From Acetobacter oryzifermentans (lineage in GTDB: Bacteria > Pseudomonadota > Alphaproteobacteria > Acetobacterales > Acetobacteraceae): a DNA stretch of 64,000 nucleotides. Of the stretch, positions 1 to 64,000 are shown piece after piece. A model generated the notes under the pieces. The model was not told where the DNA came from and searched no databases. It saw nothing but the letters and a program-made list of their open reading frames with translations. Position numbers and translations under genes: made by a program. Each line of letters opens with the position of its first letter. Position 1 is the first letter of the stretch. The DNA lies in assembly GCF_001628715.1 (NCBI RefSeq), contig NZ_CP011120.1, positions 682,001-746,000 of the forward strand. The letters are read 5' to 3'.

Positions 1-204
1 CACGGGGGCCAGAATAGTATTTATTTCTGCCAAATTCCCCGGTGCGGGCGCATTAAAGGCCAGCCGCATGAACAATGTGCCAGATTCCCGGTTGCTGAAC
101 TGGTGGGTTTCGGTTATGTCCGCACCTCGCTCCGCCAGAACGGATGTCACAGCCGCAACAATGCCGGGCTGATCCGGGCAGGAAAAAGTAAGAATAAACT
201 GCAT
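1..204 (-). CDS. purU: Formyltetrahydrofolate deformylase, N-terminal part
   Basis: The reverse strand from 204 reads MQFILTFSCPDQPGIVAAV and stays open to base 1, so only the first 68 residues are in the window. The start is an N-terminal ACT domain with the PDQPGIVAAV loop, followed by an alternating hydrophobic pattern and the segment ITETHQFSN. These are typical of PurU, which hydrolyses 10-formyl-THF to formate and THF in the cytoplasm. The formyltransferase-like catalytic domain lies outside the window, so another ACT-domain protein cannot be fully excluded. The start is the first ATG after a non-coding region. Nothing in the visible part is broken. Confidence 0.75.
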   Translation of the reverse strand, partial: MQFILTFSCPDQPGIVAAVTSVLAERGADITETHQFSNRESGTLFMRLAFNAPAPGNLAEINTILAPV

Positions 205-299
205 GCGGTGGCGTATGCTCCTTTGTTCTTCTACTGGGCCTGATTAAAGGGCGCAGGGGCGCAATGGCCTCATCTTGTGCCAGTGCACAGGGGGCTGCG

Positions 300-560
300 C
301 AATAGCTTGTGTTGCCACCTGTTTATAACCGGTGGGGCGTTGGGCGAAATGTGTGGATGGCCTGTGGATGAATCGTGGCAAGCCCGACTCGTGATGTTTT
401 TTTATGGTCAAGCCAATTCTGCGCTTGTCATATAACGAATCCCTAAAAATCCCAGAAAACAGCCGATTCTAAACATTTGTTCTCTGGCTTTGTAACAAAT
501 CTTATCCACAGAAAAGGGGGAGAGAACACGGGAAAAGCCTGTGGATAGATTTGTGGAAGG
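300..560. other. Non-coding region with DnaA-box-like cluster; candidate replication origin
   Basis: The gap between purU and the DUF488 gene (205-626) holds no convincing gene. It contains a perfect DnaA box TTATCCACA at 502-510, one-mismatch boxes on the opposite strand at 363-371 and 540-548, and a two-mismatch box at 352-360. Three GANTC (CcrM-type) sites lie at 370-374, 437-441 and 465-469. The tract from about 395 to 505 is AT-richer than its surroundings. This combination resembles alphaproteobacterial oriC regions. It is inference: dnaA, parAB and hemE are not in view, and DnaA-box clusters also occur away from origins. Confidence 0.35.
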
Positions 561-626
561 CAGCTTGCCCATAGTGTTTTCCCGCGTTTCCTGCTTTGTT
601 CTCTCATGCCCAAGGGGGGCGTTTTT

Positions 627-1001
627 TTAGGCGCGGTGGGCCAGATGCGCGGCCATATAGGCGGCCAGCACCACGGCCTCGTTATGTGCTTCATCCCGCG
701 CGCCAAACAGCAGGGTTATGCGGCCTTTGCGGGCCAGATCGGCCAGTTGCTGCACAGCTTGCGGGTTGGCGTTCAGCTCTGCCGTGTAGCGTTGGCAAAA
801 GCCCTCCCACTTGGCTGGGTCATGCGCAAACCATTCACGCAGGGCGGTGGTGGGGGCAATGTCTTTCAACCACAAGGTAAGGTGCGCGCGCTCCTTGCTC
901 ACGCCGCGCGGCCACAGCCTATCCACCAGCACGCGGGCACCATCATCGGGCTGGGCGTCTTCATATATACGGCGGATGCAGATATCGGGCTGATGGGGCA
1001 T
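627..1001 (-). CDS. DUF488 family protein (YeaO-like)
   Basis: This 124-residue cytoplasmic protein carries the DUF488/YeaO signature: the RRIYEDAQPDDGARVLVDRL region followed by WPRGVSKE near residues 30-38, and a C-terminal LLFGARDEAHNEA segment. The family has no firmly assigned reaction. The length is normal (about 115-125). The gene is divergent from the Rrf2-type regulator at 1118-1591, and a palindromic NsrR-like operator lies in the gap, 48 bp upstream of this start. NsrR-type control in response to nitrosative stress is therefore an inference for this gene. No clear terminator hairpin follows the stop codon. Confidence 0.8.
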   Translation of the reverse strand: MPHQPDICIRRIYEDAQPDDGARVLVDRLWPRGVSKERAHLTLWLKDIAPTTALREWFAHDPAKWEGFCQRYTAELNANPQAVQQLADLARKGRITLLFGARDEAHNEAVVLAAYMAAHLAHRA

Positions 1002-1048
1002 TGTGGCCTCTGCTTATGCTGAACGTTTGTGGTTTTAGAGTTTCAATT

Positions 1049-1071
1049 AAGATGTGTTTTTAAGGCATCTT
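1049..1071. promoter_or_regulatory. NsrR-type operator
   Basis: A 23-bp imperfect palindrome has half-sites AAGATG and CATCTT around an AT-rich centre. That is the organisation described for NsrR sites in proteobacteria. It sits between the divergent DUF488 and Rrf2-family genes, 46 bp upstream of the regulator's start, so it may serve both promoters and allow autoregulation. Confidence 0.65.
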
Positions 1072-1117
1072 AAAGAGATGAATGGGCATACCTGCCTTTC
1101 ATGGTGTAAAAGGCCCC

Positions 1118-1591
1118 ATGCGTCTGACATTGCACACAGATTATGCCCTGCGCACGTTGCTTTATCTGGCCGTGCATACCGACCGCCGTGTTTCCATAAA
1201 GGAGATTGCGCGGGTTTATGGCATTTCCGAAAACCACTTGGTTAAAATTATTCATCATCTGGGCCGGGGCGGGTTTGTAGATACGCTGCGCGGCCGGGGT
1301 GGTGGGCTTATGCTGGGGCGTGCGCCAGAGGATATTCGCATTGGCGATGTGGTGCGCCATACGGAAGATGATATGGCGCTGGTAAGCTGCATGTCTCCTT
1401 CCCCCGGTGTGCCGGGCAGTGCGGAATGTCTGCTGGCCCGTGCCTGCCATTTACGTGGCGCGTTGGGTGAGGCGCTGGATGCGTTTATGGCGGTGCTGGA
1501 TAGCCGCACGCTGGCCGATATGTTGCACACGCCAGAACGCCAGATTTTGCAGGAAGCCAAAGCCAACCAGCAGGCCCCCGTAACCCCCTAA
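1118..1591 (+). CDS. nsrR: Rrf2-family transcriptional regulator, NsrR-like
   Basis: This 157-residue protein is a winged-helix regulator of the Rrf2 family. It begins MRLTLHTDYALRTLLYLA, typical of NsrR, and has a recognition helix around residues 36-50 (ISENHLVKIIHHL) and a wing rich in RGRGGG. Cysteines C91, C104 and C110 fit a [2Fe-2S] or [4Fe-4S] cluster; C91 matches the position of the first NsrR ligand, although the spacing to the second is longer than in the enterobacterial protein. The start at 1118 was chosen over the in-frame ATG at 1082 because homologues begin MRLT. The operator at 1049-1071 supports an NO-sensing, autoregulated repressor. An IscR-like role is less likely given that operator. 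Confidence 0.8.
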   Translation: MRLTLHTDYALRTLLYLAVHTDRRVSIKEIARVYGISENHLVKIIHHLGRGGFVDTLRGRGGGLMLGRAPEDIRIGDVVRHTEDDMALVSCMSPSPGVPGSAECLLARACHLRGALGEALDAFMAVLDSRTLADMLHTPERQILQEAKANQQAPVTP

Positions 1592-1597
1592 AGCCAG

Positions 1598-1618
1598 CCA
1601 TCTCCAAGATGGGATTTT
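1598..1618 (+). terminator. Weak hairpin after the Rrf2 gene
   Basis: Stem CCATCT (1598-1603) pairs with AGATGG (1607-1612) over a 3-base loop and is followed by GATTTTGA. The stem is short and the T-tract is interrupted, so termination is uncertain. Confidence 0.35.
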
Positions 1619-1740
1619 GAAACTTGGCCCGCCTTGCCCTACAGTTGCAGGCACAGCGGAAAAGCATGGCGCACGCCCATTGCTGCGGCTTTTCTGCTTT
1701 GGGGCTCGCCCCGTTTCATGCACAAAAAAGGGCTACGGGT

Positions 1741-2511
1741 ATGACACGCAAGCAACCACAAACTGTTTTGGTAACGGGCGCCACCGCCGGATTTGGGCAT
1801 GCCATTGCCCTGCTTTTGGCCCAGCAGGGCTACCGCGTTATTGCCACAGGCCGCAGGCAGGAACGGCTGGAGGAACTGGCCGCCCAAGCCAAAGGCGAGA
1901 TCCTGCCTTTTAAACTGGATATGACAGACGCCCAAGCCCTTGCCGCCTTACCGCAAAGCCTGCCCGCAGGCTGGCAGGAGGTGGACGTGCTGGTGAACAA
2001 CGCCGGGCTGGCTCTGGGCTTGGAAAAAGCGTGGGAAACCAAGCTGGAAGACTGGCAGCGCATGATTGCCACCAACGTAACCGGCATGGTGGAAATAACG
2101 CGCGCATTGCTGCCCGGCATGGTGGCGCGTAACTGGGGGCATGTTGTGGCTCTTGGCAGCACGGCGGGCACGTATCCGTACCCCGGTTCCAACGTATATG
2201 GGGCTTCCAAGGCGTTTGTTGAGCAGTTCATGCGCAATTTGCGGAGTGATCTGCTGGGCAAGCAGGTGCGGGCCACCACCATTGCCCCCGGCCTGTGCGG
2301 CGGCAGTGAGTTCAGCCAGGTGCGGTTGGGAGATGCCACCAAGGCCGAGGATGTTTACAAAGGCACGCACCCGCTTTTGCCCGAAGATATTGCCCAAACG
2401 GTAGCATGGGTTTTAAGCTTGCCTGCACATGTGAACATCAACCATGTGGAAATGATGCCCACCTGCCAGGCCTCTGCCGGTTTGGCGGTAGATCGCACAA
2501 TGGCGGAGTAA
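1741..2511 (+). CDS. SDR-family NADP-dependent dehydrogenase (YdfG-like)
   Basis: This 256-residue classical short-chain dehydrogenase has the cofactor motif TGATAGFG at residues 12-19, RR at 38-39 (favouring NADP), NNAG at 86-89 and the catalytic S140, Y153 and K157 in the order expected. The overall sequence, including the VNITRALLPGM-like helix and the SEFSQVR segment, resembles YdfG-type 3-hydroxy acid/serine dehydrogenases that oxidise L-allo-threonine, serine or 3-hydroxypropionate-type substrates. The substrate here is not proven. The start at 1741 was preferred to the ATG at 1624, because the cofactor-binding strand begins within ten residues as in homologues. crcB follows after 9 bases, so the two are probably co-transcribed. 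Confidence 0.85.
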   Translation: MTRKQPQTVLVTGATAGFGHAIALLLAQQGYRVIATGRRQERLEELAAQAKGEILPFKLDMTDAQALAALPQSLPAGWQEVDVLVNNAGLALGLEKAWETKLEDWQRMIATNVTGMVEITRALLPGMVARNWGHVVALGSTAGTYPYPGSNVYGASKAFVEQFMRNLRSDLLGKQVRATTIAPGLCGGSEFSQVRLGDATKAEDVYKGTHPLLPEDIAQTVAWVLSLPAHVNINHVEMMPTCQASAGLAVDRTMAE

Positions 2512-2520
2512 GGTTTACGA

Positions 2521-2955
2521 ATGTCTTTTTATTCCTGCCTGATTGTTATGGTCGGGGGCGCGCTGGGCACACTGGCGCGCTATTTTGTTTCTGTTCTTAC
2601 TGCACCCATCAGCCGGTATATTCCGTGGGGCACCATTATTGGCGTTAACATGGTGGGCTCCTTTGTTATCGGCTTTTTTGGCACGCTTACGCTGGCATCT
2701 GGCCGGTATCCGGTATCGGAAACCACGCGGCTGTTTGTTATGCTGGGCATATGCGGCGGGTACACCACGTTTTCTTCCTTCAGCCTGCAAACGCTGGATC
2801 TTATTCGGGTTGGGGGCTGGGGCCGTGCGTTGGTGAATGTGGTGCTTTCTGTAGCACTTTCTGTTGGGGCGGTGGCTATGGGGCACATGCTGGCGTCTCG
2901 CATGAACTCCCACGCCATTTTGGTGGCGCAAACCAACACGGAAGAAGAAGTGTGA
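2521..2955 (+). CDS. crcB: Fluoride ion channel CrcB/Fluc
   Basis: This 144-residue inner-membrane protein has four hydrophobic segments and the CrcB hallmark GGYTTFSSF at residues 79-87, plus an asparagine at 43 in GVNMVGSF and an early arginine in LGTLARY. Fluc proteins work as dual-topology dimers that export fluoride passively. The length is normal for the family. It follows the SDR gene by 9 bases with no promoter in between and no fluoride riboswitch visible, so it probably depends on upstream transcription. The tail after residue 130 is hydrophilic and acidic (TNTEEEV), which is unremarkable. Confidence 0.93.
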   Translation: MSFYSCLIVMVGGALGTLARYFVSVLTAPISRYIPWGTIIGVNMVGSFVIGFFGTLTLASGRYPVSETTRLFVMLGICGGYTTFSSFSLQTLDLIRVGGWGRALVNVVLSVALSVGAVAMGHMLASRMNSHAILVAQTNTEEEV

Positions 2956-3059
2956 GGCTATTTTTTCTTCTATTTTCAAGGGGCAAAATGCGATAGGGTT
3001 GAGTTTGTAATTTTTATGTTGCCGGTTGTCCGGGTATTTAAGAAAAGGCATGCACGCTG

Positions 3060-6000
3060 ATGGCTGATTCAACCCGTAACGTTTCCAGCGGGCAGACCCT
3101 AACCGGGCACATCATCAACACGAATGAAGTTGTAAATGTTGCCAAAGGCGGCACTGTTGTGAATACAGTGCTGGATCCTACAAATGCCTATAATCAGGAT
3201 GATAGCCTTGATCCTGCTGAACTGGACGTGCATGGCTCTGCGCTGAACACGCAGATGAACGATGGCTATGTAGAGGTTTACAATGGCGGCGTTCTTTCTG
3301 GCGTAACAGCAGGCAATAACGCGCAACTTACCGTGGATGTAGGCGGTAGCGCCACAAACGTGCAGATTGCAAGTGCCGGGGTTGTTACCGTTGGGGATGA
3401 TCAGGGCGGCACGTTTAAAAACTCTGCCTACCTTAGTGCTGCCACCGTTTCTTCTGGCGGGAACATATTTGCCGAGGCAGGCGGCATTGTAACCAGCGCA
3501 AATGTTTTGGCGGGTGGGTATATAGAAGCAGCAGAAACGGGCGGGCTTCTTTCTGGTAACACCATACAGTCCGGCGCAATGGAATATGTGGATTCAGGGG
3601 GCACTGTCTCGCATGAAACAATCCAGAGCGGTGGTTTTTTCATGGCGGAAAATGGCGCCAATGTAAGCGATGTAACGGGTGCGCTGCCGGGTTATGCCGT
3701 TGCCACAGATGATGATGTGGTGCTGCAAACGCACGTTACAGCAGATGGCAAGCCTTTTTCTGGTGTAGATATTTCTACCCTGCCAGCAGAGCAGAACGCC
3801 ACGCTGATGATGTATGTAACATCTGGCGCAGAAGTTGATGCCTTAACGCTTGCCGCCCCCAATCATGAGGGCAACAAAACAGATGTTAATTTACACGGCA
3901 CTCTGAGTGGCGTAACCGTTGCCACAGCAGATGCCAGTGCTTACACAGACCCGGTTAGCACCATATTTGCTTATGGGAATGCAGTGGTGGAAGGCACTAT
4001 CAGTGGTGGCAGGCCTGCTACTGTTTCTGGCGCTATCCCGGCTTTGAATATCTCTATGGAATCCGGCACCACGTTGCAAAACGCGACTGTGGGCGGAGGG
4101 GTTTGGATATATGGGGATGAACAGGTTGCTTCCAGCCTATGGGTTAAAAGTGGAGCCGCCCTTACAGGGGATGTTACAGTAACATCCGGCGCTTTGGTAA
4201 CCGTAGAAGGTGGCAGTGCAAGCGGCCTGACGTTTGAAGCCGGTTCGGAAGAACAGCTTCTGGCTGCGGGCGGGAGTCTGAGCGGGGAAACCTTTCAAGA
4301 CGGCAGCCTACTCAGCGCCCAGAACTCTGATATCTATCATTATTCAGGCACTACCTCATCCATACAGGCTGCGCCAGCCACAATTACCAGCAACACATTT
4401 GCCAGCAAAACCAGCGCGATCATCTATGGTGAGGATACGCAGTTTTCAAACAACACCGTAAATGGTGGCTCGGTTATTGTGTTTGGGTCTAACCAAACAC
4501 TTACCAGCAATACATATACCTCTGGCGCTTCTATTGTTCTGGAAGGTGCTGTTGCCCAAACAGCAGATATTCTGGGTAGTGGTGTTTCGGAAAATGTGCA
4601 GAACGCCAAAGATACCCTGCAAAATATGACACTGCAAAACGGGGCTACGCTGCAACTTGATTTAGGCAGCGCCAACCATGTTACAATGGAAACCGCCGTT
4701 TCTGTTTACGTTGGGGGTGATGCCACGCTTAGCAACACCACCATTGTTTCTGGCGCTACGCTTCAGTTCAACCAAAACTCCAACCTGCAAAATGATATCT
4801 TGCAGGACGGAGCTATTCTGATTCCGCAATTTTATAGTGACATGGGCATAAGCGGCAATACGTTTACGTTCACCAATTCGGAAACGGGGCAGGCGGAAAC
4901 ACTGCAAATAGAGGGTGGTTCTGGCAATTATAAGCTGGGCGTTCTGGATGATCAGGGTATTTACGAGATTGAAGATGGCACCCCCTGTTATTGCCGCGGC
5001 ACGCTGATAGAAACAGATCGGGGTGAAGTGCCGGTAGAACACCTGCAAATTGGTGATCAGGTGCGCACGCTGGAACATGGTTTTCGGCCTATCCGCTGGA
5101 TCGGCCGCCGTGCGTATTCTGGCCAGTTTGCAGCAGGCAACCCGGATGTGCTGCCAGTTATTTTCCGCCGAGGTTCCTTGGCGGAGGGGCTGCCCCGGCA
5201 GGATCTCTCTGTTTCTCCACTTCACGCCATGTATCTGGATAACGTGCTGGTGCCTGCTGTGGCGCTGGTGAATGGCACATCCATCATGCAGGCAGAGGCG
5301 ATGGATGAGGTGGCGTATTTCCATATCGAACTGGAAAGCCACGATGTTATCTTTGCCAATGGCACGTGGTCTGAAACCTTTGTGGATGATGAATCGCGCG
5401 GCATGTTCCACAATGCGGCGGAATACGCGGCACTTTATCCATCAGCCCCCAAACAACCTGCGCAGTATTGCGCTCCAAGGGTAGAAGAAGGCCCCCGGCT
5501 GGAGGCCATTCGGAAACGGTTGAACGCCCGTGCTGGCGTGCGGCCGCGCGCGCAGGGGCCGCTGGAAGGCTATATTGATACGATAACCCGCACCCGTCTG
5601 ACAGGATGGGCCCGGAACCCGGAAAACGGCGCCCCTGTGCGCTTGCGTATTTTGGATTGCGGCGTAGTGCTGGGCGAGGTTGTGGCCAACCAGCCCCGTG
5701 CCGATATGCAAGATGCCGTTGGCTTTGTGTTTGAAGTGCCCGGCGGCCTGAGCGTGCATGAAAGGCATGTGCTGGAAGTGCAGCGCGTGGCTGACCATAC
5801 AGCTCTTGGCAACAGCCCGTGGATGCTGGATTTGGCCCCAGCCAAACCCGTGCAGGCCGTTCTGGCCCGCACCCCCGCAACACCGCTGCTTGGATATGTG
5901 GACTGCGCAACCCGTGAACATGTGGCAGGCTGGGCGCACAGCCCCACCATGCCGGATGAACCCGTAGCTTTGCAGATTCTGGATAACGGGCAGCTTGTGG

Positions 6001-7511
6001 CTTCTATTGTGGCCAACGGTTTGCGGCCAGATGTGCGCCGCGCTGGCGGCTGTGCAACAGAGCGCTGCGGGTTTGATGTGCTGCTCCCCACAGGTCTTTC
6101 TCCCTTTACGCGGCATGTATTGGAAATCCGGCGTGAAAGTGATGGCGCATTGCTGGGTGCCCCGCATGTGCTGGAAGCGGTAGATGCGTTTGATCCCACA
6201 ATGCAGCAGGCTATTGCGCAGGCGGTTACAGCCGCAACGGGCGAGGCTGAACAGGCGCAGGTGCTCTCCTTTTTACTGGGGCAGGTAGAAAAACTTACGC
6301 AGGCCCATGCACGAGCACAAAGCGGGCAGGATATGCGCAATCTGGCCGCGGCTCGTGCACGCAGGGGGCAGGGTGTGGCGCCGCTGGCTGTGCGCAAACG
6401 GGCATTGGTGGTGGATACACTGCGCCCCGATACCGGGCGTGATGCTGGGTCTCATGCCGTGCTGTCTCATATGCGCGCACTTGTGGCGTTGGGGTATGAT
6501 GTCAGCCTTGTTGCGGCAGACCAGATGGAGGGGGCCGCCACGCTGGAAGTTCTGCCAGAAGTTACGGTGTGCACGTTGCCATTCTATTCATCGGTAGAAG
6601 ATGTGCTGCGCCGTCAGGCTGGTAGTTTTGATGTGGTGTATCTGCACCGCATGGATACGGCCACGCGCTATGCGGCGCTCGCACGGCGGCACCAGCCGAA
6701 GGCACGGGTTGTGTATGCGCTGGCCGATCTGCACTGGCTGCGTTTGGGCAGGCAGGCGCAGGTGCAGGGTCGGCCAGAACTTATGGCCCGTGCCCGTACC
6801 GTAAAACAGGCAGAATACAGTGCTATGCTGTTGGCCGATGTGGTAATGACCCATTCTACCGTTGAGGCTGATCTGCTGCGGCGTGAACTGCCGCAAGTGC
6901 GGGTGCAGGTTACACCGTGGGATGTGCCAGTGCGCATGCGTGTTCCGGGGTTTGCCCGGCGTGATGGTGTGGTGTTTGTAGGCAATTACGCACACGCCCC
7001 CAATGCAGATGCCGCACGCTGGCTGGTGCAGGATATTATGCCACGCGTATGGGCCACCAATCCGGAAATTCGCTGCCTTTTGGCCGGGGCCAGTATGCCC
7101 GCCCAACTGCGCGCCCTTGCGCGTGATGGTGTAGAAATTTTGGGCCATGTGCAGGATTTGCAGGCCCTGTTTGATAGTGTGCGCCTAAGCGTTGCGCCAC
7201 TGCGTTTTGGCGCAGGTGTAAAAGGCAAGGTGCTGGATAGTTTGGCCGCTGGGGTGCCCTGTGTGCTTTCCCCCGCAGCGGCAGAAGGGCTGGAACTGCC
7301 GCAGGATCTGGCTGCTTTTGTGGGACAGGATGCAGATGCATTGGCTGCTGCCATTGTACGGTTGCATCAGCAAGCCAGTGCCAACAGCAAGGCCAGCCGA
7401 GCTGGGCGGGCCTTTATGCGCGCAGGCTTTACGGCCCAGCAGGTGCAACAGGCTTTGGCAGCCGCCATTGGTGCACGCGCGCCCCAGCAGATGTCACGGC
7501 AGGCTGGATAA
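3060..7511 (+). CDS. Giant fusion: strand-loop-strand repeats, Hint domain, GWA repeats, glycosyltransferase
   Basis: This uninterrupted 1483-residue ORF has four parts. Residues 1-640 are Gly/Ser/Thr-rich repeats of autotransporter-passenger type (runs such as SSGQTLTGHI and AENGANVSDV), without a signal peptide. Residues about 641-800 form a Hint domain beginning CYCRGTLIETDRGE at C643, with S719-P-L-H722 and the closing ETFVDDESRG. Two related beta-type units start at 835 and 943, each with GY-D, GWA and RHVLE motifs. Residues about 1114-1470 resemble a GT-B glycosyltransferase, with the late motif GVKGKVLDSLAAGVPCV. Hint domains are known self-cleaving modules; cleavage at C643 would separate the passenger from the transferase, but this is inference. 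No secretion signal or beta-barrel is evident. Upstream crcB ends 104 bases away, so an own promoter is likely. A strong terminator follows. Confidence 0.85.
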   Translation: MADSTRNVSSGQTLTGHIINTNEVVNVAKGGTVVNTVLDPTNAYNQDDSLDPAELDVHGSALNTQMNDGYVEVYNGGVLSGVTAGNNAQLTVDVGGSATNVQIASAGVVTVGDDQGGTFKNSAYLSAATVSSGGNIFAEAGGIVTSANVLAGGYIEAAETGGLLSGNTIQSGAMEYVDSGGTVSHETIQSGGFFMAENGANVSDVTGALPGYAVATDDDVVLQTHVTADGKPFSGVDISTLPAEQNATLMMYVTSGAEVDALTLAAPNHEGNKTDVNLHGTLSGVTVATADASAYTDPVSTIFAYGNAVVEGTISGGRPATVSGAIPALNISMESGTTLQNATVGGGVWIYGDEQVASSLWVKSGAALTGDVTVTSGALVTVEGGSASGLTFEAGSEEQLLAAGGSLSGETFQDGSLLSAQNSDIYHYSGTTSSIQAAPATITSNTFASKTSAIIYGEDTQFSNNTVNGGSVIVFGSNQTLTSNTYTSGASIVLEGAVAQTADILGSGVSENVQNAKDTLQNMTLQNGATLQLDLGSANHVTMETAVSVYVGGDATLSNTTIVSGATLQFNQNSNLQNDILQDGAILIPQFYSDMGISGNTFTFTNSETGQAETLQIEGGSGNYKLGVLDDQGIYEIEDGTPCYCRGTLIETDRGEVPVEHLQIGDQVRTLEHGFRPIRWIGRRAYSGQFAAGNPDVLPVIFRRGSLAEGLPRQDLSVSPLHAMYLDNVLVPAVALVNGTSIMQAEAMDEVAYFHIELESHDVIFANGTWSETFVDDESRGMFHNAAEYAALYPSAPKQPAQYCAPRVEEGPRLEAIRKRLNARAGVRPRAQGPLEGYIDTITRTRLTGWARNPENGAPVRLRILDCGVVLGEVVANQPRADMQDAVGFVFEVPGGLSVHERHVLEVQRVADHTALGNSPWMLDLAPAKPVQAVLARTPATPLLGYVDCATREHVAGWAHSPTMPDEPVALQILDNGQLVASIVANGLRPDVRRAGGCATERCGFDVLLPTGLSPFTRHVLEIRRESDGALLGAPHVLEAVDAFDPTMQQAIAQAVTAATGEAEQAQVLSFLLGQVEKLTQAHARAQSGQDMRNLAAARARRGQGVAPLAVRKRALVVDTLRPDTGRDAGSHAVLSHMRALVALGYDVSLVAADQMEGAATLEVLPEVTVCTLPFYSSVEDVLRRQAGSFDVVYLHRMDTATRYAALARRHQPKARVVYALADLHWLRLGRQAQVQGRPELMARARTVKQAEYSAMLLADVVMTHSTVEADLLRRELPQVRVQVTPWDVPVRMRVPGFARRDGVVFVGNYAHAPNADAARWLVQDIMPRVWATNPEIRCLLAGASMPAQLRALARDGVEILGHVQDLQALFDSVRLSVAPLRFGAGVKGKVLDSLAAGVPCVLSPAAAEGLELPQDLAAFVGQDADALAAAIVRLHQQASANSKASRAGRAFMRAGFTAQQVQQALAAAIGARAPQQMSRQAG

Positions 7512-7557
7512 GCAGCATATGCGCATAGAGCCTTGAACTTAGTATAAAATTTGGCAC

Positions 7558-7597
7558 AAAAAAGCTGCGGCCCGCAAAACGGAACGCAGCTTTTTTT
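7558..7597. terminator. Bidirectional rho-independent terminator
   Basis: Twelve-base arms AAAAAAGCTGCG (7558-7569) and CGCAGCTTTTTT (7585-7596) give a hairpin with T-tracts on both strands. It lies between the convergent fusion gene and VOC gene and can serve both. Confidence 0.9.
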
Positions 7598-7652
7598 GTG
7601 TTCACTCCCGGCGGAAGGGTGTTCCGCCAAGGTTAAACGCAACGGGCTAGGC

Positions 7653-8036
7653 TTAGGCCGGAACCTTGCAGCCAATGCACAGCTTGTTGCCATCCGGGTC
7701 CCGCAGGTAAGCCAGATACAGCGGGCCCATGGAGGTTTGGCGCACGCCGGGTGGGTTTTCAATGGCCTGTCCGCCATTGGCAACACCAGCTTTGTGCCAT
7801 GCGTCGGCCATAGCGGTTGTAGCGGCTTCCAGCCCAATGGTGCCACCGTTGGCGGGGGTGGCGGGTTTGCCGTCCAGCGGCTTGGTGACTACAAAGCGCT
7901 GGCCGTGCTTGGCGTAAACCAGGCGGCCATTGGGGTGAATTTCTGAAGGGGGAATATCCATAGCTTCAAAAATAGCATCGTAGAATTTTTTGGAACGGGC
8001 AATATCGTTGCTGCCCACCACAATATGCGTAAACAT
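7653..8036 (-). CDS. VOC-family (glyoxalase/bleomycin-resistance fold) protein
   Basis: This 127-residue cytoplasmic protein opens with MFTHIVVGSNDIARSKKFYD, the classic first beta-alpha unit of the vicinal oxygen chelate fold, and ends with LAYLRDPDGNKLC. One metal-ligand candidate is H4; the usual terminal Glu in the DPDGN region appears replaced (KLCIG). That suggests a non-glyoxalase-I function or different ligands. Many such proteins are uncharacterised; YP_-type glyoxalase superfamily naming is as far as the sequence allows. It converges with the fusion gene. A 6-bp inverted repeat (TCCGTC/GACGGA, 8049-8066) overlaps its probable SD. Confidence 0.8.
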   Translation of the reverse strand: MFTHIVVGSNDIARSKKFYDAIFEAMDIPPSEIHPNGRLVYAKHGQRFVVTKPLDGKPATPANGGTIGLEAATTAMADAWHKAGVANGGQAIENPPGVRQTSMGPLYLAYLRDPDGNKLCIGCKVPA

Positions 8037-8105
8037 CAGATGTAAATCTCCGTCTGTTATGACGGAACGAACCTTACGCGCCTGCTTGCAAGGGGGAAAG
8101 GCCGC

Positions 8106-8930
8106 TTAGCTTATGCCCGCAATGCGCGCAAATTTACGCTGACGGCTGAAAAACAGTTTTTCCGCAATCCAGAACACAGCGCTCTGCCATTTGCCGTGGG
8201 GGGAAACGCCAATGGTTTTGAACACCATGTTGGTGACGCGCCGCAGATGCTGGGGCTGATAGTTTTTCATGGCGCGGGACATATACGCCGCAATGCAGCG
8301 CGTGTGGTCATACGGCATATCTGCGGGGTCATTGGTGGTGTGGTAGGCGGATGCCAGTTCGTCATCCTCGCTTTCCGTTACGCGGCCAAGGGCAATGCGT
8401 GCGCGTTGCAGCGTGCCAATTTTTTCGCGTTTTAGGTAGCGGTTCATGTGGTCGTAAAACAGTTTGAAGTGGCGGAACTCATCCGCGGCTATCTGTTTAC
8501 AAAGGGCTTTTAAAACGGGTTCTTCCGTAGCATCGGCCAGTGCGGAATAAAAAGAAGAGGTGCCTGTTTCCACCATACATCGGGCAATCAGTTCCCCCGT
8601 GCGGGAGCCACGGACAGATTGCTCCACTTCCAGCGGAATCTGGTAAAAATCCCGGTAGCGCTCAAAGGCGGCGTGGTAATCCCACGTAGGGTCTGCCAGC
8701 ATGGCCCAACGGCCCAGTGCATCACCATGCTGCACTTCTTCTATGGCCCAGTGGTCTGCTGCTTCTCTAAAGTCCGGATCATCGCGGAACACATTATTAA
8801 GGTACAGCGCGTAATCCACACTGTTGCGTTCCACCACCGAGGCCGCCTTGATGGCAGGCACCAATTGCGGATCTACTTTAGAGGGATCAAACTGATCCCA
8901 AGGCAGTTGGTCGATCTGCCAGTGTTTCAT
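8106..8930 (-). CDS. Ferritin-like di-iron domain protein
   Basis: This 274-residue soluble protein is mainly helical, with an evenly spaced carboxylate/histidine set expected for a di-iron four-helix bundle: E34, E65-x-x-H68, E121 and E151-x-x-H154. The sequences EEVQHGD and DEFRHFK are the two ExxH motifs. Related families include acyl-ACP desaturases and rubrerythrin-like oxidases; the reaction is unknown. Start codon ATG at 8930 is preceded by GGGAGG at a good distance. It is followed by the oppositely coded terminator region of no shared operon, and upstream lies the terminator of the thioesterase gene, so it is probably monocistronic. Confidence 0.75.
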   Translation of the reverse strand: MKHWQIDQLPWDQFDPSKVDPQLVPAIKAASVVERNSVDYALYLNNVFRDDPDFREAADHWAIEEVQHGDALGRWAMLADPTWDYHAAFERYRDFYQIPLEVEQSVRGSRTGELIARCMVETGTSSFYSALADATEEPVLKALCKQIAADEFRHFKLFYDHMNRYLKREKIGTLQRARIALGRVTESEDDELASAYHTTNDPADMPYDHTRCIAAYMSRAMKNYQPQHLRRVTNMVFKTIGVSPHGKWQSAVFWIAEKLFFSRQRKFARIAGIS

Positions 8931-9019
8931 AAGCCCGGGCCTCCCTTTCCTGCCTTTGTTTACGCGTGTGCGTGGTTTATATGCCGTGCAGGTTGGGTTT
9001 GCGCCAGAGCCAAGGCATG

Positions 9020-9060
9020 AAAAAACCTGATGGCCGGATTTCTAGACCATCCGGCCTTGG
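9020..9060 (-). terminator. Rho-independent terminator after the thioesterase gene
   Basis: On the minus strand, GGCCGGAT and ATCCGGCC arms (9032-9057) form a hairpin, followed shortly by TTTTTTC. It separates the thioesterase gene from the ferritin-like gene. Confidence 0.8.
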
Positions 9061-9164
9061 CGTGAAAAGCTGAAAAAAGGCCCTACAGCCAGATAACACT
9101 CAAGGTGTGTTCTGGCTGCCTTACTATAACGCGGCAGGGGCTTATAAAGGTGCTGCGTGCTGTT

Positions 9165-9605
9165 TTAGCCTGCGTTGGGGGGCACAATTTCTGGCAGCTC
9201 ATCACCCGGCTGCGCGGGCGGAAGCGGGCGGGGGCGGCGGTTTTCATCCAGCGCCACAAAAATAAATTCGCCTTCCGTTACCTTGGATGTCAGATGTGTG
9301 TGGCGGGCGCGGCGCCATGTTTCTACATGAATGGTAAGCGATGTGCGGCCCGCGCGGATAATGCGGGTGTAGATGCTCACCTCATCCCCCACCACCACGG
9401 GTTCCATAAACACAAGGCTGTTGATGGCAATGGTGGCACACCGCCCATTGGCCCGAAAAGCTGCCGTGGTGCCCGCTGCAAGATCCATCTGAGAAACAAT
9501 CCACCCCCCAAACACGTCTCCCGCCGGGTTGGTATCTGTGGGCATGGCTACCACGCGGATGGTGGGGATATCGGTTGGGATTTGCGAATTATCTGAACGG
9601 GGCAT
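9165..9605 (-). CDS. yciA: Acyl-CoA thioesterase, YciA family
   Basis: This 146-residue hotdog-fold protein carries the YciA/acyl-CoA hydrolase motif MPTDTNPAGDVFGGWIVSQM at residues 21-40, including N26, and continues with D41 and the LVFMEPVVVGDEVSIY strand. Such enzymes hydrolyse short to long acyl-CoAs to free acid and CoA in the cytoplasm. The length is slightly above the E. coli protein because of a proline-rich tail (PRPLPPAQPGDELPE). AAGGA lies about 10 bases before the ATG at 9605. It appears monocistronic, with its own terminator at 9020-9060. Confidence 0.88.
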   Translation of the reverse strand: MPRSDNSQIPTDIPTIRVVAMPTDTNPAGDVFGGWIVSQMDLAAGTTAAFRANGRCATIAINSLVFMEPVVVGDEVSIYTRIIRAGRTSLTIHVETWRRARHTHLTSKVTEGEFIFVALDENRRPRPLPPAQPGDELPEIVPPNAG

Positions 9606-9789
9606 GCAGTACTGTTCCTTCTGGCAAGGGCCTTATGTTCTGACTTGCAGGGAAGAGAGCCGCCCTGCACGAAAGCATTGCCAGCAGGATAGCGCGTAAA
9701 CATGGCGGGGTGCAGCTTCAGTTTTTCGTGATCAAACCTGCCTTGAGCGTAACGCGGGGGCGGTTTGGCTGGCGCGTGCGGGGCCTGCG

Positions 9790-9901
9790 TGGCGGCAATG
9801 TAAAATTTTTCAAAACGTTTACTGTTTATAAAGGAATTTAAAATAAAAATAAATAACGTCCCGCGTTAATGCTTAATAAATAATTAACCGGGGCTTTATT
9901 C
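9790..9901. other. AT-rich leader upstream of Hint gene
   Basis: The 296-base gap 9606-9901 has no gene. Its last 110 bases become strongly AT-rich (runs such as AATTTAAAATAAAAATAAAT), unlike the surrounding coding DNA. The likely promoter of the Hint gene lies here, but no -35/-10 pair stands out among the many AT words. Confidence 0.5.
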
Positions 9902-11617
9902 ATGCAAAAGGACCCGTTGGCCATGGCCATCAATCTACTGTTTGACAAGGTTATAGATTACTCTGTTGAGGATCTGCTTAACCTTAACGTAACTGGCAAC
10001 ATTCTGGTCACGCGGGATGCTGGCACCCCGGCGGGTGACCCCGTGGTGGTAAACCTGAGTAATATTGCCGATGTGCAGGCGCTCAGCCGCATTGTGGTGG
10101 AAAACGGCGCAACAGTGGTGGCGGGTGGCGGCCTGGCATCTGTTGGGGCCATTAAAAATATTACGGTAGATGGTGGCACGCTGGAACTGGGGGGAAATAT
10201 TATTTCCGCCAATGTGCTAAGTTCTATCAATGTTGGGCCAGATGGCGGCAACATCAAGGTGGATAGTGCAGGCGTTGGTGTGGGTGTACTTTCCAACGTG
10301 GTCACGTTTATTGATTCAAACGGTAAAACAACAAGCACCGTTCCCCCAAACTTTACGGTAGATTTTCCGGATTCCTCCAATGTGTGGGGGTATTATGATC
10401 CACTCACAAACACCACCACGGTGGGGCTGGATCTGAATATTCTTAACGTTATTGACGTATCGCTTGGCCCAAGCATTAAGGTTTCTGGCAACCCATTTGG
10501 ATTAACATGGTATATTCCCAAGGAATGGACAAACACCTCCAACCCGGATGGCACGGGCGGTATTCTTATCTGCTATCTGGCTGGAAGCATGATCCGCACC
10601 CCCAATGGTGATGTAGCGGTAGAAGACCTGCGCGTGGGTGATACCGTGCTGGCTTATGGAAGGGGTGAAGCAGAACCCCGCCAGATTGTATGGGCAGGCC
10701 ATGCACAGGCTACGGTAAACCCCACCTTGGCGGATGATGAGGCCGGATACCCCGTGCGTATTGTGCAGGATGCCATAGCAGATGGCGTGCCTTACAAGGA
10801 TATGCTGGTAACGCCCGAACACTGCCTGTATTTTGATGGGCGCTTTGTGCCGGTACGTATGCTTGTAAATGGTAGCAGCATTTTTTACGATCGTACGTTT
10901 ACATCCTACACCTATTACCACATAGAAACGCCCGAACATGCTGTTATCATGGCGGATGGTGTGCTGAGCGAAAGTTACCTGGATACGGGCAATCGTACCA
11001 GCTTCCGCAGTTCTGGCGTTGTGCTGGCCAGCATTGGCAGCAAACCGCGCAATTGGTCTGTAGATGCCGCAGCCCCTTTGTGCACGCAAAAAGAATTTGT
11101 GCAGCCTTTGTTTGAAAAAATTGCAAACAGGGATAACGCTTTGGGGCATGCCTCTGCACAGCCTGCCCCGCGTGAGTTGCTGACAGACCCGGATATCTGC
11201 CTGCAAACCAACACCGGCAAGCGTATTCGGGCCATAAAGGTGCAGGATGGGTATTATACCTTTATGCTGCCAGAAAATGTGCAAAGCGTGCAGATTGTCT
11301 CCCGCGCAAGCCGCCCGTGTGATGTAGAAGGCCCGTTTGTAGATGACCGGCGCAAATTGGGTGTGGCCATTGGGCAGGTAACCCTGTGTGATACCCAAAA
11401 TATGCAGGAAATTTCAACGCATTTACAAAATGAAGATATCCCCGGCTGGTACGTTCTGGAACACGGTGGCGCAGCCCGCTGGACAAATGGCAACGCCATG
11501 CTGGATCTGGAAAGCCAATCAACATCTGGCTTGCGTATGCTAAGCATGCAGGTATTGGCTGCTGGCCCGTATCTGGCATCAGACACGCCAGCACATCGGC
11601 TTGCCAAAACGGCCTGA
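9902..11617 (+). CDS. Hint-domain protein (paralogue A)
   Basis: This 571-residue protein has a short strand-loop-strand passenger (residues about 10-220, rich in V, N, G and T, no signal peptide) and a Hint domain starting CYLAGSMIRTPNGDVAVEDL at C224. The TPEH motif is at T304-H307, and the domain closes with SESYLDTGNR. A C-terminal domain (about 400-571) contains VSRASRPCDVEGPFVDDRRKLGVAI-type sequence shared with the protein at 18782-20509. The Hint residues for self-cleavage are intact. The ATG at 9902 lacks a good SD; ATG 9923 is preceded by AAAGGA and is a real alternative. An AT-rich leader lies upstream and a strong terminator downstream. Confidence 0.8.
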   Translation: MQKDPLAMAINLLFDKVIDYSVEDLLNLNVTGNILVTRDAGTPAGDPVVVNLSNIADVQALSRIVVENGATVVAGGGLASVGAIKNITVDGGTLELGGNIISANVLSSINVGPDGGNIKVDSAGVGVGVLSNVVTFIDSNGKTTSTVPPNFTVDFPDSSNVWGYYDPLTNTTTVGLDLNILNVIDVSLGPSIKVSGNPFGLTWYIPKEWTNTSNPDGTGGILICYLAGSMIRTPNGDVAVEDLRVGDTVLAYGRGEAEPRQIVWAGHAQATVNPTLADDEAGYPVRIVQDAIADGVPYKDMLVTPEHCLYFDGRFVPVRMLVNGSSIFYDRTFTSYTYYHIETPEHAVIMADGVLSESYLDTGNRTSFRSSGVVLASIGSKPRNWSVDAAAPLCTQKEFVQPLFEKIANRDNALGHASAQPAPRELLTDPDICLQTNTGKRIRAIKVQDGYYTFMLPENVQSVQIVSRASRPCDVEGPFVDDRRKLGVAIGQVTLCDTQNMQEISTHLQNEDIPGWYVLEHGGAARWTNGNAMLDLESQSTSGLRMLSMQVLAAGPYLASDTPAHRLAKTA

Positions 11618-11668
11618 AGGTTTGGTATAAAAAGTGGGGTGGTTTGAAAACACCCTGCTCTACACGTT

Positions 11669-11718
11669 AAAAAACGGGGTATCGGCTGCTTTTGTGCAAG
11701 TCGGAGCCCCGTTTTTTT
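11669..11718 (+). terminator. Rho-independent terminator after Hint gene A
   Basis: AAAAACGGGG (11670-11679) pairs with CCCCGTTTTT (11707-11716), followed by TT. The loop is long (27 bases) and can fold internally. Located 50 bases after the stop. Confidence 0.75.
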
Positions 11719-11840
11719 ATTGGCTTTGGGCTTTTTGTGCGGCGTGCAGACCCCACACCATGCGGCGTGCCCACTACAAAGCCTTGCAAGGGCAGCCATA
11801 CTGGCCCACGTGGTACATAAAAATGTAAGATACTGCCGCG

Positions 11841-12992
11841 TTAGTTGCGGATGAGCATGTAATTAACCGTCACATCAAAGTTAATGAACTTATCTTTCAT
11901 ATCCGGCGGCACGGGTGGCAGTTGCGCCCCGTGGAACATGCCTATTGTTGCGGAATCCAGATCGGAGGAGCCAGAGCCGCTGGTCAGGAACACTTTGAAC
12001 ACATGCCCCGTGCGATCTAGAATAACATGCACCGAGGATGGGCCTTCATCCCCTCGTTCTGCCGCATCTGGCGGGTAATACAGGTGGCGCTGGATCCATT
12101 CATCAATTTCTGCCGCGTAATCACTGCTCACGCCATGCACTGTGGTGCGCGATGCGTAATGGGCGTTCAGCTCACCATTTTCCACCATCGGGCCAATGGA
12201 AAGATCAACCGGGGCGCTGGAACCACCGGGGCGGCCATGCTGCTTGCGGCGTGGGGCTGGGGCCTCGTTAAAGGACATATCCATTGGGTGGTCCAGCGGA
12301 GAGGGCTTGTGGTGGCTGGGTCGGGGCGTGGGCTTGGCGTGCGGTGTGGGGCGCGCAGGCTGTGGCGTTTTGGGTTTGTGGCCCGTAACCGGGTGAGAGG
12401 GTTTGGTTTGTGTTTTATTTTCCACCGGCTTGGGCAGCCCATCATCAGATGGCGGCAGAATGGGGGCGGAGGGTGCTTCCTCTGCCGGGGGTGTGGGCGT
12501 GGGTTCGGCATCTGCCGGGGTTGGGGGTTCGCTGCTGGTCTGGGCGGCGTGTTTGGCCTCGTTCCCGCCACCAGCATCGGGGGATTGTGCGCCCACCATA
12601 CCGCTGGAAGCCTGCGGTTGAGAAAACACCATTTCCACCCCGGCGGATTGCTGGGCGGCATCGGGCGAGCCTTGGGGCTGATGGTGCGTGGCCTTATACA
12701 ACAAGGCGGCCAGCAGCAGCACATGTGCGAGAAAAGAGGCCGTAAGCACAGGCCCCAATGTGGGATCTGCGTATATTTCCTTGCGGATAAGCGGGGTAGA
12801 GGTGCCGCGTACGTTAACGCCGCGTGTGCGCGGTACAGGTGCTGCGGGAAAAAGCCGTGCGCGCACATCTTCCGTATCCGGTTGGGATGTGCGCTGGCTG
12901 GCGGGGTTTTCCGCAGCGTTTGTGCCGCTGTCGGGCAGCAGCCGGGGTTCCTGTCTGGCAGGATGGCGGGAAGAACTGAACCTGTCGATCAT
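11841..12992 (-). CDS. tonB: TonB-family energy transducer with extended cytoplasmic tail
   Basis: The 383-residue protein has a single membrane segment at about 81-99 containing S86-x3-H90, the Ser/His pair by which TonB couples to ExbBD. A long Pro/Lys/His-rich periplasmic spacer (about 130-270, repeated PTP, PKP and HPK words) is followed by a TonB C-terminal domain with YYPPDAAERGDEG and VFLTSGSGSSDLDSATIG. It delivers proton-motive energy to outer-membrane receptors; the TonB-dependent receptor at 15505-17955 is a nearby candidate partner. No exbB or exbD is in the window. The cytoplasmic tail of about 80 residues is much longer than in classical TonB. Start 12992 was chosen over 13046 because the extra residues look non-coding; it is not certain. 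Confidence 0.82.
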   Translation of the reverse strand: MIDRFSSSRHPARQEPRLLPDSGTNAAENPASQRTSQPDTEDVRARLFPAAPVPRTRGVNVRGTSTPLIRKEIYADPTLGPVLTASFLAHVLLLAALLYKATHHQPQGSPDAAQQSAGVEMVFSQPQASSGMVGAQSPDAGGGNEAKHAAQTSSEPPTPADAEPTPTPPAEEAPSAPILPPSDDGLPKPVENKTQTKPSHPVTGHKPKTPQPARPTPHAKPTPRPSHHKPSPLDHPMDMSFNEAPAPRRKQHGRPGGSSAPVDLSIGPMVENGELNAHYASRTTVHGVSSDYAAEIDEWIQRHLYYPPDAAERGDEGPSSVHVILDRTGHVFKVFLTSGSGSSDLDSATIGMFHGAQLPPVPPDMKDKFINFDVTVNYMLIRN

Positions 12993-13115
12993 GACCCGCC
13001 CGTTATTCTCCACCTGTTCCGCAGGGTTTACGCATACCGGCCCCATGCCAGTGTGGTGCGTATTGTGTCATGGCTGCTGCTGTGGTGCCAGAGAGAAGTT
13101 TGCACGAAGTTTGTG

Positions 13116-13159
13116 CCACACCGTATGGGCCTAGCACATGCATGGGCCATACGGTGTGG
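13116..13159. terminator. Long perfect inverted repeat, probable terminator
   Basis: Arms CCACACCGTATGG (13116-13128) and CCATACGGTGTGG (13147-13159) match over 13 bp with an 18-base loop. It lies just downstream of the M13 peptidase gene (minus strand) and upstream of tonB. There is no T-tract, so it may act as a rho-dependent pause, mRNA stabiliser or protein site. Confidence 0.55.
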
Positions 13160-13172
13160 GGCAGAGATAGCG

Positions 13173-15263
13173 TTACCAGATTTTTACGCGCTGATCTGGC
13201 GCAAGGTAGAGCTTATCTGTGGGCTGCACCTTCCACGCCTCGTACCACGCATCAATATTGTGCATGGGCATGTTCACCCGCGCCTGCGGGGGAGAGTGCG
13301 GATCTGTCACCACCAAGCGGCGGATGGTTTCTTCGCGCAGTTTTTCACGCCAGACCTGCGCCCAGCCAAGGAACACGCGCTGATCCCCCGTTAGGCCATC
13401 CAGTTCGGGCGCGGGCTTGCCTTTAAGTGCGGCATGATACGCATCTAGCGCCAGCGTAAGCCCACCCAGATCGGCAATGTTTTCACCCATTGTCAGCTTG
13501 CCGTTTACGTGTACGCCGGGCAGTACCTCAAACGCATCAAACTGTGCGCCAAGCCGGTCTGCCAGTTTTTGAAACCGGGCGGCATCTTCCTTTGTCCACC
13601 AATCATGCAGGCGGCCGTGTTCATCAAACTGGCGGCCTTCATCATCAAAGGAATGGGTCATTTCATGGCCGATCACGCCGCCAATGGCCCCGTAATTTAC
13701 GGCCATATCCGCCTTGGGGTTGAAGAATGGCGGTTGCAGAATGGCAGCGGGGAACACAACCTGATCAAACAGCGGGTTGTTGTAGGCGTTTACGGTTTGG
13801 GGTGTCATGTCCCATTCATCACGATCCACCGGCTGGTCTAGCCGTGCCAGCCAGTAGCGCCATTCATACGCCACGCCGTTGCGGGCATTGCCGTACACAT
13901 CGCCCTTATGCACCTCAAGGCTGGCATAATCGCGCCATTTATTGGGGTAGCCTACCTGAACTTCAAAGTTTTCAAGCTTGCGCAGCGCGGCCTGCTTGGT
14001 GGAAGGGCTCATCCACGTATTGTTGCGCAGGCGGATGCGGAAGGCGTCTTTCAAATCCGTGGTCAGCTTTTGCATGGTGGCGCGGTTTTCTGGCGGGAAG
14101 TAACGCTGCACATACACCTTGCCCAGCGCCATACCCATGGCGGAGCTGGTGGCCTGCACGCCGCGCTTCCACCGTGCAGGCAGAGAGGGCTGGCCGGTAA
14201 GGGATTTGGTAAGCGCAAAACGCGCCTGCTCAAACCGATCTGGCAGGTAGGATGTGGCGTTTTCTACCAGATGCGCGGCCAGCCATGCCCGCAGCGTATC
14301 CATATCCGTATCGGCCACCACGCGGGCTTCTTCCGTAATGGCGGAGGGTTCGCCCACAATCAGCACGCGCTTGTCCAGCCCCTGTTCGGGCAGGCCCGCG
14401 GCAGAGAGCCAGATAGACCATTCAAACCCCGGCGCGTTTTTGGCCAGATCTGCCACCGTCATCGGGTTGTAGGTTTTTTGCGGGTCGCGCAGGGTTTCAC
14501 GCGCCCAATGGGCTTTGGCTAGGCGTGTTTCAAACGTAACAATAGCTGTGGCGGCTTTTGCGGGTTCTGGCCAGTCTGCCAGTGTTAGCGCCTTTTCTAC
14601 ATAAGCCTGATAGGCCTTTTTCTTGCTGGCGAATTCCGGCTTCAGGTAATAATCGCGGTCTGGCAACCCCAGCCCGGCCTGATCCAGATTAAGCGCATAG
14701 CGTGTGGGGTCTTTTGCATCCGGGTTGATACCCAGAGAAAACGGTGAGAACTGGAAGTTGCCGGGGCAGGAGCCTGTAAGGGCTGCCAGATCAGAAGGTG
14801 TTTTAATGGCGCGAATGGCGTCCAGATCTTCCTTAAGCGGGCGGCTGCCAAGGCTTTCTACGGCTGCCTCATCCATATAGGAGGCGTAAAAGGTGCCCAG
14901 CTTTTCTTCAATACTCCGTGGATTTTCCACCGGATGGGCGGAAAGATCGTTCAGAATATCCTGTACCCGTGTGCGGGAAAGCTCGGCCAGCGCGTTGAAG
15001 GGGCCATAGCTTGTCATATCTGCGGGAATTTGCAGGTGGTCCAGATAGGTGCCGTTGGCGTAGCGGAAAAAGTCATTCCCCGGTTTTACGCTTAAGTCCC
15101 GGCCTTCCAGATCTACGCCCCAAGCGCCAAAGCTGGCGGGGGTTGGCTGCGCTGTGGGGGCAGATGGCGCAGCATGTGCGGGGGCACTGGCAGTGGCGCC
15201 AACAAGGGCGGCAGAAAGCAACAATGCGCCACGCAGGGAGGAACGGGAGAGGAAATTGGACAA
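13173..15263 (-). CDS. M13-family zinc metallopeptidase, secreted
   Basis: This neprilysin/PepO-like enzyme of 696 residues has a signal peptide (basic start, then GALLLSAALVGATASAPAHA), an N-terminal helical M13 lobe beginning with SVKPGNDFFRYANGTYLD, and a catalytic domain with HEMTH (H533, E534, H537), the downstream GENIADLGG (third ligand Glu and Asp) and TVNAYNNP substrate-binding motif. It should cleave peptides in the periplasm. An ATG at 15368 would add 35 non-homologous residues. A TTG at 15263 is preceded by GCGGAG seven bases away and puts the signal peptide at the N-terminus, so I chose it. It is divergent from the TonB-dependent receptor. Its role with the adjacent TonB genes, such as peptide handling, is speculative. 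Confidence 0.87.
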   Translation of the reverse strand: MSNFLSRSSLRGALLLSAALVGATASAPAHAAPSAPTAQPTPASFGAWGVDLEGRDLSVKPGNDFFRYANGTYLDHLQIPADMTSYGPFNALAELSRTRVQDILNDLSAHPVENPRSIEEKLGTFYASYMDEAAVESLGSRPLKEDLDAIRAIKTPSDLAALTGSCPGNFQFSPFSLGINPDAKDPTRYALNLDQAGLGLPDRDYYLKPEFASKKKAYQAYVEKALTLADWPEPAKAATAIVTFETRLAKAHWARETLRDPQKTYNPMTVADLAKNAPGFEWSIWLSAAGLPEQGLDKRVLIVGEPSAITEEARVVADTDMDTLRAWLAAHLVENATSYLPDRFEQARFALTKSLTGQPSLPARWKRGVQATSSAMGMALGKVYVQRYFPPENRATMQKLTTDLKDAFRIRLRNNTWMSPSTKQAALRKLENFEVQVGYPNKWRDYASLEVHKGDVYGNARNGVAYEWRYWLARLDQPVDRDEWDMTPQTVNAYNNPLFDQVVFPAAILQPPFFNPKADMAVNYGAIGGVIGHEMTHSFDDEGRQFDEHGRLHDWWTKEDAARFQKLADRLGAQFDAFEVLPGVHVNGKLTMGENIADLGGLTLALDAYHAALKGKPAPELDGLTGDQRVFLGWAQVWREKLREETIRRLVVTDPHSPPQARVNMPMHNIDAWYEAWKVQPTDKLYLAPDQRVKIW

Positions 15264-15504
15264 ATGGAGTCTCCGCTTTCTTTCTTCTGGGTCTGATGCG
15301 TGGGGCAAGCCCCACTTCTCAGAGTGTTCGGAAACAAAGAATATTCTGCCCCACCTTAGCCTTGGCATGGAAGGCTGCCTACCCCGTGCAGTAAGGGCAA
15401 TGTTAGCAGGCCCTACGAGAATGAATTTTTCTGCCAGCCCTGTATGTGTGCTTGCATCTTGCAGGCATCCCCCGCATTAGGGGGCTGAAACACACATAAA
15501 TGTT

Positions 15505-17955
15505 ATGCGTTGCACGTTATGCGGCGGCCCGCGGGTGCACACAAGCAAGGGGTATGGCGTTATTTCTGGCCGAGCAAAATACAGGCAGCATACCGCCATA
15601 TGGTGGGGGCCACAGCAACAGCGCGTGCGTGTTGCGGCGCATCGGGCGCGCTGTGTTTTGCGCTGTGCCAGCATTATGGCGCTGGGTTTGTGGCCCATTA
15701 TGGCGCAGGCTACCCAGCCCAAAGCAGCACATACACCCCAGCATGCACATGGGCGGCCTGTTACGGGTGTGGGCCGGGGGCACCACGTAGCCCCACCTGC
15801 GGCGGTGGAAGCGCGCAGTAGTACATCTGTGCAGGTAAACGCCCACCGCTACGATTACATGTTTCAATCCGCCCAGCATGAGCCAGATGCCACCACGCAT
15901 CTTACGGCGGAGCTGTTGCGCAACCGCGATATTACCACCCTGCGCGGGCTGGAGCACGTAGCCCCCAACTTAACGATGCAAAGCATCAACGGCACAGCCT
16001 CCACCAACTTTTACCTGCGTGGTTCCGGGTTTAATGATTTCACCCAGAACAACATGCCCACCGTGCTGACCTATGTGGACGATGTTGCCTACCCCTATGC
16101 CGCCATGACAGACGGCATGATGTTTGATTTGGCCAGCGCCAGCGTAACCCCCGGCCCAGTAGGCACAGAGCACGGACAGTCCACCACGGGTGGGGAAGTG
16201 CATTTGCGCACGGCAGACCCAACAGATACGTGGCATTTTGGGGCATCGCAGGATATTGCCTCTTACGCCCGCAGCCGGAGCGAGGCCTATGTTTCTGGCC
16301 CATTGGCCAAGGGGCTGGATTTTCGGCTGGCGGGGCAAACACGCCAAGGCGGCGGCTGGCAGCGAGACCTCGAAAATGGAGACCATTTAGGGGATGCCGA
16401 TTTATGGGCGCTTCGCGGCAAGCTGCGCTGGCGGCCGGATGATAAAACCACCATCCAGCTTGGCGGCCATTTTGTGCAGGACAACAGCGAGGTTGTAACC
16501 CCGCAAGCCGTGCACCGCATTATTGGCTCTACCCCGCTGCCCGATTACGGCATGGGAACAGATGCGCAATGGTCTTCCAATTCCACCTTTGACAAGCTGA
16601 TAGGCCGCCGCGATGGGCTAAAACCCAGCGAGCACAACCAGTACTGGGGCGCGGATGTGCATATCATGCACGATTTCGGGCCGGTAACATTTACATCTGT
16701 AAGCGCGTTTGAAACCGAACGGCGTGGAGAATACACAGATCAGGATGGCACATCACGGCAGGAGGCCGATACCTACCGCACCATAGATGGCAACGTGTTT
16801 ACGCAGGAAGCGCGGCTTAACGGCTCTGCCCTTGGTGGGCGGCTGAACTGGGTTGTGGGCGGGTATTATCAGCGCAGCCAGATGAACCAGCGCTTCTTCT
16901 TTAACTACACAGATTACGCCGCGCGTGGGTATATGATGTCCACCTCCTTCGGGCAGAACCAGCAGAGCGTTTCGGAATTTGGGCATGTCAGTTACCGGCT
17001 GCCGCATAACGTTACCATCTGGGCGGGGCTGCTGCATGAGCTGGATGATCGCGGCATAACGGGCCTGACATCGCAGATATTTGGCGGGGCTACGCATAAC
17101 TTCCACGCAGAAAACACGGCCGCCAACCAGTTTGCGGGGCAGGTGGGAGTTTCATGGCAGTTCGTGCCCAATGCCATGCTGTATTACAAAATGAGCAAGG
17201 GCTTTAAGCCCGGTGGCTTTACGGCCAACAATACGCAGGTGCAGGCGCAGCTAGATCCCTTTCACCCCGAAACGGTGCTAACATACGAGCTGGGCTTTAA
17301 ATCAGACCCCATACCCAACCGTTTGCGCATTAACGGTGCAGCGTTTTATAATGATTACCACAACCAGCAAGTTGTGGGCACGGTGCTGATTCCCAATTAC
17401 GGCCCGTTAAGCGAAATTACAAACGCCCCTAAATCTGAAAGCTGGGGTTTTGAGGCCACGTTGGAGGCCAACCCCATAAGCCGTTTGCACATTATGCAAA
17501 ACATTGGCTGGCAGCGCGGGGATTTTCAGAACTTCCCCAATGTGGATCGCCCCGCCACCAACGCCTATTACGCCCAGCACGGCACATGGAAAGCAATAGA
17601 GCGTAACTTTGCCGGGGTGGATAATGGTTCCCCCAAACTCACACTGAATGGTGAGGCCATGTGGCGGCAGCCCTTGGGCAAAGGGTATCGGCTGGATTTT
17701 GGGCCGGATTGGCAATACCGGGGCAGTCAGGCCATTGTGGTGGGCGGCACGGGGTATCAGCGCTTGCCATCTTATTTTTTGCTGGGGGCGCACGTAACGT
17801 TCCGCCCGCCTTCGGGTAAGTGGGAAGCCACGCTTTACGCCCGCAACATTCTGGATAAACGCTACGCAGAAAGCGGCGGTATGGCCACCACCACGTATTT
17901 CTATATTCCCGGTGAGCCACGCTTTATTGGTGGGCGGGTTTCCTGCGGATTTTAA
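15505..17955 (+). CDS. TonB-dependent outer-membrane receptor
   Basis: The ORF of up to 816 residues has an export region, a plug (LTAELLRNRDITTLRGLEHV, then NFYLRGSGFNDFTQNNMPTV and VYVDDV-like VLTYVDDVAYPY) and a long beta-barrel with alternating aromatic strands, ending RRF-like in GGRVSCGF with terminal Phe. The ligand is unknown; the plug resembles the FecA/CirA-like or pesticin-receptor group rather than a BtuB type. The true start is unclear: ATG 15505 has no SD and the early residues are unusual. GTG 15625 or ATG 15676 (MALGLWPIMAQA, a plausible signal peptide) are alternatives. No riboswitch or Fur box was seen upstream. It is divergent from the M13 peptidase. Confidence 0.9.
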   Translation: MRCTLCGGPRVHTSKGYGVISGRAKYRQHTAIWWGPQQQRVRVAAHRARCVLRCASIMALGLWPIMAQATQPKAAHTPQHAHGRPVTGVGRGHHVAPPAAVEARSSTSVQVNAHRYDYMFQSAQHEPDATTHLTAELLRNRDITTLRGLEHVAPNLTMQSINGTASTNFYLRGSGFNDFTQNNMPTVLTYVDDVAYPYAAMTDGMMFDLASASVTPGPVGTEHGQSTTGGEVHLRTADPTDTWHFGASQDIASYARSRSEAYVSGPLAKGLDFRLAGQTRQGGGWQRDLENGDHLGDADLWALRGKLRWRPDDKTTIQLGGHFVQDNSEVVTPQAVHRIIGSTPLPDYGMGTDAQWSSNSTFDKLIGRRDGLKPSEHNQYWGADVHIMHDFGPVTFTSVSAFETERRGEYTDQDGTSRQEADTYRTIDGNVFTQEARLNGSALGGRLNWVVGGYYQRSQMNQRFFFNYTDYAARGYMMSTSFGQNQQSVSEFGHVSYRLPHNVTIWAGLLHELDDRGITGLTSQIFGGATHNFHAENTAANQFAGQVGVSWQFVPNAMLYYKMSKGFKPGGFTANNTQVQAQLDPFHPETVLTYELGFKSDPIPNRLRINGAAFYNDYHNQQVVGTVLIPNYGPLSEITNAPKSESWGFEATLEANPISRLHIMQNIGWQRGDFQNFPNVDRPATNAYYAQHGTWKAIERNFAGVDNGSPKLTLNGEAMWRQPLGKGYRLDFGPDWQYRGSQAIVVGGTGYQRLPSYFLLGAHVTFRPPSGKWEATLYARNILDKRYAESGGMATTTYFYIPGEPRFIGGRVSCGF

Positions 17956-18063
17956 GTATTAAATCAAGTATAACAAGCGCGTGATTCACGTTTTAGAGAG
18001 AAATAGGGCGGAACTGGTCACTAAAAATCTATTTCTTATTTACGGATAACGCTGCTTGTATTG

Positions 18064-18090
18064 CCTCCGTTCTTGTTTTTGAAACGGAGG
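18064..18090 (+). promoter_or_regulatory. SD-masking hairpin in the lipoprotein leader
   Basis: CCTCCGTT (18064-18071) pairs perfectly with AACGGAGG (18083-18090) over an 11-base loop. The second arm contains the Shine-Dalgarno GGAGG of the gene starting at 18098. Folding would hide the ribosome binding site; the ligand or temperature dependence is unknown. Confidence 0.5.
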
Positions 18091-18097
18091 TCTGGTT

Positions 18098-18685
18098 ATG
18101 GCCGGTAAAAACGGTGCGTGCCTGATTGCTTTGGCGGTGCTTTTAGGGGCATGCAGTTCTCGCATTGCCCTTAACGAGGCCTCCTTTCCTATTCAGGATC
18201 TGCCGGTGCAGCATTTGGTGCAAACGCCGGTGGCCTATAGTTTTGCGCCGGGCTTTGCCAAGCAGAATGCGCAAATAGCGTGTAGCCTTGGCATAAATTA
18301 CACCACAAATTTAGGGGCTTCTGCAGAGGAGCGGTTGCAGCAGGCCATTCGCTCCAGCTTTGCCCATGCGCAGCAGGAAACCCCAGAAACACGCGGTTAT
18401 ACAATGGCCCTTTCCCTGCAAACAGCGGATGAGCAGGTAAGCGTTAAACCGGGCCTGTGGGATAACAAATACACGGTGGATACCACCCTAAAAGGCACTG
18501 TGCAGGTGCTTAACGCACAGGGCCAGCCTGTGCAGGTGGTGCCTATTACCGGGCAGGGCAGCAACACGGTGGCCGGAAGCTGCGGGGCGCTTAAACACGC
18601 CATGATGCAGGCGAGTGAAAAAGCCGTAGCCCAGATTGGCAATGACTTTGTAACAAAAGTGGCAAATGGCCATGTGCTGAATTAG
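18098..18685 (+). CDS. Predicted lipoprotein, unknown function
   Basis: This 195-residue protein has a lipoprotein signal: hydrophobic ALAVLLGACSS, with the lipobox LLGAC placing the acylated cysteine at residue 19. After it comes a soluble domain with IACSLGINYTTNLGASAEE and a C-terminal region rich in Ala/Gln. The overall pattern (N-terminal strand, amphipathic middle, VAGSCGALKHAMMQAS-type helix) is reminiscent of YajG-like lipoproteins, but I cannot assign a family. It probably sits in the periplasmic face of a membrane. GGAGG lies 8 bases upstream of the ATG and inside a hairpin at 18064-18090, implying translational control. Confidence 0.75.
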   Translation: MAGKNGACLIALAVLLGACSSRIALNEASFPIQDLPVQHLVQTPVAYSFAPGFAKQNAQIACSLGINYTTNLGASAEERLQQAIRSSFAHAQQETPETRGYTMALSLQTADEQVSVKPGLWDNKYTVDTTLKGTVQVLNAQGQPVQVVPITGQGSNTVAGSCGALKHAMMQASEKAVAQIGNDFVTKVANGHVLN

Positions 18686-18720
18686 CTTATGGCCAAAGCC
18701 GACCCTTTAAAAGCCGCCAG

Positions 18721-18748
18721 CCCTTATCTGCTACAGGGGAGATAAGGG
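18721..18748. terminator. Hairpin between convergent lipoprotein and Hint genes
   Basis: CCCTTATCT (18721-18729) pairs with AGATAAGGG (18740-18748). There is no T-tract on either side, so termination efficiency is doubtful. Confidence 0.45.
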
Positions 18749-18781
18749 CCCGCTTATATAGGCCATGCGTACAGATTAACA

Positions 18782-20509
18782 TCAGGCAGAGCGTGTGTGT
18801 GTTTCTGCCTTTTGGTGGTTTTCCACAACATAGGGGCCACCTGCCTGTACGGTAATGGACAGCATGCCAATTTTGCCATCGGTAAGGTATCCATCCAGAG
18901 GCAGCAGGGCATCTCCATCTGTCCATGCGCAGCCTGCGGCTTCCGCAGCGTACCAACCTGCGGGTTTTTCTGCCTGAAGGTGCACGTTAATATTATGCAC
19001 ATCTTCGGCGCACAGAAGGTGTATGTTTGCAATGGCAACGCCCAGATAGCGGCGGTCATTCACAAACGGGCCAATAATATCTACCGGGCGGCTGGCGCGA
19101 GAAACAATGCGTACGGATTGTGTGTTAGGTGGCAGCATAAAGCTGTACTGGCACGTGGTGTGGCGCGCAGGGTGCACAATAGCTCCGGACTGCGTAACAA
19201 GGTGCAGGTTGGGGTTGGTGGTTGTTTCAACATTTCTTGCAGATACATGGCATCCGGCAATGCTGTTTGTACGATAGGAGAGCGCGTGAAACAGAGGCTC
19301 CACAAAAGTACGATCTATGCATAAAGGCGCTGCGGCATCGTGCTCCCAGCTTTTGGTGGGCGCGCGCCCCAGCATAACAACGCTACCATTCTGCTGGAAG
19401 GATGCGCGGTTGCCCGTATCCAGATAGCTTTCCGTCAGCACACCATTTGCCATGATGATGGTGTGTTCTGCGGTTTCAATGTGGTAATATTCGTAAGATA
19501 CAATGGATGTATCATAGAAAATGGAACTGCCATTCACCAGCATACGTGCTGGCACAAACTTGCCATGAAAGAACAGGCAATGTTCTGGTGTGATCAGCAG
19601 ATCTGTGCTGGGTACATGCTCAGCCAACGCATTGGCAACAATGCGGATGGGGTAGCCTGCCTCATCCTGCGTAAGGGCGGTGTTTGCCTTTGCCGGGGCA
19701 TGACCAGCCCATGTGACGCGGCTAACTTTTCTTGCACCATCTGAATAGACAAAAACAGCATCGCCAATCTGGATATCTTCAATGGCGCGTGGGCCTTGTG
19801 GTGTTTCAATCAGGGCGCCTGCAAGAAAGCAGTCGATAGTTGCGGTATCACCATCATAGCCGATTTTATCGGGGGATTCTCCATCTACAAAGGTAAGGGA
19901 ATCTACCAGAACATCATCTGCATTTGCGGCGTTAACAACTTTGTAGGTGTTACTGCCCAAAGGAACCCATTTAATATGGATGCCCGCGCTACCATCGGAA
20001 GATTGGCGGCTGCCAAAAGTGATGGCGTCGTAACTGGAAAAGTTAATAACGGAGGGAACAGTGTTTTGCGCCCCCGAAAGATTAAGATAATTGGTGTTGC
20101 CATTGTTGGGTGTTGGCCAGAAAGACGCAACAGACGTAAAACTGCCTGAAGGCTGCACGGTAGAGTTATCAATCAGAACGGTGCCGCCCGTCATATCTCC
20201 ATAGCTTATCACATACAGAGAGTTGACCCGAAGCGTGCCACTGTAATCATCCATGCTGATATTGTTATCAACAGTAAAGCCAACGCGTTGCGAGGAATCT
20301 CCGGTGTAATTGTTCAACGCAATATTTGTATCACCTGTAATGGTCAGGCTGGAGATTTCAACCGCAGATGGAATGTTGATTGTCTGGTTTTGCGTGGCAT
20401 TTGTGTCGATGACAACATCCGAATCTGAACCTGGGACGCCGTTAGACCAGTTAGCTGCGTTGTTCCAGTTGCTATCACCTGCGGTGCCTGTCCATGTATC
20501 GGTTGTCAT
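18782..20509 (-). CDS. Hint-domain protein (paralogue B)
   Basis: The 575-residue protein has an N-terminal passenger with two short repeats (NWNNAANWSNGVPGSDSDVV, then Thr/Asn/Ser-rich strands to about 220) and no signal peptide. A Hint domain follows from C227 (CFLAGALIETPQG) with T307-P-E-H310 and a closing TESYLDTGNR. The C-terminal domain of about 170 residues matches that of the gene at 9902-11617, for example SVRIVSRASRPVDIIGPFV and YLGVAI. Gene lengths and positions of C and TxxH are almost identical, so the two are paralogues. The start at 20509 (MTTDTWTG) was chosen over ATG 20602; SD evidence is weak (AGGG). An AT-rich tract lies upstream. Confidence 0.8.
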   Translation of the reverse strand: MTTDTWTGTAGDSNWNNAANWSNGVPGSDSDVVIDTNATQNQTINIPSAVEISSLTITGDTNIALNNYTGDSSQRVGFTVDNNISMDDYSGTLRVNSLYVISYGDMTGGTVLIDNSTVQPSGSFTSVASFWPTPNNGNTNYLNLSGAQNTVPSVINFSSYDAITFGSRQSSDGSAGIHIKWVPLGSNTYKVVNAANADDVLVDSLTFVDGESPDKIGYDGDTATIDCFLAGALIETPQGPRAIEDIQIGDAVFVYSDGARKVSRVTWAGHAPAKANTALTQDEAGYPIRIVANALAEHVPSTDLLITPEHCLFFHGKFVPARMLVNGSSIFYDTSIVSYEYYHIETAEHTIIMANGVLTESYLDTGNRASFQQNGSVVMLGRAPTKSWEHDAAAPLCIDRTFVEPLFHALSYRTNSIAGCHVSARNVETTTNPNLHLVTQSGAIVHPARHTTCQYSFMLPPNTQSVRIVSRASRPVDIIGPFVNDRRYLGVAIANIHLLCAEDVHNINVHLQAEKPAGWYAAEAAGCAWTDGDALLPLDGYLTDGKIGMLSITVQAGGPYVVENHQKAETHTRSA

Positions 20510-20559
20510 AAGTTGCCCTAAAAAGTTATATAATTCGCAACATATAAACTCACGATAAG

Positions 20560-20900
20560 ATTCTGCAAGCATTTTTAAATATATAAAGGGGCAGTAATAC
20601 ATAATGTTTTTAGAAAAATTTATTGTGGTAATTATTTTATTTTATAAATGTAAATATAAAATTATCTATTTTATAGATATAGTATAATTAAGTTAACATT
20701 TTGAGGTTTATTGATAATATTTTAACAAATAAATGAGATTAAATTATATTTTATAAGTATTTATTTCAAATAAGTTTACGTGTATTTAAAGTTGTTTTTA
20801 TTTATTTGTGTGTTCGGGTTAACTTTTCTGGAATGCCAAAGAAAAGCCACATTTTTTAATGGGGAATGATTTTTTTATTTTATAAAAGGAAAAAACTTTT
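20560..20900. other. AT-rich intergenic tract
   Basis: Some 340 bases have very low GC, with many TTTTATAA- and ATTTAAA-like words and no open gene. It contrasts strongly with the flanks. It lies upstream of the Hint paralogue B (minus strand) and downstream of the ppk2 terminator. It could be a promoter region bound by H-NS-like proteins, or a relic of horizontally acquired DNA; no inverted-repeat or transposase trace was recognised. Confidence 0.7.
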
Positions 20901-20904
20901 GGCA

Positions 20905-20946
20905 ATTGTCAGTTCATGACTGTGATAAAAGGCATGAACTGACAAT
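20905..20946 (-). terminator. Perfect 14-bp inverted repeat, terminator of ppk2
   Basis: ATTGTCAGTTCATG (20905-20918) is the exact reverse complement of 20933-20946, with a 14-base loop. On the minus strand it follows the ppk2 stop by about 20 bases and is followed by a moderately T-rich stretch (GTTTTTTCC). Confidence 0.75.
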
Positions 20947-20966
20947 GCTTTACCGAAAACAGAGGG

Positions 20967-21884
20967 TTAGTAAATTTCGGGCACAATCATGGTGTCTGGC
21001 GTGGGCTGGCGTTCGTAATCTGCATGATACACGCGCGGTGGCAAAACCACTTCGGGGCGTGGCACAGGCTTGTACGGCACTAATGAGAGCAGGTGGTTAA
21101 TGCAGTTTAGCCGCGCACGCTTTTTATCTACGGCCTGCACAACCCACCACGGAGCTTCCTCGATGCTGGATTTTTCCAGCATGGTTTCCTTGGCCTTGGT
21201 GTAGGCTTCCCACCGGCGGCGGCTTTCAAGATCCATCGGGCTGAGCTTCCACTGCTTCAACCGGTCTTCCATGCGGGCGCGGAAGCGGGCTTCCTGCTCA
21301 TCATCGGTGATGGAGAACCAGTATTTCACCAGCTTAATGCCGCTGCGCACCAGCATGCGCTCAAATTCCGGCACAGAGCGGAAGAATTCTTCATATTCTT
21401 CATCGGTGCAAAAGCCCATTACGTGTTCCACACCGGCGCGGTTATACCAGCTACGGTCAAACAGCACGATTTCCCCCGCAGCAGGCAGGTGCGCCACATA
21501 ACGCTGGAAATACCACTGGGTTTTTTCACGGTCTGTTGGGGCGGGCAGGGCGGCTACGCGGCAGATGCGGGGGTTAAGCCGCTGGGTAATGCGCTTGATA
21601 ACGCCACCTTTGCCTGCGGCATCTCGCCCTTCAAACAGCACCACAATGCGCTGGCCCGTGGCCTGCACCCAATCCTGCAACTTTACCAGTTCTGTTTGCA
21701 GGCGCACCAGTTCCCGAAAATATTCACGGCGGAAGGCGTTTTCAGATTCGGAAATGGTTCCGTCCAGATCGTCTTCCTGCAATTCCAGTTCTATTTCTTC
21801 GTCCAGGTCATCAATAATTTCCTGGCGCATCCGCTCACGTTCATGTTCTGCAGCGCGAAGTGTTTCTGTTGCCTGATCTGTCAT
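20967..21884 (-). CDS. ppk2: Polyphosphate kinase 2
   Basis: This 305-residue protein is a PPK2-family enzyme with Walker A GRDAAGKGG at residues 86-94, Walker B-type LFDRSWYNRAGVEHVMGF and the lid region LEKSSIEEAPWWVV. It transfers phosphate between polyphosphate and (d)NDP/NMP, probably favouring nucleotide phosphorylation; class I versus II/III is not certain from sequence alone. It has an unusually acidic N-terminus (IIDDLDEEIELELQEDD). ATG 21884 is preceded by GAGG at about 10 bases; the longer form at 21899 would use TTG. It is followed by a terminator hairpin and preceded by the Pit transporter with a terminator between. Confidence 0.92.
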   Translation of the reverse strand: MTDQATETLRAAEHERERMRQEIIDDLDEEIELELQEDDLDGTISESENAFRREYFRELVRLQTELVKLQDWVQATGQRIVVLFEGRDAAGKGGVIKRITQRLNPRICRVAALPAPTDREKTQWYFQRYVAHLPAAGEIVLFDRSWYNRAGVEHVMGFCTDEEYEEFFRSVPEFERMLVRSGIKLVKYWFSITDDEQEARFRARMEDRLKQWKLSPMDLESRRRWEAYTKAKETMLEKSSIEEAPWWVVQAVDKKRARLNCINHLLSLVPYKPVPRPEVVLPPRVYHADYERQPTPDTMIVPEIY

Positions 21885-21901
21885 ATCCAAGGCCCTCAAG
21901 C

Positions 21902-21930
21902 AAAAAGCGGGGCACTTTGGGGTGCCCCGC
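21902..21930 (-). terminator. Rho-independent terminator after the Pit transporter
   Basis: On the minus strand GCGGGGCAC pairs with GTGCCCCGC (21907-21930) over a 6-base loop and is followed by five Ts. Confidence 0.85.
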
Positions 21931-21940
21931 TTATGTTGTG

Positions 21941-23554
21941 TTAGAAGATGTGGCGGAAGATGAAGTAAAGCACGCCGCTAATCAGCATGGCGGCGGGCAG
22001 GGTTGTTACCCATGCCATGGCCATGGCGCGCAGTGTGGCCCATTGCAGGCCGCCGCCCCCGGCAACCATGGTGCCAGCCACGCCGCTGGAAAGAATATGC
22101 GTGGTGGAAACCGGCAGGCCATAGCGTTCTGCCAGGCCAATGGTGCCCATGGCCACCAGTTCTGCCGCAGCACCCTGCGCGTAGGTGAGGTGGGTTTTGC
22201 CAATTTTTTCACCAACGGTCACAACAATGCGCTTCCAGCCCACCATGGTGCCAAGGCCCAGAGCCAGCGCCACGGCAATTTTAACCCATGTGGGAATAAA
22301 GCGTGTGCCAGCGTTAAGCTGCCCCATAAACTTGCTTAGCTCTGCGGTTTCATCCCCCGTAAAGCCAGAAACCTTGCCCATGTTGCGCACGGCTTCCGCC
22401 ACCAGATACATATCTGTGCGCACGTTTGGCACGGCTGCTGCCGGAATAGCCTGGAGGGAGTGATAGCTGCCAACAGATTGCGCAATGTCATCAGACAGCA
22501 CGCCAAGGGCGGAATAGATTTCCGGGCGGGCGATTGTTTTGGTGCGCAGCGCATCGGTAACCTGTGCGCGGGCTTCTTCTGCACTTGGCAGGCTAGGGGC
22601 GGGGGAGCCGTGCACTTCAAACACATGCGCGGCCTGCTGTGCGGTTTGCACAAAGGCGGGCATCATGTCATCGGGCATGGCGCGGTTAAGCGCATACGCC
22701 GTAGGGGCCGCACCAATAAGAATAAGCATGATAAGGCCCATGCCCTTCTGCCCATCGTTACTGCCGTGAAAGAAGGAAACACCCGTGCAGGTGCCTACCA
22801 GCAAGCCACGGATCCACAGTGGCGGCGGGGCATCACCCTCTGGGGCGCGATACAGGGCTGCGTTGCGGATAACCAGACGCATCAGGATTAACATGCCCGC
22901 AGCCAGCACAAAGCCGCAAATGGGGGAAAACAGCAGGGCAGAAAAAACCTTGCGCACCTGAGACCAGTCCACCCCATACAGGGCGCTACCGGCAGGAGAC
23001 ATAAGCTGGTTTGCAAAGCCAACACCAAGGATAGACCCCACCAAAGCGTGGGAGGAACTGTTGGGAATACCAAAGGCCCATGTGGCCAGGTTCCAGATAA
23101 TGGCGGAAAGCAGCAAGGCAAAAATCATGGCATGGCCAGCGCCGCTGCCAACTTGCAAGATAAGCTCTACCGGCAGAAGCGTAACAACGCTGTACGCCAC
23201 CGCCCCGGATGAAACCAGAACGCCCGCAAGGTTCCACATGCCAGACCACACAACCGCCACCAACGGGGGCAGGCTGTTGGTGTAGATGACGGTGGCCACG
23301 GCGTTTGCCGTATCGTGAAAGCCGTTTACAAATTCAAACCCCAGCGCAATCAGCAGCGCCAAGGCCAATAAAGCAAAGGCCCCAATGGCCATGCCGTTTT
23401 CACCAGCAGACCGCAGGTCTGCCAGAACACTATACCCTACAAAAACAAGAGCAGCCGTCACCACACCCATAAAGAACATGCGGAAGGCCTGGTTGGTGCC
23501 TCCCTTCATGTTTGGGCGTGGTGCGGCAGCCGGACTCAGCAACGTGCCGGACAT
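21941..23554 (-). CDS. pit: Inorganic phosphate transporter, Pit family
   Basis: This 537-residue inner-membrane protein carries the two PiT signatures: GFEFVNGFHDTANAVATVIY and GIPNSSSHALVGSILGVG in the N-half, and a second copy (SFFHGSNDGQKGMGLI, LPVSTTHILSSGVAGTM) in the C-half. About ten hydrophobic segments flank a central soluble insert of about 100 residues (residues around 300-400). It imports phosphate with metal ions using the proton gradient. The insert is larger than in E. coli PitA. ppk2 lies just downstream on the same strand behind a terminator, linking Pi uptake and polyphosphate use. No Pho box was recognised. Confidence 0.92.
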   Translation of the reverse strand: MSGTLLSPAAAPRPNMKGGTNQAFRMFFMGVVTAALVFVGYSVLADLRSAGENGMAIGAFALLALALLIALGFEFVNGFHDTANAVATVIYTNSLPPLVAVVWSGMWNLAGVLVSSGAVAYSVVTLLPVELILQVGSGAGHAMIFALLLSAIIWNLATWAFGIPNSSSHALVGSILGVGFANQLMSPAGSALYGVDWSQVRKVFSALLFSPICGFVLAAGMLILMRLVIRNAALYRAPEGDAPPPLWIRGLLVGTCTGVSFFHGSNDGQKGMGLIMLILIGAAPTAYALNRAMPDDMMPAFVQTAQQAAHVFEVHGSPAPSLPSAEEARAQVTDALRTKTIARPEIYSALGVLSDDIAQSVGSYHSLQAIPAAAVPNVRTDMYLVAEAVRNMGKVSGFTGDETAELSKFMGQLNAGTRFIPTWVKIAVALALGLGTMVGWKRIVVTVGEKIGKTHLTYAQGAAAELVAMGTIGLAERYGLPVSTTHILSSGVAGTMVAGGGGLQWATLRAMAMAWVTTLPAAMLISGVLYFIFRHIF

Positions 23555-23624
23555 GGATTTTTCCTGACTGTCAATTTCACTCTATGGGGGAAAAGCAGAT
23601 ATTTTCCCGTCCTGCTGTCAGGTT

Positions 23625-23849
23625 TCAGACGGCGTGGGCCGGCTTACCGGCCGCATGGGCCGCTGAAGCAGGGCGTGCGCCAGCACACACCTTGCGGCGT
23701 GCGGTATGCGGCAGGGCTGCATACGGGTGCGGGGTGCCGTTACGTTCCCATACATAGAGCAAAGTGGTGCGCCAGCGCTCACGCACGGCTTCGCGCCACT
23801 TTGGCTTATGTGCATCGGGCTGCATTGCAGTAACTGGTTCAGCACACAT
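23625..23849 (-). CDS. Small basic protein, unknown
   Basis: This 74-residue protein reads MCAEPVTAMQPDAHKPKWREA at the start and is basic and Ala/Pro-rich at the end (HTARRKVCAGARPASAAHAA). It has no membrane segment and no family I recognise. Support comes from a strong GGAGGAG nine bases before the ATG at 23849 and a length-consistent open frame. The competing reading frame at 23618-23845 on the same strand lacks such a signal. Located between pit and the acetoin operon. The 262 bases from 23850 to 24111 upstream hold only AT-rich sequence, presumably including the aco promoter. Confidence 0.5.
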   Translation of the reverse strand: MCAEPVTAMQPDAHKPKWREAVRERWRTTLLYVWERNGTPHPYAALPHTARRKVCAGARPASAAHAAGKPAHAV

Positions 23850-24111
23850 TGTCTGCTTCTCCTCCAAACAGGATGAGCAGTCCTTTAGCCCCTTGCTGGC
23901 CTATTGTGCGTGACGCTTTCATGACAAACGTTGAGAACCGCTCGCAAAAGAGTAAGGCTAACGCTCTGAAAACATGTTATTATATTGAAATAATAATATC
24001 ACATATGCGTTAAAAACATATATATACCTTCTATAGGCCGGAACGCCGCCTTTCCTCCCTACGTTGGCACTCGTGTAACGCTGTGCAGATGTAGGAAAGG
24101 TCAGGCAGAAC

Positions 24112-25083
24112 ATGTCGGTTCAGATTTCAAGAGAAGCCCTGCTGCGTGCGTATCGGAGCATGCGTACCATTCGCGTTTTTGAAGAACGCCTGCACGTGGA
24201 ATTTGCCACAGGGGAAATTCCCGGATTTGTGCACCTTTATTGCGGCGAGGAAGCCTCTGCCGTGGGGGTGTGCGCTAACCTGACAGATAATGATACCATT
24301 GCCAGCACGCACCGTGGCCACGGGCACTGCATTGCCAAAGGCGTGGAAGTAGGCGGCATGATGGCCGAAATTTATGGCCGCCATACCGGTGTGTGCCGCG
24401 GTAAGGGAGGGTCCATGCATATTGCGGATCTTTCTAAAGGCATGCTGGGGGCCAATGGCATTGTGGGTGGCGGGCCACCGCTTATTTGTGGGGCTGCTCT
24501 TTCTCATAAAACGCTTAAGGATAACGGTGTGGCCGTGGCGTTTTTTGGTGATGGCGCTTCTAACGAGGGCACCACGCTGGAAAGCATGAACCTTGCCTCT
24601 GTTTGGCATCTGCCCGCTGTGTTTGTGGTGGAAGACAACGGATATGGAGAGGCCACAGGGGCATCTTACGCCTGCGCAGGCACGCAAAAGGATAGGGCCG
24701 CCGGGTTTGGCCTGCCGTATTTCTCCTGCGAAGGAGATGATTTTTTTGCAGTGTATGAAACAGCCCGCAACGCCATAGATCACGCACGCTCTGGCGAGGG
24801 GCCGGTGATGCTGCATGTGCATCTCAGCCGCTGGTATGGGCACTTTGAAGGCGATGCCATGACCTATCGCAAGGCCGGGGAAGTGGCCGAGCAAAAGAAA
24901 GATCATGATTGCCTCAAAAAGTTTCGCGCCCGCGCGGTGGCGGAAAATCTGCTGCCCGAAGGCGATATGGATGAAATAGACGCCGCCGTGGCGGATGAGG
25001 TGGAAAGCGCGGTTGTCACCGCCAAGCAGGCGCCGTGGCCGCAGGACAAAGACCTGATGGCCGATGTGTATGCGCGGTACTAA
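24112..25083 (+). CDS. acoA: Acetoin dehydrogenase E1 alpha (TPP-dependent)
   Basis: The 323-residue protein is a TPP-dependent E1 alpha subunit. Its TPP-binding motif is FFGDGASNEG at about 146-153, followed by 30 residues to VVEDNGYGE. It shows IPGFVHLYCGEEASAVGV and THRGHGHCIAKG of the AcoA/PdhA family; the RGKGGSMH phosphorylation-loop-like motif is present. With AcoB it oxidatively cleaves acetoin, giving acetaldehyde and acetyl-CoA. A PDH-like 2-oxoacid specificity cannot be ruled out, but the gene order acoABC with the lipoyl/hydrolase protein is diagnostic of acetoin. It starts a three-gene operon; acoB follows after 47 bases. Confidence 0.9.
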   Translation: MSVQISREALLRAYRSMRTIRVFEERLHVEFATGEIPGFVHLYCGEEASAVGVCANLTDNDTIASTHRGHGHCIAKGVEVGGMMAEIYGRHTGVCRGKGGSMHIADLSKGMLGANGIVGGGPPLICGAALSHKTLKDNGVAVAFFGDGASNEGTTLESMNLASVWHLPAVFVVEDNGYGEATGASYACAGTQKDRAAGFGLPYFSCEGDDFFAVYETARNAIDHARSGEGPVMLHVHLSRWYGHFEGDAMTYRKAGEVAEQKKDHDCLKKFRARAVAENLLPEGDMDEIDAAVADEVESAVVTAKQAPWPQDKDLMADVYARY

Positions 25084-25130
25084 CCCTTCCACCAGTTTTT
25101 CAGCCACACAGGCAAACGGGAACCAGAACA

Positions 25131-26159
25131 ATGGGTAAAAAGAGTTTCAGACAGGCCATTAACGAAGCCCTGCGGCAGGAAATGCGGCGTGACCCACGGG
25201 TGATCCTGATGGGCGAGGATATTGCCGGGGGCCGTGGCGGCACCGCTGGCATTACAGATGCCTGGGGCGGCGTGCTGGGCGTAACCAAAGGGCTGTGGGA
25301 AGAATTTGGAGATGACCGCGTGCTGGACACGCCTATTTCCGAAGCTTCCTACATTGGTGCCGCCGCAGGTGCGGCCGCTACCGGCCTGCGCCCCGTGGCC
25401 GAGCTGATGTTTGTAGATTTTGTGGGCTGTTGTCTGGATCAGATCATGAATCAGGCGGCCAAGTTCCGCTACATGTTTGGCGGCAAGGCCACCACGCCGC
25501 TGGTTATCCGGGCCATGTATGGTGGCGGGTTTAGTGCGGCGGCCCAGCACAGCCAGGCGCTTTACCCGCTGTTTACGCATATTCCGGGGCTTAAGGTTGT
25601 TATCCCGTCATCACCCTACGAGGCCAAGGGCCTGCTGATAGAAGCTATCCGGGATGATGACCCCGTGATCTTCCTTGAAAACAAAGTGATGTATGATGAT
25701 GAGGAAGACGTGCCGGATGAGGCCTATACCATCCCGTTTGGTGAAGCGAATGTGACGCGTGAAGGAGAAGATGTCACCATTGTTGCCATGGGCCGTATGG
25801 TTGGCATGGCCAACGCCGCAGCAGATGATCTGGAAAAGCAGGGCATTGGCTGCACAGTGATAGACCCGCGCACCACATCCCCGCTGGATGAAGAAACCAT
25901 TTTAGAATCTGTATCCGAAACAGGCCGCCTTGTGGTGGTGGATGAAGCCAGCCCACGCTGCAACATGGCGTGCGATATTTCTGCCCTTGTGGCGGAAAAA
26001 GCGTTTTTCAGCCTTAAAGCGCCTATCCGCCGTGTGGTGCCACCCCATACGCCAGTGCCGTTTTCCACCCCGCTGGAAAAGCTGTACATGCCGGATGCAA
26101 ACAAAATTGCCGCCGCTGTGCGCTCCATTACCTCCAGCCAGAAGCAGAAGGTTGCATAA
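25131..26159 (+). CDS. acoB: Acetoin dehydrogenase E1 beta
   Basis: This 342-residue transketolase-like beta subunit starts MGKKSFRQAINEALRQEM and contains VILMGEDIAGGRGGTAG, DTPISEASYIGAAAGAAATG, and RPVAELMFVDFVGCCLDQI. A C-terminal transketolase domain holds TIVAMGRMVGMAN and DPRTTSPLDEETILESV. It forms the E1 heterotetramer with AcoA and interacts with the lipoyl-bearing AcoC. The start at 25131 was chosen over the longer reading frame at 25035, which overlaps acoA and has no SD. Only three bases separate its stop from acoC, so translational coupling is likely. Confidence 0.92.
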   Translation: MGKKSFRQAINEALRQEMRRDPRVILMGEDIAGGRGGTAGITDAWGGVLGVTKGLWEEFGDDRVLDTPISEASYIGAAAGAAATGLRPVAELMFVDFVGCCLDQIMNQAAKFRYMFGGKATTPLVIRAMYGGGFSAAAQHSQALYPLFTHIPGLKVVIPSSPYEAKGLLIEAIRDDDPVIFLENKVMYDDEEDVPDEAYTIPFGEANVTREGEDVTIVAMGRMVGMANAAADDLEKQGIGCTVIDPRTTSPLDEETILESVSETGRLVVVDEASPRCNMACDISALVAEKAFFSLKAPIRRVVPPHTPVPFSTPLEKLYMPDANKIAAAVRSITSSQKQKVA

Positions 26160-26162
26160 GCC

Positions 26163-27329
26163 ATGACAGACACCATTACAGCACTGACAATGCCCAAGTT
26201 TGGCTTGGCCATGACAGAAGGCAAGCTGGCATCATGGACAGTATCTGTTGGCCAAAGCGTGCAGCAGGGTGATGAGCTGGCGGATATTGAAACCACCAAA
26301 ATTACCAGCAGTTATGAAAGCCCCGCCGCAGGCGTGCTACGCAAACAGGTGGCAGAAGCGGGGGAAACCCTGCCCGTGGGCGCACTGATTGGCGTTCTGG
26401 CAGATGCTGAAACACCAGATGTGGATATTGAAGCCTTTATCAAAAACTTTCATGCAGACAACCCGCAGGATGCCGCGGCAACGCAGGATGCCACCGCAGG
26501 TGAACCCAAGCAGATCACGGTGGGCGAGCACACGTTGAATGTGCGTGATGTTGGCACGCAGCAGGGTACGCCCATTGTGCTGGTGCATGGTTTTGGTGGA
26601 GATATCAGCAACTGGCTGCTCACGCAGGATGCTTTGGCGGCAGATAGGCGCGTAATAGCATTTGATCTGCCGGGGCACGGGGCTTCCTCTAAAAACGTGG
26701 GCACAGGCACGCTGGCGTTTCTGGCCGGTGTGGTGAGTGACCTGCTGCAAACGCTCAAGATAGAAAAAGCCCATGTGGTGGGCCATTCTTTGGGGGGCGG
26801 CATAGCGTTGACCTTGCTGCGAGACCACCCAGAGCAGGTTGCCAGCCTAAACCTGCTGGCCCCCGCCGGGCTGGGCAAGAATGTGAATGCAGATTTCATT
26901 AGCGCTTTTGTGGATAGTGAAAGCAGCCGGGATATGAAGGCTGTTTTGCAAATGCTGGTGTATAACAAAGCACTTGTTGGCCGCAAAATGGTGGATGCCG
27001 TGCTGCGTGCCCGCAGGCTGGATGGCGCGCGGGATGCCCTGCACGTTATTGCCAAGGCGTGCTTCCCTAACGGGCATCAGGCGGATGATCTGCGCTCCGT
27101 GCTGGCCGGAGCCGAAACACCTACCCAGATTTTCTGGGGCAAGGAAGATGAAATTCTTTCTGCCTCCAATGCCTCTGGCCTGCCGGATATCATACCGGTG
27201 ACAGTGTTTGAAGAAACAGGCCATCTGCCGCAGCTTGAGCGTGCAACAGATATGAACAAAGCCATTGCCGTGTTTGTAAAAGACCCCGAAGCCGCGCTGA
27301 GCATGGCCCGGATGGACGCCACAGCCTAA
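26163..27329 (+). CDS. acoC: AcoC-type lipoyl domain / alpha-beta hydrolase protein
   Basis: This 388-residue protein joins a lipoyl domain (residues 1-82, lipoylated K46 in ETTKI) to an alpha/beta hydrolase domain (about 120-380) with nucleophile S209 in GHSLGGG, an oxyanion loop VHGFGGDISNW and H in EETGHLP. It is the acetoin-dehydrogenase E2 component as found in pseudomonads. No peripheral-subunit-binding domain is visible between residues 85 and 115, where a typical E2 has one. A dihydrolipoamide dehydrogenase (acoL) and the AcoR activator are absent from the window. A hairpin terminator follows at 27360. Confidence 0.88.
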   Translation: MTDTITALTMPKFGLAMTEGKLASWTVSVGQSVQQGDELADIETTKITSSYESPAAGVLRKQVAEAGETLPVGALIGVLADAETPDVDIEAFIKNFHADNPQDAAATQDATAGEPKQITVGEHTLNVRDVGTQQGTPIVLVHGFGGDISNWLLTQDALAADRRVIAFDLPGHGASSKNVGTGTLAFLAGVVSDLLQTLKIEKAHVVGHSLGGGIALTLLRDHPEQVASLNLLAPAGLGKNVNADFISAFVDSESSRDMKAVLQMLVYNKALVGRKMVDAVLRARRLDGARDALHVIAKACFPNGHQADDLRSVLAGAETPTQIFWGKEDEILSASNASGLPDIIPVTVFEETGHLPQLERATDMNKAIAVFVKDPEAALSMARMDATA

Positions 27330-27359
27330 TACCCCAAGCTTTCCCCAACATGCCCTGTA

Positions 27360-27402
27360 ATGCAGATGCCTTTTATACATAAAGTGTAGAGGGCATCTGC
27401 AT
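27360..27402 (+). terminator. Hairpin terminator after acoC
   Basis: ATGCAGATGCC (27360-27370) pairs perfectly with GGCATCTGCAT (27392-27402), with a 21-base AT-rich loop. The T-tract that follows is poor (ATTGTTTG). Confidence 0.65.
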
Positions 27403-27497
27403 ATTGTTTGTTAAAAACGCTGCATTGTTCTTTAGATATGGGAAGACATGTTATGACATGCACGCATTTCCGGCACGCTGAATCCGGGTGCATGAAA

Positions 27498-27546
27498 TTG
27501 ATCTGGATCAAGGGAGAGGCGATCAGAAAGCGGTGATACTCCTAAG
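27498..27546 (+). promoter_or_regulatory. FNR-type box and class II promoter of hsp20
   Basis: TTGATCTGGATCAA at 27498-27511 is a perfect match to the FNR/CRP-FNR consensus TTGAT-N4-ATCAA. A -10-like GATACT lies at 27535-27540. If transcription begins at about 27546, the box centre is at -41.5, the class II activator position. Oxygen-limited activation of hsp20 is the inference. Confidence 0.7.
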
Positions 27547-27552
27547 CGTGAT

Positions 27553-27593
27553 CACAAGGGCGCCGCGTGCCGGGCCCTTGTGCCAGAACAAGG
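27553..27593 (+). promoter_or_regulatory. Alternative hairpins over the hsp20 ribosome binding site
   Basis: CACAAGGGC (27553-27561) pairs with GCCCTTGTG (27574-27582). The overlapping CCTTGT (27576-27581) can instead pair with ACAAGG (27588-27593), the first part of the SD AAGGAGG. The two stems exclude each other, so the leader could act as a thermosensor-like switch. Confidence 0.45.
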
Positions 27594-27601
27594 AGGATAA
27601 A

Positions 27602-28087
27602 ATGACCAGTTACGTGAATACAGGCCGCTCCCCAGTTGTGCGTGTTCCTGTTGGCACGGTACGGGTGGCAGATCCGTTTTCTGTTCTGCAGCGGCAAATG
27701 AGCCGTTTGTTTGAAGATTTTAAAACACCAGAAGGGGCAGCCGCCGCTACAAGCCGCTTGGGCGCAACCGATATTACAGAAAACGCTAGCGCCTACGTGG
27801 TTGCCACGGAAGTGCCGGGTTGTTCTGAAAATGATATCAAGCTGGGCACAGCCAACGGGCTGCTGACCATTAGCGGCGAAAAGAAAAAGCCCGAACTGGC
27901 AGAAGGCACAAAGCACCACGTTGCGGGCCGCCAGTTTGCTGCTTTTGAAGATTCCTTTGCTATTCCCGAAGATGTGGATGTGGATAAAATTTCTGCCAGT
28001 ATTAAAAACGGTGTGCTGACAGTAACCATGCCCAAAAAAGCAGAAGCCAAACCGGCAGAACGCCAGATTGCCATTAAGGCAGGCTGA
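27602..28087 (+). CDS. hsp20: Small heat-shock protein, Hsp20/alpha-crystallin family
   Basis: This 161-residue ATP-independent holdase has a variable N-arm (PFSVLQRQMSRLFEDF), an alpha-crystallin domain from about 55 to 150 (DITENASAYVVATEVPGCSE, then the GVLTVTMPK motif) and a short C-tail. Such proteins bind unfolding clients in large oligomers in the cytoplasm. AAGGAGG lies just before the ATG at 27602. The upstream region has a perfect FNR box and a potential SD-masking hairpin (27553-27593), so both oxygen and RNA structure may affect it. It is followed by a small unknown gene 41 bases downstream, likely in the same transcript. Confidence 0.93.
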   Translation: MTSYVNTGRSPVVRVPVGTVRVADPFSVLQRQMSRLFEDFKTPEGAAAATSRLGATDITENASAYVVATEVPGCSENDIKLGTANGLLTISGEKKKPELAEGTKHHVAGRQFAAFEDSFAIPEDVDVDKISASIKNGVLTVTMPKKAEAKPAERQIAIKAG

Positions 28088-28128
28088 AAACAGCGGAACC
28101 TTAAAACCCCGCTAGGAAAGATAGATTT

Positions 28129-28305
28129 ATGAGCACGAAAAACAAAACAGTACAGATCGGCAGCACCAAATACGAAATGCTGGGCGTTATCAATGATGGT
28201 GACAGCAAGGTGCGGCTGAAGGACAGCGCAGGCAAGGTGGAGGAAATGACAAGTGATTCCTTCATTACCCAGTTGAACGAAGGCAAGGCCAAGTATCTGG
28301 ACTAA
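28129..28305 (+). CDS. Small protein downstream of hsp20, unknown
   Basis: This 58-residue soluble, charged protein starts MSTKNKTVQIGSTKYEMLGV and ends LNEGKAKYLD. Alternating strands (VQIGSTKYEMLGVI, SKVRLKDSAGKVEEM) suggest a small beta-rich fold. AGGAAAG precedes the ATG. No family was recognised. Short distance to hsp20 (41 bases), same strand and a shared terminator at 28349-28397 suggest a bicistronic stress operon. Confidence 0.7.
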   Translation: MSTKNKTVQIGSTKYEMLGVINDGDSKVRLKDSAGKVEEMTSDSFITQLNEGKAKYLD

Positions 28306-28348
28306 TTAAGAAGCCGGATAAAAAGGTGTTGCTGTTGGCAGGGTGTAT

Positions 28349-28397
28349 AAAGGCCCGCATTGTGGGGTTTACCCAACACACAAAGCGGGCGCTTTAA
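28349..28397 (+). terminator. Terminator after the hsp20 pair
   Basis: GCCCGC (28353-28358) pairs with GCGGGC (28385-28390), and the arms can extend outward through AAAG/CTTT. The loop contains a further short inverted repeat, and AAAAA follows. Confidence 0.55.
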
Positions 28398-28559
28398 AAA
28401 TACAGGGGCAGGCAGGATGCGGTGAACCTGCCTGGTCTGGCCCTTATACGGGTGGGCCGCCCCTGTGTGGCAGGTTTGCGTTATCAGGTTCCCGCACTGG
28501 CTGATGTTTTCAACAGGCCGGTGCGGGAATGCTTTTTTATAAACGGTGTAAAGTGTGGC

Positions 28560-29843
28560 TTAGTCCATCCGCACGGGTGGGCGCACAAAGCCATCCAGCC
28601 AATCCGTAAAGCAGGCAATCATGCCGCGGAATGGCCCATACAGTTCAAACTGATGTTGCCGATACAGCGCCATATGGCCCAAACGCGCGCTAAGGCCGTG
28701 CATAAAGCCGCCGCCAAAGGTTTTGCCATCTGCAAATGCGCCCCAGCCGTTGTAATCCCCCAAGGCCACAATGGCTCCACGGTTTCTGAACTTAAAGGCA
28801 GGCACGGGCTTTTTGTTAAAGATAAAGCCCGGCAGATAGCGTGCCAGATGGTGTGCTTGCTGGCGGGCCACCTGTGCGGTGGGGGCCAACGGGCTATCGC
28901 TAATAAAGGCGCAATCCCCCACAGCAAAAATGCTGTCATCCAGCGTGGTCTGCAAATTGGGGCGCACCAAAAACTGGCCGCCACGCCCACATTCCAAACC
29001 ATCCATTTGGCGGGTAACATCGGGGGCTTTTACGCCCGCCGCCCAAACGCGAAACTGTGCATCTACACGGGTGCCATCTTTAAGCATAAAGCCGTGTTCA
29101 TCCGCACCGCTTACCATTGTGCTGGTAAGCACCTTGATCTTAAGCGCTTCAAGCTGCTTTTGCGCGGCGGCAGATACATTTTTGGGGAAGGCAGGCAAAA
29201 TCCGCGGCCCGGCTTCTAACAATGTTACGCGCATTTCCGGCGTAACAGGCGTGAAGTTGTACAAAGAGCCAATATCCAGCGCCTTGTGCAGTTCAGCCGC
29301 AAGCTGTACGCCTGTAGCGCCTCCGCCAACAATGGCAATATCTAGCGGAGATCCTCGGCCATAGGCCTGAATAACCGCATGGCGGAAGCGCTCGTTAAAG
29401 TTATTGGCTTCTACAATGTTGTCTAGGAAGATGCAGTTTTCCACCACGCCCGGTGTGCCAAAATCATTCGCACGGCTGCCAATGGCAAAAATCAGCACAT
29501 CGTAATCCAGATACCGCTCATCCAGCAGCACCTCGTGGTCTTCTTCTTCCAGCGGGGCCAGCTTCAGGCGCTTGGCGGCGCGGTCTATCCCGGCAATTTC
29601 ACCATAGCAAAAGCGGAACCCATGCGCCGCAGCGTGAGAGATAAAGGTGATGCGGTCATTCTCGTTTCTGGCTGTGCCCGCAGCAAAGCAGTGTAACATG
29701 GGCTTCCACACATGGCTGAAGCCCTTGTCCACCAACGTAATATCTAACTTGCCGGAGCGCCCAAGGCTATTGCCCAGCCGCGTTGCAATAGCCATGCCTG
29801 CAACACCGCCGCCAACAATAACCACCCTAAACCGATCACTCAT
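28560..29843 (-). CDS. ndh: Type II NADH dehydrogenase (NDH-2)
   Basis: This 427-residue flavoenzyme has an FAD-binding GGGVAGMAIATRLG near residue 11, a second nucleotide motif AIVGGGATGVQLAAELH near 168, and ITLVDKGFSHVWKPMLH and SIFAVGDCAF of NDH-2/FAD-dependent oxidoreductases. It oxidises NADH and reduces ubiquinone without pumping protons at the inner face of the membrane; acetic acid bacteria commonly rely on it. Membrane anchoring is through C-terminal amphipathic helices. A hairpin (29862-29883) lies just upstream, beside its SD GGGGGAT. Confidence 0.9.
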   Translation of the reverse strand: MSDRFRVVIVGGGVAGMAIATRLGNSLGRSGKLDITLVDKGFSHVWKPMLHCFAAGTARNENDRITFISHAAAHGFRFCYGEIAGIDRAAKRLKLAPLEEEDHEVLLDERYLDYDVLIFAIGSRANDFGTPGVVENCIFLDNIVEANNFNERFRHAVIQAYGRGSPLDIAIVGGGATGVQLAAELHKALDIGSLYNFTPVTPEMRVTLLEAGPRILPAFPKNVSAAAQKQLEALKIKVLTSTMVSGADEHGFMLKDGTRVDAQFRVWAAGVKAPDVTRQMDGLECGRGGQFLVRPNLQTTLDDSIFAVGDCAFISDSPLAPTAQVARQQAHHLARYLPGFIFNKKPVPAFKFRNRGAIVALGDYNGWGAFADGKTFGGGFMHGLSARLGHMALYRQHQFELYGPFRGMIACFTDWLDGFVRPPVRMD

Positions 29844-29861
29844 CCCACAATATCCCCCTTG

Positions 29862-29883
29862 CTCCGCACCATGCGGTGCGGAG
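29862..29883 (-). terminator. Hairpin between the WD40 gene and ndh
   Basis: CTCCGCACC (29862-29870) and GGTGCGGAG (29875-29883) form a perfect 9-bp stem over a 4-base loop. It has no T-tract. It may end the CobW-WD40 transcript or structure the ndh leader. Confidence 0.5.
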
Positions 29884-29977
29884 GAGTGCCGTGCAATCCA
29901 CTACTTGTTGATCTCACGCACCCGTTTATTGTGTTCTACCGTGGTACGCGCCGTTTTGATGCCCAAAGCGGGCGTAA

Positions 29978-31033
29978 TTAGGAAGCGGCTAAATCCACCA
30001 CACCAATTACACCTTCTTCGGTGCCAAAACCCAGCGTGCAGCCATCTGGGCTATAGGCCAGCGCCGTAATGGCCCCCGCCTTGCCCAGTGATACGGGCAA
30101 AACCCGCTGGGTAGATGGTTCCATCATTACAACGGTACCATCTGCAAAGCCAGCGGCCACAACCTCTTGCTCTGGGTGAAAGGCTACGCGGGTGCACAGC
30201 GCACCGCCTGCGCCCGGCAGTTCCATGGGTGGTTTGCCCATAGGGCCACCCCCAAAAAACGGCCACATCACAACGATGTCAGCACCGCTGGTGGCCAGCC
30301 ATTTGCCGTTTTTGGAAAAGGAGAGCGAGCGCACCTTGGTAGGGTAGCCGCTCATGCGCATGTTGTGGCCATCTGCCAGCCGCCAACCGTGCAGGTCATT
30401 ATCCTGCATGGCGGTTACAACGGCATCACCCGCCGGGTGCATGGCAATATCAAGGTGGCTGCCTTTCCATTCCAACTGGCGGGGCTTGCCATCTTTGGAT
30501 TGGGTGAACCACACAGAAACACCATTGTAGTGAGAAACCGCAATGCGCTTGCCTTTGGGGTCAAACACAATGCCGCCCACGGTGGTGGGGTGTTCCAGCG
30601 TGCGGGTTACGGTGCGGCCCGTGGCATCGCGCAGTTCTACATTTTTGCCCGCAGCGGCGGCAATTACGGCAGATTTGGCATCTACATAGGTGGTAATATG
30701 TTCCACCCAGCGGCGGCCTTTGCCCAGTTCCTCAATCTCGCCAGATGGATCAAGGCGGCACAGGCGGCCATCATCACCCCCCGTTAAAAAGCAATCGGGC
30801 AGCGTATCGGCAGAAAGGCAAAGGGCAGGGCCATCATGCACGGCATAGGTGTTCCATGCCTCTGGCGTAAGCTGGTCTTCACGGTGTACCACCACCACAT
30901 CACCTTCACCCGTGGTAAAGGCAAAGCGGCTGTTATCCCGCGTGGCGGCGCAGGCGGTAATTTCACCTTCCACCTGTAGGTGGGCGCCGCGTTTTTCAAT
31001 AAGGCCGCGTAGGCTTTGTGTCTCGGTGCTCAT
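29978..31033 (-). CDS. WD40 repeat protein, partner of the CobW GTPase
   Basis: The 351-residue protein has a series of degenerate WD40 blades: VVHREDQLTPEAWNTYAVHDGPALCLSAD, GRLCRLDPSG, VELRDATGRTV, VSVWFTQSKDG, DLHGWRLADGH, VVMWPFFGG and ending in YSPDGCTLGFGTEEG. No signal peptide. A seven-bladed propeller is the probable form. Its start overlaps the CobW stop in an ATGA of 4 bases (31030-31033), so the two are translationally coupled and may form a functional pair. Function unknown; a zinc- or cobalamin-related scaffolding role is inferred only from the partner. Confidence 0.82.
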   Translation of the reverse strand: MSTETQSLRGLIEKRGAHLQVEGEITACAATRDNSRFAFTTGEGDVVVVHREDQLTPEAWNTYAVHDGPALCLSADTLPDCFLTGGDDGRLCRLDPSGEIEELGKGRRWVEHITTYVDAKSAVIAAAAGKNVELRDATGRTVTRTLEHPTTVGGIVFDPKGKRIAVSHYNGVSVWFTQSKDGKPRQLEWKGSHLDIAMHPAGDAVVTAMQDNDLHGWRLADGHNMRMSGYPTKVRSLSFSKNGKWLATSGADIVVMWPFFGGGPMGKPPMELPGAGGALCTRVAFHPEQEVVAAGFADGTVVMMEPSTQRVLPVSLGKAGAITALAYSPDGCTLGFGTEEGVIGVVDLAAS

Positions 31034-32034
31034 GCGGCAATGCAGCTTTCAAGCCCGCGGCGCAGTTGGGGCCGGTTGAGGTTGCGGCCAATAAACACAA
31101 GGCGGCTTTCACGCGGTTCATCTTTCTTCCACGGGCCGATGTTGTCTCCATCCGCCATCATGTGCACGGCCTGAAAAGCAAAACGATCATGCTGGCCTGC
31201 AAAATCCAGAATGCCCTTGGTGCGCAGGATATCTCCGCCTTTTTCCTGCAACAATGCGCTTACCCATGCCTGAAAGCGCCCGGCATCTAAGGGCTGCTTG
31301 ACGGTAAGGGAAACGCTGGTGATATCCCCTTCATGGTGGTGTTCTGGCGTGTGTTCCAGAAAATCCGGGGCGTTTTCCAAAATGCGTTCCAGATCAAACC
31401 CGCCGCGGTCCATTACGTCTGTAAGCTTTACGTTGCCTTTTTTGGCGGGGTAGATGGGCGCTGCGGCATTGATCTTGCGTATGGCGTCTTCCACCGTTTT
31501 TAGCTCGGCGGCATCTACAAGGTCTGTCTTGTTCAGGATAATTACATCTGCAAAGGCAACCTGCTCGTGCGCTTCGGGGCTTTCCTTTAGCGTGGTCAGG
31601 AAGTTACTGGCGTCCACCACGGTTACCACGGCGTCCAGCTTGGTTTTTGCACGCACATCTTCATCGGCAAAAAAGGTTTGGGCCACGGGGGCAGGGTCTG
31701 CCAAGCCGGTGGTTTCTACAATAATGCCATCAAATTTGCCGCGCCGTTTCATCAGCCCGTTTAAAATACGGATCAGGTCTCCGCGCACGGTGCAACAGAT
31801 GCAGCCATTGTTCATTTCGAACACTTCTTCATCTGCATCCACAACCAGATCGTTATCCACGCCCAGTTCGCCAAATTCGTTAATCACCACGGCGTATTTG
31901 CGGCCGTGCTCGGCAGTTAGGATGTGGTTGAGCAGCGTGGTTTTGCCCGCGCCCAAAAAGCCGGTCAGCACGGTTACCGGTATGCGGCTATCGGGCGCGG
32001 CGGCGCTTGCAGGCGCTGAAGATGCATCGGACAT
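31030..32034 (-). CDS. CobW/COG0523-family metallochaperone GTPase
   Basis: This 334-residue G3E GTPase has Walker A GFLGAGKTT at residues 25-33, the Zn-binding CICC (C78, C80, C81), VILNKTDLVD as the NKxD motif and a CobW C-terminal domain with LEHTPEHHHEGDITS, an internal His cluster. COG0523 proteins deliver zinc or other metals to target proteins. The start 32034 (MSDAS) is preceded by GGAAAGG; the longer reading to 32085 has extra Cys but no SD. A TGTTGCAACA palindrome at 32064-32073 lies 30 bases upstream, and may be a metalloregulator site. The WD40 gene overlaps its end. Confidence 0.9.
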   Translation of the reverse strand: MSDASSAPASAAAPDSRIPVTVLTGFLGAGKTTLLNHILTAEHGRKYAVVINEFGELGVDNDLVVDADEEVFEMNNGCICCTVRGDLIRILNGLMKRRGKFDGIIVETTGLADPAPVAQTFFADEDVRAKTKLDAVVTVVDASNFLTTLKESPEAHEQVAFADVIILNKTDLVDAAELKTVEDAIRKINAAAPIYPAKKGNVKLTDVMDRGGFDLERILENAPDFLEHTPEHHHEGDITSVSLTVKQPLDAGRFQAWVSALLQEKGGDILRTKGILDFAGQHDRFAFQAVHMMADGDNIGPWKKDEPRESRLVFIGRNLNRPQLRRGLESCIAA

Positions 32035-32121
32035 CGGGAATGAACCTTTCCAGTACAAACAACTGTTGCAACATATAGGGTGCAATAGCGCTCTAGGCCA
32101 GAACCTAAGCCAACTGGCGGA

Positions 32122-33531
32122 TCAGCCCTGCTTTGAGGGGGAAGACTGCCCGCGAGAGGCCTGGCGTGCTGTATCTGTGGCTGTAACAACAGATGCGCTG
32201 TTTTGTTTGGGGGCGGTGGTGCGCACAAAACGCACGGCCAGCGCACCATACAAGGCATGGCTGCACAGGGTGCGGGAAACGCCAAAGGCCAGAAAGGCGC
32301 TGGCCAGCAGGGCAAGGGTGATCTGCTGGTTATCGCACATTTCCATGACAATAACCGTGGCGGTAAGCGGAGATTGCGTAACCGCTGCAAAATAGGCCAC
32401 GGTGCCCAGCAGCACCACGGCCCCCGGTGCGGTGTGGGGCAAAAACTGCGCCACCCAGCCACCCATGCCTGCACCCACAGAAAGCGAGGGCGCAAACAGC
32501 CCACCGGGAATGCCCGAACAGTAAGATACAATGGTGGCCAGCAGTTTCAGCACAAAAAATGAGGCCGAATACTGGTCTGACCCCATAATGATGTCACGCG
32601 CCTGCACATAGCCTGTGCCGTATGTCATGCCGCCAGAAATCAGGCCTATAAGGGCCAGCAACACCCCGCACAGGGCTGCAAACGCAACCGGATGGCGCGT
32701 AATAAACGCCCCAAAAGCCCCCGGAATACCACGAGATATGCGCACAAGCAGGGCAGAAAACCCACCCCCGCACAGCCCGCCAATAATGCCGCACGCCAGA
32801 ACGGCCAGCCAGCTTGTACCCACCGGCACGGAGGAATAGGTGTGCCCAAAATACGTGTAGTTGCCCACAAGTGCGATAGCTGTCACGCCGGAAATCACCA
32901 CGCATGTCAGCATGGTGCCACTGGTGCGTTGCTCGAAGGAGTGGGCCAGTTCCTCAATGCCAAACACAATGCCAGCCAGCGGAGTGTTAAAGGCGGCGGC
33001 CACACCTGCGGCCCCTCCGGCTTTAATAAGCGCACGCTGGCGGGTAATATCTGTAATGCCCATATAATGGCCCACCGTATGCATGATGGAAGCCCCCACC
33101 TGCACGGTTGGCCCTTCTCGGCCAATGGATGCGCCAGAAAGCAGCCCAAGGCATGTTAGCAGAATTTTGGCAAAGGCAATGCGCAGCGCTAGCACCTTAT
33201 CTACAATGGCATTGTTATTAAGGTGCATGCACGCAATGGCCTGCGGAATACCGCTGCCCTGTGCGCCCCTAAACCATGTGCGCGTTAGCCATGTAGAAAG
33301 TGCCAGCCCGCCGGGGGTTACCAGCAACATCAGCAACGGGCTTATTTTTAAAATATGGTCTCGCACATGGGCGGCGGCATCGGCCAGTGCGGCAAAGCCT
33401 ACGGCCACCACGCCCACCATAATGGCGCCAGACCAGTAAATAAATTTTCTGCGCCAGTTTACGGTGCCCGCTTTGGCGTGTTCTCGCAAATGACGAAGGG
33501 ATTCAGTCGTGGGGAACACGCTGGCAGACAT
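32122..33531 (-). CDS. clcA: ClC-family H+/Cl- antiporter
   Basis: This multispanning protein of about 469 residues has ClC selectivity-filter motifs in order: GSGIPQAIACMH, GREGPTVQVG (with the gating Glu) and GIPGGLFAPSLSVGAG. The gating Glu favours an H+/Cl- exchanger over a channel; the internal proton Glu region is not marked with certainty. The open frame extends to 33729, overlapping the neighbouring CDF gene end; 33531 (MSASVFPTTESL) is chosen as a conservative start, but 33540 and 33588 are alternatives. Exchangers of this type aid acid resistance, which suits an acetic acid bacterium. It shares orientation with the CDF genes upstream. Confidence 0.87.
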   Translation of the reverse strand: MSASVFPTTESLRHLREHAKAGTVNWRRKFIYWSGAIMVGVVAVGFAALADAAAHVRDHILKISPLLMLLVTPGGLALSTWLTRTWFRGAQGSGIPQAIACMHLNNNAIVDKVLALRIAFAKILLTCLGLLSGASIGREGPTVQVGASIMHTVGHYMGITDITRQRALIKAGGAAGVAAAFNTPLAGIVFGIEELAHSFEQRTSGTMLTCVVISGVTAIALVGNYTYFGHTYSSVPVGTSWLAVLACGIIGGLCGGGFSALLVRISRGIPGAFGAFITRHPVAFAALCGVLLALIGLISGGMTYGTGYVQARDIIMGSDQYSASFFVLKLLATIVSYCSGIPGGLFAPSLSVGAGMGGWVAQFLPHTAPGAVVLLGTVAYFAAVTQSPLTATVIVMEMCDNQQITLALLASAFLAFGVSRTLCSHALYGALAVRFVRTTAPKQNSASVVTATDTARQASRGQSSPSKQG

Positions 33532-33655
33532 GGGCGGCATCCGTAAAGGCATAAAGGGTAGGAAAAAGGATGCAACCGAGTGTAGCATTTCATACACAAC
33601 ATGAAAGAGGCGATAGTTCTTTAGTGCCGAATATTTATGGCACGCGCCGCTTTTA

Positions 33656-34621
33656 TTATGCGCTGGCCCCATTATCGGGCCGTGCAGCGGGTGTGGGGTA
33701 GGTTTCTGCCGGGCCTTTCCAGAACACAATGCCCTCGTGCTTGGCGTGCGTATCTGGCTCTACATGAATATGCACCAGCGTGCTGCCCATGCTGGCGCGC
33801 AGGGCAGCTTCTATGCGGTCACAGATATCATGCGCGGTGTTAACGCTCATGGTGCCGGGCACCACCAAATGGAACTCTAAAAACGTAACAGCCCCCACAA
33901 TGCGGGTGCGGATATCGTGCGCCTCAATCGCCCCTTTGCCGTTGGCGGCAATAATGGTGCGAATTTCTTCCATTGTTTCGGGTTCGGGGGCTTCATCCAT
34001 CAGCCCGGAAACAGATTCGCGCATGACTTCCCAGCCTACGCGCAGCACATTTATGGCCAAAAGCCCTGCCAGAATAGCATCCAGCCGCACCCAGCCGGTA
34101 AGCGGAATAAGGGTAACACCCACCACAAGGGCAACGCCTGTCCATACATCGGAAAGCACATGCTGCCCGCCTGCCACAAGGGCGGGAGAGCGGCGCTTTT
34201 GCCCCACTCGCAGCATAATAAGCCCCCATGCCAGATTAACCACGGTGGCAAGGGCGTTCAGCCCCAACCCCAGCCAGGGGGCCTTGGGTGGGTTGGGGTG
34301 CAACCAGCCATGCACCGCTTCATCCCCAATAACAAAAGCTGTTACAACCACCAGCGCGCCTTCTGCCACGGCAGAAAGATATTCCGCCTTGTGGTGGCCG
34401 TAGGGGTGGTTGGTATCTGCTGGCATTTCAGCCACGCTTAGCGCCCATAGCCCTCCGGCGGCGGCTACCACGTTAATAATGGTTTCAAGCGCATCGGCAT
34501 ACAAGGCAATGCTGCCACTGGTGGCATAGGCGGCGTATTTGAGCCCCAGTGCGACAAAGCTAACACCAAGGCTAACAACAGCAATGCCACGATTGCTGGA
34601 GGGCAGGGGAAGTTCTGGCAC
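33656..34621 (-). CDS. Cation diffusion facilitator with altered TM2 site
   Basis: The 321-residue CDF transporter has six hydrophobic segments, HPYGHHKAEY between TM2 and TM3 and GGQHVLSDVWTG in TM5, and a C-terminal cytoplasmic domain (about 210-300) with VNTAHDICDRIEAALR. It exports divalent metals in exchange for protons. TM2 reads ALYADALETIINV, so the usual metal-binding H/D-x3-D there is replaced by E-x3-N. TM5 keeps H-x3-D. Metal preference may thus differ from ordinary zinc exporters. The indicated start is a GTG with no clear SD, so the first residues are uncertain. Confidence 0.85.
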   Translation of the reverse strand: MPELPLPSSNRGIAVVSLGVSFVALGLKYAAYATSGSIALYADALETIINVVAAAGGLWALSVAEMPADTNHPYGHHKAEYLSAVAEGALVVVTAFVIGDEAVHGWLHPNPPKAPWLGLGLNALATVVNLAWGLIMLRVGQKRRSPALVAGGQHVLSDVWTGVALVVGVTLIPLTGWVRLDAILAGLLAINVLRVGWEVMRESVSGLMDEAPEPETMEEIRTIIAANGKGAIEAHDIRTRIVGAVTFLEFHLVVPGTMSVNTAHDICDRIEAALRASMGSTLVHIHVEPDTHAKHEGIVFWKGPAETYPTPAARPDNGASA

Positions 34622-34680
34622 GTAAACAACAATTCTGGCTGGCGTGGCGGCATAAAATGCGCGGGAAAGGGAAAGGCGCG

Positions 34681-35856
34681 TCAGACGGTGTGCGGGTCTG
34701 TTAAGGCGCAGGATGGGGCATAATCTGCGCCTTCTATCTGCAAGGTGGGGTGCACAATGCCAAAGCGTTCACGCAGGGCGGCGGCGGCTTTTTCCAGCAG
34801 GGCGGTATCACTTTCCTGCACCGTGGCGGAGGTGCGCACCAAATGCACCGTTAGCGCTGTTTCCGTGGTGCTAATGGGCCAGATGTGCAGATCATGCAGA
34901 TCCGCCACACCGGGCAGGGTGCGCAAAAAGCCTTCTACGGCCCCGGCATCCACCGCGCGGGGCACGGCATCCAGCGCCATATCCAAGGAATCCCGCAGCA
35001 AAGACCACGTGCTGGCCACCACAACAATGGAAATGGCCAAGCTTATGGCAGGGTCTATCCAGTTCAGGCCCGTTAGCAGCACCAAACCGCCCGCTATCAC
35101 CACGGCAAGGGAGGTAACAGCATCCGCCATAAGGTGCATGAAGGCCGCGCGAATGTTGAGGTCTCCCTTCTGCCCAGAGGCAAAAAGCAGGGCGGTGGCG
35201 CCGTTCACCACAATGCCAAGGGCGGCCACAATCATCATGGTTTTGCCAGCTACGGGGGCGGGGTCAAACAAGCGGGTAATGGCTTCCCACGCTACGCCGC
35301 CTGTTACCAGCATCAACACCAGCGCGTTGGCCAGTGCCGCCAGAATGGATGAGCGCCGCAACCCATACGTAAACCGCAGCGAGGGCGAGCGTTGGGAAAG
35401 GTGCTGGGCCATCCATGCCGCCGCCAGCGCCAGCACATCGGAAAGGTTGTGCCCCGCATCGGCCAGCAGTGCCAGCGAGTGCGAGAAAAAGCCCCACAGC
35501 GCTTCGGCCACCAGATAAAGGCTGTTGGCCGCAATACCTATGGCAAACGCTTTGCCGAAGGAGGCTGGCGTATGCACATGGGCGTGCCCAAAACCGTGGC
35601 TGTGCCCGCAACTTCCACCCGCAGCATGGTTGTGCCCGGTATGGTCATCATGCCCAGCGTGATCATCATGGGCGTGATCATGTTCTCCTGCGCTGCATTC
35701 ATGCGCGTGGGTGTGCGCATCTGCTGCGTGATCATGCTCTGCGGTGCAGGCTTCTGCATGGCTGTGCGCGTCTGGTTGGCCCGGCGTGTGGTGTGCATGA
35801 CCACAGGCTGAATCCGCAGGCTGGGAAGATGGCATATGATCGTGCGGCGAAGGCAT
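34681..35856 (-). CDS. His-rich CDF zinc exporter (ZitB/CzcD-like)
   Basis: This protein of about 391 residues has six TM helices, LLADAGHNLSDVLALAA in TM2 (H and D metal ligands) and FMHLMADAVTSL in TM5 (H and D), as in zinc CDFs, and a C-terminal cytoplasmic fold with DLHDLHIWPISTTETALTVH. The N-terminal 80 residues are extremely His/Asp-rich, with repeats such as HDHAHDDHAGHDDHTGHNHA, a probable metal-binding buffer. Start 35856 was chosen between several in-frame ATGs (36006, 35868, 35856); it is not certain. With the neighbouring CDF, ClC and CobW genes it forms a metal-handling cluster. Confidence 0.88.
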   Translation of the reverse strand: MPSPHDHMPSSQPADSACGHAHHTPGQPDAHSHAEACTAEHDHAADAHTHAHECSAGEHDHAHDDHAGHDDHTGHNHAAGGSCGHSHGFGHAHVHTPASFGKAFAIGIAANSLYLVAEALWGFFSHSLALLADAGHNLSDVLALAAAWMAQHLSQRSPSLRFTYGLRRSSILAALANALVLMLVTGGVAWEAITRLFDPAPVAGKTMMIVAALGIVVNGATALLFASGQKGDLNIRAAFMHLMADAVTSLAVVIAGGLVLLTGLNWIDPAISLAISIVVVASTWSLLRDSLDMALDAVPRAVDAGAVEGFLRTLPGVADLHDLHIWPISTTETALTVHLVRTSATVQESDTALLEKAAAALRERFGIVHPTLQIEGADYAPSCALTDPHTV

Positions 35857-36074
35857 GGGAAGAAGCATTCCTGAATGAATGGAACAATAATGGCTGGGCA
35901 GGGGCAAACCAACAGGACCAACCCGGTCTGTCTTATCTATGTCTGCTAAGGATGGCAGGGAAGGGCAACATCTTTTTTGTGACCCACACCGCCAATATTG
36001 CGCCACACGGCAGAGCAGCTTAGGGAAAGAGCAGATTTTTTTTCACGCCTGTTTGAAAGGTAAGGGCACAGCGC

Positions 36075-37733
36075 ATGCTCAGATTGACCGAATTACGGCT
36101 TCCGCTAGACCATTCGCCACAGGCGTTGGCACAGGCAATCTGCGAGCGGCTGAACATTACCCAAGATGCGTTGGAGCATTACAGCGTGTTCAAGCGCGGG
36201 CACGATGCCCGCAAGCGGGTGGCCATTAAGCTGGTTTATGCCGTGGATTGCACCGTAAGGGACGAGGCCGCCGTGCTGGCCCGTTACCGTGCCGCCCACC
36301 CCAAGGATAACCACGTACAGCCATCCCCCAACATGGAATGGGTGCCCCCTATTGCTAATGGGGCAGAACTGGCTGCTCAGCCCGGTTACAAGCGCCCTAT
36401 TGTTATAGGTGCCGGGCCGTGCGGCTTTATGGCCGCCCTTGTGCTGGCGCGCATGGGCCTGCGCCCGCTGCTGCTGGAACGCGGCAAGGTGGTGCGTGAG
36501 CGCACAGTGGATACGTTTGCCCTATGGCGGCGCTCTGAACTTACGCCAGAAAGCAACGTGCAGTTTGGTGAGGGCGGGGCCGGAACCTTTTCTGATGGCA
36601 AGTTGTATAGCCAGGTTAAAGACCCACGCTTTTTAGGCCGCAAGGTGCTGGAGGAGTTTGTAAAAGCTGGCGCGCCGGAGGATATTCTGTATCTGGCCCA
36701 CCCGCATATTGGCACATTCCGCCTTGTTTCCATGGTGGAGCATATTCGGCGCGAGGTAGAGGAAGCAGGTGGGGAATACCGTTTTCAAACCCGTGTGGAT
36801 GGGTTGGTGCTTAACCCGCAAACCCGCGCGGTAGAAGGTGTGCGCACGGCTGAGGGTGAGACCATACACGCCGATCACGTTATTCTGGCCGTGGGCCACA
36901 GCGCGCGTGATACGTTTGCCATGTTGCAGGCCGAAGATGTGGCCATGCAGGCCAAGCCGTTTTCCATTGGGGTGCGGATTGAGCACCCGCAATCGGTCAT
37001 AGATGTGGCGCAGTTTGGCCCCAGCGCGGGAAACGAGCTTCTGGGCGCTGCGGAATATCGGCTGGTGCATCATGCCAGCAATGGGCGGGGCGTGTATTCC
37101 TTTTGCATGTGCCCCGGCGGTACCGTGGTGGCGGCTACTTCGGAAGAAGGGCAGGTGGTTACCAACGGCATGAGCCAGTATTCCCGCGCCGAGCGTAACG
37201 CCAATTCCGGCATAGTGGTGGAACTGCGCCCCGGTGTGGATTACCCGGATGACCCGCTGGCGGGCATGGCCTTTCAACGCCAATGGGAGCGCAAGGCGTT
37301 TGAACTGGGAGGCGGAGATTACCGTGCCCCCGCCCAGCGTGTAGGAGATTTTCTGGCAGGCCGCCCCTCTACCACGTTGGGGGATGTTGTGCCCTCCTAC
37401 AAACCGGGCGTAACCCCCACCGATCTTTCAAAATGCCTGCCCGATTTTGTGGTGGAAGCCTTGCGTGAGGCCCTGCCGAAGTTTGACCGCAAGATCCGCG
37501 GCTTTGCCATGGAAGACGCGGTGATGACCGGGGTGGAAACCCGCACATCCTCCCCCTTGCGCATTCCACGGAATGAGGGCGGGCAGTCTATCAACACGCC
37601 GGGCCTGTATCCGGCGGGTGAAGGGGCAGGTTATGCGGGTGGTATTCTCTCTGCCTCTATGGATGGTATCCGCATTGCGGAGGCCGTGGCCCTTAATCTG
37701 GCAGGCAAGCCAGCCACACTGCCACCCCGTTAG
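36075..37733 (+). CDS. FAD-dependent oxidoreductase (COG2509-like)
   Basis: The 552-residue protein has an N-terminal domain of about 100 residues with KRGHDARKRVAIKLVYAV, an FAD/NAD-binding Rossmann motif VIGAGPCGFMAALVLARMG near residue 110 and GEGGAGTFSDGKL, then PAGEGAGYAGGILSASMDG near the end. This is the layout of the uncharacterised COG2509 (YtfP/FAD-dependent dehydrogenase) family. The reaction is unknown. No signal peptide. It is separated by 68 bases from the divergent CDF gene, and an alpha/beta hydrolase is convergent after it with only 13 bases between. Confidence 0.85.
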   Translation: MLRLTELRLPLDHSPQALAQAICERLNITQDALEHYSVFKRGHDARKRVAIKLVYAVDCTVRDEAAVLARYRAAHPKDNHVQPSPNMEWVPPIANGAELAAQPGYKRPIVIGAGPCGFMAALVLARMGLRPLLLERGKVVRERTVDTFALWRRSELTPESNVQFGEGGAGTFSDGKLYSQVKDPRFLGRKVLEEFVKAGAPEDILYLAHPHIGTFRLVSMVEHIRREVEEAGGEYRFQTRVDGLVLNPQTRAVEGVRTAEGETIHADHVILAVGHSARDTFAMLQAEDVAMQAKPFSIGVRIEHPQSVIDVAQFGPSAGNELLGAAEYRLVHHASNGRGVYSFCMCPGGTVVAATSEEGQVVTNGMSQYSRAERNANSGIVVELRPGVDYPDDPLAGMAFQRQWERKAFELGGGDYRAPAQRVGDFLAGRPSTTLGDVVPSYKPGVTPTDLSKCLPDFVVEALREALPKFDRKIRGFAMEDAVMTGVETRTSSPLRIPRNEGGQSINTPGLYPAGEGAGYAGGILSASMDGIRIAEAVALNLAGKPATLPPR

Positions 37734-37746
37734 GTTTTTTGCGCCT

Positions 37747-38631
37747 TCAGGGTGTGGAGGCGTCTTCTGTCTGGGTGGCAAATTCTTCCACCAGTTCCAT
37801 AAACCGGCGCGGGGCATCTGCATGCACCCAATGGCCTGCGCCGTTGATTGTTTCCAACCGATAGTGCGGGAACAGATGGCGCATCTGTGGGTAATTGGTG
37901 GGCTGAATATAGGGTGATGTTTCCCCCCGAATAAACAGCGTGGGGCCACTATATTGCGCACTAGGGGGCAATGTGGGCCAGCCCATCATGGCGGGCATTC
38001 CGGCCAGAATATCGTGCATGCCAATGGCCCAGCCGGGGTTATCCCCCATGCGGATGTTCTGGATCATCAATTGCCGCACGGCATCATTGCTTATCAGCGG
38101 GCGCAACAGCTCATCTGCGCTGCGTAAATCCAGATGCGGGGGAAAAACCAGCTTATCCAACCCCGGCGGCAGATCCATCCGCGCAAAGCCACCCTGGCCG
38201 GGGGCAATATCCACCACCAGCAGGCTTTGCACGGCCTGTGGGTGAATAAGGGAGAGCATCATGGCGGTTTTGCCACCCATGGAATGGCCAAGCACCAAGG
38301 CTTTTTTGATGCCATGATGGTGCATGGTTTCCAGCACATCTTCCGCCATGGCGGGGTAGCTCATGGGGCCGTGGGGGCTGTTGCCGTGGTTGCGTAAATC
38401 CATTGCCAGCGTTTGGCGGGTGGCGGCCAGCTTACGTTGCACAAAACCCAGATTGCGCGCACGGCCAAACAGCCCGTGCAACAGCACAACCGGCGGCAGG
38501 GGAGAGGGGGCATCGGGGCCGCGTTCAATCACGTTCAGCAACACGGTGGCCGTATCCTTTTTTGCGTAAGGGCTGGTGTTATCCTTGCGGTTGTGCCGCG
38601 CTTTGCCCCGAAATGCGAGAGGGGGCGGCAT
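37747..38631 (-). CDS. Alpha/beta hydrolase (YbfF-like esterase)
   Basis: This cytoplasmic enzyme of up to 294 residues has the alpha/beta-hydrolase order: PVVLLHGLFGRARN (oxyanion loop), DLRNHGNSPH, nucleophile in GHSMGGKTAM, and GAGHWVHADAP with the catalytic His. DLRNHG and PMSYPAMAEDV are typical of YbfF/ABHD11-type acyl hydrolases. Substrate unknown. The first 29 residues are basic and may not be translated: a GTG at 38544 preceded by AAGGA is an alternative start. Convergent with the COG2509 gene. Confidence 0.85.
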   Translation of the reverse strand: MPPPLAFRGKARHNRKDNTSPYAKKDTATVLLNVIERGPDAPSPLPPVVLLHGLFGRARNLGFVQRKLAATRQTLAMDLRNHGNSPHGPMSYPAMAEDVLETMHHHGIKKALVLGHSMGGKTAMMLSLIHPQAVQSLLVVDIAPGQGGFARMDLPPGLDKLVFPPHLDLRSADELLRPLISNDAVRQLMIQNIRMGDNPGWAIGMHDILAGMPAMMGWPTLPPSAQYSGPTLFIRGETSPYIQPTNYPQMRHLFPHYRLETINGAGHWVHADAPRRFMELVEEFATQTEDASTP

Positions 38632-38792
38632 GTTTTTTCTTCACCTTCCAGAGAGAGGGCAGGCGTGGCACAGTTGGAGGGATGGGCAACCCTTTAGCCG
38701 GCGGGCACGTTTGGTGTGAATGCTTTCTGGCGCTGGCCCACCATAGGTGTGCGTGGTGACACGCCACAGATAAAAACGGGAGAGCGCAAGCA

Positions 38793-39608
38793 ATGCAGAG
38801 ATGTCTTGTTATTCTCAGCCAGCAGGATCAGGCGGAAGTACTGCTGAACATGGCCGCACAGTTTCTGGCCCGCGTAAACGGCAACCGCATGGATGTTCTG
38901 GCCGCGCGGGAGCCTCCTACGCAGGTGCTGGGCAATATGGGCCTGACAGATGAAAGCGCTGCCGTGCTGCGCGAAAACCAGCGTGAATGGGCTGATAGCC
39001 TGCACACAATTTTCCACCGCTGGCTGGCGGAGGAATATGGTTCTGGCGCAGAACGGTTAAGCAAGGTGGAAGTAAACTGGCTGGACCCCGAAATTACGGT
39101 GGACAGAATTATCAGCGGTTATGGCAAGGATGCCGATTTGCTGATTATGAACTTTCCCGATAGCCGGGATAGTGACCAGAAAAAACTGGCCACCCGTTCA
39201 GCCATTTTTCAAACAGGCCGTCCCGTTCTGTTTGTGCCACCTTTTTGGGATCGCCCAAGTGGGGACCATATTCTGATGGCATGGAAAGATACGGAGGGTT
39301 GCCGCAAGGCGTTTGCCTCTGCCCGCGTATTGCTGGCGCAGGCCAAACAGGTGGATGTGCTGCAAACACCGGCTTCCCCCATGCCGATGGATATCTTGCC
39401 CGGCATTACGCCCGAACGGGTGGAGATGAATCCAAGTGATGATGCCAGCAAGGCCGCACAATCCATTCTGGGTGAGGTAGATGCCCGGCGGGCGGATTTG
39501 TTGGTGATAGGCGGGTATCAGCACAGCATGCTGTATAATCGGCTTATGGGCAGTGCTACGGATTATATTCTGGCCCACCCGGATGTGCCGGTCTTTTTGC
39601 AGCATTAA
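38793..39608 (+). CDS. Universal stress protein, tandem domain
   Basis: This 271-residue protein consists of two USP domains. The first begins MQRCLVILSQQDQAEVLLNMA and includes GKDADLLIMNFP. The second begins at about 152 (HILMAWKDTEGCRKAFASARVLL) and ends with ADLLVIGGYQHSMLYNRLMGS, which contains the Gly/Ser-rich nucleotide loop. Tandem USPs are cytoplasmic and respond to stress; whether ATP is bound is not clear. A GGGAGAG-like SD precedes ATG 38793. A hairpin at 39658-39681 follows and overlaps the next start. Confidence 0.88.
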   Translation: MQRCLVILSQQDQAEVLLNMAAQFLARVNGNRMDVLAAREPPTQVLGNMGLTDESAAVLRENQREWADSLHTIFHRWLAEEYGSGAERLSKVEVNWLDPEITVDRIISGYGKDADLLIMNFPDSRDSDQKKLATRSAIFQTGRPVLFVPPFWDRPSGDHILMAWKDTEGCRKAFASARVLLAQAKQVDVLQTPASPMPMDILPGITPERVEMNPSDDASKAAQSILGEVDARRADLLVIGGYQHSMLYNRLMGSATDYILAHPDVPVFLQH

Positions 39609-39657
39609 CGCACATACAAGGGGCGTATTGTGTAGGAATACGGCTTCCCCTTTGCTA

Positions 39658-39681
39658 AGGCGGGCATATGCCCGCTTTTTC
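39658..39681 (+). terminator. Terminator hairpin overlapping the next gene's start
   Basis: GCGGGC and GCCCGC arms (39660-39675) with an ATAT loop are followed by TTTTTCTTTTTTT. The ATG of the YfhO-like gene (39668) and its SD AAGG lie in the stem, so the structure may both end the USP transcript and reduce translation of the next gene. Confidence 0.7.
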
Positions 39682-41992
39682 TTTTTTTGCCCGCCATCGG
39701 TTTTGTGCTCATTGGCCTGTATGGCACGTGGTTGTGCTGGCATTGCTGCCCGTGCTGGTGCATCTGCCAGAACTTCTGGGCCCGATGCTGTGGGGTGGCG
39801 CAACGTCCGACCCTATTTCTGTGCTTTCGGCAGGCACGCAAACGCGGCGCAACTGGCTGGAAGGCGGCATGTTACCCGGTTTGCCGGGGTGGGTAGATGG
39901 CTGCGCGGGTGTTATTGTGCAGGCATTGGGCCACTTGGCCGCAGCAGATTGGCGGCATGGTATTTTGCCGTGGTGGAACCCGTATAGCGGCGTGGGCATG
40001 CCGCTGGCGGGGGAGTATCAGCCCGGCGCGTTCTTTTTGCCTTTTGTGCTGCTTTTAGGCCTGCCCGGTGGGCTGTTGCTGCTTAAAATTGCGCTGCAAA
40101 TTCTGGCAGGTTTTTGCATGTACGCCCTGTTGCGCAAGCTGGGGTTGGATGCGCGCGTGGTGTTGGCCGGTGCCGTGCTGTGGGCGTTTAACGGCACGTT
40201 TGCGTGGGCATCGGATGGGCCAAGCCAGCCGCTGGCCTTTTTGCCTTTGGACTTGCTGGGGGTGGAGGTGTTGCGTGGCACGGCACATGGCTGGGCCGGT
40301 ATGCGTAACTGGGGCCTGCTGGCCCTTGGCTTGGGGGGCATGGTGCTTTCCAGCTTTCCCGAAACCGCGTTTTTGCAGGGCACATTGGTATTGTGCTGGG
40401 CTTTTTTGCGTCTGGCGCAACAGCCTGCGGGGGCACGCGCACCGTTTGCCGCCGCCATTGCGGTTGGCGGCAGCACGGCCCTGCTTTTAGCTGCCCCGCA
40501 GCTTGTGGCGTTTGCCACTTATTTGCCCCATGCGTGGGTGGGAGACCACGCAGCGGGTATTTCCATCACCCAGCCCATCACATGCTGGGCTATGGCGCTG
40601 TTTCCTTACATCAATGGCCCCATTTTTTACGGCCCGGCCTCTCGGTACGAGGCATGGTGGAGTGTTGGCGGATATTGGGGGGCTGTGCTGCCATTTTTGG
40701 CACTTCTGAGCCTATGGGGGCGGCGAGACCGGGCGGCACGTATTATGCTGGCAGCCTATTTTGTGGCTTGTGTGGGCAAGCAGGCCAACCTGCCCGGCAT
40801 AGCCCCGCTTATGGATATGATACCCGGTATAGCCCTCACGTTTTTTCATCGCTTTTGCTACCCGATGGAGGAAATGGCGCTTATTCTTCTGGCCGCCTTC
40901 GGGCTGGATGATGTGTGCCGCAATATTGGTGCTCAGGCGGGCGCGGGTGTTGCAAAACAACGTGTCAAAAGCTGGCTGATATCCGCATGGCCTGCGCTGT
41001 GCGCCGGTGGTGTTCTGCTGCTGTCCACCTATGCCGTGTGGCGCTGGAACGCCCCCGCACGGGCCGATTTATGGGGCTTTGCGCAAGGGCCTGTGCCTTC
41101 CCGCTTTTATGCTTTTGGCTCTGTGCTGGCAGGTGGTGCATTGGTGGCACTGTGCCTTGCCGCGTTGCTATTGCCGGTTTTGGCGCGGTGGCGCTGTGCT
41201 GTTCTGGCAAGTGCTGTGGTGGCAGAAGCGCTTTTTCTGTTTTGCGTGCCGCTACTCTCCACCCGCAGCGTGCTGCCGGTAGATGCCACGCTTATCAACA
41301 CCATGAAGGCACAAATCGGGCTGAACAGGTTTGTATCTCTCGGCGGGTTGGCTCCCAATTATGGTGCGTATTTTGGGCTGGCCTCTCTCAACCACAACGG
41401 CGTGCCCATGCCTGCTGCGTGGATTGCCCGTTTGCAGCAGGATTTTGGCGCAAACCTTAACCCCGTTACGTTTGATGGCATTACGCCCAACACCCCGAAT
41501 GGGCACTTCTTTTTGCAGGATGTTCTGGGCCAAAAGCCGGAGGTTCTGGAACGCTTGGGCGTGGCTCTGGCAGTTGTGCCGCATGGTATGGTGCTGCCGG
41601 GCCAGCAGGAGGCCCCCGCCGAAAAACGTCTGCAATTGCTTTACAGCAGTGCCGCGAATGATCTGTACCGCCTGCCTCATCCCGCCCCGTATTTTGAGAC
41701 CGCAGAGGGCTGCGAGATTCACCCAATCTCCCGCACCGTACTCCGCACACATTGCCGCACGGCTGCCCTACTTATTCGGCGCGAACTTATGCTGCCCGGT
41801 TGGCATGTGCGCATCAACGGGCAGGAAGCCGCTATTGGGTATGAAGAAAACCTGTTCCAGCGCATCACTTTGCCAAAAGGGGCCGCGGATATTTGCTTTT
41901 CCTTTACCCCACCCGGTATGGCGTGGGGCTGGGCGGGGCTGGTGTTTGGCTTGGGGTTGTTGGGATTGGGCTTTAGGCGCAGACAAAAATGA
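39668..41992 (+). CDS. YfhO-like multispanning membrane protein
   Basis: The 774-residue protein has a dozen or more hydrophobic segments, a large first periplasmic loop with LPWWNPYSGVGMPLAGEYQPGAF and a C-terminal soluble beta-rich domain (HVRINGQEAAIGYEENLFQRI). The PWWNPY motif and overall layout are those of YfhO/GT-C-like proteins implicated in lipid-linked glycan transfer. Exact reaction unknown. The start ATG sits inside a terminator-like hairpin, with AAGG eight bases before it; GTG 39728 is a possible alternative. Confidence 0.8.
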   Translation: MPAFSFFARHRFCAHWPVWHVVVLALLPVLVHLPELLGPMLWGGATSDPISVLSAGTQTRRNWLEGGMLPGLPGWVDGCAGVIVQALGHLAAADWRHGILPWWNPYSGVGMPLAGEYQPGAFFLPFVLLLGLPGGLLLLKIALQILAGFCMYALLRKLGLDARVVLAGAVLWAFNGTFAWASDGPSQPLAFLPLDLLGVEVLRGTAHGWAGMRNWGLLALGLGGMVLSSFPETAFLQGTLVLCWAFLRLAQQPAGARAPFAAAIAVGGSTALLLAAPQLVAFATYLPHAWVGDHAAGISITQPITCWAMALFPYINGPIFYGPASRYEAWWSVGGYWGAVLPFLALLSLWGRRDRAARIMLAAYFVACVGKQANLPGIAPLMDMIPGIALTFFHRFCYPMEEMALILLAAFGLDDVCRNIGAQAGAGVAKQRVKSWLISAWPALCAGGVLLLSTYAVWRWNAPARADLWGFAQGPVPSRFYAFGSVLAGGALVALCLAALLLPVLARWRCAVLASAVVAEALFLFCVPLLSTRSVLPVDATLINTMKAQIGLNRFVSLGGLAPNYGAYFGLASLNHNGVPMPAAWIARLQQDFGANLNPVTFDGITPNTPNGHFFLQDVLGQKPEVLERLGVALAVVPHGMVLPGQQEAPAEKRLQLLYSSAANDLYRLPHPAPYFETAEGCEIHPISRTVLRTHCRTAALLIRRELMLPGWHVRINGQEAAIGYEENLFQRITLPKGAADICFSFTPPGMAWGWAGLVFGLGLLGLGFRRRQK

Positions 41993-42012
41993 AAAAATCC
42001 TGATTTCTACAA

Positions 42013-42033
42013 AGAAAAAAGCCAATAAGGCTG
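42013..42033 (-). terminator. Terminator of the OPT gene
   Basis: On the minus strand, AGCCTTATTGGCT (42020-42032) is followed by TTTTTTC. The stem is short (4-5 bp) but the T-tract is good. Confidence 0.55.
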
Positions 42034-42161
42034 TAACGTTCCTTTGAATGTCTTACAGGTTTGCCAAACAGAACGTAGCGCGCTCCACCCGCCGCATATC
42101 TTAAAGGGTGTTTACGTGTTGTACGCCCTTGCCGGGGGTAAGCCTTTTGCGCAGGCCGCGT

Positions 42162-44132
42162 TTAACGCCCCTGTGTTTCAGCTTGCAGGGTTTTACGCGC
42201 AAACCACCAGCAGACAGCCACAAAAGCAGCAGCGCCCAACACAGGTGGCAGGTTTGCGGGCACATAGTGCGCGATGGAGAGCGCATCATCCTGCCCCAAC
42301 GCGCCAGAAAGCACGGCCAGCGCAACACCTGTCAGGCTTTCCCCCACAATAAAGCCAGAAGCCAGCATGGTGCCAATGGCGGCGTTGGCAGCAGGTTCTG
42401 TTTGGTGGTTCTGTGCCCTGCGGGTTTTGATGTGGTGTTTTAACCCCCAACCCAGAATAGCCCCAACAGCCAACGTGATACTAACAGAGGCAGGAAGATA
42501 CAGCCCCACCGCCACGCCCAAAGGTGGCAACGCCATATGGCGGCGGCGCAAAAGCTGATCCACCCCCACCAGAACAGCCCCCAGCGCCATGCCAATGGAA
42601 AGCATGCTCCAATCCAGCGAGTGCGTAAAAATGCCGTTGGCGATCATGGCAATAAGCGCAGGCTGTGGGGCGGAAAGCGCATGCGTGGGGTCCATGCCGG
42701 GGCGGGGCATGGTGCCAGCAAAACCATAGGCTTGGTAAAGCAGGTTTAGCACAGGTGGAATAACCGCAGCCCCCACCACACAGCCTACAATCAGCGCCAC
42801 TTCCTGCTTCCATGGCGATGCCCCAACAAGCTGCCCGGTTTTAAGATCTTGCAGGTTATCGTTGGAAATGGCCACCGTGGCCGTAATGGCCGAAAGCACT
42901 AAAATGGTAAACGCCGTGGCCAGTTTTTGCCCCTCGGCCATCATGCTGGTGGGGGTAAGGCCCAAGGCTTCCAGCGCCAGTATCATCAGGGCGGAAAGCA
43001 CAGCGCCAATAATGATAATGCCCGATATGGGGGAGGAGGAAGAGCCCACAATGCCTGCCATATAGCCGCAAGCTGCCGCCATAATAAAACCAAACACAAT
43101 GCAAAACAGCACAGCAGCGGCCACAACAGGCCAAAACCCCACCGCAACAGGGGCCAGAAAATACGCAAACAGCCCAGCCAGCATGGCGGCGGAAAGCAGC
43201 AGCAACAGCCCCATGCTGCGGCCAGACATATCGCGCTCTGTATCGGGCACCAGGGTTTGGCCGCGGCCTGTCAACATGGCGCGCAGGCCACGCAGCACAG
43301 GCGGCATAAGTTCCACCAATGTCCAGAGCGAGGCCACGGCAATGGCCCCCGCACCAATAAAGCGCACCTTGTGCAGCCATACATCATGCGCAAAGGCGGC
43401 AGGGGCCAGATGTTCCGGGTTGGGCAAATGGGCCGTTAACCACGGTACACCCATGCCCCACGCCAGAATGCAGCCCAGCAGCATGGCCAGCCCGCCAGCT
43501 ATCCCCACCAGATAGCCCGCCCCAACAAGAGCGAGGGAAAGCCCGCCGGAAAATTGAAACACCGCAGCCCCAGCGGTGGCTGTAAGGGTGAGTGTATCGG
43601 CCAAAAGCCGCAGCCCAGCACTGGCGAATGAAAAAAGCGTGGCAATAACACCGCCGCCAATAAGGGCGCGCAGCCCGTGGCTATGGCCTTTTTCTGCCCC
43701 GGCGCGCAAAATTTCTGCCGCAGCCACGCCCTCTGGGTAAGGCAGGCTGCTTTCTGTAACCAGTGCGCGCCGTAGTGGAATTGTAAACAGCACGCCCAAT
43801 ATGCCCCCGGCGAGTGAAAGCCCCGCCGTTTGCCAGAACGGAAAGTTCTGCCAATACCCCGCCATAACCAACCCCGGAAAGGTGGCAAACACGCAAGAAA
43901 GCGTGCCCGCTGCCGAGGCTTGGCTTTGCACCATATTGTTTTCCAAAATGGAGCCACCGCCCAGCATCCGCAGCACAGCCATGGAAATAACCGCAGCGGG
44001 AATGGAGGATGCAAACGTAAGCCCAATACGCAGGCCCAGATACACGTTGGAAGCAGTAAAAACGATGGTGATGAGTGCGCCCAGCACAAGCCCGCGCAGG
44101 GTGAGTTCTTGGCGGGTGGGGGGTGGCGTCAT
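42162..44132 (-). CDS. OPT-family oligopeptide transporter
   Basis: This 656-residue inner-membrane transporter has about fifteen hydrophobic segments. It starts TPPPTRQELTLRGLVLGALI and includes TASNVYLGLRIGLTFASSIP, NNMVQSQASAAGTLSC and YMAGIVGSSSSPISGI, all typical of the prokaryotic OPT family of proton-coupled peptide/metal-chelate importers. The substrate is unknown. Start 44132 is preceded by GAGG seven bases away; the longer frame to 44246 has no support. A short terminator follows at 42013-42033. The alginate-export-like gene upstream is on the same strand, 177 bases away. Confidence 0.9.
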   Translation of the reverse strand: MTPPPTRQELTLRGLVLGALITIVFTASNVYLGLRIGLTFASSIPAAVISMAVLRMLGGGSILENNMVQSQASAAGTLSCVFATFPGLVMAGYWQNFPFWQTAGLSLAGGILGVLFTIPLRRALVTESSLPYPEGVAAAEILRAGAEKGHSHGLRALIGGGVIATLFSFASAGLRLLADTLTLTATAGAAVFQFSGGLSLALVGAGYLVGIAGGLAMLLGCILAWGMGVPWLTAHLPNPEHLAPAAFAHDVWLHKVRFIGAGAIAVASLWTLVELMPPVLRGLRAMLTGRGQTLVPDTERDMSGRSMGLLLLLSAAMLAGLFAYFLAPVAVGFWPVVAAAVLFCIVFGFIMAAACGYMAGIVGSSSSPISGIIIIGAVLSALMILALEALGLTPTSMMAEGQKLATAFTILVLSAITATVAISNDNLQDLKTGQLVGASPWKQEVALIVGCVVGAAVIPPVLNLLYQAYGFAGTMPRPGMDPTHALSAPQPALIAMIANGIFTHSLDWSMLSIGMALGAVLVGVDQLLRRRHMALPPLGVAVGLYLPASVSITLAVGAILGWGLKHHIKTRRAQNHQTEPAANAAIGTMLASGFIVGESLTGVALAVLSGALGQDDALSIAHYVPANLPPVLGAAAFVAVCWWFARKTLQAETQGR

Positions 44133-44309
44133 GCTGGGGCCTCGGGCTGCTTGCTTGGTCTGGCTGTGGCAAGGCGGCCCGATGGATGCATGTGCAGGAC
44201 ATGCGTGGCGCATGGGGCTGCCCCGTCTGGTTTGTATATGCTGCAAGCATTACGATGGACGGGGCAGTTTGTCTGTACCGCTGTGGCCCAATGGGCACAA
44301 AAGCGAGGG

Positions 44310-46172
44310 TTAAAAGGTAAGTTCCAAGTTGCTCTGCACGAACGCGCCGGAGGATGCGCCCGCGTTAATCATGGTTTTGGAAGCAAAAATATATTCGCCA
44401 TCAACGCTTAGCGTAATGTGGCGCGTGGCACGCCACGTAAAGCTGGCCTGCGGCATAGTGGCCGTATAGGCCCCATGTGGGCGCAGGTTATAAAAGGCTG
44501 TGCCGCTGGCATAAATGGCATCTTGTTTGCTGTTGCGCCACACCACGGGCACCTTCATCAGCAAGGTGGTGTTGGGGGTGGGGGAAACCGTGGCAATAGG
44601 CCCTACATCAATAATGTTGGATTGCCCGATATAGGTGCTGATATCCAGGTAGTAGGCGCTGGGCACGTAGGGTGAAAGAAAGCTGCCCCAACTGCTGCTC
44701 TGGCTTTTGTTCATGTTGCCGCCAGAAACATCATCCACCTGAATCCCCACAGCCGGATGCCCCGCCCATTTGGCAAAGCGCCATGAGAGTGTGGCGTTGA
44801 TGGAATAAGCAGAAACAGGCCGTGTGGGGCCGCTTTTGGCCGCGCGGAATTCTCCCCCCTGCCACATGCCGCCAACAGAAAATTCAACAGGCCCGGCGTT
44901 ACCCCATACGCGCATGCCCGGCGTATCACGGTGGGTAGAACCCGCAATGCTGCCGCCTGCTGCTGTGGGCAGAGCGCTGCTGGCCAGAATAATGCCGTAG
45001 TAAAAGCTATCTACAAACACTTGGCTGTTTTTGCCCAGAAACGAGAACTTGGGCAGCGCGTAGGATGTGTAAGCCCCAAACAGGCGAGATCTCCACCCCA
45101 CGGTATCATGGAAGGCAATGGGCGGGCTGTTATCTGTTAGAGTTAGATAAAAGCCATCTACGCGAAAGTTCTTCCAAAAGGCATAGCCGCGCAGGCCGTT
45201 CCATGAATACGGCAGGGTGGGGTACACGCTTCCTGCCGTAAAATATGGGGGGGCATCCAAAAAGGTCATGCGCCCGGCCATGCCGCCTACGGTGGCGCCC
45301 AGCACTTTGCCGCGCACTTCTATAAACGCCTGCTGGGCATCCAGCTTGCTGCGCCAGCGGCCTCCGGCATAGCCATAGTAGTTTACACCTGCGGCTTGCC
45401 CGCTCATCAGCTCCCCATACAGGCGGACGTGCTCGCCCAAGTGCAGGTCTGCGCCCAGATTCCAGCGAAAGTTGTTGCGATAGGCAGGATCTTTTTTGGT
45501 GGTGCCAAATCCTGCACGCTGATCATAAAAGTTGTGCTGGCGGAAGTTGCCGCTGAAGGACAGGTAGATATCTCCTTCCTGATTGAAGGGAATGTATTTA
45601 AGCGCATCCATGGCATCTATGCGGTTGCGCTTGTCCCGCAGGCTGGACCAATCCTCCGCCCACCGCGAAACAGCATAATACCCCACGGTGCCAAACCCTG
45701 CGGCAGCTCCGGTATTGGCGTTAAATACCCCCCACGGCCCTTGGTGCAGCAGGGCGGTAGATAAGGGGGAAAGCTCCAAAGATTGCGGCTGACCATATGC
45801 TTCTGGTCGGCTGGTGAGCGGGGGCAGCAGGCGTGCATTATCCCAAAACCCCGGCTTGGCGGCAGGAGTGGCAGAGGATGTGACTTCTGCTGGTGCTTCC
45901 TTGGCGGGCACAACAGTGGTTGGTGTTGTGCGCACAACGGCAGGTGTGTGCGGGTAATGCAGATGCGCGGCGTTAGGGGCTGTTTCTGCCGCCGTAGCGT
46001 AGGGGGCAAGACACACCGCAAATCCGGCGGCAGAGGCTGCAAGCAGGGCGTGTAGGCCAAAGGCAGGCCAATAAACAGGCGTGCGGGCAGGGAGGGCAGG
46101 AGAAGAAAAAGCCGGACAGTAAACGGCGGCAATGGCCTGTCCGGGACGAGAAAATCCGGGGTATGCGGTCAT
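44310..46172 (-). CDS. Alginate-export-family outer-membrane protein
   Basis: The 620-residue protein has a signal region (HALLAASAAGFAVCLAPYATAAE), a Pro/Thr-rich linker (PTTVVPAKEAPAEVTSS) and a barrel-forming part from about 150, rich in aromatic alternation, ending in QSNLELTF. Segments such as DAMDALKYIPFNQEGDIYLSFSG and RNNFRWNLGADLHL match the alginate_exp/AlgE-like porin family. Here it may transport sugars or other anionic compounds rather than alginate. The first 40 residues before the hydrophobic stretch are longer than usual. A palindrome at 46207-46229 lies 35 bases upstream of the start. Confidence 0.8.
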   Translation of the reverse strand: MTAYPGFSRPGQAIAAVYCPAFSSPALPARTPVYWPAFGLHALLAASAAGFAVCLAPYATAAETAPNAAHLHYPHTPAVVRTTPTTVVPAKEAPAEVTSSATPAAKPGFWDNARLLPPLTSRPEAYGQPQSLELSPLSTALLHQGPWGVFNANTGAAAGFGTVGYYAVSRWAEDWSSLRDKRNRIDAMDALKYIPFNQEGDIYLSFSGNFRQHNFYDQRAGFGTTKKDPAYRNNFRWNLGADLHLGEHVRLYGELMSGQAAGVNYYGYAGGRWRSKLDAQQAFIEVRGKVLGATVGGMAGRMTFLDAPPYFTAGSVYPTLPYSWNGLRGYAFWKNFRVDGFYLTLTDNSPPIAFHDTVGWRSRLFGAYTSYALPKFSFLGKNSQVFVDSFYYGIILASSALPTAAGGSIAGSTHRDTPGMRVWGNAGPVEFSVGGMWQGGEFRAAKSGPTRPVSAYSINATLSWRFAKWAGHPAVGIQVDDVSGGNMNKSQSSSWGSFLSPYVPSAYYLDISTYIGQSNIIDVGPIATVSPTPNTTLLMKVPVVWRNSKQDAIYASGTAFYNLRPHGAYTATMPQASFTWRATRHITLSVDGEYIFASKTMINAGASSGAFVQSNLELTF

Positions 46173-46206
46173 GGGCCGGGGTTCGCTTCTTGTTATTTTT
46201 TTTGGG

Positions 46207-46229
46207 AGATATTCTAATAATGAATATCT
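46207..46229 (-). promoter_or_regulatory. Palindromic site upstream of the alginate-export gene
   Basis: AGATATTC (46207-46214) and GAATATCT (46222-46229) are exact inverted copies, 7 bases apart, in AT-rich DNA 35-57 bases upstream of the start. The regulator is unknown. Confidence 0.45.
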
Positions 46230-46418
46230 AATATTTGGATGTTATCACTTCACGCGCTCAGGTCATATCTAAATTGCGTGTGGTGCATTTCTGGCTTGTG
46301 TAGCATTTGCGGCTGAAAAGGCGCGCATAGACCGGCTGAAACTGGCAGTATTTCTTGGGTTTTTGTGCCAGCTTCAGGGTTTCATAAAAACTGATTTAAG
46401 AAATAAACAAAAAAGTGT

Positions 46419-46919
46419 TCAGCCATCCAGCCTGTTCAGGCACCGTTGCGCACGGTCAGACAGATGAACATCATGCACATGGGCCACTGCTTGGCGGGCT
46501 TGTTGGCGCCATGTGTGGCTCATGCCTATGGGGGAACATACAGCCTGCAAATCTGCCTGTATGGATGTACCTTGCTTGGCAGCAGCCAGCACAACAGCCG
46601 GGTGCTTGGGCAGGGCGGCCTGCATGGTTTTGTAAAGTGTACGCGTTGTGTGCGAATCTGCGGATGGCAAAAGCGCGGGCACAAGGCGCGCGGCATCGGG
46701 CTGGCCAGAGGTTACGGCGTGCTGCACATCCGCCCAGCCTTTTTGGCGGGAGAGGGCTTGAGCTGTTTGGGCCGCGCCATCATGTGCCACCATGTTGAGA
46801 ATATGGGCTGTGCGTTCTGGTTGCATCGGGGGCGGTGGCGCATGTTGCAGGGCAAAAAGGCACATTCCAACAGGCACGCAGGCAGAAAGCATCGGCACAA
46901 GAGCACGCAAGAAACGCAA
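46419..46919 (-). CDS. Secreted small protein, unknown
   Basis: This 166-residue protein starts at TTG 46919, which follows GAGGAGG by eight bases, and has a signal peptide MRFLRALVPMLSACVPVGMCLFALQHA. The rest is Ala/Gln-rich and helical (DGAAQTAQALSRQKGW, TMQAALPKHPAVVLAAAKQ). No family recognised. The upstream continuation to 47072 looks like spurious extension without a signal. The 230 bases upstream to 47151 contain nothing else recognisable. Confidence 0.6.
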   Translation of the reverse strand: MRFLRALVPMLSACVPVGMCLFALQHAPPPPMQPERTAHILNMVAHDGAAQTAQALSRQKGWADVQHAVTSGQPDAARLVPALLPSADSHTTRTLYKTMQAALPKHPAVVLAAAKQGTSIQADLQAVCSPIGMSHTWRQQARQAVAHVHDVHLSDRAQRCLNRLDG

Positions 46920-47151
46920 GGGCAGATCCTCCTCTAACCAGTAAGTGACATGCACAGCAGAAAGTGGCGGCGGCAGGGCAATGCTGCGGAAAGGTTGCGG
47001 CAGCGTGGGTGGTTGTCCTATAGCGGGGCCACAGATCGGAAAGGCGACCGCGCCAGTGCCCGGTTGCTCCACCGTTTTCGGGCGGAGTGGCCCGTGCCTG
47101 CGCGGTTTGCCTTATTTTGGCGCAAAGTTATGCCAGCAGGAAAAGAATGAC

Positions 47152-47382
47152 ATGAGCGGTTCCATATCTCCTTCAGAAATCACCCGGCTTCAGACAGCTC
47201 TGCGCAGGCTGCTGGGTTCCGAAAAGCTGACAATCAACCCCGCACCTCGTGCAGGTATGTCTGTTGAACTGGCAGCAGATGGTGAAGTGATTGGCACCAT
47301 CCATCGTGATGATGAAGATGGTGATGTGTCCTACGCCGTAAATATTGTGGTGCTGGAAGAAGACCTGCCCGCCGCCAAATAA
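47152..47382 (+). CDS. DUF3126 family protein
   Basis: This 76-residue cytoplasmic protein starts MSGSISPSEITRLQTALRRL and ends VVLEEDLPAAK, with GEVIGTIHRDDEDGDVSY in the middle. The pattern of an N-terminal helix LRRLLGSEKLTINPAP followed by beta strands and the ILEEDL-type tail matches the alphaproteobacterial DUF3126 family. Function unknown. AGGAAAAG precedes the ATG at 47152; the longer frame from 46945 is not supported. A large terminator follows. Confidence 0.82.
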   Translation: MSGSISPSEITRLQTALRRLLGSEKLTINPAPRAGMSVELAADGEVIGTIHRDDEDGDVSYAVNIVVLEEDLPAAK

Positions 47383-47402
47383 ATCAGGCGCAACGGCTTG
47401 CA

Positions 47403-47462
47403 AGGCCACTTCATACGTAGGCAGGCAGTACGCTGCCGCCTACGGGTGGGTGGCCTTTTTTA
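47403..47462. terminator. Complex terminator between convergent genes
   Basis: AAGGCCAC (47403-47410) pairs with GTGGCCTT (47450-47457), enclosing a second stem CGTAGGC...GCCTACG, and is followed by TTTTT. It separates DUF3126 from the convergent DUF2939 gene. Confidence 0.8.
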
Positions 47463-47506
47463 TAAGGGCCACCCACATATACGCTAGGGTGCAGGCGGGT
47501 TAGAGT

Positions 47507-48118
47507 TTAGGCGTTGGATGGCGCAGCAGAGGCCTGAAGCACTGGAGCCCGCGCCGTGGGGAATTCCACATTGGTAATTTTCCAGCGCCAACCCTGTATC
47601 CGCATTTCAATGCGCAGGGGTGTTTCACGCTCATGCCCTGGCAGGGGCACTTCCGCCACAAACTGATCAAGCCGTGCAAACCTTACGGACGCATGAGCCG
47701 CCAGAGAGGCGAAGGAAATATTGGGCTGGCTGACAGGCACAGCCGCCGGAATGGCCTGATCTACCAGCATGCCCAGATTGTTTTGCGTTACCGTGGTATC
47801 CACTGCGTTGGAAACAGCCGTGGCAGCAAAGGATTCACCAAATTCGGGCAGATCGTCCGATGCAGGGATAAGGTGCAGGCCATTAAGCGTTTGGTGCTTG
47901 ATGGAGGCATCTAACGCCCCCCAGTTAATCACTTGCCCAAGGGCCGCCATATCGTGGGTGTGCAGGGCAGAACCCACACTCCACAGCGTTACAAAAGGGG
48001 AAGCCAGATACACACCCAGTGCCGCTACGGCTGAGGCAACACATATCCCCCGCGCGGTCTGGCGCGGGGTCAGACTGGCTGCTCGAGCAGGCTGCCCGAA
48101 CTGAGGAAGGGATATCAT
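47507..48118 (-). CDS. DUF2939 family protein
   Basis: This 203-residue protein has a membrane-spanning N-terminal stretch (ICVASAVAALGVYLASPFVTLW, about residues 24-45) followed by a soluble domain with ALGQVINWGALDASIKHQTLNGL and a beta-rich C-terminal part ending in WRWKITNVEFPTA. The helix-then-DxxxLxxxxxxxxxR pattern is that of DUF2939. It is probably anchored in the inner membrane with a periplasmic domain. Start ATG 48118 follows AGAGGA by nine bases. Divergent from moeB, with 193 bases between. Confidence 0.72.
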   Translation of the reverse strand: MISLPQFGQPARAASLTPRQTARGICVASAVAALGVYLASPFVTLWSVGSALHTHDMAALGQVINWGALDASIKHQTLNGLHLIPASDDLPEFGESFAATAVSNAVDTTVTQNNLGMLVDQAIPAAVPVSQPNISFASLAAHASVRFARLDQFVAEVPLPGHERETPLRIEMRIQGWRWKITNVEFPTARAPVLQASAAPSNA

Positions 48119-48263
48119 GTTTGCATTCCTCTTATGTTGATTTTGCAGGTTACTATAACAGAAGCATACCTCTGATGCACACTAACATGTCATGTTTTTG
48201 GTGTTATTACAAAAACGTGATTTTTGCCGCAACACGAAGCATGTTGGCTGTTTAACGCCATTC

Positions 48264-48278
48264 TGACCGATCGGTTCA
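48264..48278. promoter_or_regulatory. Palindromic operator-like site upstream of moeB
   Basis: TGACCGATCGGTTCA has a perfect core ACCGATCGGT (10 bp). Such sites are typical of TetR-family operators. It is 34 bases before the moeB start and 146 bases from the DUF2939 start. No TetR gene is nearby. Confidence 0.35.
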
Positions 48279-48311
48279 CTGTCTTTTTTACTTTTTTCAG
48301 GACGCCCCACC

Positions 48312-49124
48312 ATGATTTCGCAGTTTTCTGAAGACGAGATCCAGCGCTATTCTCGCCACATTCTTTTGCCTGAGGTTGGCGGAATCGGGCAGATGGCGCT
48401 GAAAGGGGCTTCCGTGCTGATTATTGGTGCGGGGGGCTTGGGGTCACCCACAGCGCTGTATCTGGCAGCGGCCGGTGTGGGGCGCATCGGGCTGGTGGAT
48501 GATGATGTGGTGGAGCTTTCCAACCTTCAGCGCCAAATCCTGCATGCCACGGCCGATGTGGGGCGCAGGAAAATAGATTCTGCCCGCGCCACGCTAGAGG
48601 CGCTTAACCCCGGTATTGTAGTAGAAACATACCCCCAGCGGCTGGATGCCACCACGGCGGAAGGGCTGATAAGCCAGTACGATCTGGTGTGTGATGGGTG
48701 CGATAACTTTGCCACCCGCTACGTGGTAAACGCGGCCTGCGTAAAAACCCGCAAAGTGCTTGTTTCTGCCGCCGTGCAGCGGTTTGAGGGCCAGCTTTCC
48801 ACTTTTCGCCCGTGGCGTGGCGGCCCGTGTTACCATTGCCTTTACCCACAAACCGATGGTGAAGCCTCTGGCCTGAGCTGTGGTGAGGCCGGGGTATTTG
48901 GGGCCGTAACGGGTGTTATGGGCACGCTGCAAGCCACAGAAGCCCTGAAGGAGCTTTTGAACATAGGGCAAAGCATGGCCGGGCGTTTGCTTATGTGGGA
49001 TGCCCTGCGCACCCGCTTTACCACCATTATGCTGGAGGCAGACCCCAACTGCCCTGTTTGCGGCGGCATGGGGGTGGAACAGACCTGCACGCCCCAGCAA
49101 CAGGCTACACCTTCAGCCGGGTAA
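48312..49124 (+). CDS. moeB: MoeB/ThiF-type adenylyltransferase
   Basis: This 270-residue E1-like enzyme has the nucleotide-binding GAGGLGSPTAL at about 40, VDDDVVELSNLQRQ, a CDGCDNFATRY region near 127-137 and the catalytic Cys in LSCGEAGVFG (C190). Zinc is held by C173-x-x-C176 and C247-x-x-C250. It adenylates the C-terminal Gly of MoaD (or ThiS) in molybdopterin or thiamine synthesis. MoeB and ThiF cannot be separated from sequence alone; MoeB is favoured by length and layout. Neighbouring genes give no further help. Confidence 0.88.
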   Translation: MISQFSEDEIQRYSRHILLPEVGGIGQMALKGASVLIIGAGGLGSPTALYLAAAGVGRIGLVDDDVVELSNLQRQILHATADVGRRKIDSARATLEALNPGIVVETYPQRLDATTAEGLISQYDLVCDGCDNFATRYVVNAACVKTRKVLVSAAVQRFEGQLSTFRPWRGGPCYHCLYPQTDGEASGLSCGEAGVFGAVTGVMGTLQATEALKELLNIGQSMAGRLLMWDALRTRFTTIMLEADPNCPVCGGMGVEQTCTPQQQATPSAG

Positions 49125-49403
49125 ACCGGCGCACCGGCACACATGCTTGCGACTCCTGATACCACGTGCATGCGCGGCACGTTACAGCGGCAAAAAACAC
49201 AGGCCTGACACACTGGGGCTGCACCAGCATGGCATGTTGGGTATAGGGCGTGTATGCAGGGCATGTCTGGCGGGAATGTAAGGTTTGGCTTAGATTTGCC
49301 GCAGCTTTGGCAGGGCAGGGTATGCCACCTTATCTGCCTTCGCGCATGGGATAAGAAGCGATGCCTCTTGCCCCGGCGCGTCTCTCTTGGCAGGGATGCA
49401 GGC

Positions 49404-50405
49404 ATGATGTTCACACGCTCTTCCATTTTCCGGCTTCACCTGCTGGCCTGTGCGGCAGGCTGTGCCGTGGCTTTTGCCAGTGTTCCCACGGTTTCTGCCC
49501 ATGCGGCAGAGCAGAAAAAAACCACGGCGCACAGCCACCACGCTCATCATGCCGGAGCCACGCATGAGGGTGCTTCTGCCAAAGCCGGAAAAAAGGTTTC
49601 CGCTAAGTCAGACAGCGCCGATGCTAAGGCCGAGCACGCTAAAAAGAGCAAGCATCATAAAAAGCACCATGCCGCAGGGCACGAGGCCGCGCACACGGCG
49701 GCCGCCAAGCACCACCCCGCCGCCACGGTTGCTGCCGGTGCCGCAGTGGGGGCGGGTGCCGTAGCCGCTGGCACTGCCGCAGCAGATGCCGCAAACCCGG
49801 CCACACCTCCGGCAGATGCCGCGCCAGAACCCCCAAAAGGCACCGTAACGGGCCTGCCGCTGCCACGTTATGCGGCATTGCGGGCGGATGAAGTGAACAT
49901 GCGTGCCGGGCCGGGGCAGCGCTTCCCCATTATCTGGGTGTATCATCGCCGTGGGATGCCAATACGTATTGAGCGTGAATTTGATGTGTGGCGTTTGGTA
50001 GAAGACCCCACAGGCCAGAAAGGCTGGATGCAGCAGGCTACCCTTGCGGGCGGGCGAGATTTTCTGGTGCCGGGTGAACCACTGGGGGATGATACCCCTA
50101 TTGCTCCCAAGCTAGACAAGAATGGTGAAAAAATTCCCGCATCCGGCCACATGGATACGCGCGTTGTAGAAACAGTGCCCACGTTGGATGATGCCAAAAG
50201 CATTGCGGGTGCCGTTATGCTCCGCGCAAGTGCCAGCGATGATGCTCCCGTTGTAGCGGTGCTGAAACCCGGTGCGGTAGGCTCTGTTAAGGAATGTGCG
50301 GCGGGGTCTGCGTGGTGCAGGGTTTCCGTCAAACAGTATAATGGCTGGGTGCCGCGTAAGGCCATCTGGGGTGTAGATGCTGATGAGGCCGTGAACCCCT
50401 CCTGA
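49404..50405 (+). CDS. Secreted protein with SH3-like domains and His/Lys/Ala linker
   Basis: This 333-residue protein has a signal peptide (LHLLACAAGCAVAFASVPTVSAHAA), a long His/Lys/Ala-rich linker (about 35-140, with HSHHAHHAG and KKSKHHKKHHAAGHE) and two SH3-like (DUF1058/COG3807-type) units: the first has EVNMRAGPGQRFPIIWVYHRRGMPI, the second begins near 265 with GAVMLRASASDDAPVVAVLKPG. Such domains usually bind cell-wall peptides or are part of periplasmic proteins. ATG 49404 is followed at once by a second ATG, and either may serve. pyk follows after 32 bases, so an operon is possible. Confidence 0.82.
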   Translation: MMFTRSSIFRLHLLACAAGCAVAFASVPTVSAHAAEQKKTTAHSHHAHHAGATHEGASAKAGKKVSAKSDSADAKAEHAKKSKHHKKHHAAGHEAAHTAAAKHHPAATVAAGAAVGAGAVAAGTAAADAANPATPPADAAPEPPKGTVTGLPLPRYAALRADEVNMRAGPGQRFPIIWVYHRRGMPIRIEREFDVWRLVEDPTGQKGWMQQATLAGGRDFLVPGEPLGDDTPIAPKLDKNGEKIPASGHMDTRVVETVPTLDDAKSIAGAVMLRASASDDAPVVAVLKPGAVGSVKECAAGSAWCRVSVKQYNGWVPRKAIWGVDADEAVNPS

Positions 50406-50437
50406 AAGACCCCGGCGGACTAGAAGGAGAAACAGAC

Positions 50438-51898
50438 ATGGCTGAATCCACACAACAGGGTGCGGGTGCAGAACAGGCGCAAACGTGCCGTACTAAAATT
50501 GTGGCCACACTCGGCCCGGCTTCTTCAGATTATGCAACCATCCGTGATCTGGCTTTGGCCGGGGCGGATGTGTTCCGCTTTAACTTTTCTCACGGCACGC
50601 ATGAAGATCATGCCGCCCGCCATGCCATTGTGCGGCAGGTAGAGGCAGAATTGGGCACTCCCATTGGTATTCTGGCTGATATGCAGGGGCCAAAGCTGCG
50701 TGTGGGCCGTTTTGCCGCAGGCCGTGTAACCCTACAGCCCGGTGCGGCCTTTCGGTTTGATCTGTCTGACACACCGGGGGATGAACACCGCGTTAATCTG
50801 CCACACCCAGAAATTATCAGTGCCGTGCGCCCCGGCAGCCGCCTGCTGATGGATGATGGCAAGCTGGCTGTTGTGGTGGAAAAGGTAGGGCCAGACTGGA
50901 TAGAAACGCGGGTGGATGTAGGTGGCCCGCTTTCTGACCATAAAGGTGTGAACGTGCCGGATGTGGCGCTGCCTATTCCCGCTCTTACAGAAAAAGACCG
51001 CAAGGATCTGGCTTTTGCGTTGGATCTGGGGGTGGATTACGTGGCTCTCTCCTTTGTGCAGCGGGCCGAGGATGTGGCGCAGGCCCGCGCGCTGGTGGGT
51101 GAACGCGCCGCCGTGCTGGTTAAGCTGGAAAAACCGCAGGCCGTTGAAAATCTGGATGCCATTCTGGCGCTGTCTGATGCGGTGATGGTAGCGCGTGGAG
51201 ATTTGGGCGTTGAACTCCCGCCCGAAACCGTGCCGCTGGTGCAAAAGCGCATTATTCGTGCGGCCCGCAGGCTGGGCAAACCCGTTGTGGTGGCCACCCA
51301 GATGTTGGAAAGCATGATTTCCGCCCCAACCCCCACACGGGCCGAGGCATCGGATGTGGCAACCGCCGTGTTTGATGGTGCAGATGCGGTGATGCTTTCT
51401 GCCGAATCTGCGGCGGGCAAATATCCGCGTGAGGCTGTGCGGATTATGAACCGTATTTTATGGCGGGTGGAAGAAGATGCTGGTTGGCAGGCCCACATGG
51501 CCGCTGCCCGTCTGGCCCCAGAAGATTATGTGGCCGATGCCATTGCCAGCGCCGTGCAGCAGGTGGCGGATACGCTCAAGGCTCCGGCCATTGTGGCCTA
51601 TACGCACCGTGGCCCCACGGCGCTGCGTATTGCGCGTGAACGGCCCACATGCCCCATTCTGGGTATTACCCCCACGCATACATCTGCCCGGCGCTTGGCG
51701 TTGGTGTGGGGCGTGCGGGCCTTTGTAAGCGCGCCGCATAAACCCACAACCACGGTGGAAGATGTGGTGGAAGCAGCGCTGGATGTCGTGAACCGTGCTG
51801 GCATAGGACAGGAAGGTGATTCCGTCGTGATAGCCGCTGGCGTGCCCTTTGGCGTAAGCGGTTCTACCAACCTTTTGCGTGTAGCGCGTATTGGTTGA
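50438..51898 (+). CDS. pyk: Pyruvate kinase
   Basis: The 486-residue enzyme has the family motifs: KIVATLGPASSDY, FRFNFSHGTHEDH (K/Mg site region), MVARGDLGVELPPE and KPVVVATQMLESM, with an allosteric-type C-domain from about 350 (IVAYTHRGPTALRIARERP). It converts phosphoenolpyruvate and ADP to pyruvate and ATP in the cytoplasm. AAGGAGAAAC is a good SD before the ATG. Length is normal. A hairpin at 51910-51940 ends the transcript. Confidence 0.97.
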   Translation: MAESTQQGAGAEQAQTCRTKIVATLGPASSDYATIRDLALAGADVFRFNFSHGTHEDHAARHAIVRQVEAELGTPIGILADMQGPKLRVGRFAAGRVTLQPGAAFRFDLSDTPGDEHRVNLPHPEIISAVRPGSRLLMDDGKLAVVVEKVGPDWIETRVDVGGPLSDHKGVNVPDVALPIPALTEKDRKDLAFALDLGVDYVALSFVQRAEDVAQARALVGERAAVLVKLEKPQAVENLDAILALSDAVMVARGDLGVELPPETVPLVQKRIIRAARRLGKPVVVATQMLESMISAPTPTRAEASDVATAVFDGADAVMLSAESAAGKYPREAVRIMNRILWRVEEDAGWQAHMAAARLAPEDYVADAIASAVQQVADTLKAPAIVAYTHRGPTALRIARERPTCPILGITPTHTSARRLALVWGVRAFVSAPHKPTTTVEDVVEAALDVVNRAGIGQEGDSVVIAAGVPFGVSGSTNLLRVARIG

Positions 51899-51909
51899 AA
51901 CCCGTGTAG

Positions 51910-51940
51910 GGCAAAGGGTTTGCAATGGCCCTTTGCCTTT
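51910..51940 (+). terminator. Terminator of pyk
   Basis: GGCAAAGGG (51910-51918) and CCCTTTGCC (51929-51937) form a 9-bp stem, followed by TTT. It lies 12 bases after the stop. Confidence 0.75.
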
Positions 51941-52041
51941 GCACAAAGGGGTTGCCACAGCAAAGGGGTGACAGTGCAGGGCCAAGGCAGTATGCACCCG
52001 CTCCATACGGCAAAGATTGTCCGGTAAACGCAGGAGGCATA

Positions 52042-53256
52042 ATGGCACCCCCACGTAGCAGGCTGGCAAGACGTGCAATGCTTAAAGGCATAACCGCGCT
52101 TTCTGCAACCGTGGCGGCCCCGGTGCTGGCCCGTGGGGCGGATGAGATTTTGCCCGATACCGTGCGCCCGCCCGATGTTACCACCAATCCACCACGCCAA
52201 TGGGGGGCAAATGCTTCTCCCGTTTACACGCCAGACCCCGATGTGCTGGTGATTGATCGCTCCTTTCGGGATCTGTTGTACGGCAATGCTGGCCTGCATC
52301 GGGTATGGAATAAAGGCACATGGCTGGAAGGGCCTGCGTGGTCCTCTCAAGGGCGGTATCTGCTGTTCAGCGATGTGGTGACAAGCCAGCAATACCGCTA
52401 TTTGTGGGAAACGGGAGAGGTAACGGTTTTCCGCCCGGAATCCTACCACGCTAACGGCAACACGTTTGATTATCAGGGCCGCCAGATTACGTGCGAGCAC
52501 TTTTTGCGCCGCGTGATTAGGTGGGAACATGATGGGTCTGCCCATGTGGTGGCAGATAAGTTTGAGGGCCACTCCCTCAACTCCCCCAATGATGTGATAG
52601 CCCACCCAGATGGCAGCATCTGGTTTACCGATCCGGGGTATGGAGACAACGTGGCCGAGGGCCATGCCGACATGCCGGGTGGTGAGGCCAACCCAGATGG
52701 GCATATCCGCTGGAAAATAGGGGAAGAACTTATTGGAACATTGGGTGGCACGCGGCGGCAGGCCGATCATACCTTCCGTGTAGATGCAATGGGCCACCTT
52801 GATGTGGTGCTTACGCAGGCACAGTTGCCCAACCCCAATGGCTTGTGCTTCTCGCCCGATTTTTCACGGCTTTATGTTGTTTCCTCTGGCAAGCAGCCGG
52901 GCGGGCATGGGCATGATGGAGATCAGGCCGTGCATGTGTTTGATCTGCACAAGGAAGAACTGCCGCTTTCCAACCCGCGCCTGTTTACCAACATGCGTTT
53001 TGAAGGCGTGCAGATGGGGCCAGATGGCATGAAGGCCGATGTGCATGGCAATATCTGGTGCGGCGTTAGCGGGCCGGTGGGGCTGTGCGGGGTGTTTGTG
53101 TTCAACCCCGAAGGGCACCTTATTGGCCGTATTCGCCTACCGCAAAGCGTTTCTAACCTTACGTTTGGCGGCCCCAAGCGGGATTGGTTGTTTATGTGCG
53201 CGGGGGATTCGCTCTATCGCTTGCAGGTGAACACCCAAGGCGCAGCCCCAGCCTGA
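52042..53256 (+). CDS. SMP-30/gluconolactonase-like protein, TAT-type signal
   Basis: This 404-residue protein starts MAPPRSRLARRAMLKGITAL, a twin-arginine-like N-terminus, after a strong AGGAGG SD. The rest is a six-bladed propeller of the SMP-30/gluconolactonase type: GPAWSSQGRYLLFSDV, LNSPNDVIAHPDGSIWFTDPGYG, PNPNGLCFSPDFSRLYVV and MKADVHGNIWCG. These keep the metal ligands Glu/Asn/Asp in order. Such enzymes hydrolyse sugar lactones; the periplasmic location suits an oxidative sugar metabolism of acetic acid bacteria. Substrate not proven. The longer frame at 51925 is not supported. Confidence 0.87.
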   Translation: MAPPRSRLARRAMLKGITALSATVAAPVLARGADEILPDTVRPPDVTTNPPRQWGANASPVYTPDPDVLVIDRSFRDLLYGNAGLHRVWNKGTWLEGPAWSSQGRYLLFSDVVTSQQYRYLWETGEVTVFRPESYHANGNTFDYQGRQITCEHFLRRVIRWEHDGSAHVVADKFEGHSLNSPNDVIAHPDGSIWFTDPGYGDNVAEGHADMPGGEANPDGHIRWKIGEELIGTLGGTRRQADHTFRVDAMGHLDVVLTQAQLPNPNGLCFSPDFSRLYVVSSGKQPGGHGHDGDQAVHVFDLHKEELPLSNPRLFTNMRFEGVQMGPDGMKADVHGNIWCGVSGPVGLCGVFVFNPEGHLIGRIRLPQSVSNLTFGGPKRDWLFMCAGDSLYRLQVNTQGAAPA

Positions 53257-53269
53257 GAAAACAGAGGGG

Positions 53270-54424
53270 CTAAGCGCTTTTTTTCAGCAGTAAGGGCAGC
53301 AGGCCAAACAGCGCGCAGGCAGCGGCGGCAAACCATGCCAAGCCATCTGGGGTTATCGCCATGGAACTGGCCGCCAGCGCAGGCCCAACAAACGCCCCCG
53401 CGCCCCATGCCAGGGAACTGAGGGTGTAAATGGCTATCAGATCGCCCCCTTTATAGCGGTCTCCCACCACAGACATGGCTACTGTGTAAATACTGGCAAA
53501 CACGCCATCCCACGCAAACAGCAACACATAGGCAAACCCAATGTGGTGAATGGCGACCGGCCACAACAACGCGCCCCCCGCAGCCAACCCAGCTAATGAG
53601 ACCAGAAGCCAGCGGCGGCTTGTGCGGTCTCCTATCCAACCAATGGGAATCTGAAACGCCGTGGCCCCCAGCAGCATGATGCTCAGCAACAGCGTGGCCG
53701 CATGTTCTGACCACCCGGAGTGCATGGCGTAGAGGGCCAGAAAAGAGGTGGCTGCCGAATCCAGCATGGCAATCAGCAACGTGGCGGCAATGACTATGGG
53801 GGCCAAAGGCAGGTAGCGCAGCAGGCTGGGGCGTTGCGGGGGTGTAAGCTGCGGATGTGGCAGCCACGGCGCGGCAACCAAACAGGTGGTAACCAAAAGG
53901 GCAATACTGGCGCAGGCAAAGGGCAGGGCGCTGGTGCGGCCTGTTACCGTTAGCAAGGCAGGGCCTGCGGCAATGCCAACGGAAAGCAGCGTGCTGTAAA
54001 GCCCCATCACGCGGCCTCTGGCGTGGTCTGGCGTAATCTGGTTCAGCCAGCTTTCAGAAAGCACCAGAATAATCTCGCACGCGGCCCCCAGCACGGCGCG
54101 CAGGCCAAACCATACCCAGATGGACGGCAACAGCGGAAAAAGGGCCAGCGTGGCCGCGCTTGTTAGCAAAGCCAGCGTAACAGCCCGTTTGGGGCCTAAA
54201 GCTATGCTGATGCGCGGAATAAATGGCGCAATGGCCAAGGAGCCGATAGCGTGCATCATGGTGTTGGCGGCAATCATGCCGGTGCCAAACCCCAGATCCA
54301 CCATTTCCAGCGTAAACAGGGGTGCACAAAGCCCCATAACCAGCCCAAACATTAGCCCTACAACAGTAAGGGAAAGAGTAGGGACGGCGCTGACAATAGA
54401 GCGCACAGGAGGGTGAAGCAGCAT
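53270..54424 (-). CDS. MFS transporter (YcaD-like)
   Basis: This 384-residue protein has twelve membrane segments, an early acidic EMVDLGFGTGMIAAN and the characteristic G-P-R-R-like loop (SIALGPKRAVTLAL) between TM2 and TM3, with the second half at TSRRWLLVSLAG. It is in the DHA1-type/YcaD-like part of the major facilitator superfamily. Substrate unknown, possibly a small organic compound. It is convergent with the gluconolactonase-like gene (13 bases apart). No clear SD was found before the ATG at 54424. Confidence 0.85.
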   Translation of the reverse strand: MLLHPPVRSIVSAVPTLSLTVVGLMFGLVMGLCAPLFTLEMVDLGFGTGMIAANTMMHAIGSLAIAPFIPRISIALGPKRAVTLALLTSAATLALFPLLPSIWVWFGLRAVLGAACEIILVLSESWLNQITPDHARGRVMGLYSTLLSVGIAAGPALLTVTGRTSALPFACASIALLVTTCLVAAPWLPHPQLTPPQRPSLLRYLPLAPIVIAATLLIAMLDSAATSFLALYAMHSGWSEHAATLLLSIMLLGATAFQIPIGWIGDRTSRRWLLVSLAGLAAGGALLWPVAIHHIGFAYVLLFAWDGVFASIYTVAMSVVGDRYKGGDLIAIYTLSSLAWGAGAFVGPALAASSMAITPDGLAWFAAAACALFGLLPLLLKKSA

Positions 54425-54488
54425 AGGCTGGCTTGTAGCGGGTTGCGTGCGCCGGAGCCAGCCTTCACGCCCTTAGGCGTGCGCGTAT

Positions 54489-54881
54489 TTAGAACAGTTT
54501 ATTGATAAGCGTGTTGCCAATGCCAAAACCCGCGCCAGATGCCAAGGAATGCGCAAAGCCGGAGTTAATGACATCATCCAGCACATTTTCTACTTCCGGC
54601 TTAACGGAACTTAGGGCAGAGGGCTGCGGCGGGGCCACATTCTGCTGCACCTGCGTGGCAAGGGCCGTGTGCAAAGCCTGAAGCAAATTGATAATCTGAG
54701 ATTGCTCATCCCGCAGGGAAAGGGCCAGTTCTTTCAGATCCAGCAACCATTCACGCGCCTGCATATCCCCGCCATCGGCAGCGGTTTGCATTTTGCCGCA
54801 CAGTGTTTGCAGAGCCGTGGCAGATTGTTGGGCCTGTGCCTGAAACTGGTTGTAAGTTTGATCTATGGCCTGAATATCCAT
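54489..54881 (-). CDS. Small helical protein, unknown
   Basis: This 130-residue protein starts MDIQAIDQTYNQFQAQAQQS and has a central helical part (about residues 5-85, with EWLLDLKELALSLRDEQSQI) and a Gly-rich end (SGAGFGIGNTLINKLF). No signal peptide and no recognised family. The SD AAAGGG precedes ATG 54881; the upstream extension to 55055 is less likely. Helix-rich early sequence suggests oligomer formation. Confidence 0.6.
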   Translation of the reverse strand: MDIQAIDQTYNQFQAQAQQSATALQTLCGKMQTAADGGDMQAREWLLDLKELALSLRDEQSQIINLLQALHTALATQVQQNVAPPQPSALSSVKPEVENVLDDVINSGFAHSLASGAGFGIGNTLINKLF

Positions 54882-55130
54882 GCTAAAAACCCTTTCAATA
54901 TAATGTGTTCCAAGGCCGGAAGCACACCACCATAAGGGGGTAAATGCAAGCTGTGCGGCCCTTGTGCGGCCACCCCCGGTGGCAGCCATGATACGCACTG
55001 GTGAGGATTTTGCGTGCATTCCTGCGCGCGGGCGGCTATTTGTCTGCCCAAGCAAACACTAGCAAAGCCATCCTCCACCCTTTCAGGCAGAAAGCGGTGG
55101 CGTGGCCCGCAGGGAATATCAGGCCTTTAC

Positions 55131-56948
55131 ATGGATATCCGCAATATCGCCATCATTGCCCACGTTGACCACGGCAAGACGACTCTGGTTGACGAACTGC
55201 TCAAGCAGTCGGGTTCGTTCCGCGAAAACCAGCACGTTGCCGAACGCGCAATGGACAGCAACGATCTGGAACGCGAACGTGGCATTACCATTCTTGCCAA
55301 GTGCACTTCCGTTGTCTGGAACAATACCCGTATCAACATTATTGATACACCCGGACACGCCGACTTCGGCGGGGAAGTGGAACGTATTCTGAGCATGGTG
55401 GATGGCGCCATTGTGCTGGTGGACTCCGCCGAAGGTGCGCTGCCGCAAACCAAGTTTGTGGTTGGCAAGGCACTGGCCCGTGGCCTGAAGCCCATTGTGG
55501 TTGTGAACAAGATTGACCGTGGCGATGCCCGCCCCGATGAAGTGCACAACGAAATTTTTGATCTGTTTGCAGCCCTTGGCGCAAATGATGAACAGCTTGA
55601 CTTCCCGATGCTGTTTGCTTCTGGCCGTCAGGGCTGGGCAGATGAAACGCTGGATGGTGCACGTAAAGATCTGAGCCCGATGTTCGATCTGATCCTGCGC
55701 CATGTGCCCGCCCCGAATCTGGACAAAAACAAGCCTTTCGCCATGACAGCCACAATTCTGGAAAGTGACAACTTTCTGGGCCGCGTGCTGACAGGCCGTG
55801 TGGAACAGGGCCGCGCCAAGGTGAACATGCCTGTTAAGGTGCTGCGGGCCGATGGCTCCGTGGTGGAAACAGGCCGCCTGACCAAGCTGCTTTCCTTCCG
55901 TGGTCTGGACCGCGTGGGTGTGGAAGAAGTGGAAGCAGGGGACATTGTGGCCGTGGCTGGTTTGTCCGAAGCCACTATTCCAGACACCATTGCTGCTCCG
56001 GAAGTAGACGCCCCGCTGGAAGCTATTCCGGTTGATCCGCCAACACTGTCCATGACCTTCCGCCTGAACGATGGCCCACTGGGCGGCCGTGAAGGTAAGA
56101 AGGTAACGTCTCGCCAGATTCGTGACCGCCTGTTCAAGGAAATCGAAAGCAATATTGCTATTCGCGTCACAGACAGCCCGGAAAGTGAAGCGTTTGAAGT
56201 GGCTGGCCGTGGCGAACTTCAGCTTGGTGTGCTGATTGAAACCATGCGCCGTGAAGGCTTTGAGCTGACAATCGGCCGCCCGCGCGTGCTGTTCCGCACC
56301 AATGAAGAAACGGGTGAGCGCGAAGAGCCTTACGAAGAAGTCACCATTGATGTGGACGAACCCTATTCCGGCGTTGTGGTGGAAAAGATGTCCCTCCGCA
56401 AAGGCCAGATGCAGGACATGCGCCCCTCTGGTGGTGACAAGGTGCGCCTGACGTTTATCATCCCATCCCGCGGGCTGATCGGCTATCATGGTGAGTTCCT
56501 GACCGACACGCGCGGCACGGGTATTATGAACCGTCTGTATTCCCACTACGGGCCTTATGCAGGCACCGTGGAAGGCCGCCGCAACGGGTCTCTGATCTCT
56601 GCGGAAAACGGGGCAACCACCCAGTATTCCCTGTTCTCATTGCAAGATCGTGGCACGCTGTTCGTAGATGCGGGTGAAACGGTTTATCAGGGCATGATCA
56701 TTGGCGAGCATTCGCGTGAGAATGATCTGGAAGTAAACCCGATCCGTGAAAAGAAGCTGACCAACATGCGTGCTGCCGGTAAGGACGAAGCCCTGCTGCT
56801 GACCCCGCCGCGCCGTATGTCTTTGGAACAGGCAATTGCTTACATTGAAGACGATGAACTGGTGGAAGTAACGCCATCTGCCATCCGTCTGCGTAAGCGG
56901 TATCTGGACCCGAACGAACGCAAGAAGCGTGGCAAAAAAGCAGACTGA
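55131..56948 (+). CDS. typA: Ribosome-associated GTPase TypA/BipA
   Basis: The 605-residue translational GTPase has the G motifs [20 protein letters not shown] (G1), [11 protein letters not shown] (G2), [12 protein letters not shown] (G3) and [15 protein letters not shown] (G4), followed by EF-G-like domains III and V and a BipA-specific C-domain ([23 protein letters not shown]). It assists 50S subunit assembly under stress or at low temperature. Start 55131 ([15 protein letters not shown]) is supported by homologues; the frame extends upstream to 55014. The codon use looks stronger in C-ending codons than in neighbouring genes, suggesting high expression. Two hairpins follow. Confidence 0.97.
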
Positions 56949-56962
56949 TTCTGTAACTTGTG

Positions 56963-56985
56963 GGCTGCCCAGCGTTTGGGCAGCC
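56963..56985 (+). terminator. Hairpin after typA
   Basis: GGCTGCCCA (56963-56971) pairs perfectly with TGGGCAGCC (56977-56985). There is no T-tract, so it may act as a 3' stabiliser with the following terminator. Confidence 0.5.
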
Positions 56986-57074
56986 TGTAAGTGTGGCGCG
57001 TTTGTGGTGTGGGTGTATTTTTTTCGGTTACATCATTTTGTCACATACAGAGCGTTTAAAGTGCTTTTTTCTAT

Positions 57075-57103
57075 AAAAACCGCCTGTTACCGGGCGGTTT
57101 TTT
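57075..57103. terminator. Rho-independent terminator
   Basis: ACCGCC (57079-57084) pairs with GGCGGT (57093-57098) in an AAAAA...TTTTTT context. It is the main typA terminator and can work on both strands. Confidence 0.8.
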
Positions 57104-57161
57104 AGGTTTTACCAGCGCCAATATGGCTGGTTTACGGCTGTCAAGTGGCGGGGCGATGATA

Positions 57162-57202
57162 TGTGCAAAGATTGCACAAATTTTAGCTCAAGACGCTATG
57201 CT
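57162..57202 (+). promoter_or_regulatory. Promoter with 7-3-7 palindrome over the -35
   Basis: TGTGCAA-AGA-TTGCACA (57162-57178) is a perfect palindrome. Its right arm overlaps a -35-like TTGCAC (57172-57177). A -10-like TATGCT follows at 57197-57202 after 19 bases. The regulator is unknown. Confidence 0.5.
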
Positions 57203-57301
57203 TCTGCCGTGATAATAATCAACACATAAACCGGTCTATGTGCTGGATGCGGGGTTGTCCTGCATGAGGCGGATTGGACCACAGGTTTTTGGAGATATTT
57301 T

Positions 57302-57610
57302 ATGATTTCTCGTCGTCTGCTTGCGGCTCTGTCCACCGTTGCCCTGCTGGGTGTTGCTGCTCCTTCCTTCGCTCAGGAAGCTGCTCCTCCGGCTCCGGCT
57401 GCTGCCGCCGCCCCAGAAGCTGGCGCTCCGGCCCCAGAAGGTGCTGCTCCGGCTGCTGAAGAAGCTGGTAAAACAACCGAAGAAGGCAAAGGTGCAGCTA
57501 CTCATAAGGGCAAGCACAAAGGCCACAAAGGCAAGCACAAAGGTGGCAAGCACCACGGCAAAAAGAAGGCCGCAACTGCTGACTCTTCTTCTTCCGAATC
57601 TGCTCAGTAA
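57302..57610 (+). CDS. Small secreted Ala/Pro and Lys/His-rich protein
   Basis: This 102-residue protein has a clear signal peptide (MISRRLLAALSTVALLGVAA, cleavage probably after SFA), a low-complexity Ala/Pro/Glu part and a Lys/His/Gly-rich end with repeated GKHKGHKGKHKG units. Such proteins in acetic acid bacteria are usually uncharacterised; a charge-based or metal-binding role in the periplasm is inferred only. The start codon is preceded by GGAGATATTTT. A strong terminator follows. Its own promoter with a palindromic site lies at 57162-57202. Confidence 0.82.
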   Translation: MISRRLLAALSTVALLGVAAPSFAQEAAPPAPAAAAAPEAGAPAPEGAAPAAEEAGKTTEEGKGAATHKGKHKGHKGKHKGGKHHGKKKAATADSSSSESAQ

Positions 57611-57684
57611 TCACCCGGTAGAAAGGGGCACTGCGTTACAGGCGTGGTGCACCCTGCCTGCTGTGGCGTAAAGCTGCGGAATAC

Positions 57685-57724
57685 AAAAAGGCCGCTGGTG
57701 GTATCTGCCACCGCGGCCTTTTTT
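57685..57724. terminator. Strong terminator after the secreted-protein gene
   Basis: AAAAAGGCCGC (57685-57695) pairs with GCGGCCTTTTT (57713-57723), and a GGTGG/CCACC stem is nested inside. T-tracts are present on both strands. Confidence 0.9.
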
Positions 57725-57867
57725 GTGTGCTATGCAAAGGGTGTTTTTTAGGAATGGGCTAGATTATCAGCATGGCGTGCAGGCAGCTTTATGGGGGCCA
57801 GCCCATGCGTATTCAGCTTGCTGCCAGCGGGGTTTGCGCCGCAGTGGCGCATAAGCGCGGTGTGCGC

Positions 57868-59124
57868 TTAGTTATACCGGCTGATGGAAAGATCCAGCGC
57901 CGGAATATCGGGCTTTTTGCCATGCACAAGGTCTGCAATCAGGCGGCCAGAACCACAGGCCATTGTCCAGCCCAGCGTACCGTGGCCGGTGTTGAGCCAC
58001 AGGTTTTTAAAATTGGGCACAGGGCCAATAACGGGGGTGCCATCTGGCGTGCAGGGGCGCAGGCCTGTCCAATATGTTGCGGCGGAAAGATCTCCCCCAC
58101 CAAACAGTTCTGAAAAAGAAAGTTCCAAAGTTTCACGCCGGTCTGGGCTGAGCTTCTGGCTGTAACCCGTTAGCTCCGCCGTGCCACCTACCCGGATACG
58201 GTTGCCAAGCCGCGTAATGGCCAGCTTGTAAGATGTATCATTTACGGTGGACATGGGGGCGTGGGTTTCATCCGTAAGGGGCAGGGTGAGGGAATAGCCT
58301 TTTACGGGGTAAACCGGCAGATGCACGCGCAACGGGTGCAGCAGCAGCGGGCTATAGCTGCCCATGGCCACAATATAGGCATCGGCCCGGAAGTGCCCAG
58401 CACTGGTGCGCACAGACATAATTTTGTCCGCTGCGGCATCCAGCCCCAGAATGGTGGTGTTATACACAAATTTTACCCCCTTGGCCTCCGCCATGCGGGC
58501 CAATCTTTGGGTAAAAACATGCGCATCGCCCGATTCATCACCGGGCAGGAACAGCCCACCCGTGAGCAGATGTTTGGCATGGGCAAGGCCGGGTTCGTGC
58601 TCCAGAACCTGATCCACCGCCAAAAGCTGGTGCGGAATGTTGGCTTCTGCCAGCAGGCGCATATCGTGCTGGGCGGTATCTATTTGTTTGTTGGTGCGGA
58701 AAAGCTGGATCAGCCCGCGCTGTCTGTCATCATACGTAATGCCGGTTTCTGCACGCAGGGCATCCAGACAATCGCGGCTGTATTCGGCAATGCGCAACAT
58801 GCGGGATTTGTTGATGTCATACGCATGGGCGTTACAGTTTTTTAAAAGCTGTTCCATCCAGCGCAGCATGGCCAGATCAAACCGTTTGCGAATAACCAGC
58901 GGGCTGGTTTTGGGGTGCAGCATCCACTTGGCTGCCTGAAGTGGCAGGCTGGGAGAAGCCCAAGGTGTGGAATACCCCGGTGAAACCTGCCCCGCATTTG
59001 CAAACGATGTTTCAAGCGCTGAGGCGGGCTGGCGGTCTATAACCGTGACTTCATGCCCAAGGCTGGCCAGATACCAGGCCGATGTCACCCCGATAACGCC
59101 AGCGCCGAGAATGATGACTTGCAC
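57868..59124 (-). CDS. dadA: D-amino acid dehydrogenase small subunit
   Basis: This 418-residue flavoprotein has the FAD motif VIILGAGVIGVTSAWYLASLGHEV at the N-terminus, LETSFANAGQVSPGYSTPW and a C-terminal GLRPCTPDGTPVIGPVPNFKNL followed by NTGHGTLGWTMACGSG, all typical of DadA. It oxidatively deaminates D-amino acids (e.g. D-alanine) and passes electrons to the quinone pool at the inner membrane. Start is GTG at 59124 with AAGGA about seven bases before. Divergent or tandem partners such as alr/dadX are not present. A 26-codon ORF (MTVSLQVLAWWG...) just upstream is not supported as a gene. Confidence 0.9.
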   Translation of the reverse strand: MQVIILGAGVIGVTSAWYLASLGHEVTVIDRQPASALETSFANAGQVSPGYSTPWASPSLPLQAAKWMLHPKTSPLVIRKRFDLAMLRWMEQLLKNCNAHAYDINKSRMLRIAEYSRDCLDALRAETGITYDDRQRGLIQLFRTNKQIDTAQHDMRLLAEANIPHQLLAVDQVLEHEPGLAHAKHLLTGGLFLPGDESGDAHVFTQRLARMAEAKGVKFVYNTTILGLDAAADKIMSVRTSAGHFRADAYIVAMGSYSPLLLHPLRVHLPVYPVKGYSLTLPLTDETHAPMSTVNDTSYKLAITRLGNRIRVGGTAELTGYSQKLSPDRRETLELSFSELFGGGDLSAATYWTGLRPCTPDGTPVIGPVPNFKNLWLNTGHGTLGWTMACGSGRLIADLVHGKKPDIPALDLSISRYN

Positions 59125-59266
59125 GGTTTTATCCTTACAAAAAAGGTAAATAGATCAGGCGGCCACCATAGCTTGCTGCGCCCCACCACGCCAGAACCTG
59201 TAAGGAAACGGTCATGGCGCACACTGTAAGGAGGTATGCGTAAGTGGGGCTGAGCAAAAAATGATT

Positions 59267-59310
59267 TAAAAAAACGGCGGCATGTTGCGCCCAGTTTGAG
59301 CCATGCCGCC
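59267..59310 (-). terminator. Terminator of the ferredoxin-NADP reductase gene
   Basis: On the minus strand GGCGGCATG pairs with CATGCCGCC (59275-59310), followed by GTTTTTTTAA. It lies a few bases after the stop of the gene at 59326. Confidence 0.85.
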
Positions 59311-59325
59311 ATAAGGATGTTGGTT

Positions 59326-60342
59326 TTAGGCAGGCACGCCTTTGCTGGTGGAATATTCAAAGTGCAGTGCCTGATCCGGGTTTACAATGGGGTAAATGGC
59401 ATGGGCGGCCATGGCGGCTTCGCTAAACCCTTGCAAAATCAGCTTGAGCTTGCCGGGGTAGGTGGCCACATCGCCTACGGCAAACACGCCCGGCAGGCTG
59501 GTTTCACAACTGGAAGGTGTGACGGGAATAGTCGAGCGCATGGTATCCATCCCCCACCGCGCTACAGGCCCCAGATCTGTTGCCAGCCCAAAGAAAGGCA
59601 GCAGCACATCGGCTTCCAGCATACGGGTGGCCCCATCCAGATCTGCTACTTCTACACCGTTTAGCGCGCCATTCTGGCCGTGCAGGGCATGAAGCTGATA
59701 GGGCACAACCTTTTCAATCTGCCCGGCAGCTACAGCCTCTTCCAACTGGCGCAGGCTTTCTGGCGCACCCCGGAACCTGTCCCGCCGATGCACGAGGTAG
59801 AGCTTTTCGGCGTTGTCTTTTAGGGAAAGCGCCCAATCCAGCGCGGAATCGCCACCGCCTGCAATAACAATACGACGGCCTGCAAAATCGGCTTTGCGGC
59901 GTACATAATATTGCACGGCCCCAGTATCTTCAAACGCTTCCAAACCATCCAGCGGCGGACGGTTGGGGCCAAATGCCCCCGCACCAGCGGCAATAATAAT
60001 GGCCTTGGCTTTTAGCGTGGTGCCTTGGTTGGTGCCCAGTGTAAAGTTGCCCCGGTTGCCTGTAAGGCTTTCTACCCGGTGTTTTAGCAGGCGTGGGATG
60101 TTAAACGGGGCAATCTGTTCTTCCAGCCGGGCAATAAGCTGCGCACCTTCTACAGCGGGGCAGGCGGGAATATCGTAAATTGGCTTTTCCGGATACAGGG
60201 CCGCGCATTGGCCGCCTACTTCTGGCAGCACATCAATCAATACACAGTTCAGCCGCAGCATGGCGCACTGAAAAGCGGCAAAAAGCCCGGCTGGGCCAGC
60301 GCCAATTATGGCTACGTCTGTTTCTGCTGGCGTATCAGTCAT
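59326..60342 (-). CDS. Ferredoxin/flavodoxin-NADP+ reductase, thioredoxin-reductase type
   Basis: The 338-residue flavoprotein has the two nucleotide motifs VAIIGAGPAGLFAAFQC (FAD) near residue 10 and RRIVIAGGGDSALDWALSL (NADP) near 155, with GVFAVGDVATYPGKL at the end. The CxxC of thioredoxin reductases is absent, which defines the TrxR-like FNR class. It transfers electrons between NADPH and ferredoxin or flavodoxin in the cytoplasm. Length is normal. A perfect 10-bp hairpin at 60438-60465 lies upstream, between it and icd. Confidence 0.88.
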   Translation of the reverse strand: MTDTPAETDVAIIGAGPAGLFAAFQCAMLRLNCVLIDVLPEVGGQCAALYPEKPIYDIPACPAVEGAQLIARLEEQIAPFNIPRLLKHRVESLTGNRGNFTLGTNQGTTLKAKAIIIAAGAGAFGPNRPPLDGLEAFEDTGAVQYYVRRKADFAGRRIVIAGGGDSALDWALSLKDNAEKLYLVHRRDRFRGAPESLRQLEEAVAAGQIEKVVPYQLHALHGQNGALNGVEVADLDGATRMLEADVLLPFFGLATDLGPVARWGMDTMRSTIPVTPSSCETSLPGVFAVGDVATYPGKLKLILQGFSEAAMAAHAIYPIVNPDQALHFEYSTSKGVPA

Positions 60343-60437
60343 GGCGTGGCGTGATGCTCCCTTATCTGGTTACATTAAAATACAGTTTCTGTTTTGCGCC
60401 AGCACGGGCTGGTGCGCAATGGCCTAGAATAAGCAAC

Positions 60438-60465
60438 ACCCCGAAGCAAAAAATTGCTTCGGGGT
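60438..60465. terminator. Hairpin downstream of icd
   Basis: ACCCCGAAGC (60438-60447) pairs perfectly with GCTTCGGGGT (60456-60465). No clear T-tract follows on the minus strand; it may be a weak terminator or the leader structure of the reductase gene. Confidence 0.6.
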
Positions 60466-60506
60466 ACGCAGATATGACAAAACAATAAAGATGTGCGGCA
60501 GAAAGC

Positions 60507-61727
60507 TTAGCCTTTGGTTAAAGCCTGCTTGAGTTTTTCATCCAGCACATCAAGGAAAGGCTGCGTGTCCAGCCATTTGGTGCCGTTGCCAACCAACAGT
60601 GCCAGATCCTTGGTCATCTGCCCGCCTTCAACTGTATCCACGCACACTTTTTCCAGCGTATCGGCAAAGTGCACAACGTCTGGCGTATCATCAAAGCGAC
60701 CGCGATAAGCTAGCCCGCGTGTCCATGCAAAAATGGAGGCAATGGGGTTGGTGCTGGTGGGCTTGCCTTTCTGGTGCTCACGGTAATGGCGCGTTACGGT
60801 GCCATGCGCGGCTTCGGATTCCACCACATCGCCCGTGGGGTTCAGCAGCACGGATGTCATCAGCCCAAGGCTGCCAAAGCCTTGTGCCACAATGTCACTT
60901 TCCACATCGCCATCGTAGTTTTTGCAGGCCCATACATAACCGCCCGGCCATTTAAGGGCGCTGGCCACCATGTCATCAATCAGGCGGTGTTCGTAGGTGA
61001 GGCCCAGCTTTTCAAACTCGGCCTTGAATTCCTTTTCGTACACTTCCTGAAACACATCCTTGAACATGCCATCATAGGCTTTCAGGATGGTGTTTTTGGT
61101 GGACAGATACACTGGCAGCTTGCGGTCTCGCCCATAAGCGAGAGAGGCACGGGCAAACCCTTCAATAGAGGCGCGGGTATTGTGCATGCCCAGCGCCACA
61201 CCGGGGCCTTTGAAGTCATGCACATCCAGCGTAATGGGCGCACCGCCATCTTCGGGAATGTAGTTGAGCGTCACCTTGCCTGGGCCGGGAATTTTGGTTT
61301 CCGCAGCGCGATAGATATCCCCATAGGCATGGCGGCCGATCACGATTGGCTTTGTCCAGTGCGGCACAAGGCGCGGCACGTTGGAGCAGATAATGGGTTC
61401 ACGGAAGATGGTGCCATCCAGAATGTTGCGGATGGTGCCGTTGGGTGAACGCCACATTTTTTTCAGCCCAAATTCCTTCACCCGTGCTTCATCCGGGGTG
61501 ATGGTGGCGCATTTTACGGCCACGCCGTAGCGCTTGGTGGCTTCTGCGGCTTCTACTGTTACCTTGTCATCCGTGGCATCGCGGTTTTCTATGCCCAGAT
61601 CGTAATATTTCAGGTCAATATCCAGATAGGGCAGAATCAGGCGCTCACGAATGAAGTGCCAGATGATACGGGTCATTTCATCCCCGTCCATTTCCACCAC
61701 CGGGTTCTTGACCTTGATTTTAGCCAT
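60507..61727 (-). CDS. icd: NADP-dependent isocitrate dehydrogenase
   Basis: This 406-residue enzyme begins [20 protein letters not shown] and has the type II (eukaryotic-like) IDH features: [44 protein letters not shown] and [28 protein letters not shown]. It oxidises isocitrate to 2-oxoglutarate with NADP in the TCA cycle. Start 61727 is preceded by GGAT about nine bases; the frame to 61760 has a leading MQDTLRIG and is not favoured. Adjacent to the reductase gene but separated by a hairpin. Confidence 0.95.
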
Positions 61728-62111
61728 AATACTGCATCCGATTCGAAGAGTGTCTTGCATTCGTTGCGCGCAGATGCGGAATACGCATAGGCATCATGCA
61801 GTGCGCGAATTGAGACCATAAGCGGGGATGCAACACAGCGCTGTTCACGATCAGGACAGAACTGCCGCTATCAGGCGCAATGGCGCTTATGCGCGGGCAA
61901 AAATCTTTGTTTTTTGCGGGGTAGGCCCTGTTATCACAAACATGTCAGGGTTGGGATGGCGGATTATCCCATACCGCTCAAGAGGTGCCCGCGCGGGAGA
62001 TGTTATGCTAACTATGTGCATCATTAAGGAAAATGGCTGGCCGCCTGTATGCAAGTGTCAGCCAAAATCATGATTCCGCATATGGAACGGGCAGCCGGGG
62101 TAAGCTGAGGC
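61728..62111. other. Gap between icd and the last gene
   Basis: Nearly 400 bases with no supported gene. A short open frame (61828-62073) has no SD or recognisable sequence. The region should contain the divergent promoters of icd and the gene at 62112, but no clear boxes were identified. Confidence 0.4.
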
Positions 62112-64000
62112 ATGTTTTCTTTTATATCATTTCACGGGCACATTCTGGCACATCGTGATTTTTATCTTATGGGTATTCCGGTTGCACAGGCCGTTTCTCC
62201 GCAGTGGAACGTGGTTCAGTTATCGGCTGATGGAAACAGCCTGCTTGGGTTTGCAGATATCCGGCCTCAGGTTGAACAAAGTGGCGAAGCAAAAGGTCTG
62301 GTAAGTTTAAAAAATGGTACGCAGTTTATGTGGAACCAACCAGATGGCCTGTTGGGTTGGGTGCCCCATAACCAGAATTGGGAGCGTTTTGCACCAGTGC
62401 TCAGCCAGCATGTGCCATTGCTGGCCCGTTTGGCGCAGGGGAAATGGCTTATTGCGGGCAAGCAGACCGCCGAGCGGGTTTCGTTTTCTTATTTCAAGCT
62501 GTGCCTTGGCGAGCATAATTGGGATTTGCGTACGCTTTTCCTGCGTGAAAAAGGTGATGCCATTATTATTTCCGATGGGCGGGAACCGGAAAGTGTTCTG
62601 CAACCAAGCCCATTGCCTGTGCAAAAAACCTTTATGGTGGCGTTGGCGGCGCAGATAAAGGCAATGGGTGAAAGCCCATTTGTGCAAGCCGCACAGGCCG
62701 CCCGCCAACGTTTGCTTGTAGCCCCAGAAGATGCAGGCTGTTTGTTGGATCTGGCAAAAAATTGCGCCAAAATTGGGCAATTCGGTTTGGCGCGCACGGC
62801 GGTATTGTGTGCGGCGTTGCAGGATTTTCGGCCAGATTTATATCTCTTTTCCGCTATTCTGGCATTGCGGGAAGGTGAGACCCAGCAGGCCGCAGATTTA
62901 GCCAATCTGGCGCTGAAAGGCCGGTTTGGTGATGCCCCCATACCCGAACAGCTCACACATCTGGTACAGCGGACAGCACAGGGAGAGGCTGCGTTGCTTT
63001 TGCTGCCTTTTGCCTTGAAGGAACTGCCGGATACAGAAGAGTTTGACCCCGCCTTTAACTTTTTAATGGTGCCTTTGCCTGCTTCTATGCTGCGGGCAGA
63101 AGATGTGCGGCAGGCGTATTCATATCAGTTTGAGCAAGTGGCTTCTGCCAGCACGCAGGAAGAGCGGCTGCAACTGGTACAGGCCGATCAAGCCCAGAAC
63201 AGGGCGCAATACTGGAACCAAGTTGTGGCAGGCCATTACGCATGGCTCAATCAGAATCGGGCCAGTGCAGACCCACATTACGTTACGGCCCGCAAGCTTT
63301 CCAAAGATTCCGGTATCAAGGCTGTTGATTACAATTGCGGTGTTTACACATGGCTGCCGGAAGCCGCCGCATATAACCTGCATGAACAACAGGTAACAGA
63401 CCAGTTGGGCATTGCGGGCTGGAACTGGCATTCCAGTGTGGTGCCCGGCCGGGCAGAGGCAGATGCCCCAGATGCCTGTTTGGTTTTTGGGTGCGATAGT
63501 GCGTATTTCCGCTTTGTGCCCAAGCTTGTCATGTCTTTAATGCGGGCGTGTCAGGCTCATCCAGAACAGGGGCGCTTCCGCCTTTGTTTGGGGGTGGACC
63601 GGGCAACGGATGAGCAGTTGACCCTGATGCGGGATCTGGTGGCCTTTTTCTCGGAAAAAGACAGGGGGATGGATGTCTCCTTCACGCACGGGCAGCTTAA
63701 CCATGCGAACAAGGCCGCCTATACGTGCATCCGTTACCTTATGCTGCCGCATATTGTGGGCCAGTGGCATTGCCCAGTGCTGACAGCGGATTGCGATGGC
63801 TACTTCCCGCACGATTTCCCTGCCTTGTGGCAGGAACTCAAATCCGGTTCGGATTACGGGTTCCGGCTGTATGCGTATAATCATGAAGGCAAACAGATAG
63901 CCGGAGAACCGTGGGGCTTTGGTGCGGGCCTGTCCTATTTTGGGGAAACGGAACTTCTGCCCCAGATCGGGCGGTATCTGCACAATTATGTTCAGCGGAC
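62112..64000 (+). CDS. Large protein with repeat-like middle and possible GT-A-like domain, cut by window end
   Basis: An open frame starts at ATG 62112 (MFSFISFHGHILAHRDFYL) and runs to the last base without a stop, so at least 629 residues of a longer gene are present. The first part is beta-rich (NSLLGFADIRP, LKNGTQFMWNQPDGLLGW). Residues about 190-300 look like helical repeats (APEDAGCLLDLAKNCAKIGQ, LFSAILALREGETQQAADLA). From about 450 onward a nucleotide-sugar-transferase-like part includes LTADCDGYFPHDFPALW with D560-x-D562. The family is not recognised; a glycosyltransferase is inferred from the DxD-type motif only. SD is poor, but the long open frame and codon pattern are convincing. 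Confidence 0.75.
   Translation, partial: MFSFISFHGHILAHRDFYLMGIPVAQAVSPQWNVVQLSADGNSLLGFADIRPQVEQSGEAKGLVSLKNGTQFMWNQPDGLLGWVPHNQNWERFAPVLSQHVPLLARLAQGKWLIAGKQTAERVSFSYFKLCLGEHNWDLRTLFLREKGDAIIISDGREPESVLQPSPLPVQKTFMVALAAQIKAMGESPFVQAAQAARQRLLVAPEDAGCLLDLAKNCAKIGQFGLARTAVLCAALQDFRPDLYLFSAILALREGETQQAADLANLALKGRFGDAPIPEQLTHLVQRTAQGEAALLLLPFALKELPDTEEFDPAFNFLMVPLPASMLRAEDVRQAYSYQFEQVASASTQEERLQLVQADQAQNRAQYWNQVVAGHYAWLNQNRASADPHYVTARKLSKDSGIKAVDYNCGVYTWLPEAAAYNLHEQQVTDQLGIAGWNWHSSVVPGRAEADAPDACLVFGCDSAYFRFVPKLVMSLMRACQAHPEQGRFRLCLGVDRATDEQLTLMRDLVAFFSEKDRGMDVSFTHGQLNHANKAAYTCIRYLMLPHIVGQWHCPVLTADCDGYFPHDFPALWQELKSGSDYGFRLYAYNHEGKQIAGEPWGFGAGLSYFGETELLPQIGRYLHNYVQR

Follow-up and report, generated by a model that had tools for sequence, protein, structure and literature searches.

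A Hint domain and a glycosyltransferase behind an adhesin-like passenger in one polypeptide of Acetobacter oryzifermentans

The precursor gene and its domains

The window analysed here is a 64,000-nucleotide stretch of the Acetobacter oryzifermentans genome (NZ_CP011120.1, positions 682,001 to 746,000), and it holds a gene (3060..7511, + strand, as are all of its features below) that encodes a 1483-residue precursor in a single open frame with no internal stop. As the original prediction proposed, repeats, a Hint domain and a glycosyltransferase are joined in one polypeptide, with Hint_2 and glycosyltransferase domain matches in this one frame, and the Hint domain, itself conserved, sits exactly between passenger and transferase. 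A homologue of equal length, P0001, is 98% identical over residues 630–1483. The AlphaFold model of residues 625–1483 is confident (mean pLDDT 89.5, pTM 0.64); when the Hint-to-transferase model was used in a fold search, the listed matches were all filled by the transferase part. No RNA element scored above its gathering score in positions 1–12500 of the window.

The passenger (3060..4985, residues 1–642) is read as a TibA-like strand-loop-strand beta-helix, a resemblance that follows from its match to the TibA passenger structure 4q1q (E=4e-7). A profile search of solved structures returned TibA, AIDA and Ag43 passengers for this region, together with chance-like ribosomal matches. The expectation of adhesin-like repeats is thus borne out by the TibA match and less so by domain models, TIGR04415 reaching 21.1 bits against a curated cut-off of 30 and PF16168 (AIDA) giving no match in the protein. 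No autotransporter barrel is found among the Pfam matches of the chain. By a crude hydrophobicity measure there is no clear signal peptide, the N-terminus scoring 1.07 compared with 1.81–2.82 in eight controls picked by eye; values of at least 1.8 are seen in 1 of the 24 Hint proteins of this genome and in 9 of 118 relatives. Substrates of type I secretion likewise lack an N-terminal signal peptide and are linked to an ABC/HlyD exporter; in the genome one HlyD match is over its cut-off and the ABC matches are below that of PrtD, none of them next to the precursor gene.

The Hint_2 domain (4986..5441, residues 643–794) is a clear one: PF13403 matches residues 642–777 with E=1.2e-46 and 159.2 bits against a curated cut-off of 28.4, which makes the protein a member of the family. 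C643 and S719-P-L-H722 are present, as had been claimed. The Cys, which follows the predicted cleavage site G-T-P/C643 (4977..4988), is kept in all 119 covering rows of an alignment of the window protein with 120 listed homologues, and the Ser and His of block B (5214..5225) are kept in 121 of 121. E772 at the end of the domain is equally constant (70/70 covering non-redundant Hint sequences; 121/121 module rows), and a further Cys just past the domain, C804 (5469..5471), shows at least 97% conservation across the module family and is kept in 63 of the 68 Hint frames of relatives' loci. Since 31% of Hint positions are conserved to at least 97%, the invariance of catalytic residues is by itself modest evidence. 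Among the same 68 frames the Cys is never lost, and the block B His is lost twice, in L091 (a fused form) and L125.

The Hint end motif needs a correction: the end reads FANG-TWSE-TF, and the C-terminal His-Asn of inteins and type A BILs (bacterial intein-like domains) is absent from this TWSETF end. Protein splicing is thereby ruled out, and a single N-terminal reaction of the type B BIL or hedgehog kind is to be expected instead. In the passages of PMC4031507 that treat type B BILs, these have Cys1 and block B, have no block G and cleave without splicing. The sequence features of the window's Hint domain agree, with Cys1 and block B present and block G missing, and the profile search of solved structures returned one BIL for it (2lwy, E=0.0009). 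Judged by its sequence, the Hint domain is conserved and probably active.

Between Hint domain and transferase lie two domains of about 95 residues, which we call GWA domains: the first (5565..5846, residues 836–929) is beta-rich, with strands in the predicted model, and the second (5892..6194, residues 945–1045), like the first, is described by an HMM of its own; neither has a Pfam match up to E=0.1. The transferase (6393..7478, residues 1112–1473) matches Glyco_trans_1_4 at residues 1303–1437 (E=3.7e-22) and shows both Rossmann-like halves, along with sugar-nucleotide motifs of the GT4 type, as in retaining GT4 enzymes of the GT-B fold. The motif from K1388-x-K1390 to E1409-G (7221..7286) is probably the sugar-nucleotide site. 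Of 80 transferase rows, 79 keep K1390 and 78 keep E1409; H1137 and W1287 are each kept in 80/80. Residue 1393, which we read as the position of the second Glu in the EX7E motif of GT4 enzymes, is Asp in the window protein, and in the 80 rows is D in 38, E in 29 and another residue or a gap in 13. Two candidate identities were rejected. TIGR04414 (Aah/TibC) gives no match up to E=1, and TIGR03087 is the nearest NCBIfam model (E=2e-26), yet its score of 93 bits lies well under the cut-off, 317.

A reusable unit and a family of Hint proteins

What stands in front of the Hint domain in other proteins? Among the 120 homologues listed of 405, whose passengers were surveyed by Pfam domain (four were rescanned), 51 carry PF16168 AIDA repeats, 11 a nuclease-type PF03372 domain, one each a PhoD, an RTX/serralysin and a Pesticin (lysozyme-like) domain, and 55 no Pfam domain; one giant of 4306 residues has 13 AIDA stretches. 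When passengers were compared pairwise (119 of 121 rows usable, those of 80 residues or fewer left out), 187 of the 553 pairs with a module identity of 60–70% had passengers without similarity. In these alignments, then, the Hint-GWA-GWA-GT tail is a reusable cassette on varied extracellular-type passengers. Though the passengers are often unrelated, 79 of 119 rows have GTP as the three residues in front of the Cys, which argues that the cut site belongs to the unit.

This portability bears on what the transferase might modify. A self-glycosylating adhesin, in which the transferase would decorate the passenger repeats in cis before the Hint domain released the passenger, is suggested by the passenger's similarity to TibA and by the match, below cut-off, to the strand-loop-strand repeat model TIGR04415, named O_hepto_targRPT. 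Strand-loop-strand repeats are targets of O-heptosylation, and Aah and TibC glycosylate in trans. Against such a scheme, the same transferase unit stands behind nuclease, phosphatase and protease passengers, and neither the Aah/TibC model nor TIGR03087 recognizes the enzyme at its threshold; we consider it improbable. With a single unit behind such different passengers, the shared junction or an acceptor is a better-fitting target than the repeats.

The genome holds 24 Hint_2 proteins that were found. GWA-GWA-GT follows the Hint domain in the window protein only, and the other 23 end in a C-terminal tail of about 155 residues. A neighbour of this common type (9902..11617, + strand; PF13403 E=3.6e-35) consists of passenger, Hint domain and tail with no glycosyltransferase, and a further one lies at 18782..20602 (− strand). 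The tail has no Pfam name up to E=0.1, and in a fold search with the Hint-tail model of a sister protein the listed matches were all filled by the Hint domain. For hedgehog-related proteins, the portions of PMC2362128 and PMC7906309 that deal with the region after the Hint domain call it a sterol or adduct recognition region, and the presence in a single genome of two alternative C-terminal regions after the same type of Hint domain recalls those proteins.

One could propose a hedgehog-like conjugation, in which the GWA-GT part would be the adduct recognition region and a sugar or glycolipid held by it would attack the Hint thioester in place of hydrolysis, fixing the C-terminus of the passenger to a surface glycan. 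The order of passenger, Hint domain and recognition region is that of hedgehog; a unit indifferent to passenger type suggests a reaction at the common junction; the Hint type is followed by GWA-GT once and by the 155-residue tail 23 times; and the Hint domain is retained where the transferase is a separate gene. However, Hint domain and transferase may work in different compartments, and neither the GWA domains nor the tail have a Pfam name. We hold this conjugation possible, at the lower end of what we would call plausible.

Could the Hint domain instead have lost its reactivity, so that in a surface protein of two functions it is a structural spacer? Degenerate copies would agree with this, the Cys being lost in a paralogue at 5693–6883 of locus L043 (another paralogue, L046 3727–5136, was left out of the Hint residue reading) and block B in L091 and L125, as would the Pro at position −1, present in 103 of 119 rows. 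Pro is an unusual residue at this position, where it would slow the thioester reaction. The spacer is nonetheless hard to reconcile with catalytic residues that are near-universal while passengers diverge fast (the window protein and P0002 are 95.6% identical in the module and 72.0% in the passenger), and we think it rather doubtful.

Fused and split forms

To read the following counts, one needs to know how the loci were obtained. Eighty were fetched, 20 of the 74 places from the first search for relatives and 60 of the 97 from the family search; many of the 20 were picked because only the transferase half aligned, and the places omitted from the family search were those of the window's own genome and genus, several transferase-only matches and low scores. 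Since the loci were partly chosen as looking split, the shares of fused and split forms are not frequencies. The loci contain 82 transferase frames, of which 35 are fused to a Hint domain, 26 have a same-strand Hint frame directly upstream, 18 have no upstream Hint and 3 are partial. In the tree, 80 transferase places were classed as 36 fused (the window included), 27 split and 17 without a Hint gene directly upstream, L099 having been moved from lone to split as its pair lies just beyond the cut-off. Contig ends limit the census of lone transferases (e.g. L117), so that some of the 17 may have a hidden Hint gene; in three of them (L083, L088, L125) a Hint frame lies elsewhere in the stretch. 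Among the neighbours of eight lone transferases, many frames look spurious in these GC-rich loci.

A split pair consists of adjoining passenger-Hint(-GWA) and GWA-GT genes, divided between or beside the GWA domains. The two frames lie exactly 17 nt apart in five pairs; at the extremes they overlap or are separated by 105 nt. On well-supported branches of the tree, no fewer than five switches between fused and unfused states are required. For most transferase motif residues, conservation is the same whether the form is fused, split or lone; the split forms are looser at R1231 (20/27), H1225 (20/27) and R1382 (17/27).

These data speak to the suspicion of an accidental local gene fusion without meaning. 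Lone GWA-GT proteins exist, for example in Methylobacterium, as such an accident would have it. Against it, fused forms make up 36 of the 80 classified places in this biased sample and span 15 genus codes by our count, and all 120 homologues listed of 405 carry both domains. The fusion artefact is thus contradicted, as is the case of halves that are always separate, and we find a meaningless accident scarcely credible.

In the original prediction, an active Hint domain would split the precursor into passenger and transferase halves or transfer the passenger to an acceptor; that separating the two halves is its purpose finds no support here. In none of the 27 split pairs, where the transferase is a separate product from the start, has the Hint domain lost the Cys, Ser719 or His722, so that release of the transferase cannot be the sole purpose of the domain; in other words, Hint processing would appear to be maintained where there is no transferase to cut off, which is our main argument against a role in splitting it off. 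Hint and transferase distances correlate at r=0.78 in the 27 split pairs and at r=0.80 in 35 fused forms (L091 left out), none of 999 permutations reaching such values, and common descent of the genomes may contribute. Hint domain and transferase look like a functional pair, co-inherited.

GWA-GT matches (E≤1e-70) occur in 77 of 299 genomes of the family and in 35 of 102 genera. Of 337 genomes from the class, 9 have matches at E≤1e-45. One continuous alignment covering Hint domain and transferase was obtained only in the window's genome and one genome of the same family; in G574, a genome from a different family, a Hint-GWA match (51% identity) and a GWA-GT piece lie apart from each other on one contig. 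Named genomes, scanned without distinguishing fused from split forms, gave 16 loci: in Acetobacter pasteurianus, A. orleanensis, A. indonesiensis, A. conturbans, A. fallax, A. senegalensis and A. sicerae, in Gluconobacter japonicus, G. thailandicus and G. frateurii, in Acidiphilium rubrum, and in five metagenome-bin records, including ones labelled Pseudomonadaceae and Thermomicrobiaceae.

What the pair may do

The domains, conserved residues, portability, fused and split forms and Hint-transferase co-inheritance found in the sequences lead us to favor, with a probability of roughly 0.5, autoprocessing at GTP/C643 that would release or hand on the passenger, with the paired transferase acting on the same product. 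What we infer is that cleavage takes place and, beyond that, the nature of acceptor, sugar and target and the way of export. An N–S acyl shift at P642–C643 would activate the bond, helped by S719, H722 and, in our reading, H755; the reaction would stop at this N-terminal step for want of a C-terminal His-Asn. Hydrolysis, or transfer to a nucleophile, would then set the passenger free with ...GTP at its C-terminus, and the transferase, whether still attached to the Hint half or encoded by the adjoining gene, would add sugar to the same passenger or to a surface glycan where the passenger ends up. Several observations weigh against autoprocessing with a paired transferase: the Pro at −1; the different compartments that a nucleotide-sugar transferase and an extracellular-type passenger need; a transferase residue 1393 that is not fixed and the looser R1231, H1225 and R1382 of split forms; the existence of Hint domain and transferase each without the other; and the part that common genome descent may have in their correlation. 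Overall, the original interpretation is partly supported.

Relation to known systems

Hint domains cut, splice or conjugate proteins, and we know of no case in which one is joined to a glycosyltransferase in the same chain or has its partner glycosyltransferase encoded next door. The combination of Hint_2 and glycosyltransferase is already visible in databases and its parts are of known kinds; the new element is the pairing, its portability and its repeated fusion and splitting. Our searches of open-licence PMC papers showed no description of the order passenger, Hint, GWA and transferase as a system, in agreement with the original prediction, which knew of no described system of this order, and the relevant part of PMC4686929 mentions inteins only in general. 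The HINT2 and HINT1 proteins are unrelated to the Hint_2 domain. Through its repeated fusion and splitting, the pair connects autoprocessing of proteins with glycosylation, in a large and little-studied protein group of acetic acid bacteria (witness the 24 Hint proteins found in this one genome), and might lead to a novel means by which surface proteins are anchored or decorated.

Among the 24 Hint_2 proteins of its genome the window protein differs by its GWA-GWA-GT part, and from type B BILs its Hint domain, with its predicted cleavage, differs by the downstream glycosyltransferase and the swapping passengers. Among curated transferase models the nearest is TIGR03087, that of the XrtA/PEP-CTERM system, at a score below cut-off. 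AIDA-I and TibA are autotransporters paired with the heptosyltransferases Aah and TibC. Like them, the window protein pairs a repeat passenger with a glycosyltransferase; unlike them, its chain has no barrel among its Pfam matches, a GT4-like transferase and a Hint linker. In hedgehog Hog domains, the Hint domain is followed by a sterol recognition region, by which cholesterol is passed to the thioester; no such region follows the window's Hint domain, which is instead continued by GWA-GWA-GT-B. An admittedly speculative thought, which we rate as unlikely, is that of a bacterial counterpart of hedgehog, in which GWA-GT would make or hold a sugar acceptor that takes over a swappable extracellular passenger, be it adhesin, nuclease, phosphatase or protease, from the Hint thioester. 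The products would be C-terminal glyco-conjugates, and in the remaining 23 Hint proteins a second recognition domain would serve another acceptor.

Serine recombinases and inverted repeats beside Hint genes

By coordinate comparison, 8 of the 18 matches to the serine-recombinase profile PF00239 in the A. oryzifermentans genome adjoin Hint_2 genes: L041 14718–15338, L045 8415–9050 and 11777–12403, L048 2703–3299, L049 5714–6346, L050 1445–2035 and L043 5059–5613 (local coordinates within stretches of this genome), together with one beside the Hint gene of L042, at G000:C1:2379669 on the contig. No adjoining recombinase ORF was seen for the window gene at 3060. Seven of the eight intervals between recombinase and Hint gene contain an inverted repeat, with arms of 14–18 bp and a span of 119–148 bp; these repeats score 11–16, compared with 7–10 in control Hint upstream regions (n = 11), and with a maximum of 12 in shuffled sequences. 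The eighth place, L043, has just an AT-rich pair (score 11 or 8). What might these repeats do? They are probably invertible promoters, and therefore the Hint proteins encoded there are probably phase-variable. L043 also encodes a Hint paralogue (5693–6883) whose Hint domain is degenerate, its Cys lost, with a second Hint gene and a recombinase-like ORF as neighbours.

Tail domain, export and cysteines

Of the Hint proteins found in this genome, 24 in number, all but one end in an unnamed domain of ∼155 residues (23 places, among them window 11111–11614); its pattern is GPFVDDRR ... GW ... WT.G.A.L, and it has no Pfam match up to E = 0.1.

In stretch L051 of this genome (71–5562), the Hint gene at 4168–5562 is divergent from adjoining putative exporter genes, which by their N-termini resemble a C39-type ABC exporter and an HlyD-like gene; ABC and HlyD profile matches lie at G000:C1:346618–349652, both under the cut-off. 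This arrangement may connect Hint proteins with an export system.

The window 3060–7511 protein carries a C-x-C pair (C643, C645) at the predicted cut site. C645 is present in 107 of 119 rows of the homologue alignment, and C804, shortly after the Hint domain, is conserved. The pair and C804 could form a redox switch or supply an additional nucleophile.
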